The translations under genes and the position numbers were made by a program. The notes under the pieces were generated by a model. That model worked only from the letters and a program-made list of their open reading frames with translations, ran no database searches and was not told the origin of the DNA. 40,019 nucleotides of DNA, from assembly GCA_011389745.1 (NCBI GenBank), contig JAABTQ010000032.1, positions 1-40,019 on the forward strand, written 5' to 3'. Position 1 is the first letter of the stretch. Each line of letters starts with the position of its first letter. This document shows, piece by piece, positions 1 to 40,019 of the stretch. This DNA comes from Desulfobacteraceae bacterium. Lineage in GTDB: Bacteria > Desulfobacterota > Desulfobacteria > Desulfobacterales > SKZT01.

Positions 1-161
1 CGCGTCAGGATGTTTCCCTTGCCGGGTATAGGGTTGGGCAGCACGTGATCGAAAGCTGAAATGCGGTCACTGGCGACGATCAGGAAGTAGCCGTCGTCAC
101 TAGCGGCATATACATCCCGGACTTTGCCTTGACGCAAAAATGAATACCTGTTTGTCTTCAC
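1..161 (-). CDS. purC: SAICAR synthetase PurC, N-terminal part (runs off the left edge)
   Basis: This is the first 53 codons of phosphoribosylaminoimidazole-succinocarboxamide synthase, the cytoplasmic ATP-dependent enzyme that joins CAIR and aspartate in purine synthesis. The visible residues include GKVRDVY followed by the hallmark block [22 protein letters not shown], split here as [13 protein letters not shown] and LPNPIPGKG, which is the classic PurC N-terminal phosphate-binding region. The start is a GTG at 161-159, chosen because an AAAGGAGA ribosome site lies about 7 bases upstream and because family members begin only a few residues before the RQGKVRDVY motif. The C-terminal portion lies outside the window, so completeness cannot be judged. 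It has its own promoter and a long leader ending in a terminator-type hairpin, described separately. Confidence 0.93.
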
Positions 162-180
162 AAAGAATTCTCCTTTTAGC

Positions 181-226
181 ATAAAAAAAGGCCGCTGCTC
201 GTTTAAAAAAAACGAGCAGCGGCCTT
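181..226 (-). terminator. Strong intrinsic terminator hairpin just upstream of purC
   Basis: Bases 188-204 and 210-226 form a perfect 17-bp stem with a 5-nt loop. On the minus strand the stem is GC-rich (core CGCTGCTCG) and is followed directly by seven T residues (189-183), the textbook form of a Rho-independent terminator. It lies only about 10 bases before the purC Shine-Dalgarno, downstream of the only good promoter seen. It therefore either ends a short non-coding transcript or acts as an attenuator for purC. Confidence 0.88.
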
Positions 227-353
227 ATATTTATCACGCACCCTTCTAAAACGTCGAAGGGGATCGTTCCAACTCTAAGGTCTTATTGTTTTATCTTCCC
301 TATCCCCCGAAAAAAACTGTGAATTTCCATGCACCTTTTGTTTCGGCAGATCA
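183..353 (-). ncRNA. Untranslated purC leader or independent small RNA ending in a terminator
   Basis: From the promoter at 360-389 a transcript would start near 353 and reach the terminator at about 183, giving roughly 170 nt. It has no convincing open reading frame; the only short one, 17 codons from an ATG near its 5' end, lacks a good ribosome site. A GGGGAT/ATCCCC pairing encloses a 37-nt purine-rich segment in the middle. The size, the promoter and the 3' terminator suit either a regulatory leader of purC or a separate RNA such as a 6S-like RNA. I could not fit it to a known riboswitch consensus, so the class is left open. Confidence 0.4.
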
Positions 354-359
354 TCAGCC

Positions 360-389
360 TTTATAAATTATTGTTTCCATGTTTGTCAA
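360..389 (-). promoter_or_regulatory. Sigma-70 type promoter of the purC leader
   Basis: On the minus strand there is a perfect TTGACA (389-384), followed after 17 bp by TTATAA (366-361) or after 18 bp by TATAAA (365-360). A 9-bp inverted repeat GTAACTTCT/AGAAGTTAC (409-417 and 443-451) sits just upstream of the -35 box and could be an operator, though this is only a guess. The rest of the approximately 390-base gap between purC and the DUF2294 gene shows nothing else I can name. Confidence 0.72.
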
Positions 390-547
390 GCACAATTTTT
401 CCATTCTCGTAACTTCTCAAAAAATGGTGGCAGTAGGTTTAAAGAAGTTACCCGTTCTCTTGACATTCAATTGGCATTATTGGAAAAACAGAATTAGGAG
501 GGAATAAGTTGTTAAAAGAAGAAATAGGATTAGCGGAATTTCATATC

Positions 548-928
548 TTACTGCTTTGAAAGGGTTGACGGAATTGACATTAAGGAAAAAATAATCACCC
601 TTTCGCCCGTAACTGTACTTATGTCCGTATGCAGGCTCTTCACCTTAACCTCCAATATTTTTTCCACCGCCTCTTCAAGCAACGGCCGGCCCTGCTCCAA
701 CAGCGCGATGCGAATGCGTTTGACCAACTCCCGTCCGTCCTTGCCCTCGGGCACACCGGCCAGCTTCAATTCGGCCTGCGTGAGAACCTTTCGGAGCCTT
801 ACCAGCACCATGTCCTCAATGATGTAGGCCTTTGTTTCCAAAGGACCCCGGCCCATAAACTCTTTTTCGAACCTTATAATGGCTTCACAGATTTCGGCCT
901 CCAATTGGCCCTTGGTCCTATTCTTCAT
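548..928 (-). CDS. DUF2294 / MpsC-like small protein
   Basis: The 126-residue product is a full-length single-domain DUF2294 protein. The features I recognise are the N-terminal KGQLEAEICEAIIRFEKE, the central GRGPLETKAYIIEDMVLVRL, and the C-terminal segment VKSLHTDISTVTGERVIIFSL. In Staphylococcus the MpsC subunit of the MpsABC inorganic-carbon/sodium system belongs to this family, but stand-alone copies are common and their role is not settled. No MpsA- or MpsB-like gene is nearby, so I do not assign that function. A CGGAG ribosome site lies 6 bases before the ATG. It is the last gene of a minus-strand run, 74 bp after the TPR gene, and is soluble with no signal peptide. The last dozen residues are less conserved. 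Confidence 0.8.
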   Translation of the reverse strand: MKNRTKGQLEAEICEAIIRFEKEFMGRGPLETKAYIIEDMVLVRLRKVLTQAELKLAGVPEGKDGRELVKRIRIALLEQGRPLLEEAVEKILEVKVKSLHTDISTVTGERVIIFSLMSIPSTLSKQ

Positions 929-1002
929 TTTGACTCCGAACGCCTATTAACCAACCATCAATGAGTTCTCTATGAAACTGCAGATGACGCACTACCTTGA
1001 TT

Positions 1003-1686
1003 TTATAAGGAGAGTTGAGCTTTAGCCAGTTCAAAATAGATGGATTCCGGATAATCTGAAACAATTGTGTTCAACACCTCGATGCTTTTACTCTTTTTTC
1101 CCAGAATCAGATATAATTTTGAAAGGTTAAAAAGAGCTTCATCTTTTAGCATAGGGATTTTCGATGAGGCTATCATTTCAAAATATTTAACGGAATTTTC
1201 GTAATCTTTTTTGGCTTTATAGGAATAGCCGAGACCGTTTAATATGAGATTTTGGTAAGAAGGATTTTTTCCAAAATCTTTTAAGGCCGTTGTATATAGA
1301 CTGGAGGCCTTGTCATACTCACCGGCACGATAACAATAAGCGGCATAATTTACCCTTGCGATTTTGCCACCTTGATATCCGGAGTACTCGCTGAGAATAT
1401 ATTCAAAATCTTTTTCGACTTCTTTCAGGGCTGCTGATGCATCCTGGCTCGATAATACCGCACTGTATTTATCATTTGCCTGGTTTAATAGAGTGAAAGC
1501 ATTATTTTCCATCCGGTTTGTATAAAACTTAACAATTGAAATGATCAAAAATACGGAGACAACAATACCAAGAATAATAGTAATTTGTTTTTGGTAGGTG
1601 CTGACGAGTCGGATCAGTTTGCCGGTGAAAGTAATAAATTCATCCGGTTCTTTTAGCAGTTGTTTGCGAGAGACCTTTTTAGCCAT
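1003..1686 (-). CDS. Membrane-anchored TPR protein (YfgM/DUF2133-like)
   Basis: The 227-residue product has a basic cytoplasmic N-terminus, one membrane segment at about residues 34-53 (ITIILGIVVSVFLIISIV), and a periplasmic helical domain. At least three tetratricopeptide-like helical pairs are visible at about 105-220 (for example ARVNYAAYCYRAGEYDKASSL and LILNGLGYSYKAKKDYENSV). This layout matches the tetratricopeptide-repeat-like family containing YfgM, which tethers chaperone-like TPRs to the periplasmic face of the inner membrane near SecYEG. Outer-membrane assembly proteins with TPRs are an alternative. It is followed by the DUF2294 gene and preceded, after 28 bp, by the SH3-domain gene on the same strand, so an operon is likely. 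The precise partner cannot be read from sequence. Confidence 0.7.
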   Translation of the reverse strand: MAKKVSRKQLLKEPDEFITFTGKLIRLVSTYQKQITIILGIVVSVFLIISIVKFYTNRMENNAFTLLNQANDKYSAVLSSQDASAALKEVEKDFEYILSEYSGYQGGKIARVNYAAYCYRAGEYDKASSLYTTALKDFGKNPSYQNLILNGLGYSYKAKKDYENSVKYFEMIASSKIPMLKDEALFNLSKLYLILGKKSKSIEVLNTIVSDYPESIYFELAKAQLSL

Positions 1687-1714
1687 TTTCCCCCCAGTGT
1701 GTTAATCGTATTTT

Positions 1715-2149
1715 CTACCATACAAGCGTTTCAAAAACCCATCCTTTGTCACCGTCCGCATGTTGGATTTGAAGCCACTGTCCTTTTTTTTCAATAACCT
1801 TGAAAGGGACACCTCTTTCAACGGTAAATACAATGTCGAATTGAGTTCCCGGACCGCTTCGAATATTGCATTTTTCATTTTTTGTAATAACAGTCGTGGT
1901 GTTGTCTACGATAGAGTTGTGGACCCATCCCTCATCACCTTCAAAATCCTTAAAGCGGTACCAATCTCCATTTTTTTTAAGCACCTGAACAGGGTAATAT
2001 TTTTCACAGTTCCAAATAACTTCATATTGGTTTCCGGGTCCGGAACGAATATTGGCTTTGGGTACGGACACCGCCAGTCGCTCGGCAAAAGCAGTTCCTG
2101 CTGTCAAAAATATCACCAGTATAATTAAAAGTTTTTTATAATCTTTCAT
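1715..2149 (-). CDS. Exported protein with two bacterial SH3 domains
   Basis: The start is ATG at 2149 because AAGGAAGG lies 5 bases upstream and a clean signal peptide follows (basic MKDYKK, hydrophobic core, AFA cleavage near residue 22). An upstream in-frame start would only add 12 residues before the signal. The mature protein of about 120 residues is two tandem SH3b (SH3_3) domains at roughly 25-80 and 88-144. Each has the diagnostic NIRSGPG motif, a central GDWY or GQWL strand and a closing GWV. Such domains bind peptidoglycan or other envelope ligands; no catalytic domain is attached. It probably forms an operon with the TPR protein downstream, suggesting an envelope role, but the ligand is unknown. 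Confidence 0.82.
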   Translation of the reverse strand: MKDYKKLLIILVIFLTAGTAFAERLAVSVPKANIRSGPGNQYEVIWNCEKYYPVQVLKKNGDWYRFKDFEGDEGWVHNSIVDNTTTVITKNEKCNIRSGPGTQFDIVFTVERGVPFKVIEKKGQWLQIQHADGDKGWVFETLVW

Positions 2150-2249
2150 GTTACCTTCCTTACCATCCAAAAGTATTGTTAACACAATTTTATGTGCTTA
2201 TGTGCCATTTTTAAAAGGAAATGTCAATTATTGCAGGAAGCGATTACAG

Positions 2250-2888
2250 CTAAGCGGAAAAAAAAACCATTCGGGTCAACTCGACACAGGTCAGTTTATT
2301 CCCATACACGGCACCGGTGTCTATGCCTATTTTGTTATGAGATATAAAAGGCTCTGGAAATGGCGTATGGCCGAAAACAATCCTTTTGCCGAAATCATAA
2401 CCCGAATTGATAAATTGTTTTCTGATCCAGAAAAGATCACGTGGATTCTGGTCTTTAAGATCCACATCCCGCTTTAATCCGGCATGAACGAAAATGAAAT
2501 CTTCGGTCTCATAATATGGCAGAAGCGACCGGAAAAAATCGAGGTGTTCGGCAGGGATAGGAAATGATGACGGAAAATTTTGTACTTTTAGATAACTTCT
2601 TAATGTTTGCTCACCGCCATTGGCCAGAAATAGGTTCCGATTGTTGCCGGAAATAAAACCATCCAGCATATCTTCATGATTGCCTTTTAGAAAAATGGCA
2701 TTTTTACAGCTATTTTTCAGATCAATCAGATAGGAGACAACATTAAAAGAATCCGGGCCCCGGTCAATATAATCCCCCAGGAATACAATCGTATCAAAAT
2801 CCGGCTGAAATGGTATCTGAGCCATGAGTGATTTTAAATTTTGAAAACACCCATGGATATCTCCTATAGCATATAATTTCTCGGTCAT
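2250..2888 (-). CDS. PPP-family metallophosphatase (serine/threonine phosphatase or ApaH-like)
   Basis: The 212-residue cytoplasmic protein carries all the metal-binding motifs of the PPP phosphoesterase superfamily in order: GDIHG (residues 9-13), GDYIDRG (about 38-44), GNHE (about 69-72), VHAG in the middle and FGHTP near the C-terminus. Length and motif spacing match bacterial PrpA/PrpB-type protein phosphatases and symmetrical diadenosine-tetraphosphatase-like enzymes. Substrate choice between phosphoproteins and dinucleotides cannot be decided from motifs. It starts 23 bp after the radical SAM gene on the same strand, and the next gene (SH3 protein) follows after about 100 bp, so it is probably co-transcribed with at least the upstream gene. 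Confidence 0.88.
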   Translation of the reverse strand: MTEKLYAIGDIHGCFQNLKSLMAQIPFQPDFDTIVFLGDYIDRGPDSFNVVSYLIDLKNSCKNAIFLKGNHEDMLDGFISGNNRNLFLANGGEQTLRSYLKVQNFPSSFPIPAEHLDFFRSLLPYYETEDFIFVHAGLKRDVDLKDQNPRDLFWIRKQFINSGYDFGKRIVFGHTPFPEPFISHNKIGIDTGAVYGNKLTCVELTRMVFFSA

Positions 2889-2911
2889 TACGTTATTACA
2901 ATGGGCAATGT

Positions 2912-3853
2912 TTAAAAAAACAGTTTAAAGACTCGCCTGGGAAAATCAAGCCTGTTAATGCCTTCTTCTTGAGCTATCCGAAGTGCTTCCTTGAATTCAT
3001 TCCTGTCAAGATGACGATTGAGGTCTCTGACTTGGGAAGCATTCCCACAAGGTCTGTATTGAGCCATAATATTGACATAACTGTTTTTGGATATTTTATC
3101 GGCAATAAATTTCATAATATCACGGGTTCCGGCCAGATTCTCGGGTAGTACAAGATGCCTTATGATCAAGCCTCTTTGAGCGATACCGTTTTCATCAATA
3201 ATTAAATCTCCGACTTGGCGGTGCATCTCGGTCAATGCCTGGCGAGCGATTTTCGGATAGTCGGGAGCATTACAGGTTAATTCGGATATTTTAGGATCCC
3301 AGAATTTGAAATCCGGCATATAAATATCAAAAACATCTTCAAGAATTTTCAAAGTCTCCACACTGTCATATCCGCCCGAATTATATACCAGCGGAACATT
3401 CAAACCTTCTGGGACAGCAATTTTCAAAGCAGAAAGTATTTGCGGGACCATATGGGATGGGGTGACAAAATTAATATTATGGCATCCGCCCTCTTGCAGG
3501 GTCAGCATCATATGAGCCAATTGTTTGTCATCAACCTCTTTACCGAATCCCTGATGACTGATATCGAAGTTTTGGCAGAAATTACACAACAAATTGCAGT
3601 GTGTGAAAAAAATCGTGCCGGACCCATTGGTTCCCACTAAAGGGGTTTCTTCCCCAAAATGGGCATCAAAGCTTGACACTTCGGCTTGTATTCCTGTTTT
3701 GCAAATCCCTCTTTCATCCAAAAACCGATTGACCTTGCAGCTTCGTGGACATAACACGCAAGATTTTAAAAACTTGTACGTTTTTTCAGCTTTTTCTTTC
3801 AATAAGCCATTTTCGAAAATTTTAATATAAGATGGCTGAAAATCCGACATCAT
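2912..3853 (-). CDS. Radical SAM protein, PflA/PflX-like (putative glycyl-radical-activase homologue)
   Basis: The protein is about 313 residues. A first cysteine cluster CVLCPRSCKVNR (about 33-44), with a further Cys near 52, is followed by the radical SAM signature CNLLCNFC (C87, C91, C94), whose three cysteines ligate a 4Fe-4S cluster that cleaves S-adenosylmethionine. The family is usually annotated as putative pyruvate formate-lyase activating enzyme, but members occur without any glycyl radical enzyme, and none is seen here. It differs from the AmmeMemoRadiSam radical SAM enzyme in its CPRxCxVNR motif, so I do not pair it with the MEMO gene 4 kb away. A TTG and two ATG codons stand in tandem at the start; I chose the ATG at 3853 after AGGAAG. 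It lies 73 bp downstream of feoB on the same strand. Confidence 0.85.
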   Translation of the reverse strand: MMSDFQPSYIKIFENGLLKEKAEKTYKFLKSCVLCPRSCKVNRFLDERGICKTGIQAEVSSFDAHFGEETPLVGTNGSGTIFFTHCNLLCNFCQNFDISHQGFGKEVDDKQLAHMMLTLQEGGCHNINFVTPSHMVPQILSALKIAVPEGLNVPLVYNSGGYDSVETLKILEDVFDIYMPDFKFWDPKISELTCNAPDYPKIARQALTEMHRQVGDLIIDENGIAQRGLIIRHLVLPENLAGTRDIMKFIADKISKNSYVNIMAQYRPCGNASQVRDLNRHLDRNEFKEALRIAQEEGINRLDFPRRVFKLFF

Positions 3854-3926
3854 CAAACTTCCTATCCTGAATATGTTACTTTTCCAAACAATCTGACGTT
3901 TTAAAAGCCTTAATGAATTATAATAA

Positions 3927-6113
3927 TTATGCTATCCCAAATCCCAAGAGCATCCCCCCCTGGTAAATGGCAAAAGCCACTCCCCAGGCAAGAAGTGTGC
4001 TGTAAGCGACACTGAAAAGAGCCCATCGCCATGATTGGGTTTCTTTTCGGATAGTCGCTATCGTTGCCAGGCAGGGCACATAAAGCAAAACAAAAAACAT
4101 CATGCCAAGAGCAGATAGAGGTGTCATCCCGGATTCTCTTAAAGCATGTTTCAGGGCATCAGCTTCATCATCTTCAACAGCATATAAAACTCCCATGGTG
4201 CTGACCACGATCTCTTTGGCCACAAATCCTGTCAGCAATGCGACACTTCCTCTCCAATCAATACCTATCGGAGCAAAAAAAGGTGCCATGAACTTGCCAA
4301 TGTGCCCAATGTATGATTTTTCAGTTGTTTCCGTGCGCAATTTCCGTTTAAGATCTTTTGTCTCTTCTTCATACTTTTGTTTGAGTTGCCCTAATTCTTT
4401 TTCCTGAACCAGGGTCGTTTGTTCTTCAAAGGTTTGTTTTGCAACCTTCATTTTGATGGCATAATCGGCCGAATATTCAATATTACTGGGAAAAGATGAC
4501 AGGGTCCAGATAATGACCGATCCGATCAATATGATACCGCCCATTTTTTTTAGAAACATTTTACTTCGGTCCCACATATGGATCATAAGGCTTTTAAGCA
4601 TGGGTATTCGATAAGGCGGAAGTTCCATCACAAAAGGGGCATCCATTCCACGCAGCAGCGTCGATCGAAATAGGCGCCCTGTTAAAATGGATAATACAAT
4701 ACCTGCAAGATAAATTGAAAAAATAACAGTCCCGGCCCTTCTGGGAAAAAATGTGCCTGCCAGAACAATATAGATCGGCAGCCTGGCAGAGCATGACATG
4801 AATGGTGTGATCAGGATCGTAAGTATTCGATCCTTTTCACTTTCCAGGGTTCGTGCCGCCATAATGGCGGGAACATTACACCCGAAACCCATCAGCATGG
4901 GGATAAAAGATTTCCCGTGAAGTCCGATCAGGTGCATGATTTTATCCATTAAAAAGGCAGCTCGGGACATATACCCGGTATCTTCAAAAATCGCGATACA
5001 GAAAAAAAGGATCAGGATGTTAGGGAGAAAAATGATAACGCTGCCCACTCCCGCGATAATGCCATCTATCAGAAGATCTTTAAGTATGCTGTCCGGAAGT
5101 CGTGCCCCCATAAAGCCTGAAAGCATACCGATTCCGGTCTCAATCCATTCCATCGGATAAGCGCCGAGTGTAAATGTCAGCTGAAACATGGCCCAGATGA
5201 AAAAAATGAATATAGGAAAACCCAGAAATCGGTTGGTGAGAACCATGTCGATATTTCTGGAGATATCGATCCGCTGCATTGTGGATGTGGTCATGACTTC
5301 TTTGACAATACCCGCAATGAAACCGTAACGCTCATCAGTAAAAGTAATCTCCGGGTCGTCATCAAAAATATTCATGATATGAGAACGATGAATTCGGGCT
5401 TGCTCTAGTATTTCCGAACCTTTATCTCCTGTTTTTTCAATAACTCTGTCTTTTAAAATTTTATCATCTTCAAGAAGTTTAATGGCTATCCAGCGCGGGT
5501 TATACGAAAGATTATCACCAATCGTTTTTTCTAAGTAAGTTTTGAAATTTTCAATACACTTTTCGATATCCTTTGAGTATTTAACTCGACGGGTGCGGGG
5601 GAGCTCTATGTCGGATTCTGCCAGTTCGATGGCTTTTTCAAGAAGGATATCGACTCCTTCATTTTTGTTTCCTACTGTAAATACCACCGGTACATCCAGA
5701 AGCTGAGACATTTTATCAGCGTCGATTTTGATGCCTCGGGAGCGGGCAACATCCTGCATATTCAGAGCAAATATGACCTTGCAGTCCAGCTCGCGGATCT
5801 GGGTGGCAAGGTAAAGACTTCTTTCAAGGTTAGAAGCATCAATTATAACAATGACGACATCCGGGTGTTCTTCCAGAACAAAATTACGGGCGACAATTTC
5901 TTCAATTGAAAAGGGAGTAAGGCTGTAAGTGCCCGGCAAATCAATAATTTTTAGATGGTACCCGAATTTGTGAATTGAGCCTTCTTTTTTTTCGACTGTT
6001 ACTCCGGGCCAGTTGCCCACCTTTTGGCGGGTCCCGGTAATACTGTTGAAAATTGTGGTTTTGCCGGAATTGGGATTTCCCGCCAGTGCAATTCTAATTT
6101 GCTTAGGACCCAT
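3927..6113 (-). CDS. feoB: Ferrous iron transporter FeoB
   Basis: A 728-residue inner-membrane protein with an N-terminal small-GTPase domain: G1 GNPNSGKTT (residues 12-20), G2 around GVTVEKKEG, G3 DLPGTYS and G4 NMQD. A helical spacer follows, and then a membrane domain with two gate repeats, including the conserved GFGCNVPAIMAARTLE and MSCSARLPIY segments. FeoB imports Fe(II) under anaerobic conditions. A charged, coiled-coil-like stretch (QEKELGQLKQKYEEETKDLKR and neighbours) sits between membrane helices near residues 560-600, in the usual region of the large loop. Its ATG overlaps the end of feoA by 11 bp, indicating translational coupling. Length and motifs are complete, so it should be functional. 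Control is probably by the Fur-FeoA protein encoded upstream. Confidence 0.97.
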   Translation of the reverse strand: MGPKQIRIALAGNPNSGKTTIFNSITGTRQKVGNWPGVTVEKKEGSIHKFGYHLKIIDLPGTYSLTPFSIEEIVARNFVLEEHPDVVIVIIDASNLERSLYLATQIRELDCKVIFALNMQDVARSRGIKIDADKMSQLLDVPVVFTVGNKNEGVDILLEKAIELAESDIELPRTRRVKYSKDIEKCIENFKTYLEKTIGDNLSYNPRWIAIKLLEDDKILKDRVIEKTGDKGSEILEQARIHRSHIMNIFDDDPEITFTDERYGFIAGIVKEVMTTSTMQRIDISRNIDMVLTNRFLGFPIFIFFIWAMFQLTFTLGAYPMEWIETGIGMLSGFMGARLPDSILKDLLIDGIIAGVGSVIIFLPNILILFFCIAIFEDTGYMSRAAFLMDKIMHLIGLHGKSFIPMLMGFGCNVPAIMAARTLESEKDRILTILITPFMSCSARLPIYIVLAGTFFPRRAGTVIFSIYLAGIVLSILTGRLFRSTLLRGMDAPFVMELPPYRIPMLKSLMIHMWDRSKMFLKKMGGIILIGSVIIWTLSSFPSNIEYSADYAIKMKVAKQTFEEQTTLVQEKELGQLKQKYEEETKDLKRKLRTETTEKSYIGHIGKFMAPFFAPIGIDWRGSVALLTGFVAKEIVVSTMGVLYAVEDDEADALKHALRESGMTPLSALGMMFFVLLYVPCLATIATIRKETQSWRWALFSVAYSTLLAWGVAFAIYQGGMLLGFGIA

Positions 6114-6384
6114 CAGTCAGTTCCTGACTAACCTCGTCTAATATCACTTGCGCTGCCTCTTCCACTCTCAATGACACATGGTAGCCTTTGACAATGAGTT
6201 CTAAGGGGTCTTTTAATGGGGCGTATTTTTCGACATACACGCGAGTACCCTTTATCAGGCCCATTTCCAAAAGCCTTCTGCGAAGATGGCCATGTCCTCC
6301 TATACGGACAATTCGACCGGTTTGTTTTTCTCTTAATTCACTGAGTTTTATTTCGGTGGTGTTTTTTAGGAAAGGTGTATCCAT
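6103..6384 (-). CDS. feoA: FeoA, SH3-like ferrous iron transport accessory protein
   Basis: This is a 93-residue FeoA. It carries the typical opening LSELREKQTGRIVRIGG, the central RRRLLEMGLIKGTRV block and the closing DPLELIVKGYHVSLRVEEA strand pattern of the small beta-barrel family that assists FeoB. A longer frame extends upstream, but it would run back into the preceding gene and shows no FeoA homology. I therefore start at ATG 6384, 34 bp after the upstream stop. No strong ribosome site is visible there, so translation may depend on coupling. It overlaps feoB by 11 bp. It is the second FeoA module in this locus, because the preceding gene carries another one fused to Fur. Confidence 0.9.
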   Translation of the reverse strand: MDTPFLKNTTEIKLSELREKQTGRIVRIGGHGHLRRRLLEMGLIKGTRVYVEKYAPLKDPLELIVKGYHVSLRVEEAAQVILDEVSQELTDGS

Positions 6385-6418
6385 TTTGGTTTGGCTTATT
6401 TTGTTAGATTCAGAACAA

Positions 6419-7141
6419 TTAATGATTGGTGTTTTGTACCAGGATTTTTTGGGCAAGTCCCTTTCCAAGCGCATATCTTTGAAACTCCACGGCAATGACT
6501 ACCTGTCCCTGGCCATTGTTGGTAATTACTTCAATTTCATCTCCCTGTCGCAAACCCATGGTCAGCAGTCGCATCCTTGCACTGGCGCCTCCGATAATAT
6601 CTTGGATAATAAGGCACTCCCCTGGTTTTGCCATATCCAACGGTATGATTTTGTTTCGTTCTTTGAGACATTGGCTGCAAATTCCATAAATCTCCATTTT
6701 GTGTTGAAGCATGTGAAAACCATGGATTAATGAAATTCTTTTCTGAAGCCTTTCAAGGTCGTCATTTTGGAACTCATAAATTTTTCTGCATTTGGTGCAA
6801 ATCATGTGATCATGGTGTTGACCAAGATGGCGATGTTCATATCTGGCTATGCCATTATCAAATTTATTTTTTTGAGCAAAACCGTATCGGCATAATAATT
6901 TAAGTGTGTCACGAACGAATCCGGAAGAGAAATCGTATCCTTTTTGCCTGAGCAATTCCTGCAGCATGTCAACGGAAATGTGGCTCTCTGTCTGGAGGAA
7001 AATTTCCAGCACTGCAAAACGATCATCGATATTGTCAATGTGCTCCTGCTCAAATAGTGTTTTGAATTGATCTTTTTCCCGCTGATGAATCTGTTTCATG
7101 TATGACCAATAATTTTTGGTTTTCAGTTTTAATTCCGGCAA
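6419..7141 (-). CDS. Fur-family regulator fused to a FeoA domain
   Basis: A 240-residue fusion. Residues about 20-162 form a complete Fur protein: a winged helix (RFAVLEIFL to RYGFAQKNKF), the metal-site segment RYEHRHLGQHHDHMICTKC with the HHDH motif, and two zinc cysteine pairs, CTKC and CSQC. Residues about 165-240 form a FeoA/SH3-like barrel (MAKPGECLIIQDI, RLLTMGLRQGDEIEV, VVIAVEFQRYALGKGLA). Fur senses Fe(II) and represses iron uptake genes; here the sensor is joined to a domain normally found in the transporter complex or at the C-terminus of DtxR-type regulators. The start is uncertain: TTG at 7141 or ATG at 7099, neither with a good ribosome site. It is first in the fur-feoA, feoA, feoB operon and probably autoregulates through the palindromic promoter just upstream. 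Confidence 0.9.
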   Translation of the reverse strand: MPELKLKTKNYWSYMKQIHQREKDQFKTLFEQEHIDNIDDRFAVLEIFLQTESHISVDMLQELLRQKGYDFSSGFVRDTLKLLCRYGFAQKNKFDNGIARYEHRHLGQHHDHMICTKCRKIYEFQNDDLERLQKRISLIHGFHMLQHKMEIYGICSQCLKERNKIIPLDMAKPGECLIIQDIIGGASARMRLLTMGLRQGDEIEVITNNGQGQVVIAVEFQRYALGKGLAQKILVQNTNH

Positions 7142-7158
7142 AACTCATTCAATATGAT

Positions 7159-7187
7159 AATATAAAATAATACCGAAACGGTATCAC
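7159..7187 (-). promoter_or_regulatory. Promoter of the fur-feoA operon with an embedded palindromic operator
   Basis: On the minus strand GTGATA (7187-7182) and TATATT (7164-7159) are spaced by exactly 17 bp. Between and overlapping them lies a perfect 15-bp palindrome, ATACCGAAACGGTAT (7170-7184). A regulator bound here would block polymerase. The palindrome does not look like a classic Fur box, although a TGATAAT half-site lies next to it at 7155-7161. The likely binder is the Fur-FeoA protein itself or another metal regulator; this is inference. Confidence 0.62.
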
Positions 7188-7287
7188 GGCAATGTATTTG
7201 AACGTTGCTGTGTTTAAAAGAGCGTACATTAAGTGTAATTCCCTGTAAGGTATCATGAGGGCATGTAAAAATTCCGATCCTCCAATA

Positions 7288-7530
7288 TTAACGGCTATAT
7301 CCGGGCAGGTCTATAGTGGTACAAGATCCGCTGGAACAACTTCGTGTCTGAGCTTTTGGTGACATGTTTGCCCCGGATGTACCAACCGAGTAATTGGTGG
7401 TACTTAATACCCTTTCAATCTTTTCAGAGCTACATTTCGTGCATTTCATTTCAAGGGTTTCGCCTGGATTGATTAACAGGAATTCAAAAATATTTTCACA
7501 TTCAAGGCATTTAAATTCATAGATTGGCAT
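7288..7530 (-). CDS. FmdB-family zinc ribbon protein
   Basis: An 80-residue protein beginning MPIYEFKCLECENIFE, the diagnostic FmdB/CxxC_CxxC_SSSS start. A zinc ribbon is formed by C8, C11, C30 and C33, followed by a low-complexity serine/cysteine-rich tail (SCSSGSC near 64-70). FmdB proteins are named after a putative regulator of formamidase, but most homologues are uncharacterised small zinc proteins and I assign no specific role. A GGAGA ribosome site lies 9 bases upstream of the ATG. It is transcribed towards the fur-feoA operon but separated from it by 146 bp containing that operon's promoter, so it is probably an independent unit. Confidence 0.88.
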   Translation of the reverse strand: MPIYEFKCLECENIFEFLLINPGETLEMKCTKCSSEKIERVLSTTNYSVGTSGANMSPKAQTRSCSSGSCTTIDLPGYSR

Positions 7531-7649
7531 CTAAATCTTCTCCTGTGGTATTTTATGCAAAATGTTGGGATTATATGAAAAATAAATAAATCAAAACTTT
7601 ATTATTTATAGTAAATTTTATTTCACGTCAATGGTCAAAAAGCAATTTG

Positions 7650-8498
7650 TCAAAAAAGAATTCCCACATAGCCTACAAAACTATCTCCCGGACTTTTTTC
7701 ATAGCTGGTGGAATAGGCAATAGCCTGGGCGCGCTGAGATCCCAACTGTTTTCCGGCGGCCAAAGCCGTTGCTGCGGCCCCAGCGCAACAGGCGTTTTGT
7801 CTTGTCAGCGCCTCTTGCAGGATTGTTTCAGGTTCCATGGTCAGCATCGCTTCGATCAGGATTCTATCATTTTCATTGCGGACCCAATCTAAAGCGGATT
7901 TCCCTGTTCCTTTGGGTGTAAATCCATAATTTAAACCGTAATGGGTCAGGTCTGTGGATCCGATAACTTTCATGCGTACCCCGAGACGATTGGCCAATTT
8001 TGCTGCGAACGCTCCGATTTCAAGAGCTTTTTTTGTTGGAGGCACACCTATAGGCACGATTTTTGTATCTTTGAAAAAATATTTGATAAAAGGAAGCTGC
8101 AGTTCAATGGTGTTATCATGGTTGTATTTATCCGCAGTTTCGATAATAAATGGAAATTTTGCCGCTAATTCACCTGCAATGTTCTCATCGATTAGAAGTT
8201 CGCCAAAAGGCGTATCCCAGGCACCTTCTTGCATAATGTAACATGAAGATCCCGGATGAAGGTGCATGCCGAAAAGAACAATGACATCAGGAGATGGGTC
8301 TTCAAGTGTTTTGATAACATTACAGGCGATACTTCCTGAAAAAAACCATCCTGCGTGAGGAACAATTCCACCCACCGGATTGCGACCTAAAGATAAGGGG
8401 GTAAATTTTTCTTTTAAAAACTTATTAATTTCTTTTTCACAACCCGAGGCGCTGCCCGGATACCAACTTCCGGCAAAATCAGCTTTTCTTATTTTCAT
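7650..8498 (-). CDS. MEMO-family protein (AmmeMemoRadiSam system protein B)
   Basis: A 282-residue MEMO-like protein, related to the LigB dioxygenase fold. It starts MKIRKADFAGSWYPG, a strongly conserved family opening. Putative metal-site residues are visible in PHAGW, LFGMHLHPG, STDLTHYG and a Cys in NACCAGAAAT, corresponding to the three His and one Cys that bind metal in human MEMO1. In prokaryotes the family often occurs with an AMMECR1-domain protein and a dedicated radical SAM enzyme; neither is adjacent here. I start at ATG 8498, preceded by AAAGGAG, because the 15 extra upstream codons are not conserved in the family. The biochemical role is unsettled, with copper/iron binding and redox work reported for the human protein. 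Confidence 0.87.
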   Translation of the reverse strand: MKIRKADFAGSWYPGSASGCEKEINKFLKEKFTPLSLGRNPVGGIVPHAGWFFSGSIACNVIKTLEDPSPDVIVLFGMHLHPGSSCYIMQEGAWDTPFGELLIDENIAGELAAKFPFIIETADKYNHDNTIELQLPFIKYFFKDTKIVPIGVPPTKKALEIGAFAAKLANRLGVRMKVIGSTDLTHYGLNYGFTPKGTGKSALDWVRNENDRILIEAMLTMEPETILQEALTRQNACCAGAAATALAAGKQLGSQRAQAIAYSTSYEKSPGDSFVGYVGILF

Positions 8499-8630
8499 AG
8501 CGATCTTGCTCCTTTCTAAAACGAGATTCTTCGACTCAATCAAATGATAAAGTCGGAAGAAGTTTAATCAGGTTGAAATAAAATTAATGATACCAAAATT
8601 CGGATCTGTGGCAAATTAGGATTGCTGCAA

Positions 8631-9881
8631 TCAGATCATTTCCAGAGCGCAAGCCATTGAAACGCCTCCTCCTCCACATAAGGAGGCGAGTCCCAGTGTT
8701 TTTCCATGATTTTTCATGGCATACAAAAGGGTGACAATAATTCGTGCGCCGGTAGCACCGATAGGATGCCCCAAACCGATTCCCGAGCCATTAACATTGG
8801 TTATTGATCTTTTGAGATTCAACTGTTTTTCGCACCCAAGATACTGCGCGGCAAAAGCCTCATTGATTTCGATAAGTTCGAAGTCTTCGATTTTGAGACC
8901 ACTTTTGTTACAAAGATCCCCTACGGCAGGTACCGGGGAAAGACCCATCACTGAAGGATGACACCCGCCTTTTCCCACTGCCTTGATTTTTGCCATGGGA
9001 GAAATTCTCAATTCATCTGCCTTCTCAGCAGACATAATGACCAAGCCGGCTGAACCGTCATTAATCCCACTGGAATTACCGGCAGTCACCTTACCGATTT
9101 CGGGTACAAAAGCAGGAGGCAGTTTCCGAAGCTGTTCCATGGTCAGGCCCGGGCGGAAATGCTCATCTTTGTCAAAAACAACTTCATGACCTTTTTTCTG
9201 CATGATTTCAACTGGTACGATTTCATCTTTAAAGGAACCGTCATTGTTGGCTCTTTCTGCATTGTGATGACTTCTTAAAGCGACCTCATCCATTTCTTCT
9301 CTCGATATGTTCAGATATTGGGCGACAAATTCCGCAGTGTGTCCCATGAGATAGGGTTTTCCTCTAAAATAACTTAATGGGGGGTCACTCGCGTTTACCG
9401 GGCCCTGTTCGGGGTGAGGAAGATAAAACGATCCGGAATGGAGTGCATGGACCATGGCATCGGCCAAGACATGATCCTGAAATCGACATCCCCATCTGGC
9501 ATCGTCCGAATAATAGGGAACACCTGACATGTGCTCAACCCCGCCGGCCAGAATAATGTCGGCCATATTCGCCTGAATCATGGCCATACCGGAAATGACT
9601 GCTTCCATACCGGATATGCAAACACGATTGACGGTAGCAGCGATGACAGATTCCGGAATTGACGATAAAAGCGCCGCGACGCGACTGACATTAAAGGCAT
9701 CCATGGGTTCGATACAGCATCCGTATCGAACGTCATCGATCATTCCGGCTTCAATTCCGGCTCGCTTTATAGCCTCTTTCATGGTACATGCCGCAATGGA
9801 CGGTGCATTGCTTTTTTTCAGACTTCCCCCAAATGCTCCGATGGCTGTTCGACAAGCTGATACAATCACAACTTCCTTCAT
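8631..9881 (-). CDS. Thiolase, acetyl-CoA C-acyltransferase type
   Basis: A 416-residue complete thiolase. The nucleophilic cysteine is C88 in NRVCISGMEAV, and the C-terminal half carries NEAFAAQ, GHPIGATGAR and the second catalytic cysteine in LCGGGG. These enzymes cleave 3-ketoacyl-CoA to acetyl-CoA in beta-oxidation, or run in reverse to condense acetyl-CoA; chain-length preference cannot be read. It is distinct from the second thiolase in this window (fadI at 37863), which differs in loop lengths. It has its own near-consensus promoter and a ribosome site AAAGGA about 10 bases before the ATG, and no gene follows closely, so it appears monocistronic or loosely linked to the MEMO gene 132 bp downstream. 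Confidence 0.92.
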   Translation of the reverse strand: MKEVVIVSACRTAIGAFGGSLKKSNAPSIAACTMKEAIKRAGIEAGMIDDVRYGCCIEPMDAFNVSRVAALLSSIPESVIAATVNRVCISGMEAVISGMAMIQANMADIILAGGVEHMSGVPYYSDDARWGCRFQDHVLADAMVHALHSGSFYLPHPEQGPVNASDPPLSYFRGKPYLMGHTAEFVAQYLNISREEMDEVALRSHHNAERANNDGSFKDEIVPVEIMQKKGHEVVFDKDEHFRPGLTMEQLRKLPPAFVPEIGKVTAGNSSGINDGSAGLVIMSAEKADELRISPMAKIKAVGKGGCHPSVMGLSPVPAVGDLCNKSGLKIEDFELIEINEAFAAQYLGCEKQLNLKRSITNVNGSGIGLGHPIGATGARIIVTLLYAMKNHGKTLGLASLCGGGGVSMACALEMI

Positions 9882-10037
9882 AATCGCGCATCCTTTTCAA
9901 AATGGAACCGAAATTTTTCAGAAAAAGAATTAAACTTTGCAAGTTCTTTCTCCAGTTAATGAATAGCAGTCGCAATATCTATAAAAAAATGCTTTTTGGA
10001 CCAAACATGTTTTTTGGAATTTTGTGAACTGACCCAA

Positions 10038-10066
10038 ATCATAAGGGAATTTTATCAATGTGTCAA
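10038..10066 (-). promoter_or_regulatory. Near-consensus sigma-70 promoter of the thiolase gene
   Basis: On the minus strand TTGACA (10066-10061) is separated by exactly 17 bp from TATGAT (10043-10038). Transcription would start near 10031, leaving a leader of about 150 nt before the thiolase ATG. The rest of the 312-base divergent gap (9882-10193) holds only the candidate promoter for the rubrerythrin-like gene. Confidence 0.75.
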
Positions 10067-10143
10067 AAAGAAAGCTTTCACGCCATGTATTATGTTGACA
10101 AACTTCAGGAAAAGACAAATGATAAACCATAATTTATTGTAAT

Positions 10144-10174
10144 TTGACTTGTTTGTTTTGAAACGAAATATATT
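10144..10174 (+). promoter_or_regulatory. Possible promoter of the rubrerythrin-like gene
   Basis: TTGACT at 10144-10149 is followed by TATATT at 10169-10174, a 19-bp spacer that is longer than ideal. A better -35 (TTGACA, 10095-10100) lies upstream but has no matching -10 at 17 bp. The assignment is therefore weak. Confidence 0.35.
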
Positions 10175-10193
10175 ATCAATGGAGGATCATCCT

Positions 10194-10661
10194 ATGTCAG
10201 ACCAACGACTAATGCAACTTATCGACACCGCTATTAAAAGGGAGGAAGAGGCATTTGACTTTTACATGGGAATTCTCGGGAAAATAAATGAAGACCATGT
10301 AATAGAAACCATTGAAGAAATTGCAGAGGAAGAGAAAAAGCATAAGGCATTCCTGGTTAAATATCGTGACGAGCAATGGAGTCCAAAGAACTTAAAGATG
10401 AGCGATGTCACCTATTATAAAATCGCCGAATACCAGGAGGAGCCTGAGATTAAAAGCAATATGAAAAGTGAGGATGTTTACCTGGTGGCATCTCACAGGG
10501 AGCTTCGTTCCTACAATTTTTATACGGAACTGGCAGGTCTTCATCCGGATAGCGAGGTTAAAGAACTATTGCTGAAGATGGCCAATGAGGAACTCAGGCA
10601 CAAGGAAAAAATGGAATATTTATACGCCAATACAGCCTTTCCGCAGACAGACGGTGGTTGA
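10194..10661 (+). CDS. Rubrerythrin/ferritin-like diiron protein
   Basis: A 155-residue cytoplasmic protein with the four-helix ferritin-like fold. Two ExxH motifs are visible, E47-H50 in EEIAEEEKKHKAF and E133-H136 in NEELRHKEKM, together with helix glutamates near E19 and E103. These would form the diiron centre used to reduce peroxide or oxygen in anaerobes. It lacks the C-terminal rubredoxin cysteines of classical rubrerythrin, so it belongs with the short erythrin-like proteins. The start is ATG 10194 because GGAGG lies 8 bases upstream; that GGAGG is itself part of an earlier in-frame ATG, which I reject. It is alone on the plus strand, divergent from the thiolase gene and convergent with surE across a strong hairpin. 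Confidence 0.85.
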   Translation: MSDQRLMQLIDTAIKREEEAFDFYMGILGKINEDHVIETIEEIAEEEKKHKAFLVKYRDEQWSPKNLKMSDVTYYKIAEYQEEPEIKSNMKSEDVYLVASHRELRSYNFYTELAGLHPDSEVKELLLKMANEELRHKEKMEYLYANTAFPQTDGG

Positions 10662-10679
10662 TGCCTATATATCATTCTT

Positions 10680-10721
10680 AACCCTGCAAGGCAAATGTCA
10701 ATTCAATTGCCTTGCAGGGTT
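10680..10721. terminator. 15-bp hairpin between the convergent rubrerythrin-like gene and surE
   Basis: Bases 10680-10694 and 10707-10721 are perfectly complementary (AACCCTGCAAGGCAA with its inverse) around a 12-nt loop. The position between two converging stop codons, 9 bp from the surE stop, suggests a bidirectional terminator. The T-tract is poor on both strands, so efficiency as an intrinsic terminator is uncertain. Confidence 0.7.
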
Positions 10722-10730
10722 ACTACTGCT

Positions 10731-11489
10731 TTAAAAATCATGATTCCAATCCTTGAGTTTCTCCAGAGTCTGATAATCAGTCATGTCGCACTTAATCGGT
10801 GTTATTGAAATGTAATTCTGATTTACCGCTGTACTATCCAGATCAGAGTCGTTGTCACTGGGTATGGCATCAAAACCTTGCCAGTAATAAGTTTTGTTTC
10901 TGGGATCAATTCTCTTTTCAATAAATTCCGAGTATAATGCTGTGTTCTGGCGACAGATTTTTACACCTGATATCTCCGCCATAGACAAATTTGGAAAATT
11001 GACATTTAAAAATGTTCCCAGAGCAAGCTTTTTATGCGCCACTTTTTCAACCAACGTTTCGATGAATTTTGCGGCATGGTCATAGTGAATGGTTTCGTTA
11101 CCTTCCATAGATACCGCAATAGCCGCAATACCATAGAGAGTCGCTTCCTTAGCCGCCGATACCGTACCCGAATAATTGACATTGATACCGACATTCGCCC
11201 CGGGGTTGATGCCGGAAATAACCATATCCGGCTTTTTTTTAAGGATTTCCAGAATACCCAGCTTGATGCAGTCTACTGGCGTACCACTAACCGACCAACA
11301 GGGGCCTGATCCGTTGATAGACATTTTAATGACACGAAGGGGTGCATGAAGTGTAATGGCATGTCCAATAGCGCTTCGCTCCCGATCCGGAGCCACAACC
11401 GTGACATGATGTTTTTTGTTTAATATTTTTTGAAGGGACCAAATGCCCTCAAAATAAATTCCGTCATCGTTAGTTAATAATATATTCAT
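10731..11489 (-). CDS. surE: 5'-nucleotidase SurE
   Basis: A 252-residue full-length SurE, the metal-dependent nucleoside-monophosphate phosphatase linked to stationary-phase survival. The metal site is formed by the N-terminal MNILLTNDDG (two aspartates). Other family marks are VVAPDRERSAIGHAIT, the GTPVDC segment, and SGINPGANVGINVNYSGTV with its Asn/Ser ligands. The C-terminal region reaches the usual length, ending at the DYQTLEKLKDW helix. It is divergent from lptD, with 131 bp between the starts, and converges on the rubrerythrin-like gene. In many proteobacteria surE neighbours stress or protein-repair genes, but no such partner is present here. Confidence 0.96.
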   Translation of the reverse strand: MNILLTNDDGIYFEGIWSLQKILNKKHHVTVVAPDRERSAIGHAITLHAPLRVIKMSINGSGPCWSVSGTPVDCIKLGILEILKKKPDMVISGINPGANVGINVNYSGTVSAAKEATLYGIAAIAVSMEGNETIHYDHAAKFIETLVEKVAHKKLALGTFLNVNFPNLSMAEISGVKICRQNTALYSEFIEKRIDPRNKTYYWQGFDAIPSDNDSDLDSTAVNQNYISITPIKCDMTDYQTLEKLKDWNHDF

Positions 11490-11501
11490 AAGAACTTCAG
11501 C

Positions 11502-11529
11502 TTGACATTTTTCAGTGAGTCGGTATTAG
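11502..11529 (+). promoter_or_regulatory. Candidate promoter of lptD
   Basis: TTGACA (11502-11507) followed after 16 bp by TATTAG (11524-11529) faces lptD in the surE-lptD divergent gap. The -35 is perfect; the -10 matches 4 of 6 bases. A leader of about 85 nt would precede the lptD ATG. Confidence 0.5.
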
Positions 11530-11620
11530 TTGCATAATTTAATTTATTAGCAGTATAGTACCATGCAAATTTTAAGCCGTAAATATGTATTTTCCACCTA
11601 CATTAAAAAGACGATAAAAA

Positions 11621-13978
11621 ATGGCTGAAAAAAAGAAAAATACAGATCGTAATCATTTCCTTTCTTTTAATTATTTCAACTATAAGATTAAAACTTGTCT
11701 GAGGTTCGCAGTGTTATTGGCGACCCTTTTTGTCTTTTTTTTAAATGATTTTAATGGGTTGGTACGAGCAGAAGGCTTGGCCGGATCTCAAAGGGGAACA
11801 CCATGGCACGTCGTGGCCGATGAAGTTCGATATGATAAAAGTACGGATCAGTATTTTGCCTCAGGAAATGTGATTATTTCCAAAGAGAATCTGAAGCTTT
11901 CCGCCGACCGGGTTCATTTTCAGCAAAATACCATGGAGATTTTCGCCGATGGTCATGTCATGCTGATATCCGGCAAGGATATTTTGACAGGAGAGCGCAT
12001 GGAAATGGATTTGAACAAGGAAATCGGGGTTGTATTTGACGGGACGATTTTCATTGAGCAAAATCATTTTTATATAAGAGGTAACCGTCTTGAAAAAACC
12101 GGCCAGGACACCTATCAGGCCGAACGCGCCAGCCTTACAAGTTGCGATGGAGAAAAGCCTGCCTGGAAAATAAACGCCCGAAATGTCAAAGTGACCGTTG
12201 AAGGGTATGGCTCTGCCCGGCATGCATCGCTCTGGGCTAAGAATGTACCGGTCTTCTATTCACCCTACCTTTTTTTTCCGGTTAAACGTAATCGTCAAAC
12301 CGGTTTTTTAACTCCTCAGCTCGGATATTCGGACAGAAAAGGAGTTGAATATGTTCAGCCGTTTTTCTGGGCTATTGATAAGAGTTCTGACGCTACTTTT
12401 TACGAACACTACATGGGCAATAGAGGAAACAAGCTGGGAGCTGAATACAGGTACATGCTCAACACTGAAACCAAAGGTGCTGTGATGGCGGATATTTTAA
12501 ACGATCGAGAAGTCGATGACGGCATCGGTAATAATTCAGATGACTGGGGTTATACAGATGATCAATATCTTCGCCCCAACAAAGATCGCTATTGGTTCAG
12601 GATGAAACATGACCAGGCACTTCCGTCCGGTTTTTCGGGCAGGCTGGATTTGGATATCGTCAGTGATCAGGATTACCTCAATGAATTTAAAAAGGGATAC
12701 AGCGGCTTTGATGAAACAGAGAGATATTTCCTGAGTGAATTTGGCAGAGAAATAGATGACTATAATGATCCTGTGAGGGTTAACCGGTTAAACATTTTCA
12801 AAAACTGGAACCTTTACTCGTTAAATGCAGAAGCCCAATGGTATGATGATGTTATCAAAAGAAGGCAGGAAGATAGAAACACCACACTGCACAGGCTTCC
12901 GTTTATAAGTTTTAATTCACTTCGCCAGCCTCTGATATCCCCGACTTTTTTTTATGACTTTGAATCCGAATATACTTATTTTTTTCGCGAAGACAGTTAC
13001 ACGGGGCACCGGATTGACGTTCATCCGAGGTTGTATTTACCTTTGAGGTATAAAAATTATTTTTCTGTAGAGCCCTCGGTGGGTCTCCGCGAAACTTTAT
13101 GGTATCTCGACGACCAGGAGGGTTTTTCAGATAACAACAGCAAGTCTATGAGCAGAGAGCTTGTGGATGCCCAGCTTGATTTGTCAACTGACCTGTCTCG
13201 CTCTTATGTCTTAAATTCAACAAACGCTGATCGGATCAAGCATATGGTCAGGCCTCAGGTTATTTACCACTTTATACCCCCGACATCCCAGGATAATTTG
13301 CCGGAATTTGATGAAGTGGATCGTATCGAAAAGATAAGTGCGGTCACTTATTCTGTTACCAACACCTTTTCTTTGAGGTCCAGACTCCCTGAAGAAAATA
13401 CGAAACATAACTTAAAAATGGGAGCTACGGACAACACCGAAATTGACGATAGCGAACCGGCATATGCCTACCGTCCCTTTTGCCGATTCAAGGTTGAGCA
13501 AAGTTATGATTTTAACGAAACCATCGAAGGCGAACCCTTTTCACCCATTTATGCCAGGCTTGATTTGATAGTCGGAAGGTTACTCTCTCTGAATGCCGAT
13601 GCCCAGTGGTCTACCTATGACAGTAGTTTTTTGACCCGCAATATTGCCTTAAGGTTAACCGATAAACGAGGAGATCGTTTGTTTTTAGAACATCGTTACA
13701 CTCAGGATCTCACAGAAACTTTTTACGGGGATGCAATTATAAATCTCCATGAACGTATTGCCATGTTCACTGAATATGAGAGAAATATAAAAGATGGAAA
13801 AACTCTGTTGTATGGCGTCGGTTTTTTGTATATGGCTTCCTGCTGGTCACTGGATATCGGGTATGCCGATGAAGAAGGAGACAAAAGGTATGCGCTCATG
13901 GTCAATCTTTATGGTTTGGGCGGGTTGGGGTCAGCTTACGCCGGCAGCAAGATCGAAAATCCCTTTGCATATCGTTAA
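11621..13978 (+). CDS. lptD: LPS assembly outer-membrane protein LptD
   Basis: A 785-residue LptD/OstA homologue that inserts lipopolysaccharide into the outer leaflet. A basic N-terminus and hydrophobic segment (about 27-43, CLRFAVLLATLFVFFL) act as a signal peptide, with possible cleavage after VRA. The periplasmic OstA/jellyroll domain follows at about 60-190 (WHVVADEVRYDK, ASGNVIISKENLKLSADRVHF). The C-terminal beta-barrel has the LptD family blocks VFYSPYLFFPVKRNRQTGFL and repeated amphipathic strands up to the end. Cysteines are few (for example in LTSCDGEK, RPFCRF and SCWSL), so the E. coli disulfide pattern is probably not conserved. No strong ribosome site precedes the ATG. The presence of LptD shows an LPS-bearing outer membrane, in line with the kdn genes 6.4 kb downstream. 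Confidence 0.95.
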   Translation: MAEKKKNTDRNHFLSFNYFNYKIKTCLRFAVLLATLFVFFLNDFNGLVRAEGLAGSQRGTPWHVVADEVRYDKSTDQYFASGNVIISKENLKLSADRVHFQQNTMEIFADGHVMLISGKDILTGERMEMDLNKEIGVVFDGTIFIEQNHFYIRGNRLEKTGQDTYQAERASLTSCDGEKPAWKINARNVKVTVEGYGSARHASLWAKNVPVFYSPYLFFPVKRNRQTGFLTPQLGYSDRKGVEYVQPFFWAIDKSSDATFYEHYMGNRGNKLGAEYRYMLNTETKGAVMADILNDREVDDGIGNNSDDWGYTDDQYLRPNKDRYWFRMKHDQALPSGFSGRLDLDIVSDQDYLNEFKKGYSGFDETERYFLSEFGREIDDYNDPVRVNRLNIFKNWNLYSLNAEAQWYDDVIKRRQEDRNTTLHRLPFISFNSLRQPLISPTFFYDFESEYTYFFREDSYTGHRIDVHPRLYLPLRYKNYFSVEPSVGLRETLWYLDDQEGFSDNNSKSMSRELVDAQLDLSTDLSRSYVLNSTNADRIKHMVRPQVIYHFIPPTSQDNLPEFDEVDRIEKISAVTYSVTNTFSLRSRLPEENTKHNLKMGATDNTEIDDSEPAYAYRPFCRFKVEQSYDFNETIEGEPFSPIYARLDLIVGRLLSLNADAQWSTYDSSFLTRNIALRLTDKRGDRLFLEHRYTQDLTETFYGDAIINLHERIAMFTEYERNIKDGKTLLYGVGFLYMASCWSLDIGYADEEGDKRYALMVNLYGLGGLGSAYAGSKIENPFAYR

Positions 13979-14191
13979 ATCATTTTCATCCGCATAGAAT
14001 TCTTGGTTTTTAAATTGGTCCTTGAAAGCAGGCAATTTCCTGAGTATCATAAACAATAGATTTTTTGAAATAGATTATAAAATAACTGTTTACCTGTACA
14101 CAAATTCTTTTGTTTTCCACCCCGATCCCTTCAATAAGGGAAGGAGCGGTTCGTTCAGGCATTATATAGAAACAATATACATTTAGTTAAT

Positions 14192-14716
14192 ATGATAATA
14201 ATAAAAGATCCATCCTGGTATGTGTTACACACGCGAAGTCGATTCGAAAATGTCGTTAACGAAGGGCTAATGAAAAAGTCCATCGAAGTTTTTCTTCCAA
14301 AAATATTGGTCAGGAGTAAACGGATGGATCGTAAAAAGATGATTCGGGTTCCACTGTTTCCCGGGTATCTTTTTGTTAAGACCGATCTGAATCCTTCGGA
14401 GCATCTTGAAATATTAAAAACAGTGGGGGCTGTTCGTCTTATCGGAAGCACCGGCGGACCTAAACCAGTGCCTGATGAAGCAGTGCAATCCCTGATGATC
14501 ATGGTCAGGGCAGACGACGTCATATCCACCGCAGAAATGTATAGAAAAGGCGATCGTGTGGTAGTCGTTTACGGCCCTTTCACCGGCGTAGTCGGTCAGT
14601 TTATCCGATATGGAGGCAAAGGACGGGTAGTGGTGAATATCGAAGTGCTGGGGCAGTGTGCCGGTGTGGATGTCAGCGAGGGTGATATTGAAAAAGTACC
14701 TGATATTATGTCATAA
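14192..14716 (+). CDS. NusG-like specialised transcription antiterminator (RfaH/UpxY/LoaP type)
   Basis: A 174-residue NusG paralogue. The NGN domain spans about 8-105 (SWYVLHTRSRFENVVNEGL, a PLFPGYLFVKTDL core, and TVGAVRLIGSTGGPKPV). A KOW domain follows at about 118-170 (KGDRVVVVYGPFTGVVGQFIRY). It lacks the SecE-NusG-rplK context of housekeeping NusG. Such paralogues bind RNA polymerase and stop premature termination in long envelope or polysaccharide operons. There is no adjacent polysaccharide operon; neighbours are lptD and an HU-type gene. The 213-bp upstream gap holds a small CCCTT-CAAT-AAGGG hairpin (14127-14140) followed by GGAGCGGTTCG. No ribosome site is apparent before the ATG. 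Confidence 0.85.
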   Translation: MIIIKDPSWYVLHTRSRFENVVNEGLMKKSIEVFLPKILVRSKRMDRKKMIRVPLFPGYLFVKTDLNPSEHLEILKTVGAVRLIGSTGGPKPVPDEAVQSLMIMVRADDVISTAEMYRKGDRVVVVYGPFTGVVGQFIRYGGKGRVVVNIEVLGQCAGVDVSEGDIEKVPDIMS

Positions 14717-14720
14717 ATGC

Positions 14721-14749
14721 TTGACTTGTCCATTGTTTTTAATTAGAAA
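14721..14749 (+). promoter_or_regulatory. Candidate promoter of the HU-type gene
   Basis: TTGACT (14721-14726) and TAGAAA (14744-14749) are separated by 17 bp and lie about 45 bp before the HU-type ATG, just after the stop of the NusG-like gene. This supports independent expression of the HU-type gene. Confidence 0.5.
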
Positions 14750-14793
14750 TACTCATATTTTTTTAATAGTAATTGATATTAACGGGAGGTTCA

Positions 14794-15069
14794 ATGAACA
14801 AGCTTGAGCTGGTTAATGCCTTGAAAAATGAGGCCAATATCTCCAAAATGGATGCTGCAAAGGTTGTCCAGATCTTTTTTGATTATATTTCCGATGCTAT
14901 GACTAAAGGAGAACGCGTTGAAATTCGGGGATTGTGCAGTTTTTATGTAAAAGAATATAAAAGCTACACCGGCAGAAATCCAAAAACGGGAGAAAAAGTA
15001 ACGATTAAACCCAAAAAATTACCGTTTTTCAAATCCGGAAAAGAATTGAGAGAACGGGTGGATTACTAA
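14794..15069 (+). CDS. HU/IHF-family nucleoid DNA-binding protein
   Basis: A 91-residue histone-like protein. It begins MNKLELVNALKNEANISKMDA and continues with the IFFDYISDAMTKGERVEIRGL dimerisation core. The DNA-binding beta-arm segment GRNPKTGEKVTIKPKK contains the intercalating proline found in the family. It bends DNA and compacts the nucleoid; HU-like and IHF-beta-like members cannot be separated confidently by eye. The start is ATG 14794, preceded by GGGAGG 5 bases upstream; an earlier in-frame start is not supported by the family. It lies 3 bp before the start of holB, so the two are probably co-transcribed. Confidence 0.94.
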   Translation: MNKLELVNALKNEANISKMDAAKVVQIFFDYISDAMTKGERVEIRGLCSFYVKEYKSYTGRNPKTGEKVTIKPKKLPFFKSGKELRERVDY

Positions 15070-15072
15070 TTT

Positions 15073-16119
15073 GTGTCAGGTTTCAATTCAATAATCGGTC
15101 AGGAACAACCAAAGCGGTTTCTAACTATTCTTTTACAAAAGGGAATGATCCCAAACGCACTGCTTTTTACCGGGTCGGAAGGTGTGGGAAAAAAAATGGC
15201 TGCTCTTTCATTTGCAATGGCAGCAAACTGTGCAGGGAAGCATAAGTCCCCCCAGAAAAGTTCAGGTCTAAATTTTGAAGATGAGATATTCCCGACTGAG
15301 CCATGCGGTACTTGCAAAAACTGCCGGCAATTTGATTCCGGCAGTTATCCTGATTTCATACGCATAGATCCGGAAGGTCAGGTGACAAAAATTGCTCAGA
15401 TTCGAGAACTTCGTCAATTAATATCGATGAAACCCTTTGGAGCAGGACTGCGTGTCATCGTTTTAAGTAAAGCACACACCTTAAATCAGGAGGCATCAAA
15501 TGCGCTGCTCAAAGTCCTCGAAGAACCACCAAACAGGACTATTCTGATTCTCATCACTCCGAGGATATCCGATCTTCTTCCGACCATTGTGTCTCGATGT
15601 CAGCACATAAGGTTCCATCCCATTCCGGTAAAACTTTTAGCAGCTGTACTTACGCAAGAACATACAATGGATCATAAAGAAGCTGAATTTATTGCCGCAA
15701 TGGCCAATGGAAGCTTTTCCCGAGCGTTGGCATTGAAAAATACCGACTGGATTTTTCGTCGCAACTGGATAATAAAAGAAATCGAAAACATGGATACTTC
15801 CTCTGTAGCAGTCATTCTAGCTATGGCTGAAAAAATGGGTAAAAACAAAGACAAGGAGTCGACCCAGGATCTATTGGAGATGATTAAAACCTGGTATCGT
15901 GATTTAATGATTGCCAAGTATTGTCCGGATAAAATTATCAATAAAGACTTGATGGTAACTGTTCGAAATGTTTCGCAGCGGTATCATCAAAACACTTTAT
16001 TGAACCGAATATCGGCCGTTCAAAGGGCACAAAAAGAAATTGATGCCAATGTGAACACAAGGCTTGTGCTGGAAAACCTGTTCTTAACCTTGGCTGAAAC
16101 GCCCTTGGATATTGATTAA
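15073..16119 (+). CDS. holB: DNA polymerase III delta-prime subunit (clamp loader)
   Basis: A 348-residue AAA+ clamp-loader subunit. It opens with FNSIIGQEQPKRFL and has a P-loop-like GSEGVGKK (about 34-41). A zinc module is suggested by an upstream Cys (NCAGK) plus PCGTCKNC. Sensor-region motifs SNALLKVLEEPP and TIVSRCQHIRF follow, then a C-terminal helical collar. It helps load the beta sliding clamp on DNA. The start is a GTG at 15073, three bases after the HU stop, with no clear Shine-Dalgarno; coupling to the HU gene may help. The following gene, ricT, begins 4 bp after its stop. The holB-ricT neighbourhood is widespread in bacteria, which supports the identification. Confidence 0.92.
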   Translation: MSGFNSIIGQEQPKRFLTILLQKGMIPNALLFTGSEGVGKKMAALSFAMAANCAGKHKSPQKSSGLNFEDEIFPTEPCGTCKNCRQFDSGSYPDFIRIDPEGQVTKIAQIRELRQLISMKPFGAGLRVIVLSKAHTLNQEASNALLKVLEEPPNRTILILITPRISDLLPTIVSRCQHIRFHPIPVKLLAAVLTQEHTMDHKEAEFIAAMANGSFSRALALKNTDWIFRRNWIIKEIENMDTSSVAVILAMAEKMGKNKDKESTQDLLEMIKTWYRDLMIAKYCPDKIINKDLMVTVRNVSQRYHQNTLLNRISAVQRAQKEIDANVNTRLVLENLFLTLAETPLDID

Positions 16120-16123
16120 ATTT

Positions 16124-16936
16124 ATGAAAAAAGTTGGAATAAGATTTAAATCGGCTGGAAAAGTTTATGACTTTGACAGCGGTGCATTCGTTTTAAACGT
16201 TGGAGATTATGTTATCGTTGAAACAGAGCAGGGAATGAGTTTCGGATCAGTTGTCGTCCCTCCGGAACCCTATGATGATTCAAGCCTGGAAAAACCTTTT
16301 AAAAAAGTCTATCGGCTGGCTACTGCAAAAGATTTCGAGGAAATTGAAAAAAATAAAGAAAGAGAAAACATCGCTTATGCTTTCTGTTTGGAGTGTATCA
16401 GGGACCTAAAGCTTGAGATGAACCTATTCAGCGTTGAGAGCACTTTTGATGGAATCAAGTTGACTTTTTTCTTTACTGCTGATGGACGAATCGATTTTCG
16501 CCAACTGGTGAAAATGCTGGTCAGAGAGCTTGGATGCCGTATTGAAATGCGTCAGGTAGGAATCCGGAATCAGACAAAGATGACTGGCGGACTGGGGCGA
16601 TGCGGACGAAGGACTTGTTGCTCCACTTTTTTGGAAAAATTCGAACCCATTTCTATTCGCATGGCAAAGGAACAGGGCTTGTCACTTAACCCCACCAAAA
16701 TTTCAGGGCAGTGCGGACGATTAATGTGTTGTTTGACATTCGAAAATGAAACATACAGACTATTAAAAAAAGATTTTCCTAGTCCGGGAAAAACGGTTAC
16801 CACAAAACATGGCCAAGGAAAGGTAATTCGATTAAATCCCATATGCTCGCGACTTACTGTCCGTTTGGAAAGTGGCGCCGAGATGGAAATTCGGTTGGAT
16901 GAACTTTCGACAAAGCAGGAACAGGAGATACAATGA
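16124..16936 (+). CDS. ricT: RicT / PSP1-domain protein (YaaT homologue)
   Basis: A 270-residue PSP1-domain protein. The start ATG 16124 gives the typical MKKVGIRFKSAGKVYDFD opening. The C-terminal half holds two conserved cysteine clusters, GRCGRRTCCSTFLEKF and SGQCGRLMCCLTFENE, and a final KOW-like strand region with KTVTTKHGQGKVIRL. In Bacillus subtilis RicT (YaaT) works with RicA and RicF, binds Fe-S clusters and stimulates RNase Y mRNA maturation. In Gram-negative bacteria outside Firmicutes the partner set is unclear. The gene follows holB by 4 bp, and its last four bases overlap the metG start (ATGA), so the three genes are one translationally coupled unit. Confidence 0.93.
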   Translation: MKKVGIRFKSAGKVYDFDSGAFVLNVGDYVIVETEQGMSFGSVVVPPEPYDDSSLEKPFKKVYRLATAKDFEEIEKNKERENIAYAFCLECIRDLKLEMNLFSVESTFDGIKLTFFFTADGRIDFRQLVKMLVRELGCRIEMRQVGIRNQTKMTGGLGRCGRRTCCSTFLEKFEPISIRMAKEQGLSLNPTKISGQCGRLMCCLTFENETYRLLKKDFPSPGKTVTTKHGQGKVIRLNPICSRLTVRLESGAEMEIRLDELSTKQEQEIQ

Positions 16937-18852
16937 TCGAACCTTTATATATAACTACTCCGATTTATTATGTAAACGACAGGCCGCATTTGGGGCATGC
17001 CTATACTACTATCGTCACGGATGTCATTTCCCGGTTCGCTAGAATGAAAAAACAGGAGTGTTTCTTTCTCACCGGAACCGATGAACACGGGGACAAAATC
17101 GTAAGAGCTGCCAAAAAGGAAAATCTTAGCCCCAGAGAATATGTAGAAAAGATCAGTTCGCTTTTTAAAAATTTATGGCCTGAACTCAATATCGAAAACT
17201 CCTATTTTGTGCGTACCACCGATCAATCTCATGTTGAAGTCGTTGAAAATATACTTCGGAAAATTTATGATTCGGGAGACATTTATTTTGCTGAATACGA
17301 AGGGCAATATTGCTTTGGTTGCGAGCGATTTTATTCGGAGCGTGAGCTTGTTGACGGCAAATGTCCGGATCATGGCACCGCACCGGAAGTGATCAAGGAG
17401 TCCAATTATTTTTTTAAAATGAGCAAATATCAACAATGGCTTCTGGACCATATTGAAAAAAATCCGGATTTTATCCGCCCTGAACGTTACAAGAATGAAG
17501 TGCTCTCTTTTTTGCGAGAACCTCTTGAAGATCTTTGTATTTCCAGACCAAAATCCCGTCTTAAGTGGGGTATAACCTTACCTTTTGATGAAGATTATGT
17601 CACTTATGTCTGGTTTGATGCACTATTAAATTATGTTTCCGCGCTTGAATATCCTGACGGGGAGACGTATAAAAAATTTTGGCCTCATGTACAGCATATT
17701 GTGGCAAAAGATATCCTGAAACCTCATGGGATTTACTGGCCGACCATGTTAAAATCAGCCGGCATACCGCTTTATAAACACCTGAATGTTCATGGTTTTT
17801 GGAATGTGGATCATAGCAAAATGTCCAAAAGCATCGGCAATGTGGTGGAGCCGTTACAAATGAAAAATATTTACGGCACGGATGCTTTCAGGTTTTTTCT
17901 GATACGGGATATGGTATTTGGTCTGGATTCGGACTACAGCGAGGAGGCTATGGTACAGCGCATTAATTCGGACCTGGCCAATGATTTGGGTAATCTTTTT
18001 TCCAGGGTGATCGCTATGGTACATAAGTATTTCAAAGCTGTTGTACCTAATGTGGACTTATCTTTGGAAAAAGAGATGGAACTAGGTCTGAAAGAAGACG
18101 CTTTTAACGCAGTTTCATGTTTTGAATCATCTATGGAAAACTTTTCTTTCCACAAAGCAATGATAGCAGTTTGGGAATTTATCAACAGGATGAACAAATA
18201 TGTTGATGTCACCGCCCCGTGGATATTGGCTAAACAGAAATCGACGCGAAAGCAGTTGGAAGCCGTCATTTTTAACCTTTTGGAGGGACTGAGAATTGTA
18301 TCAGGGCTCATTTATCCGGTGATGCCGGACACAGCCAAAACCATGCAGAAGCATTTAGGTTTAGACCCTGAGACCCCTTTTTATACCCTTGATCTTTTAC
18401 GCTCCTGGAATACCATAGTACCTGAAACGAAACTTCCAAAGGGAATTAGCTTGTTTCCTAGAATCGACTTTGAAAAAATTCAAAAAGAGCGCGCCGATAT
18501 TGCTGCCTCAGTCCTGGCAGAAGAAAAACTCCCTGATATTACTTTGGAAGATCTTTCCAGGGTAGACCTTAGGGCTGCCACAGTTATTAAAGCGGAAATA
18601 ATTCCCAGGGCAAAAAAGCTTCTCAAGCTTGAAGTGGATATAGGAGAAGTAAGAACCATCGTAGCCGGAATTGCCAATGATTATAAACCTGAAGATCTGG
18701 TGGGCAAACAGGTAATTGTTATAGCCAATTTAAAACCGGCTAAACTTATGGGCATTTTGTCAAACGGGATGTTACTGGCTGCCGTTGAGGATGGTAAGAG
18801 TTCGGTAGCAACTTTGGACAGAGAAGTTAAACCCGGAACGTCACTTCGATAA
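16933..18852 (+). CDS. metG: Methionyl-tRNA synthetase
   Basis: A 639-residue class I aminoacyl-tRNA synthetase that charges tRNA-Met. The HIGH-type motif is seen as PHLGHAY near residue 18, and a zinc knuckle as YCFGCERFY with KCPDH. KMSKS lies at residues 296-300 within HSKMSKSIGNV. An all-helical anticodon-binding domain follows. From about residue 536 to the end there is a fused tRNA-binding/dimerisation domain (EMAP II type: VDLRAATVIKAE, KLLKLEVDIG, VGKQVIVIANLKP, GMLLAA). The full set is complete. It overlaps ricT by 4 bp and is followed 21 bp later by the PBP-like gene. Confidence 0.97.
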   Translation: MIEPLYITTPIYYVNDRPHLGHAYTTIVTDVISRFARMKKQECFFLTGTDEHGDKIVRAAKKENLSPREYVEKISSLFKNLWPELNIENSYFVRTTDQSHVEVVENILRKIYDSGDIYFAEYEGQYCFGCERFYSERELVDGKCPDHGTAPEVIKESNYFFKMSKYQQWLLDHIEKNPDFIRPERYKNEVLSFLREPLEDLCISRPKSRLKWGITLPFDEDYVTYVWFDALLNYVSALEYPDGETYKKFWPHVQHIVAKDILKPHGIYWPTMLKSAGIPLYKHLNVHGFWNVDHSKMSKSIGNVVEPLQMKNIYGTDAFRFFLIRDMVFGLDSDYSEEAMVQRINSDLANDLGNLFSRVIAMVHKYFKAVVPNVDLSLEKEMELGLKEDAFNAVSCFESSMENFSFHKAMIAVWEFINRMNKYVDVTAPWILAKQKSTRKQLEAVIFNLLEGLRIVSGLIYPVMPDTAKTMQKHLGLDPETPFYTLDLLRSWNTIVPETKLPKGISLFPRIDFEKIQKERADIAASVLAEEKLPDITLEDLSRVDLRAATVIKAEIIPRAKKLLKLEVDIGEVRTIVAGIANDYKPEDLVGKQVIVIANLKPAKLMGILSNGMLLAAVEDGKSSVATLDREVKPGTSLR

Positions 18853-18873
18853 CAATAGGTTTTTACATATCTC

Positions 18874-20337
18874 ATGAGTCTGATGAACAAAAATCAAGGG
18901 AAATATCCTCTTCCGGGACATATTGATATCCCGATATCTGTTCGTTTTAATCATAGCTGGCGCACCTATCAAAAGAGACTTCAGAGGAAGAACCAGCGAA
19001 AAAGCAGGGGAAAAAAGTTTTTAGGAATAATTTTAGCTATTTCTGTCATGGTATTTATTCTGTACGGTATCAGTACAAAGATCGGCGATTTATCCAAAGA
19101 ACACTCAACAAAGAAAAAAGAATCTAATGTACCGTCAGCTAAATTCATGCAGGAACATTTTGCCGGAAAAAAAGCCGTTCAAAAGTTATTGGAGGGACAT
19201 TCTTTTCTGAATCTGGATAAAAAACTTTTTCCGGTTATGGTTGGAGAAACCCGACTTTGGGTGGATACGACTTTGGATATGGATTTGCAGCAATATCTGT
19301 TAAAGATTATGAATGTTTCACATGCACGTTATATCGGCATTGTGGTCATGGAACCTGAAAGCGGTAAAATTCGCGCCATGGTCGGATATGACAAGCACGA
19401 TGATACAAATAATCCCTGTCTGAAAAGCTGTTTTCCCGCCGCAAGTATTTTTAAAATCGTAACGGCGGCAGGGGCCATCGAAAAACTCGGCATGAAAAAA
19501 GACTCCCCCCTTGTTTATAACGGTGGAAAATATACGCTTTATAAGTCTCAATTAAATGAACAGCAAAATAAATACTCTCATACGGTAACTTTCCAAAAAT
19601 CTTTTGCGGAATCAATCAATCCGATATTTGGTAAACTTGGAATATTCAAACTCAAAAAAGATTTTTTAATTTCTTATGCCGATGCTTTCGGATTCAATCA
19701 AGAGATTGACTTTGAATTACCATTACAGCCAAGCCATATTACAGTGTCTGATGAGCCTTACAATTGGGCTGAGCTGGCATCCGGCTTCAATCGAGAGACT
19801 TCTTTATCGCCTCTTCATGCCGCACTGATGATCTCTGCTGTATTAAACAATGGAAAAATACCCGAACCGGTGCTTATTGAACAAATATTCAGTGAAAATG
19901 GACAAAAACTTTATGGGAGTCATCCAGGAATGATCCAAAAAGCTGTTAAGGCTGAAACCACAGAGGTGATCCGTCAGCTGATGGAGGCTACCATAAGCTC
20001 AGGTACCAGCCGAAGAGCTTTTCAGGGTTACACAAAAGACCAGACTCTTTCCAAGCTTCAGATTGGCGGTAAAACAGGCTCTATTGATAATAAATCCCGT
20101 GATGCCCGTGTAGATTGGTTTGTTGGATTTGCCGAGGAAAAAGACGGTCGTGAAAAGATTGCTGTGTCCGTTGTGGTTGCTCATCAGGAATACATCGGTG
20201 TTCGAGCAGGTACCTATGCCCGGATGGGTATAACGTATCATTTTAAAAATTACTTTGCTCAAAAGGAAAAAATGAAGGAGCGGGCTTTAGATGATACGCT
20301 TGGGTTTAGGCAGGATTGTGATGAAAAATGTTCATAA
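18874..20337 (+). CDS. Small penicillin-binding protein, transpeptidase domain only
   Basis: A 487-residue membrane-anchored serine transpeptidase. A basic cytoplasmic N-terminus (to about 47) is followed by one membrane helix (about 48-65). The catalytic domain has the serine motif SIFK at 191-194, SIN at 247-249 and KTG at 400-402. Before the catalytic domain there are only about 120 residues, so the usual class B dimerisation module or class A glycosyltransferase is missing. Candidates are a divergent PBP2/FtsI-like enzyme, a carboxypeptidase, or a BlaR/MecR-type penicillin-binding domain; regulator partners are not seen. It lies just after metG and 48 bp before kdnA, and may share transcripts with either. 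Confidence 0.86.
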   Translation: MSLMNKNQGKYPLPGHIDIPISVRFNHSWRTYQKRLQRKNQRKSRGKKFLGIILAISVMVFILYGISTKIGDLSKEHSTKKKESNVPSAKFMQEHFAGKKAVQKLLEGHSFLNLDKKLFPVMVGETRLWVDTTLDMDLQQYLLKIMNVSHARYIGIVVMEPESGKIRAMVGYDKHDDTNNPCLKSCFPAASIFKIVTAAGAIEKLGMKKDSPLVYNGGKYTLYKSQLNEQQNKYSHTVTFQKSFAESINPIFGKLGIFKLKKDFLISYADAFGFNQEIDFELPLQPSHITVSDEPYNWAELASGFNRETSLSPLHAALMISAVLNNGKIPEPVLIEQIFSENGQKLYGSHPGMIQKAVKAETTEVIRQLMEATISSGTSRRAFQGYTKDQTLSKLQIGGKTGSIDNKSRDARVDWFVGFAEEKDGREKIAVSVVVAHQEYIGVRAGTYARMGITYHFKNYFAQKEKMKERALDDTLGFRQDCDEKCS

Positions 20338-20385
20338 AAAGGAAAAAGTTCACCAGATCTTTAACTCCTAATAAAGAGGTTTCCT

Positions 20386-21576
20386 ATGCCGGGTTTTGAA
20401 ATATTTTCAGATGAGGAACGAAAAGAGGTAAACGATGTTCTCAAAACAGGTGTCCTTTTCCGTTATGGTTTTGAGCAGGCCCGAAAAGGACACTGGAAAG
20501 CCAAAAGTTTTGAAAAAGAATTTGCAGAGCGAATCGCTGTAAAATATTGTCATCTGTGTTCAAGTGGAACTGCCGCATTGACCATCGCATTGGCTGCCTG
20601 CGGTATTGGTGCCGGTGATGAGGTCATCGTTCCGCCATTTACCTTTATTGCTACCATAGAGGCACTGCTTAACGCGGGTGCCGTACCGGTATTTTCGGAA
20701 ATCGATGAAACCCTTTGTCTGGATCCATCTGTATTGGAAAATGTTATCACACCGAGAACCCGTGCGGTCTTGCCGGTTCATATGTGTGGTTCCATGGCGA
20801 GAATCGATTCCATCAAGGTATTTTGCGATAAAAATGGTCTGGTTCTCATGGAAGATGCCTGCCAGTCCGTTGGGTCAAGCTATAAAGGAAAAGCCCTGGG
20901 CACTTTCGGTAGAATGGGGTGTTTTTCTTTTGATCCGGTAAAAACCATTACGTGCGGTGAAGGTGGTGCGGTTGTCACCAACAATGAAAACTTGTATCGA
21001 ATCGCTGAAGCTTTTTCAGATCACGGCCATGATCATATCGGAGATGATCGTGGTTTGGAGGGGCACTCCATTATCGGAGCAAATTACCGGATCAGTGAAC
21101 TCAATGCTGCCATAGGCCTTGCTCAGCTAAAAAAGCTTGATAGCATTCTGGAAAAACAACGAGCCCATAAAAAGGTTCTAAAAGATGCTTTAACCTGCTG
21201 CACAAAAATTTCTTTCCGGGAAATTCCAGATCCGGAAGGGGACTCCGCCACCTTTTTATCTTTTTTCCTTCCGGATGAACATATGACTAGAAAAGCCGCA
21301 GACCTTCTGGCTAAAGAAGGCGTGGACGGCTGTTTCTATTGGTATGATAACAACTGGCACTACATCCGACAGTGGGATCATCTTAAAAATCTCTCTTTTG
21401 CTTCTAAACCACCCATTATGCTTTCAGATAATTGCCCTGATTATTCCAAAGTGTTTTTACCCCGCTCGGATGAAATCATGGGGCGAAACATCTCAATGCT
21501 GATCAAACTTTCCTGGGGTGAAAAAGAGGTTGATCTGCGTGGACAAAAGATGGTTCGTGTGCTTAATTCCCTTTAG
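20386..21576 (+). CDS. kdnA: 8-amino-3,8-dideoxy-manno-octulosonate transaminase KdnA
   Basis: A 396-residue PLP-dependent DegT/DnrJ/EryC1-family sugar aminotransferase. The PLP lysine is K186 in PVKTITCGEGGAVVT, and EDACQSVGSSYKGKALG precedes it. The opening MPGFEIFSDEERKEV, the HMCGSMAR block, SDHGHDHIG and GCFYWYDNNWHY match my recollection of Shewanella KdnA, and the next gene is a KdnB-type oxidase. Together KdnB oxidises the C8 hydroxyl of Kdo and KdnA transaminates the aldehyde with glutamate, giving Kdo8N for the LPS inner core. A GAGG ribosome site lies 6 bases before the ATG. Other DegT enzymes make other amino sugars; the pairing with KdnB makes this assignment stronger. Confidence 0.88.
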   Translation: MPGFEIFSDEERKEVNDVLKTGVLFRYGFEQARKGHWKAKSFEKEFAERIAVKYCHLCSSGTAALTIALAACGIGAGDEVIVPPFTFIATIEALLNAGAVPVFSEIDETLCLDPSVLENVITPRTRAVLPVHMCGSMARIDSIKVFCDKNGLVLMEDACQSVGSSYKGKALGTFGRMGCFSFDPVKTITCGEGGAVVTNNENLYRIAEAFSDHGHDHIGDDRGLEGHSIIGANYRISELNAAIGLAQLKKLDSILEKQRAHKKVLKDALTCCTKISFREIPDPEGDSATFLSFFLPDEHMTRKAADLLAKEGVDGCFYWYDNNWHYIRQWDHLKNLSFASKPPIMLSDNCPDYSKVFLPRSDEIMGRNISMLIKLSWGEKEVDLRGQKMVRVLNSL

Positions 21577-21638
21577 ATTCCATCATTCCGTTAATTACAT
21601 CTCCCCATTAATGTTGGGGTGTCAAATGAGGAAAAAGC

Positions 21639-22718
21639 ATGTTTCGTAATTTCAAAATGGTGTCGAGAGTGATTTTTGGCCAGGGATGTTTCCGTCAACT
21701 TGGAGACATTTTGCAAGCACTAAGAACACTAAATGGGTCTTTTATGGTATTTATGGTGGATGACGTTTTCAATTCATCAGAACTTGTCCCAAAAATTCCT
21801 TTTGACGACGGGGACTTGATGCTTTGGGTCAATGTCGACAAAGAACCCACCACAGAATATGTAGACACACTAACCGATAAAGTTCGTTCTTTTTCCCCAA
21901 ATCCTCCGGCCGGAATCATCGGAATCGGGGGAGGAAGCACCATGGACCTGGCAAAGGCGGTGTCTTTGATGGTAACCAACAAGGGATCTTCTGCGAACTA
22001 CCAGGGATGGGACATTGTCAAAAATCCGGGCATTTATCATGCCGGAATTCCAACATTATCCGGAACCGGTGCTGAAGTTTCAAGGACTACGGTACTTTGC
22101 GGTCCCGATAAAAAGCTTGGAATCAACTCCGATCATACTGTTTTTGATCAAATCGTTTTAGATCCTGAGCTTATTCTGGATGCACCGGCCCAACAACGAT
22201 TCTACACGGGTATGGATTGCTATATCCATTGCATAGAATCTTTATCCGGCACATTTTTAAATGCATTTAGTAAATCCTATGGGGAAAAGGCTCTTCAATT
22301 GTGTCGGGAAGTTTTTATTAAAGATGGCCCTAAACGCGGCCTTGAAAGCGAGGAAAACCTTATGATGGCATCATACTGTGGTGGTATGAGTATTGCATAT
22401 TCTCAGGTGGGGATATGTCATGCATTATCCTATGGGTTGTCATTTGTTCTGGGAATTCACCATGGAGTCGGTAATTGCATCGCTTTTAATGTCCTGGATG
22501 AATACTACCCGGAAGGTGTCGATGAATTTCGTAAGATGATGGATATCAATCAAATACAGCTTCCTAAAAATGTGGCAGCAGAAGTCGAAACGGAAAGTCT
22601 CGAAAGAATGATCAATGTTTCGCTTGTGCTGGAGCCGCTTTGGGAAAACGCTCTGGGAAAAAAATGGAAAGCCATGATGACCCGGGCAAAAATTAAGGAA
22701 CTCTACCAAAGGATGTAG
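21639..22718 (+). CDS. kdnB: 3-deoxy-manno-octulosonate 8-oxidase KdnB (iron-containing alcohol dehydrogenase family)
   Basis: A 359-residue group III iron-dependent alcohol dehydrogenase. The nucleotide-binding glycine motif is GIGGGSTMDLAKAV, followed by PTLSGTGAEVSRT. Metal ligands are expected in GMDCYIHCIES (Asp and His) and in the SYGLSFVLGIHHGVGN region (His residues). In Shewanella oneidensis KdnB oxidises the 8-hydroxyl of Kdo before KdnA adds the amine, and the order kdnA-kdnB here is consistent. A GAGGA ribosome site is 7 bases before the ATG. The 62-bp gap from kdnA has only a short AATG-rich sequence. The 1262-residue GlmS-like gene follows after 4 bp, so the three are likely one operon. 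The CMP-Kdo8N synthetase that would be needed downstream is not in this window. Confidence 0.87.
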   Translation: MFRNFKMVSRVIFGQGCFRQLGDILQALRTLNGSFMVFMVDDVFNSSELVPKIPFDDGDLMLWVNVDKEPTTEYVDTLTDKVRSFSPNPPAGIIGIGGGSTMDLAKAVSLMVTNKGSSANYQGWDIVKNPGIYHAGIPTLSGTGAEVSRTTVLCGPDKKLGINSDHTVFDQIVLDPELILDAPAQQRFYTGMDCYIHCIESLSGTFLNAFSKSYGEKALQLCREVFIKDGPKRGLESEENLMMASYCGGMSIAYSQVGICHALSYGLSFVLGIHHGVGNCIAFNVLDEYYPEGVDEFRKMMDINQIQLPKNVAAEVETESLERMINVSLVLEPLWENALGKKWKAMMTRAKIKELYQRM

Positions 22719-22722
22719 TCAA

Positions 22723-25700
22723 ATGCAGATGGCTTTTAACTTTCGCTTTATGATACTTTTTTTTCTTAAAAATTTTTTCCGTGGTTTTTTAAATCTGCTA
22801 AGATCAGATATTTATCTGGGAAAAGACCCTGAGAGTATACCTCAAGGAAGCATCGTGGTTTTCCCATACCTGGCAAATACCATGAATTGCGGACTTGCCG
22901 GAATTGTAGCCTTGAAATTGAAAGAAACACCGCACAATCCGATCCATGTCAACATGCTTGACCAAATGGTTGATAAAACAACATCAAGGCTGTTTGATCT
23001 ATGTCGTCAGGATTCTCTCTCCCTGTCAGAACATTATTTGGGGGGAGAAGATCATATGGGGCAACTTTTGGCGTTAGTTCGCAGCTGGAAAGTGTCCAAT
23101 GCGTTTTACCAGATTTATAACAGTGATGAAATTCAGAATAGAATATTTTCCAATGCTGCACGTTTAGCTGAAATGAGTGAACGGGAAAAAAAATGCTTAT
23201 CTGATCACATGGGATATCTCGGATCGAAAGATGTTGAAATCATGGTTGAAAGAATCGAAAAAGCCAAAGATGTGGCCTGGATTCTTCATTGGGAAATTCT
23301 CGGTAACGTGAAAAAAGTACGGAATCTTATGTCAAATCATGACAACGAACCGGGGCTGAACCGCCTTAAAGTATATAAAATGATAAATTCGGTTCTAAAC
23401 AGCCTGGATCGTCTGGAAGTCCGGGGAAGGGATTCCGCGGGAATATCTTTGATGTTTGTACTAGATGGAAGCGAGTATGAAAAATTTCAGGACGCTTTAT
23501 CGTCCGCAAAAAAATCTGACACTCTTTTGACTCAATTTAATCAACGCATTGGCAGGGATGTTCTTTTAAACAGAGATATAAGCTTGAGGAAAACAACAAA
23601 CCGCAAAGGCCTTCCTCAAACAGGACTCATCTTCACTTATAAAATCGCTTCGGAGATCGGAAGCCTTGGGGACAATATTGAGTTTTTAAGAAAGGAGATC
23701 ACCAACGATTCGATCTTAAATCTTCTAACATCTTTTTCTCATATGCATCATACGGTTTCAGCCCACACCAGGTGGGCTTCCGTAGGTGCCATTACCGAAG
23801 CCAATTGCCACCCGACAGACAACAAGTTTGTGATCACAGCTACCCAGGAATCCGGAATCATACACGCCTGCTTAAACGGTGATATCGACAACTATCACGA
23901 ACTAAAAGCTGAGTATGAGAGAAACGGAGGCAGAATTCATGACGATATAACGACCGATACCAAGATTATTCCCCTTCAGATCGAAAAATATATCTGCCAG
24001 GGTTATGATGTGCAAGAGGCCTTTCGAATGGCTGTTAACGATTTTAAAGGCTCACACGCCATTTCTATTCATACGGATATCGCGCCGGGAAAAATTTTTC
24101 TTTCTCAGAAGGGAAGCGGACAAGCCATTTTTGTGGGGTTGGCAGAAGATCATTATATGCCTGCCTCGGAGGTTTATGGCTTTGTGGAGGAAACCCAGGA
24201 TTATATCAAGCTTGACGGTGAAAAAAGCGTGGATGGAAAAAAAGTACGGGATCATGGTCAGATTTTTATCATAGATCGGGATTCCAGGGGTGGTCTTGAT
24301 GGTATCCGTGCCATGTTTTACGATGGCACCCCAATTAGCCTGACAACCAAAGACATCAAGCATACGGAAATTACCTCCAGGGATATCGACCGTCAGGATT
24401 TTTCTCATTATTTCCTAAAAGAAATTTCCGAATCTCCGGATTCGGTGGAAAAAACTCTTCTGAATCGTTGGAAAATTAGCAATGATGACAATACCAAATT
24501 CAAGGTTGTTCTTGATGAACAGGTTTTTCCCGAAAACCTCAAATCAGCATTTATTGAAAATCGGATCAGACGAATTTTAGTTGTTGGTCAGGGCACGGCC
24601 GGTATTGCAGCGATAGCCTGTGGGGACATCATTGACCATTATCTTGATGACCCACACATTCAGATAAGGGCCATGAAAGCCTCGGAACTGAGCGGTTTTA
24701 AACTTCCTGAATTCCAAGGCACTGAAACAATGGCTGATACATTGGTCATTGCAATAACCCAGTCCGGTACTACCACAGATACCAATCGGACTGTTGACAT
24801 GGTCCGTGAACGAGGTGCGCACACCATTGCCATTGTAAACCGAAGGGACTCAGATGTTACGTTCAAGGTAGATGGTGTCATGTATACGAGTAATGGCCGG
24901 GACCTGGAGATGTCAGTGGCTTCCACAAAAGCTTTTTACTCACAAATTGTGGCAGGAGTCCTTCTTGGGCTTTTTATGGCCGGATTAAAAAAACGAAGAT
25001 CTGCCGAATTTATTACTGATGAAGTCAGGCAGCTTCTGCAAATTCCAGGGCATATGCGCAAAGTTCTTGCAATGAAAGATAAAATCAGGGAATCCGCCAA
25101 ACGTCTGGCTGTCACAAAAACATACTGGGCTGTTGTTGGAAGTGGTCCTAACAAGGCATCCTCCGATGAGATTCGGATCAAACTCAGTGAACTTTGTTAT
25201 AAAACCATTTCCACAGACAGTGTGGAAGACAAAAAACATATCGACCTTTCTTCGGAGCCCCTCATCCTGGTGTGTGCCGCAGGAGCCGGTGACGGCGTAA
25301 TTGGCGACCTTATCAAGGATACGGCCATCTTCAAAGCCCATAAGGCTTCACCTGTGGTGATCGCCAATGAAGGTGAAAACCGTTTTGATGCCAATGCTGA
25401 AGATGTTTTTCATGTACCCAGGGTCCGTGAACATCTTGCCCCTATCTTAAATACCCTGGTCGGACATCTGTGGGGATATTATGCGGCACTTTCCATAAAT
25501 GATGTTTCCAAATTTCTGGATGTCTTTCGCGAAAACATTCAAAAGACAATTGAAAAATTTTCTGAAAAAGGGATGGATCTCTATGAGGTCATATTGGAAA
25601 AATCTTTCAGAGAAAAAATTGGAAAATTCAATCTTGAATTCAGAAGGCAAATGGCCGACAACAGGTTTCCCACAGGTATGGGTTTAAAGGCGGCTTCGGA

Positions 25701-26511
25701 TCTTTCTCTTTTACTCAAATACCTTTCCGGGAGACTTCCCCTAACTGATTTTGAAATTGATTTTGGGATCAAAGGTACACCGTATAATATGATCAATAAA
25801 TTTTACGAATGTATCGGAAATGCAATTAACTCCATGACTAGACCTATCGATGCCATCAAACACCAGGCCAAAACCGTAACCGTTGGTACATCGCGAATCA
25901 CGGAAAAAATTGAAACCGGTATCCTGTTTGATGCACTAGCAGCCCATAAATTTACTCTGGCACAGTTAACACCAAATAATATTATCGTATTGAGAAATGT
26001 TCAGGAGATAATTTCCGCGGTCAAAGGCGCCATACTATACCGAATCAAAGGACTGGATTTGATGGGAGAAGTGACCGATAAAGCCACCATTGAGATCATC
26101 AAAAAAGAAGGGGTGTTAAAACCCATTCCTTCACGAGTTGAAAGTGACAACCGCCTGAAAGGAAGCAAGCGTATTATTGTTGAGGAAAAAAATGTCTATA
26201 TCGGCAAAGGCCGCAAAGATAACCGCAGTATTGTTGTCACTCCAATTACATCGAGTTCACATGCAAAAACAAATGTCATCGAATATTTACTTTTGTTGAA
26301 TGTTTCTTTCAAGGATGATGTTCCCCTTGCTTTCAAAATAAAGGCTTTGGGCGGTAAGTACAAACGAATCAAAAACATAGTTCAGGAAAACAGCGTACCC
26401 TGGGAAAATAAGTTAATAGAACTTGTGGACATGAAAGACCTTTTTGGAAGTTCAGCGGAAAAAATCGGTGAATATATTGTCTCACACCAGAAGCTGGCCG
26501 GGTTTAAATAA
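22723..26511 (+). CDS. Giant GlmS-like amidotransferase/SIS protein with an internal catalytic cysteine
   Basis: A 1262-residue protein. A hydrophobic N-terminal segment (about 7-27) is followed by a glutamine amidotransferase class II (Ntn) domain whose nucleophile aligns with C56 in MNCGLAGI, not at residue 2. An insertion of about 170 residues separates it from the next motifs: RGRDSAGI (about 234), AHTRW (347-351), NGD near 385 and DTKIIPLQIE. Sugar-isomerase SIS motifs then follow (RILVVGQGTAGI near 618, ITQSGTTTDT near 680, SVASTKAF near 732). A second SIS-like region (about 790-930) and a C-terminal extension of some 300 residues finish the protein. GlmS makes glucosamine-6-phosphate; this is about twice that size. 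It lies 4 bp behind kdnB, so a role in amino-sugar supply for LPS is inferred, not shown. Confidence 0.8.
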   Translation: MQMAFNFRFMILFFLKNFFRGFLNLLRSDIYLGKDPESIPQGSIVVFPYLANTMNCGLAGIVALKLKETPHNPIHVNMLDQMVDKTTSRLFDLCRQDSLSLSEHYLGGEDHMGQLLALVRSWKVSNAFYQIYNSDEIQNRIFSNAARLAEMSEREKKCLSDHMGYLGSKDVEIMVERIEKAKDVAWILHWEILGNVKKVRNLMSNHDNEPGLNRLKVYKMINSVLNSLDRLEVRGRDSAGISLMFVLDGSEYEKFQDALSSAKKSDTLLTQFNQRIGRDVLLNRDISLRKTTNRKGLPQTGLIFTYKIASEIGSLGDNIEFLRKEITNDSILNLLTSFSHMHHTVSAHTRWASVGAITEANCHPTDNKFVITATQESGIIHACLNGDIDNYHELKAEYERNGGRIHDDITTDTKIIPLQIEKYICQGYDVQEAFRMAVNDFKGSHAISIHTDIAPGKIFLSQKGSGQAIFVGLAEDHYMPASEVYGFVEETQDYIKLDGEKSVDGKKVRDHGQIFIIDRDSRGGLDGIRAMFYDGTPISLTTKDIKHTEITSRDIDRQDFSHYFLKEISESPDSVEKTLLNRWKISNDDNTKFKVVLDEQVFPENLKSAFIENRIRRILVVGQGTAGIAAIACGDIIDHYLDDPHIQIRAMKASELSGFKLPEFQGTETMADTLVIAITQSGTTTDTNRTVDMVRERGAHTIAIVNRRDSDVTFKVDGVMYTSNGRDLEMSVASTKAFYSQIVAGVLLGLFMAGLKKRRSAEFITDEVRQLLQIPGHMRKVLAMKDKIRESAKRLAVTKTYWAVVGSGPNKASSDEIRIKLSELCYKTISTDSVEDKKHIDLSSEPLILVCAAGAGDGVIGDLIKDTAIFKAHKASPVVIANEGENRFDANAEDVFHVPRVREHLAPILNTLVGHLWGYYAALSINDVSKFLDVFRENIQKTIEKFSEKGMDLYEVILEKSFREKIGKFNLEFRRQMADNRFPTGMGLKAASDLSLLLKYLSGRLPLTDFEIDFGIKGTPYNMINKFYECIGNAINSMTRPIDAIKHQAKTVTVGTSRITEKIETGILFDALAAHKFTLAQLTPNNIIVLRNVQEIISAVKGAILYRIKGLDLMGEVTDKATIEIIKKEGVLKPIPSRVESDNRLKGSKRIIVEEKNVYIGKGRKDNRSIVVTPITSSSHAKTNVIEYLLLLNVSFKDDVPLAFKIKALGGKYKRIKNIVQENSVPWENKLIELVDMKDLFGSSAEKIGEYIVSHQKLAGFK

Positions 26512-26524
26512 AAATCAAAAGCCG

Positions 26525-26911
26525 TTAATCGGATTTCAAGGTTCTTTCAACTGCTTCCATAAGTTCTTTTGAGGTGTATGGCTTTGAAATTGATGTGGTA
26601 AAACCATGTTTAGAGTAATGAGTCATGACCGGGTCATCATGAAAACCGCTGGAAACGATACCTTTGAGATTCGGGTTCAGCTTTAGAAGTTCTTTCATGG
26701 TGTCACAACCCCCCATGCCATCCTTAATATTCAGATCCATGAAAACGACATCAAAGGGATTGCCGGACAAAAGAGCGGTTTTATAAATCGTCAATGTTTC
26801 CTCACCGTTTGAGGAGCATGTCACTTCATATCCTTCGAGTGATAAAATCTCCGCAGTTATTTCGCTGACAATGTCATCGTCTTCTAAAATGAGGATTTTT
26901 TTCCCGGTCAT
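26525..26911 (-). CDS. Single-domain response regulator (CheY-like receiver)
   Basis: A 128-residue protein consisting only of a receiver domain. The acidic pocket is formed by E10, D11 and D12 (LILEDDD), the phospho-acceptor is D59 in VVFMDLNI, and the conserved lysine is in SISKPYTS near residue 108. There is no output domain, so it acts by protein contact or in a phosphorelay. No histidine kinase is encoded nearby, which makes it an orphan. It converges on the GlmS-like gene with only 13 bp between the stops and no hairpin, and precedes nothing else on the minus strand. The small unknown gene 26980-27216 lies just upstream of it in the same direction. Confidence 0.9.
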   Translation of the reverse strand: MTGKKILILEDDDIVSEITAEILSLEGYEVTCSSNGEETLTIYKTALLSGNPFDVVFMDLNIKDGMGGCDTMKELLKLNPNLKGIVSSGFHDDPVMTHYSKHGFTTSISKPYTSKELMEAVERTLKSD

Positions 26912-26979
26912 TTTTCAGCACGCCCTTGCTATTAGTGTTGAAATGGGGGTTAAATAGTTCTATTGGATTTTTAATTCAT

Positions 26980-27216
26980 TCAACGTCCCTGAATCTCTCC
27001 TTTTAAAAGTTTTTTAAACCCTTCAAGTGTACCTTTCCAGGAAGCTTCATCGCCGACCATAATCGCGACGATCGTGTTAGTTTCAACACTGACTTCAAGA
27101 ACGATTTCTTCATCGCCGACCTTAAATACAGCTTCGCCCCAGCGCTCCGCCGGAAGTCCTGTTGTTTCACAATCATAATCCGTTCTGATTTCACCTGTCA
27201 TTCGTATTTCACTCAT
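26980..27216 (-). CDS. Small acidic protein of unknown function (78 residues)
   Basis: I do not recognise this family. The frame opens with ATG after an AAAGGAACC ribosome site (7 bases away) and ends TAA-proximal, and it reads like a real protein: alternating hydrophobic strands with many Glu residues, such as EEIVLEVSVETNTIVAIMVGDE, and a closing amphipathic helix WKGTLEGFKKLLKGE. It has no signal peptide, membrane segment or cysteine cluster (one Cys at residue 16). Its predicted fold would be a small beta sheet plus helix. It sits between the receiver gene and the promoter of the nicotinamidase-like gene, and may be co-transcribed with the receiver gene 68 bp downstream. Confidence 0.6.
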   Translation of the reverse strand: MSEIRMTGEIRTDYDCETTGLPAERWGEAVFKVGDEEIVLEVSVETNTIVAIMVGDEASWKGTLEGFKKLLKGEIQGR

Positions 27217-27520
27217 TTGATGGTTCCTTTTCTAAAAATAGGCTACTGAAATCTTAACCTGTAAACCATAAAAGGGAATAAATTTGGGACGGAAATCGAT
27301 TTCTTTATTAAGGGGATTTTCACAATCCCACCATATGCCTTGTAATTTGATATTCGTTTCCATACCATAATATCTGAATAGCGTAAACACGATAGTTGGA
27401 ACATGGTATTCCTTTGCTCTGGGGAAATGATGGGTGCCCGGCAATTGGATATACCTTGAAATCCAATTTATGATCGATTATATTTTGATTAAATTAGACA
27501 CCATATCAAGGAGTACCCTT
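27217..27520. other. Intergenic region, 304 bases: divergent promoter and a doubtful small frame
   Basis: Apart from the promoter at 27456-27484, the region holds a minus-strand open frame (27444-27232, 70 codons, TTG start) ending 15 bases before the ATG of the 78-residue gene. It contains protein-like composition (for example VPTIVFTLFRYYGMET) but no ribosome site and no recognisable homology. I treat it as non-coding or a remnant. Confidence 0.4.
27456..27484 (+). promoter_or_regulatory. Good sigma-70 promoter of the nicotinamidase-like gene
   Basis: TTGAAA (27456-27461) and TATATT (27479-27484) are spaced by exactly 17 bp, and the ATG with its AAGGAG site follows about 30 bases after the expected start point. 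This also argues for the ATG at 27521 and against an earlier in-frame start inside the promoter. Confidence 0.72.
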
Positions 27521-28558
27521 ATGAATTCAGAAGAAATACCGATACCATCGCATTACGACCCCGAAAAAGTTGGCCAGGTATGGAAGGTTAATTACGAAAA
27601 AATTGCCGGGAATGCTGAAAAATGGCAAGAAAAATATGAGCTGAAACCTTCCGGCAGTGATAAAAAAAAAATTTTATTGTTGCTTGTGGATGTTCAAAAT
27701 ACTTTTTGCACGCCCGGATTTGAACTTTTCGTAGCCGGTCGTTCTGGAATGGCTGCGGTCGAAGATAATAAAAGGCTATGTGAATTTATATACCGAAATC
27801 TTCATCGGTTGACCCAAATTTGCTATACGATGGACACCCACCAGGCAGTGCAGATTTTTCACGGTATTTTTTTGGTTGACGATCAGGGAGAGCACCCAAA
27901 ACCTTTTACCACCGTTACCGCAAAAGACATAGAAAAAGGTGTCTGGAAATTCAACAAAAAAATAAGTTCGGTACTCGGGATCGACGACCCGTCCTATGGA
28001 CAGGAATATTTGCTCCATTATACCCAAAGATTGGCGTTAAGTGGCAAGTATGATTTGACCATATGGCCATACCACGCCATGCTTGGCGGGATCGGGCACG
28101 CAGTAGTATCTTCAGTGGAAGAAGCCGTGTTTTTCCACGGAATTGCTCGAAGCACGCAGTCTGATTTTGTTATTAAAGGAAAAAATCCTTTTACGGAAAA
28201 CTATTCTGTTTTAAGTCCGGAAGTGACTTCAGATCCAAGCGGGAAAAAAATTGGTGAAAAAAATCAGGCTCTGACTGATAAGCTATTGAAACATGATGTG
28301 ATCATCATTGCCGGACAGGCCAAAAGTCATTGCGTCGCCTGGACTACCGATGATCTCTTAACGGACCTCTACGAACGTAATTCTCCAAAATTTGCTGAAA
28401 AGGTATATATTTTGGAAGACTGCACGTCACCGGTGGTTATACCTGATGTGATCGATTACACACAAAAGGCCAATGAAGCTTTTAAAAAATTTGCAGATGC
28501 AGGGATGCATATTGTCCGTTCTGCAGATTCAATGTCACGCTGGCCAGGATTTTCCTGA
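27521..28558 (+). CDS. Nicotinamidase/isochorismatase-superfamily cysteine hydrolase
   Basis: A 345-residue hydrolase. It has the triad and metal residues of the nicotinamidase branch: D57 in LLLVDVQNTFC, the metal-site pattern D105/H107/H114 in YTMDTHQAVQIFH, a WPYHAMLGG block, K219 in FVIKGKNPFTENYS, and the nucleophile C271 in AGQAKSHCVAWT. Family members of this kind hydrolyse small amides such as nicotinamide or related compounds; the substrate is not known here. It is well above the usual 180-220 residues because of an N-terminal extension of about 50 residues and extra loops between 115 and 215. The start at ATG 27521 follows AAGGAG. It appears monocistronic and converges with the MFS gene 9 bp beyond its stop. 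Confidence 0.85.
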   Translation: MNSEEIPIPSHYDPEKVGQVWKVNYEKIAGNAEKWQEKYELKPSGSDKKKILLLLVDVQNTFCTPGFELFVAGRSGMAAVEDNKRLCEFIYRNLHRLTQICYTMDTHQAVQIFHGIFLVDDQGEHPKPFTTVTAKDIEKGVWKFNKKISSVLGIDDPSYGQEYLLHYTQRLALSGKYDLTIWPYHAMLGGIGHAVVSSVEEAVFFHGIARSTQSDFVIKGKNPFTENYSVLSPEVTSDPSGKKIGEKNQALTDKLLKHDVIIIAGQAKSHCVAWTTDDLLTDLYERNSPKFAEKVYILEDCTSPVVIPDVIDYTQKANEAFKKFADAGMHIVRSADSMSRWPGFS

Positions 28559-28567
28559 TGAGTCTTT

Positions 28568-29845
28568 TTAAAATTTTTTGGCGGCAAGGGATTCAGAACG
28601 AAGAAGCCACGCGGCCAAAGCACCGGTAAATGCTACACCAGAGGCCAGGATAAATGCCGATGAAAAACTACCGGATTTATCGGCCATGGCACCGGCAATG
28701 CCAGGGCCGAACGCTTGCGCGATACCAAACAACAAAGTAATGAAACCAAGCGCTGCCGGTGCCATCCTGGGACCAAAAACATCACCGCATGTTGCCGCCA
28801 TGATGGCCGGAATACTCCAGGCGGAAAAACCGAATAAGACAGCGGAAACAATAAAACCCATAGGTACCGGCCAGATGGCAAAAAGACAAAAAGACATTCC
28901 ATGCATGCAATATACCAGGATCAGGGCCGGTCGTCTGCCAATAAGATCCGAAAGTGAACCCCATATCAGGCCGCATAGCATGCTGCACCAGCCCATGACC
29001 ATGAAAAGATTTCCGGCTGCCTGTGAAGTGTATCCTCCCTCAACCATAAGATATTTAACAAAAAATGTCATATAAATGATATACGAAAAACCAAAAGCCA
29101 TATATACGATACCCAGGTGCCAAAGGGTTGGAGATTTATAAACATCCGCCCACCTTAAAGCCTGGGCTCCGGGGCTGTCCAGGGAATATCCGGCATGCGG
29201 TCCCACAGGTTTTAAACCCATTTGGGAAGGCCGGTTTCTTATGAAAAAACCACCTGCAACCGCGATCATAAGGGTTAATCCGCCGAAAAGATACCAGCAG
29301 ATTCGCCATCCATCCGGATTATATGCGGATATGATCCATGGCACAATAGGTCCTGAAAAAATGAGCCCAAGAGATGATCCGGTAACCACAACTCCCGCTG
29401 CCAATCCTCTTCTACGGGGTGTAAACCATGATGCCAACAACCCGATGACCGGCACGTTGCTTGCGCCGCTTCCGATTCCGGTTAAGGTTCTCCATAGGGT
29501 CGCGGATAAAAAATTTTCTGCAATACCGGTAAATATCAGGGTAATTCCAACCGTTAACAATCCACTGGTAATAACTGCTCTTGGTCCAAAACGCGCAGCC
29601 ATGGCGCCCCCCAGAACAGAAAGGGTAAGGTAGCCCACTAAATTGGATGTGGCCATTATACCGGCTTGCGTATTATCCAGGTTAAGGCTTTTTTGCATTT
29701 CAGGGAGCAACACGGAAAACCCGAATCTGGCAAGACCAAGAGAGCCGAAAACCACCAGAGTACCGATTAAAAGGATCACCCAACCATAATGAAATAGGGA
29801 TTTATTAACGCTCATTGATGGTCTTTGCAGGTTATCCTCTTGCAT
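28568..29845 (-). CDS. MFS transporter, YbfB/OFA-like
   Basis: A 425-residue inner-membrane carrier with about 12 hydrophobic helices, starting HYGWVILLIGTLVVFGSLGLARFGF. Loop motifs typical of the major facilitator superfamily are visible: GGAMAARFGPRAVI between helices 2 and 3, WFTPRRRGLAAGVV, and GSLSDLIGRRPAL in the second half. It resembles the uncharacterised YbfB/YjiJ and oxalate-formate-antiporter-like groups; the substrate cannot be given. The ATG has AAGGA 6 bases upstream. Its neighbours, the nicotinamidase-like gene (convergent) and a desulforedoxin gene (divergent), do not reveal the cargo, although transport of an amide substrate for the hydrolase is conceivable. Confidence 0.86.
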   Translation of the reverse strand: MQEDNLQRPSMSVNKSLFHYGWVILLIGTLVVFGSLGLARFGFSVLLPEMQKSLNLDNTQAGIMATSNLVGYLTLSVLGGAMAARFGPRAVITSGLLTVGITLIFTGIAENFLSATLWRTLTGIGSGASNVPVIGLLASWFTPRRRGLAAGVVVTGSSLGLIFSGPIVPWIISAYNPDGWRICWYLFGGLTLMIAVAGGFFIRNRPSQMGLKPVGPHAGYSLDSPGAQALRWADVYKSPTLWHLGIVYMAFGFSYIIYMTFFVKYLMVEGGYTSQAAGNLFMVMGWCSMLCGLIWGSLSDLIGRRPALILVYCMHGMSFCLFAIWPVPMGFIVSAVLFGFSAWSIPAIMAATCGDVFGPRMAPAALGFITLLFGIAQAFGPGIAGAMADKSGSFSSAFILASGVAFTGALAAWLLRSESLAAKKF

Positions 29846-30054
29846 TATTTTCCTTCAGATTGTTTCCCAAAGAGTTCATGGAAAAAAATATTACTAAGCT
29901 ATTTTCGCAAAATCCACATAATCAGTGATATTAAAACGAATTAGGTTGTTTGATATGAAAAATACATCTTTTTACCCATTTCATAATGACAAGGTTTTTG
30001 TTACAGGTCCATAGAAATCCTAATCGTTAAAAAACTATGTAAAGGAGGTATTTT

Positions 30055-30201
30055 ATGCCAGACAAAGGAGAAATTTACAAGTGTGAACTTTGCGGAAACG
30101 TAGTCCTGGTGCTGGAAGCAGGGGGAGGCGCTCTTGTATGCTGTGGAGAAGACATGCAACTACTCAGTGATGAGGAAGCCAAAGCGTATTCGTCACATTA
30201 A
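30055..30201 (+). CDS. Desulforedoxin-type small iron protein (48 residues)
   Basis: A 48-residue protein starting [17 protein letters not shown], with four cysteines C10, C13, C29 and C30 in the CxxC and CC arrangement. This is the desulforedoxin fold, which binds one Fe(Cys)4 centre per monomer. The same fold forms the N-terminal domain of desulfoferrodoxin, but here the frame ends with TAA and no superoxide-reductase domain follows. A strong AAAGGAGG ribosome site lies 6 bases before the ATG. It is a small electron carrier, probably for oxidative stress or sulfate-reducer redox work. It is followed by a strong bidirectional-looking hairpin and stands alone. The 209-base gap towards the MFS gene holds no other gene. 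Confidence 0.93.
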
Positions 30202-30274
30202 ATCATTATCGAAAAAATGATTGCATGACGGGGAAAAAATCAAGCCAATTTTTTATTAAAGACATTTTTAAACC

Positions 30275-30312
30275 AAATAATAATGGCGGCATCTATGCCG
30301 CCATTATTATTT
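30275..30312. terminator. 18-bp terminator hairpin between desulforedoxin and the lipoprotein gene
   Basis: Bases 30275-30292 and 30295-30312 are perfectly complementary (core ATGGCGGCAT) around a 2-nt loop, in effect a 4-nt loop when the last pair opens. The arms carry A/T-rich ends, giving a U-rich 3' side in both directions. This suits a bidirectional terminator between the convergent genes. Confidence 0.8.
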
Positions 30313-30358
30313 CCGTTATTGTAATATATATGCTTACTTCCGACTAACAACGATCTGT

Positions 30359-30877
30359 TTATTCAAAATTCGCTTTTGCATCCTGGTAGGCCTGTTCCAT
30401 TTGATTCATGGTGTAATCGAGGGTTTGCCTTGCTTCAGACCAGGTATCCATGCCCTGGGCTTTGAGATTTGAAAATTCGTTTGCTGCCTTTTCATACATT
30501 GCGCTAAGATTGTCAATTTGTTGCTCCACTTTTTCCCGAGCTTCACCTTCAAGGGCCTGAGCATCATATTTAAGGTCTTGAATTTTTTCTTCCATATCCG
30601 ACATTTGTTCATTCATTTTGGCGGTATATTCTTCTTTCTGTTCAATTGTAAATTCGGTTTTGGAATCAAGGACATCTCGGGTTTCTTCCCTGGCCTCTTC
30701 CTGGATTTCCCTAACTTCTTCCTTGGTCTCTTCCTGGATTTCCTGAATTTCTTCCTTAGCCTCTTCCTGATTTTCCTGAATTGTTGCTTCTGGTGGTTTT
30801 TCTTCACCACAGCCCAAAATCATTGCCAACGCAAAAAACAATGCTAACATAAAAATCTTTGTTGCAGAATGCTTCAT
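30359..30877 (-). CDS. Coiled-coil lipoprotein with Glu-rich repeats
   Basis: A 172-residue lipoprotein. The start ATG 30877 follows GGAGG and opens a lipoprotein signal peptide MKHSATKIFMLALFFALAMILGC, split here as a basic head, hydrophobic core and lipobox MILGC. After the lipidated Cys come repeated Glu/Lys/Arg-rich segments (EEAKEEIQEIQEE, TKEEVREIQEE, AREETRD), then a long helical tail (QMSDMEEKIQDL, ARETKVEQQ-like). The pattern predicts a long charged coiled coil in the periplasm, like Lpp-type or AMP-like spacer lipoproteins. No enzyme motif is present. It converges with the desulforedoxin gene across the terminator and shares a divergent AT-rich region with the AsmA-like gene. An earlier in-frame start is not credible. 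Confidence 0.82.
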   Translation of the reverse strand: MKHSATKIFMLALFFALAMILGCGEEKPPEATIQENQEEAKEEIQEIQEETKEEVREIQEEAREETRDVLDSKTEFTIEQKEEYTAKMNEQMSDMEEKIQDLKYDAQALEGEAREKVEQQIDNLSAMYEKAANEFSNLKAQGMDTWSEARQTLDYTMNQMEQAYQDAKANFE

Positions 30878-31214
30878 GTTGATCCTCCTTTTTTCAAACA
30901 GTTTATAATTTTTTTTGGGGCCGCTCTTTTCATTAACTTCTTTCCTTTTCTGGTAAAAGTAATTAAGTTGTAAGCGTCCCACTCGGCGTGTCGAGCCCAA
31001 ACTTACAAATAACCTGAAATCAAGTTAATGTAAGATATAGGAGATCTCACAAATATGAATAATCTTCATGGAATCACGGATTATTCTCTATAATTCCGGA
31101 ACCCAAACTTTTAAATTATATTTTTCTAATGAATACTATGGTAAACAATTTATTTTTTCAAGAAATTTTTAAAAATTATAAGTTTTAAGGAAACTTTTAA
31201 AGGTTAAGCATAGA
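30878..31214. other. AT-rich divergent intergenic region (337 bases)
   Basis: The region separates the lipoprotein gene (minus) from the AsmA-like gene (plus). It contains a nested inverted repeat: TTGTAAG (30968-30974) with CTTACAA (31002-31008), enclosing CTCG/CGAG (30982-30985 and 30992-30995). No promoter of good quality and no gene could be identified in it. Confidence 0.5.
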
Positions 31215-32912
31215 ATGAATTTTAAAAATGCACTGATCAGATGGGTTATATGCATATCAATCATTGCTATGCCCATGAAAGCCGAACCGTTTGATTTCAC
31301 TCAAAATGGAGCTGTTTTGCGATCATTTTTATCAATGAATGGCTTAAAAATGACTGACGATAAACAAGGAGGGGCTGTTCAGGTTGAAATTAAAGGAATG
31401 ATGGAAAACACTCCGTTTAAGATAACCGGTCATTTGGGCCCATTGGCCCAGGCCCTTGATCCGAAGCTAAAATGGTCAGTCCTTATGAACTTGGAAACAG
31501 CAGGGGCAAAATTAAGCATTGGCGGCACAATCAATGATCTGAATAAAATCGAAGGTATTGATTTGGAATTTATGCTTTCCGGACAAAACCTGGAGGGGTT
31601 TGAAAATATGTTCGGAAAAAATCTACCGAAAGTGGACCCTTTTGTATTCGAAGGCACTTTAAGGGATACGCAACCATTGAAGTTTGAATTATCAGACCTT
31701 CATTTGGTGATGGGAAAAAGTGAAGTCAAAGGTTCCGGTACTATGGATTTTTCACAAAGTCAACCATATATTACAGCGAATTTTTTTTCTTCCTATCTGG
31801 ATTTGCGCAAAGTGCTTTTGAGCAATGATATATCAATAGAAGATGATAGCCTGGAAAAAACTTTTGAAGATGAGGCAACAGATTCAACCCAAAAGATGAA
31901 AGTATTTTCTGATCAGCCTTTTGATATGAAATCCTTAAAATCGTTGAATGTGAAACTGGAGTTACTCGCTGAAAAAATGCTGTTACCGCATATGGCACTT
32001 AAAAATTTTAATCTTCAAGCGAGTATTAAAGATGGTGGCTTTACCGTTGATTCACTATCCAGCGACCTCGGAGGTGGTCGATTGGCCGGAAATCTCAAAA
32101 TAGAACCTTCTGATCAGACATTTATCGTATCAGCATTGTTGAATATTGACCAAATGGCTCTACACCAGATGTTGGAAGATATGGAAATGGATATTCAGGG
32201 TGAGGGCATGATTGAGATGAGACTGGATTTAAATGCAGAGGGGATTTCCATGTCGGAACTAATGGCCGATCTTGATGGAAGTGCCAGCCTGTTAATGGGT
32301 GAGGGAAGGATTGACAGGAACTATCTAAGGTTTCTGGGTCTTTTTAAAATTAATTTAATATCGAGCCTTGTCAATATTCTGGGTATTCCTTCCGGATTAC
32401 GAAAAAATGAAGCAACATCAGGCATCAACTGCCTTGTGATGCGATTTGATGTTGGAAAGGGAATAGCCAATCTCACAGCTTTTATTTTGGATACCCCACA
32501 GACAACTATCGCTGCAAATGGTCACATTAATCTTTCAAGTGAAAAAGTTGATATTTATGTGAAACCGATTTCCAAGGAGGGAGTTGGTGCTAGAGGGGTG
32601 GCCAAATTCAACCTGTCCCTTTCCGAACTTACCAGGGTTTTCTACCTGGGAGGAACATTGGCAAATCCTAGTGTGGGTGTTGATTCTACCCAGACATTTG
32701 TCACTTTGGGAAAAGCTATTGGGGGAGTTGTTTTGTTCGGACCTGCCGGAGTTGCAGCGGCATTGCTGTCCGGTAAAATCGGGGGAGGTTCCCAAAATTT
32801 TTGTTTGGAGGCCATTGAAGCGGCTCAAAAAGGTGTTGAGATCAGTGAGGAAGAAACCGGTGTTTTTAACACGCTTGGCGATTTTTTGAAAAGACTGAAT
32901 CCTTTTAATTGA
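31215..32912 (+). CDS. AsmA-like envelope protein
   Basis: A 565-residue exported protein. An N-terminal signal or anchor segment (LIRWVICISIIAMPMKAEP) is followed by repeats of beta strands with GxLxxxGxIxLxxG-like patterns, for example LSIGGTINDLNKIEGIDLEF. The C-terminal half has the AsmA C-domain style (VNGHINLSSEKVDIYV-like, STQTFVTLGKAIGGVVLFGPAGVAAALLSGKIG). AsmA-like proteins bridge the envelope and are linked to phospholipid transport to the outer membrane and to LPS assembly. It is shorter than classical AsmA (about 617) and lacks a typical long N-terminal domain before its first strands. A weak ribosome site precedes the ATG. A polysaccharide deacetylase-like gene follows after 34 bp and is probably in the same operon. 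Confidence 0.78.
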   Translation: MNFKNALIRWVICISIIAMPMKAEPFDFTQNGAVLRSFLSMNGLKMTDDKQGGAVQVEIKGMMENTPFKITGHLGPLAQALDPKLKWSVLMNLETAGAKLSIGGTINDLNKIEGIDLEFMLSGQNLEGFENMFGKNLPKVDPFVFEGTLRDTQPLKFELSDLHLVMGKSEVKGSGTMDFSQSQPYITANFFSSYLDLRKVLLSNDISIEDDSLEKTFEDEATDSTQKMKVFSDQPFDMKSLKSLNVKLELLAEKMLLPHMALKNFNLQASIKDGGFTVDSLSSDLGGGRLAGNLKIEPSDQTFIVSALLNIDQMALHQMLEDMEMDIQGEGMIEMRLDLNAEGISMSELMADLDGSASLLMGEGRIDRNYLRFLGLFKINLISSLVNILGIPSGLRKNEATSGINCLVMRFDVGKGIANLTAFILDTPQTTIAANGHINLSSEKVDIYVKPISKEGVGARGVAKFNLSLSELTRVFYLGGTLANPSVGVDSTQTFVTLGKAIGGVVLFGPAGVAAALLSGKIGGGSQNFCLEAIEAAQKGVEISEEETGVFNTLGDFLKRLNPFN

Positions 32913-32946
32913 TAAAGTGTTACACAGGCTATGGTTGGAATTAAAA

Positions 32947-33684
32947 ATGGATAAATTAATGATCCATAACATCAAAAAAGAGTTTTTTAACCTTGACCTT
33001 GCTAATTATCAATTGACCTTTGACGACGGCTTATACTCCCAATACTACTATTTTTCACTTTTTAAACCGAATCACACCCCTCGAATTTTTTTCATCATAA
33101 CCGGACTTATACAGCAGGGTAAAGCCAGAAAAGTTTTTGATGGAAAATACTTGCCTCATCTAAAATCCAGAAAATATATGTATGAGGCTTTTGTGGAAAA
33201 AAAATTCGATCAGTTTTTGAGACTTGGGGAATTAGAAATTATTGCCGATCAAAAAGATGTGATCATCGGGGCTCACAGCCATTTTCATGATATCATCTTC
33301 ACTGAACACCCATTGAAAAAAAAACTGAGTCAATGGAAGCTACATCTATTGCCTTTATCCTTGCAATATAACGATGATTCCTCCCTGAACCGACGTTCCA
33401 AATTGGCCTACCAGGGATTTTCGTACTCCGGGGGAAATCTGGTAAAACGTTCTATGACCGAATGGCTGGATTATATTAAATATGATACTGAATCATGCCT
33501 CGAGTGGTTTGAAAAATACCTGAGATTTCAACCATCCATATATTGTTTTCCTTTTAACGAATATACGCCTGTGCTGGTCGAAATTTTAAAAAGTTATGGT
33601 TTTAAGCGCTTTTATAACGGCAAATCGGGTGATAATGAAGAAATATTCAGCCGTATGGATATTGATAATTTTTTTGAGGACTAA
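32947..33684 (+). CDS. Polysaccharide deacetylase-like (NodB-fold) protein
   Basis: A protein of 245 residues when started at ATG 32947; a GTG 30 bp upstream or an ATG 12 bp downstream are alternatives, and no ribosome site is decisive. The NodB-type motif LTFDDG is present near residue 28, and a second metal motif HSHFHD (HSxxH) lies around 110. A region YCFPFNEYTPVLVEILKSYGF resembles the FPxGxY motif near the C-terminus. These enzymes remove N- or O-acetyl groups from sugars, which would fit a cell-surface polysaccharide context. There is no signal peptide, suggesting action on a cytoplasmic sugar or nucleotide-sugar. It follows the AsmA-like gene by 34 bp and precedes a MITE-like repeat and a convergent acetyltransferase gene, a natural partner for acetyl-group chemistry. 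Confidence 0.75.
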   Translation: MDKLMIHNIKKEFFNLDLANYQLTFDDGLYSQYYYFSLFKPNHTPRIFFIITGLIQQGKARKVFDGKYLPHLKSRKYMYEAFVEKKFDQFLRLGELEIIADQKDVIIGAHSHFHDIIFTEHPLKKKLSQWKLHLLPLSLQYNDDSSLNRRSKLAYQGFSYSGGNLVKRSMTEWLDYIKYDTESCLEWFEKYLRFQPSIYCFPFNEYTPVLVEILKSYGFKRFYNGKSGDNEEIFSRMDIDNFFED

Positions 33685-33695
33685 TAGTAAGAAAG

Positions 33696-33854
33696 CAGAA
33701 AACAGGCAACAGACAACAGAGAGCAGGAGGAAAGAAAGGCGTGATACTGCGAAGGGTTATGGGTTCGCAATCCGTCTCCTCTTCCCTACTTCTCCCTTAT
33801 CAATGCTTGCTGCTCTCTGCTCTCTGCTCACTGTTCTCTGTTGCCTGTTTTCTG
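33696..33854. repeat. MITE-like inverted repeat, 18-bp perfect termini, about 160 bp
   Basis: Bases 33696-33713 (CAGAAAACAGGCAACAGA) and 33837-33854 are perfect 18-bp inverted copies. The next 25 bases inward also match imperfectly, with short purine-rich units (GAGAGCAG, GAACAGTG-like). Between them lies about 100 bp of non-coding sequence. The right arm ends one base before the stop codon of the acetyltransferase gene. Repeats of this purine-rich type are familiar from Deltaproteobacterial intergenic regions. No transposase is present. Confidence 0.68.
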
Positions 33855-33855
33855 A

Positions 33856-35031
33856 TCAGGTTAATGCCGTATCTCCATCACAATAATCCAATCGGATCTC
33901 CTTTTTGAACCGTTCCAGAGGACTCTTTTCATGCGCAGGAAAGTAGAGATATTCACGTTTTTGCCTTTTTAGAAATCTTTTGAAAAAGATCCGGCTTTTT
34001 AAATAGCATCCCATTTTATCGGAAAATTCCACACGATCCGCCTGGTATTTTCTTGCATACTTTAATACAGTGGCACATGCGGCAGGAATGACATCGGTCC
34101 TTTTCAATAAATGATCCAATACCCTTAACACGGTTTTTCCTTTGTGAGAAGAAACACAAAGTATAATAAATCCGCTATAATTTTGCTGATTTTTATAATA
34201 AATTTTCAGTGCAAAGAAATTGAAAAGGTCCCGAATGTCCGAGAAATGATATCCGGATATTTCCGGCACATTACCGCATTGGGAAAGTACCCATCTTTCA
34301 TGAAGCATCCAATTGATCAATTCCGGGCCTCGATAAAAAAAAGGCTGGTGAGTTTGTTGTTGATAAAAATCGGATTCTTTGATGTCATAGGTGATACAAG
34401 CCTTATAATTGCCTGCCATTTTATTGATAAGACCGTTGATTGCCGCATAAAAAAAAAGTTTTTCCAGCTTATAAAAGCCATCCTCTACCTTTTTTATCAA
34501 ATGCTTACCAAATTGATTATTGCTGCCAAAAGCGCTATCAATATTTTTGAAGACCTTGAAAAATTCCTTGAAAAAGTGAACTCTTTCAACACGAAATTGA
34601 AAATAGTTCAGAGATCCTAAAGCTTTCATGCCATAACACTTAAGCACCTTATCGGCTTGAGGGGTAATCCGTGTGACCACAAAATCCTGATTCAAAGAAA
34701 TTATTTTATCCAAAAGTTGTTTTCCGATACCCTTGCCCCGGTATTTGTCCATAAGATAAAAGGTGCTTCCCCAAAATACCCGGTAATGGTTACTTTCAAA
34801 TGACAATATTCCAGGGAACCGGCCAATATAACCAATAACCTGATTATTTTTTAACGCCACAAAAAGTACGATATCGTCAGGTTGTGCATATGGATTTTTC
34901 ATTTGGGCCCTGGCACGGGATAACGTGATCGGAACGATCCGCTCAAAACCACTCGAATCGGCATAGCCCTTGGCAAATTGATAAAGGTCTTTCAAAGGTA
35001 CAGGTTTTATATCGATATGTTCTGAACTCAT
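33856..35031 (-). CDS. GNAT-family N-acetyltransferase with extended C-terminus
   Basis: A 391-residue protein. The N-terminal GNAT domain (about 10-150) has the beta4-alpha3 acetyl-CoA motif DKYRGKGIGKQLLDKIISL (R/Q-x-x-G-x-G/A form), preceded by IGYIGRFPGILSFE. The remaining 240 residues form a second region rich in aromatic and basic residues (FYRGPELINWMLHERWVLS), possibly a second degenerate GNAT or a domain for a large acceptor. Such two-part acetyltransferases are common in polysaccharide clusters. It converges with the deacetylase-like gene, so acetylation and deacetylation of the same surface sugar is a reasonable guess. The stop codon lies next to the inverted repeat. The start ATG has a weak ribosome site. 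Confidence 0.78.
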   Translation of the reverse strand: MSSEHIDIKPVPLKDLYQFAKGYADSSGFERIVPITLSRARAQMKNPYAQPDDIVLFVALKNNQVIGYIGRFPGILSFESNHYRVFWGSTFYLMDKYRGKGIGKQLLDKIISLNQDFVVTRITPQADKVLKCYGMKALGSLNYFQFRVERVHFFKEFFKVFKNIDSAFGSNNQFGKHLIKKVEDGFYKLEKLFFYAAINGLINKMAGNYKACITYDIKESDFYQQQTHQPFFYRGPELINWMLHERWVLSQCGNVPEISGYHFSDIRDLFNFFALKIYYKNQQNYSGFIILCVSSHKGKTVLRVLDHLLKRTDVIPAACATVLKYARKYQADRVEFSDKMGCYLKSRIFFKRFLKRQKREYLYFPAHEKSPLERFKKEIRLDYCDGDTALT

Positions 35032-35236
35032 TAATTTTACCGAAATATGTTTTGCGGATCAATAACGTGCTAAACTCTGATGTACCGTCTTATTATTACC
35101 AATATACATCGTTTACCCTATTTCTTTTGATTTGAACAGATTTTAGAGTCAAATAAAAATGTCAATATATCTAGAACGTTAGGCCAATGAGAACCAAACC
35201 GTGATAAAAAGCTCTGGGGGGAGGCTTTTCCAAGAA

Positions 35237-35623
35237 ATGACAAGACATATAATGATTGTAGATGATAATCCCCTGCTCCGTAAAACGATAAAAGAAATTT
35301 TAAAAGCTGAGTTTCCCGCAGTGATCATTTCCGAAGCATTCTCGGGCGAAACCATGTGGCAAATTTTCAATGATCAGCTTCCTGATCTCATATTTATGGA
35401 TATTAAACTGGCGGAAGAAAACGGTTTGGAGCTAACCTCTGCAATAAAGGCAAAACACCCTAATATAATTATTGCCATTTTTACCAACCACGACTTACCT
35501 GAATACAGGCAAAAGGCAGGCATTTGCGGGGCGGAATTTTTTCTCTCCAAACTGGATTGCAAAGCACAGGATTTAACCCAGTTGGCCTCAACCATACTCA
35601 ATCAACCAAGAGCGAAATTATAA
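35237..35623 (+). CDS. Single-domain response regulator (receiver only)
   Basis: A receiver-only protein of 128 residues from the ATG at 35237, or 140 from a GTG at 35201; I prefer the ATG because it gives the family-typical MTRHIMIVDDNPLLRK. The acidic pair D9/D10 (VDDN), phospho-acceptor D55 (LIFMDIKL) and conserved K in FFLSKLD near 104 are present. No output domain follows, so it works through protein contacts or a relay. No histidine kinase is encoded nearby. It lies upstream of the phasin-UbiB-fadIJ operon but is separated by 157 bp with a palindrome and a promoter, so it is probably a separate unit. Confidence 0.85.
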   Translation: MTRHIMIVDDNPLLRKTIKEILKAEFPAVIISEAFSGETMWQIFNDQLPDLIFMDIKLAEENGLELTSAIKAKHPNIIIAIFTNHDLPEYRQKAGICGAEFFLSKLDCKAQDLTQLASTILNQPRAKL

Positions 35624-35657
35624 TGTCTGCAATGTTCCGGGGATTTTTCCTGTTCTG

Positions 35658-35672
35658 ATTGTTTTAAACAAT
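35658..35672. promoter_or_regulatory. Perfect 15-bp palindrome upstream of the fadIJ operon
   Basis: ATTGTTTTAAACAAT is a perfect 7-1-7 palindrome. It lies 46 bp upstream of the -35 box of the promoter for the phasin-like gene, a reasonable operator position for a TetR or FadR-type regulator. It is AT-rich, so it could occur by chance or be part of a weak terminator for the receiver gene. Confidence 0.45.
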
Positions 35673-35717
35673 AACACCTTACCTTCCATAACTCCATGGT
35701 ATTCCGCATATCAATTC

Positions 35718-35747
35718 TTGACGAATGAGCCTTTAATTTCATAGACT
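35718..35747 (+). promoter_or_regulatory. Candidate promoter of the phasin-UbiB-fadI-fadJ operon
   Basis: TTGACG (35718-35723) is followed after 18 bp by TAGACT (35742-35747). Transcription would begin near 35754, upstream of both possible starts of the phasin-like gene. The -10 match is moderate. Confidence 0.5.
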
Positions 35748-35780
35748 AATTTTATCTTTATAACCAAAAAACATTATTAT

Positions 35781-36194
35781 ATGAGAAAAAATAAAGGCGT
35801 TATCGAAAAACTTTTTAAACAATCAGAAACAATCTTAAAATTTGAGGGTGCAATGTTGAAAGATATTCGTAAAGGACTGATGACTGGCTTGGGAGCGGTA
35901 GTTTTGACACGGGAAAAAATTGAAACAGTTTGCCGCAAGTTTGTTGAAGACACCAAAATGAGCAAAGAGGATGCTCAAAAACTCGCTGATGAGATTTATC
36001 TTGCTGGAGAAAGACAGTGGGGTGATTTCGAAAAAATGTTTAAAGATACTGTCCGTGGTACAATGGAAAGTCTTGATATCGGAAGCAGAAATGACTTAAC
36101 CTTGCTTAAAGATAAATTGGAAAATATTGAAAAAAGACTGACTTTACTGGAAGCTGTTGGATATGTGCCTAAAGAGAAAGGGTTATCATCATAG
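35781..36194 (+). CDS. Phasin-like/coiled-coil accessory protein
   Basis: A 137-residue helical protein if started at 35781, or 113 from an ATG at 35853, which has a better GAGGG ribosome site and gives the family-like opening MLKDIRKGLMTGLGAVVLTREK. It then shows alternating helical segments (DAQKLADEIYL, FEKMFKDTVRGTMESLD) and a C-terminal coiled coil (LLKDKLENIEKRLTLLE). This resembles phasin-family proteins that coat polyhydroxyalkanoate granules or lipid surfaces, and in its tail the UbiK/BMFP accessory proteins. Its stop overlaps the UbiB-like start by one base, so a lipid- or quinone-linked job is likely. No enzyme motif is present. Confidence 0.72.
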   Translation: MRKNKGVIEKLFKQSETILKFEGAMLKDIRKGLMTGLGAVVLTREKIETVCRKFVEDTKMSKEDAQKLADEIYLAGERQWGDFEKMFKDTVRGTMESLDIGSRNDLTLLKDKLENIEKRLTLLEAVGYVPKEKGLSS

Positions 36195-37846
36195 TGAAAA
36201 TTAAAACCATTGCCAATCTGGGCCGTTTTAAAGACATTGTTTTTACACTCATCAAATATGGGTTCGGAGGCATGGTCGAACATCTGGATTTTCCCGGAAA
36301 GCATGAAAAAAAAGGGTCTTCTTATGTCGACAGGAGACTTGGCACCTATGAACGCTTTCGAATGGCACTTGAGGATCTGGGACCAACATTTATCAAATTC
36401 GGCCAGATAATGAGCCTCCGTTCAGATTTGCTTCCCAAGGAATTGGTTTTAGAACTTGGCAAACTTCAGGATGAAATTGCTCCCGTAGATTTTTCCTTAA
36501 TTCGAAAAGTCATAGAGGAAAATATCGGGTATCCCATGGAAGAGCTGTTTATACTATTTGAGGAAAAACCCATAGCAGCAGCTTCCCTGTCTCAGGTTCA
36601 CAGGGCTGTTTTAAAAGAAAGCCGACAGGCGGTAGCTGTCAAGGTCCAAAGGCCAAATATACGAAACACCATCGAAACGGATTTGAATATCTTGGAAACC
36701 ATCGCCGATCAGATACACGATCGTCTTTCCGAATACAAGATCTATGATTTTCCAGGCCTTGTGCGATTGACCCGGCGAAATATACAGCGTGAGCTCAATT
36801 TTAGTCGCGAAGCCCGCTATATGACCATTGCGAGAGCCGGCTTGGGAGAAATGAAGGGCGTTTATATTCCCAAGCCTTTCATTGATCTTTGCACTCCCTC
36901 TTTATTGATCATGGAATTGATCGAAGGTAACAAGCTAAAAGAACTGGATTTAAAGAATCTGGAAAATCCGGAGCCTCTTGCCAGAAGGGGTTTGAAGCTT
37001 ACCATAAAGCAGATCCTTGAAGATGGTTTTTTTCATGCCGACCCCCATCCGGGCAACCTGCTGATTACGAAAGATCATGTTTTGTGCATACTGGATTGGG
37101 GAATGGTCGGACGTCTTACTGAAGGTGAACGTTTCGATTTAATTGATTTTCTGTATGCAATTGTCGATCAGGACAGCAAAAAGCTGGTAGATGCTCTTCT
37201 GGTTATCACCAAAGCCGAAGAGGAGATAGATCACCGAAGATTGGAGCGGGATTTGATGGATATTCTGGATTCTTATCTGTCAACCCCCCTTAAAGACCTG
37301 AACCTGGGGGCTTTGATCCTGGAGATTACTGACCTTTTACGGGAATATCGCCTTCGTCTTCCGCCGGATCTTTTTGTCATGCTTAAGGCTCTGATCACCG
37401 CCGAAGGAACGGCCAGGCTGATTTATCCGGAACTGGATGTCGTGTCTCAGGCCGAACCTTTTCTCAGAAAGGCTGCTGCAAAACGTTTCAGCCCCGGATT
37501 TCTGATGAAAAAGTTTCAAAACGCGATTTCAGGAATATTGACTTATCGCGGTGACCTCAACAGGCGATTTGTTCGGATCATAGAAAAAGTCGATCGCGGA
37601 GAGCTAAATATCAGGTTCGAACATAAAAGCCTGGGAGGACTTAGGAATACTCTTGAGAATATATCGAGCCGCTTGACTTTCGGGATTATTATTGCCGCAA
37701 TGATCATCGGCTCCTCAATGATTATCACCACAGGTGTTAAACCGCTTTTGTTCGGATTTCCTGCTTTTGGAATGATTGGCTATATCATATCGGCTGTTGC
37801 AGGTTTGTGGCTGATTTATAATATCATTAAAACCCGGCGTTATTAA
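36194..37846 (+). CDS. UbiB/AarF/ABC1-family protein kinase-like
   Basis: A 550-residue protein of the ADCK/UbiB family. The KxGQ motif is in PTFIKFGQIMSLRSDLLP, the alanine-rich loop in AAASLSQVHRA, and the conserved lysine in VAVKVQRP. A catalytic loop region HADPHPGNLL and DWGMVG follow. The C-terminus has two membrane helices (about 495-545). UbiB proteins support lipid-soluble quinone biosynthesis or transport by ATP-dependent conformational action; in an anaerobe the likely client would be menaquinone, which is an inference. The start is a GTG overlapping the previous stop by one base (TAGTG). fadI follows 16 bp after the stop, so the operon links this protein with beta-oxidation. Confidence 0.92.
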   Translation: MKIKTIANLGRFKDIVFTLIKYGFGGMVEHLDFPGKHEKKGSSYVDRRLGTYERFRMALEDLGPTFIKFGQIMSLRSDLLPKELVLELGKLQDEIAPVDFSLIRKVIEENIGYPMEELFILFEEKPIAAASLSQVHRAVLKESRQAVAVKVQRPNIRNTIETDLNILETIADQIHDRLSEYKIYDFPGLVRLTRRNIQRELNFSREARYMTIARAGLGEMKGVYIPKPFIDLCTPSLLIMELIEGNKLKELDLKNLENPEPLARRGLKLTIKQILEDGFFHADPHPGNLLITKDHVLCILDWGMVGRLTEGERFDLIDFLYAIVDQDSKKLVDALLVITKAEEEIDHRRLERDLMDILDSYLSTPLKDLNLGALILEITDLLREYRLRLPPDLFVMLKALITAEGTARLIYPELDVVSQAEPFLRKAAAKRFSPGFLMKKFQNAISGILTYRGDLNRRFVRIIEKVDRGELNIRFEHKSLGGLRNTLENISSRLTFGIIIAAMIIGSSMIITTGVKPLLFGFPAFGMIGYIISAVAGLWLIYNIIKTRRY

Positions 37847-37862
37847 AACTAAGGAGATTCCC

Positions 37863-39149
37863 ATGCCCCGCATCGCCATAATTAATGGTGTTCGATCCCC
37901 ATTTACCAAATTTAACACCATTCAAAAAGATATCAAGGCTTCCGATCTGGCCAGATATGTCATACGAGAGGTTATGGAACGAACCGGAATCGATGCCAAA
38001 AGGATTGATCACGTGGTTTTCGGGTGCGGGGGACCGCCCGCCGATGCACCGAATATCGCACGAACATCTGCCCTGAAAGCGGGAATTCCTGAATCTGTCC
38101 CGGCGTACACTGTCCAGCGAAATTGTGCTGCGGGCATGCAGGCAATAACAGAAGCCTGTATGATGATCCAAATGGGCCATGCTACAGTTGCCATTGCAGG
38201 GGGCGTGGAAAGCATGAGCAATATCCCGTTGTTTTTTAAAAAATCCTTTCAGAATAAAATGACCGATCTGTCGCGTGCCAAAAGCATTTGGACAAAACTT
38301 AAAATCGCAGCTTCTTTTCGTCCCCGGGATTTTACACCGGTCATAGGCGTTGCACTGGGACTTACCGACACATATTGCGGTCTTAACATGGGTGAAACCG
38401 CCGAAGTTCTTGCCAAAAAGTATGGCATAACCAGAATTCAACAGGATGAAATTGCATTGAGAAGCCATCAAAGGGTGACTGCGGCCTGGGAACAGGACCT
38501 TTATAAAGATGAAGTTATGACCGTTTTCAATCCGGACGGCAATCCTGATATAATCTTGGAAGACAACGGCCATCGCACAAACCAGACAATGGATGCCCTT
38601 GCCAAACTAAAGCCTTACTTTGATCGTCAATTCGGAACCGTAACTCCTGGAAATTCCTCCCAACTTACCGATGGTGCCGCTGCCATGGTCTTAATGGATG
38701 AAGAATACGCATTTGCTGAAGGTTACACACCCAAAGCTTTTGTCCGATCCTGGGGATATGCGGGAAACGATCCGTCAACCATGGGATTGGGACCGGCTTT
38801 TGCCACACCTATTGCTTTGGATCGCGCGGGTCTTGCCATGAAAGATATCCAATTGATTGAACTTAACGAGGCATTTGCCGCCCAGGTTATTGCTAACGAG
38901 ATTGCATTTTCATCCAAAAAGTTCGCTCAGGAAAATCTGGGCCGGTCGGAACCCATCGGAGAAATTGACCGGGATATTTTGAATGTTAATGGAGGCGCTA
39001 TTGCCTTGGGTCACCCGATCGGTGCTTCAGGAACAAGGCTTGTGCTGACTTTAACCAGAGAAATGGAACGTCGGGACTGCCGATACGGTTTGGCCACCCT
39101 ATGTGTGGGCGGTGGTCAGGGAGCCGCCATGATTATCGAACGACAATAA
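37863..39149 (+). CDS. fadI: Thiolase, FadI-type 3-ketoacyl-CoA thiolase
   Basis: A 428-residue thiolase, slightly longer than the other one in this window. The nucleophile is C88 in VQRNCAAGMQAIT. The family motifs NEAFAAQ and GHPIGASGTR and the second cysteine in LCVGGGQG are present. It carries an extra segment (about 130-170, FKKSFQNKMTDLSRAKSIW) typical of FadI-type enzymes paired with FadJ. It releases acetyl-CoA from 3-ketoacyl-CoA. The ribosome site AAGGAG is 7 bases before the ATG. The next gene, 11 bp on, is the FadJ-type multifunctional enzyme, completing an anaerobic-type beta-oxidation pair. I assign the symbol because of this pairing. Confidence 0.88.
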   Translation: MPRIAIINGVRSPFTKFNTIQKDIKASDLARYVIREVMERTGIDAKRIDHVVFGCGGPPADAPNIARTSALKAGIPESVPAYTVQRNCAAGMQAITEACMMIQMGHATVAIAGGVESMSNIPLFFKKSFQNKMTDLSRAKSIWTKLKIAASFRPRDFTPVIGVALGLTDTYCGLNMGETAEVLAKKYGITRIQQDEIALRSHQRVTAAWEQDLYKDEVMTVFNPDGNPDIILEDNGHRTNQTMDALAKLKPYFDRQFGTVTPGNSSQLTDGAAAMVLMDEEYAFAEGYTPKAFVRSWGYAGNDPSTMGLGPAFATPIALDRAGLAMKDIQLIELNEAFAAQVIANEIAFSSKKFAQENLGRSEPIGEIDRDILNVNGGAIALGHPIGASGTRLVLTLTREMERRDCRYGLATLCVGGGQGAAMIIERQ

Positions 39150-39160
39150 AGGGAAAAATC

Positions 39161-40019
39161 ATGAATCTACACACATCTTTTGAAATAACCGAAACTGGTG
39201 TTGCAGTCATTAAACTGGACAACAAGGACACTTGGCTGAATGTTCTGGGCACATCCTTTTTAAAGTCTTTCAATGAAACTCTAACCGAAGTTTTAGCAAA
39301 GCCCCATGTCAAAGCCATGGTGATTTGCTCGGCAAAAAAAACCGGATTTATCGCCGGGGCCGATATAAATGAATTGGCAAAAATCAACACTGCAGAAGAT
39401 GCACAAATGGCGGCAAAGCAAGGTCAAAGGATTTTTTGCAGACTCGCCGATTTTAAAATTCCGACCATCGCTGCCATCAACGGCCATTGCATGGGCGGAG
39501 GAACAGAGATGATTCTGGCATGTGATTTTCGGCTTGCCGCTAGAGAAAAGGCCAATATTGCCCTTCCGGAGGTCAGGCTGGGAATTTTTCCCGGATGGGG
39601 AGGTACCCAGCGCCTTCCACGACTTATTTCTTTACGCAGTGCTTTGGATATGATCCTGACCGGAAAAGGTTACAATGCTTCAAAAGCCTTTCGCTGTGGT
39701 CTGGTGGACAAGGTGGTCCCTGATGACATATTAAATGACTATGCAGTCAAATTTGCCGAAGAAGTCATCCGTACAAAAGGTGTAAAATATATTGCGGCCC
39801 GCAAAAAAAAGGCACGGGGTATCTTGGAACTTATTACCGATAAAAATTTTATCGGTCGTTTTATTACGCTGACTTTCGCCAGGCAGCAGGTGCTTAAAAA
39901 AACATATGGTAACTATCCTGCCCCCTTATTGGCCATCAAGGCTATGCTCCGGGGGCTTTCAAAACCTTTGGAACACGGGCTTGACATTGAAGCCCGCTTA
40001 TTTGGTGAAGCAGTAGCTA
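39161..40019 (+). CDS. fadJ: FadJ-type enoyl-CoA hydratase/3-hydroxyacyl-CoA dehydrogenase, N-terminal part (runs off the right edge)
   Basis: The 286 visible codons encode the enoyl-CoA hydratase half of a multifunctional FadJ/FadB-like alpha subunit. Both catalytic glutamates are visible, in [10 protein letters not shown] and [17 protein letters not shown], and the oxyanion-hole motif GFIAGADI is also present. The segment [20 protein letters not shown] is the linker conserved in trifunctional-type enzymes, showing that the protein continues into the dehydrogenase domain beyond the window rather than being a stand-alone crotonase. Ribosome site AAAGGGA is about 7 bases before the ATG. It follows fadI by 11 bp, so both act together on fatty acyl-CoA. 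Confidence 0.92.

Follow-up and report, generated by a model that had tools for sequence, protein, structure and literature searches.

A giant GlmS-like protein with a putative propeptide takes the place of canonical GlmS in a clade of Desulfobacterota

The canonical glucosamine-6-phosphate synthases (GlmS/GFAT; EC 2.6.1.16; TIGR01135; PDB 2j6h, 6r4e) consist of a class II glutaminase domain and a double SIS (isomerase) domain, and GlmS, an essential enzyme, supplies all peptidoglycan and lipid A synthesis. Ntn amidotransferases utilize the free alpha-amino group of the nucleophilic Cys. In PurF of the B. subtilis type and in glutamate synthase (MEROPS C44), this Cys is situated either behind a propeptide or directly after the initiator Met. 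PurF occurs with and without a propeptide, the removal of which exposes the catalytic Cys (PMC7056826), and the precursors of both PurF and glutamate synthase have been catalogued as self-processing (PMC5753285). The literature searched yielded no propeptide in an enzyme of the GlmS type; for sulfate reducers, the open-licence papers searched described neither a giant GlmS nor one with a propeptide.

A 40,019-nucleotide stretch of DNA from a Desulfobacteraceae bacterium, hereafter the window, encodes a GlmS-like protein of 1262 residues. This protein, referred to as the giant, shares with canonical GlmS/GFAT the class II glutaminase, the double SIS domain, the catalytic residues, and the C-terminal lysine loop, but it is twice as long. 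Its Cys lies behind an extension of approximately 50 residues, a helical insertion of approximately 145 residues follows the first strand, and a second insertion and an additional C-terminal domain render the loop of Lys603 (E. coli numbering) internal. As in PurF and glutamate synthase, the Cys of the family is located behind an extension or directly after the start; the partner domains differ, and the propeptide of the giant is putative. The giants of family code f111 (L201-L204, approximately 1140 residues) possess the same long architecture at 32-35% identity and, unlike the window protein, start with Met-Cys or GTG-Cys without an extension.

Architecture and predicted fold of the giant

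The reading frame at 22723-26511 on the forward strand contains no internal stops, and a Shine-Dalgarno-like AAAGGA lies directly upstream of its start at 22723. The features of the gene are as follows (all on the + strand).

22723..26511, +, giant GlmS-like protein, 1262 residues (intact reading frame; domain and structure matches)
22723..22887, +, N-terminal extension, residues 1-55, putative propeptide; first half a basic/amphipathic helix of variable sequence
22810..22866, +, conserved stretch of the extension, residues 30-48, family consensus VYFG(R/K)...VP..SIVFFP, with Pro48 at -8
22888..22890, +, Cys56, putative Ntn nucleophile corresponding to Cys1 of GlmS (invariant; follows the initiator Met or GTG in the extension-less relatives)
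22888..22923, +, first Ntn strand, CGLAGIVALK (from the sequence)
22924..23355, +, first helical insertion, residues about 68-211, within the glutaminase domain (AlphaFold2 model; no convincing Pfam family)
23356..24357, +, remainder of the class II glutaminase domain, with R350, W351, S353, H363, N385, G386, and D412 (1xff match, conservation)
24376..25497, +, double SIS (isomerase) domain, with Q680, S681, E816, K820, E823, and H839 (Pfam SIS, structure match, conservation)
25498..25839, +, second helical insertion, residues about 926-1039 (second half-model, Pfam scan)
25840..25896, +, loop corresponding to the C-terminal loop of GlmS, RPIDAIKHQAKTVTVGTSR, internal here and containing K1050 (E. 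coli Lys603)
25921..26508, +, additional alpha/beta domain at the C-terminus, residues about 1067-1262 (Pfam scan without a convincing match)

The original prediction, made from the sequence of the window, described an amino-sugar synthase with an internal catalytic Cys at position 56, together with class II amidotransferase and SIS motifs. The Cys is indeed internal to the intact frame, in the motif NCGLAGIV, and the motifs HTRWAS and LNGDIDNY and the RGRDSAG helix are present; in the Pfam scan, GATase_6 exceeded its cut-off and SIS was also matched. An insertion within the glutaminase domain had been predicted as well, and it exists, separating strand 1 from the RGRDSAG helix and predicted as all-helical by AlphaFold2, with a size of approximately 145 rather than about 170 residues. 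Similarly, the predicted tail of 300 residues is long but not continuous: beyond the GlmS-like core, a helical insertion before the C-terminal loop and a domain of approximately 195 residues after it form two pieces separated by the loop itself.

By sequence, the closest proteins of solved structure are human GFAT-1 and E. coli GlmS. Modelling by AlphaFold2 was performed as two half-models, residues 1-572 (pLDDT 85, pTM 0.82) and residues 540-1262 (pLDDT 83, pTM 0.65). The first half-model superposes on the GlmS glutaminase 1xff with a Z of 25.2 over 231 residues (rmsd 2.0), a match that begins only at model residue 215, while residues 52-67 around Cys56 have a pLDDT below 50. The second half-model superposes on human GFAT-1 with a Z of 41.7 over 354 residues (rmsd 2.3). 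Full-length E. coli GlmS aligns with it through to the final GlmS residue (608), matched to giant residue 1057; hence, the ordinary GlmS end is reached at approximately that position. A match of the helical insertion to the STAT3 coiled coil (Z 8.8) was of a size usual for helical bundles and was not taken as kinship. In the Pfam scan of all family members, the insertions and the tail gave chance-level matches only, such as RIG-I_C.

The active-site residues compared are strictly conserved. The counterparts of Cys1, Arg73, Trp74, Asn98, Gly99, and Asp123 in the glutaminase, and those of Ser347, Glu481, Lys485, Glu488, His504, and Lys603 in the isomerase, are identical in 149/149 sequences; we take the numbers and roles to be those of E. 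coli GlmS, aligned to the giant by sequence and structure comparison. Cys56 and Gly57 are also invariant in an alignment of 34 sequences. By predicted fold and active-site conservation, the giant is thus a divergent glucosamine-6-phosphate synthase, and the GlmS-type synthase of the original prediction is upheld by the similarity to the GlmS models, the folds, and the invariant catalytic residues. The scores against these models remain below the NCBIfam cut-offs, at 264 bits versus 381 for PRK00331 and 245.5 bits versus 418 for the TIGR01135 equivalog, and no named family covers the giant at its cut-off. Because the TIGR01135 cut-off is not reached, the protein is filed as a GlmS variant outside the canonical equivalog, and its function is one that we infer rather than transfer. 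Its chemistry is most likely that of GlmS and not a new kind.

The N-terminal extension ahead of Cys56

In the window protein the Cys occupies position 56, and in 14 of the 148 relatives it is N-terminal after the start. Among the 134 extension-bearing relatives and the window protein (n = 135), the extension is conserved towards the Cys: Pro at -8, no less invariant than the catalytic Cys, is present in all 135, Phe at -9 in 124/135, Gly at -23 in 117/135, and V, I, or L at -26 in 127/135, and position -13 holds a small residue (S/A/T). The residue at -1 varies among C, N, S, F, A, H, Y, and G. The region from -50 to -25 is basic, with a median net charge of +4. Residues 11-50 are predicted to be folded (AlphaFold2 pLDDT 76-84), followed by the low-confidence junction at residues 52-67. 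In 36 members, no ATG, GTG, or TTG exists in the 30 codons upstream of the Cys; hence, the extension must be translated.

An internal start at Met54 (MNCG) was considered and rejected as the main start, as it lacks a Shine-Dalgarno-like sequence and as relatives without a start codon near the Cys keep the extension. In addition, an Asn at position 2 would usually prevent the removal of the initiator Met, which counts against this start. The membrane association of the original prediction was not borne out, and a membrane anchor was rejected as a family trait: the best 19 residues of the weak hydrophobic segment reach a Kyte-Doolittle mean of 1.15, and only 3% of relatives exceed 1.6, so that no conserved membrane segment is present.

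The 14 extension-less members comprise ten at four separate places of the tree and the four deep-branching f111 giants. In the FastTree tree, which is approximate, the presence or absence of the extension changes five times, and four of these changes are forced by well-supported branches. In all 14, an ATG or GTG lies immediately upstream of the Cys codon, and in most of them a purine-rich, ribosome-binding-like stretch precedes the start; one (L106) has an additional in-frame start two codons farther upstream. In the comparison of 149 sequences, no residue outside the extension covaried consistently with its absence.

Because every extension-less form starts with Met-Cys or GTG-Cys, the Cys is most easily understood as one that must be N-terminal. 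Were an internal Cys workable, the distances from the start would vary; such variation is not seen, and the case for a propeptide rests chiefly on this. A removable propeptide before Cys56 is therefore the best reading of the evolutionary data, in agreement with the self-processing originally proposed, and in most members a leader of approximately 50 residues would probably be removed to activate the enzyme. In the window protein, the removal of residues 1-55 before catalysis is likely. A variable residue at -1 is unusual for the site of a dedicated protease and counts against processing as such; since this residue varies and the PurF-type relatives process themselves, the cut would most likely be autocatalytic rather than made by a protease. 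The several independent leader-less lineages, all with the Cys directly after the start, constitute a natural experiment on the long-standing question of the manner in which, and the reason for which, Ntn amidotransferases employ propeptides.

Replacement of canonical GlmS across genomes

At the level of the order, the giant is present in 55/58 genomes with one copy per genome (in G013 as two pieces), and the only one of the 58 with canonical GlmS, G007, is without the giant. In two further genomes of the order, G022 and G043 (97-98% complete), neither form was found. Among 394 genomes of the phylum, the giant was found in 50, canonical GlmS in 321, and neither in 24. Comparison of the two genome lists gave a single phylum genome with both (G226; L220, L234), so that 49 of the 50 carriers are without canonical GlmS. 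In G012, a single contig with 99% completeness, the giant is present and canonical GlmS absent. The giant thus replaces canonical GlmS at the clade level, and this replacement accounts for the apparent lack of glmS in these genomes when they are scored with the standard GlmS model.

In the source genome, a search of the 99.9% complete assembly found no canonical GlmS. GlmM is present, and GlmU is present but split by contig ends (C67/C72). In many bacteria, glmU neighbours glmS; since the assembly breaks in glmU, a canonical copy may have been missed there.

The most informative genome is G381, which bears the same genus code as the giant-bearing G398 and G025 and has 83-92% DNA identity to G398 across the locus. 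In G381, a clean deletion has removed approximately 3.6 kb between kdnB and the next gene (positions 6349-9944 of L258 in G398 versus 8653-8776 of L254 in G381), leaving a remnant of 74 codons in which the extension and FCGLAGIVS are still recognisable. An ordinary canonical GlmS of 608 residues (582.8 bits) is located elsewhere in this genome. The loss of the giant and the gain of canonical GlmS may have occurred in either order on these data; the pair comes close to a natural complementation test, though it is not an experiment. Because G381 has deleted the giant and carries an ordinary GlmS, the role of the giant is very probably that of GlmS itself.

Genomic neighbourhood and proposed role

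Upstream of the giant in the window, the following genes are situated on the same strand.

18874..20337, +, penicillin-binding protein (PBP, transpeptidase), frequent upstream neighbour (domain match, neighbourhood comparison)
20386..21576, +, KdnA (Kdo8N transaminase), optional neighbour (PDB match 5k8b)
21639..22718, +, KdnB (Kdo 8-oxidase), optional neighbour (PDB matches 3rf7, 5k8c)

The identities of KdnA and KdnB, as originally predicted, are supported by their best PDB matches: Kdo8N transaminase 5k8b (550 bits) for KdnA, and an unnamed iron alcohol dehydrogenase, 3rf7 (483 bits), and Kdo 8-oxidase 5k8c (479 bits) for KdnB. KdnB acts in Kdo8N synthesis (PMC5125639). Within the order, the conserved upstream arrangement is HolB-PSP1-MetG-PBP-(kdnA-kdnB)-giant. 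Across the 91 distinct loci that have 2.6 kb or more of upstream sequence, MetG lies upstream in 68 and PBP in 56, and kdnB adjoins the giant in 26. The neighbours are not random, but the link to kdnAB is optional, since they are adjacent in just 26/91 loci. Outside the order, none of HolB, PSP1, MetG, PBP, and kdnAB was found near the giant. The Rfam scan of the window gave nothing at the gathering score; neither a glmS ribozyme nor any other known leader RNA was thus detected.

These observations bear directly on the LPS role once proposed for the giant, that of a dedicated amino-sugar enzyme partnering KdnA and KdnB. The adjacency in the window and in 26 of the loci, with confirmed identities, speaks for it; however, most loci are without adjacent kdnAB, and in 30 of the 91 the PBP lies close upstream with no kdnAB between. 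Relatives outside the order have no kdnAB near the giant, and kdnAB persist in G381 after the deletion. Furthermore, KdnA is a PLP transaminase and needs no partner of the GlmS type. This role is accordingly very improbable. A GlmS-related synthase acting on another sugar-phosphate, with the GlmS function supplied by something else, would accord with the scores below the GlmS cut-offs and with a second GlmS-like protein of 1520 residues in the source genome, but the invariance of all E. coli isomerase residues checked, the near mutual exclusion of giant and canonical GlmS, and the fact that matches of the 1520-residue kind were listed for just a minority of genomes in the order make it improbable.

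A different alternative leaves the GlmS assignment intact and concerns the extension, which could be retained as a structural or localisation domain, the enzyme using its Cys internally or using free ammonia. The predicted fold of the extension, its basic first half (+4), and the unconserved residue at -1 are in line with retention; against it, the extension-less forms all begin exactly with Met-Cys or GTG-Cys, and the use of ammonia only is unlikely, as every glutaminase residue stays invariant. We regard retention as unlikely, though less so than the two alternatives above. The explanation preferred here, which we hold to be quite likely, is that the giant is the housekeeping GlmS of its lineage, of double size and in most members made as a precursor from which approximately 50 residues are probably removed. 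Against it count the scores below the GlmS cut-offs, the variable residue at -1, the genomes with neither enzyme, the assembly break in glmU, the low model confidence around Cys56, and the lack of a residue that covaries with the extension. On balance, we further favour a branch of Desulfobacterota in which a giant self-activating proenzyme would serve as the sole GlmS, removal of the pro-segment would precede amino-sugar and cell-wall synthesis, and the pro-segment would have been lost several times, the start shifting exactly to Met-Cys. If this holds, the clade-wide replacement by a double-length GlmS with a putative propeptide would provide the first GlmS-type proenzyme known to us.

The activity and ammonia channelling that we infer for such a housekeeping GlmS would proceed as follows. 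Residues 1-55 would be removed first, providing Cys56 with a free alpha-amino group. As the invariant residues suggest, Cys56 would hydrolyse glutamine, and the ammonia would pass to the SIS isomerase site via Trp351, the counterpart of Trp74. There, fructose-6-phosphate would be opened, aminated, and isomerised by K1050, E823, and H839, as judged from the alignment, and the resulting glucosamine-6-phosphate would feed GlmM and GlmU and, in turn, peptidoglycan and lipid A. Speculatively, the helical insertions and the C-terminal domain may regulate the enzyme, and they are candidates for a new allosteric control of amino-sugar flux.

Several further observations were made in and around these loci. 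The second GlmS-like protein of the source genome lies outside the window (L086:3115-7677; G000:C6); it starts with MCGIVGYFG, contains a SIS region and a PRNRAKSVTAG loop, scores 131 bits to the GlmS model, and is patchy in the order. Downstream of the giant, the window encodes a protein of 374 residues (27434-28558) with no Pfam match and a nicotinamidase-like NCBIfam match (PRK11609, 22 bits) far below cut-off. In L070 and L180, the open frames around the giant far exceed the protein (1948 and 1617 codons), that of L070 apparently representing a high-GC frame read-through over the upstream metG-like region. In G022, a P-type ATPase-like gene occupies the place of the giant after kdnAB. Across the order, the locus is steadily marked by the PSP1-like gene (16112-16936 in the window; L254-L258), which lies beside HolB and, in most cases, MetG.
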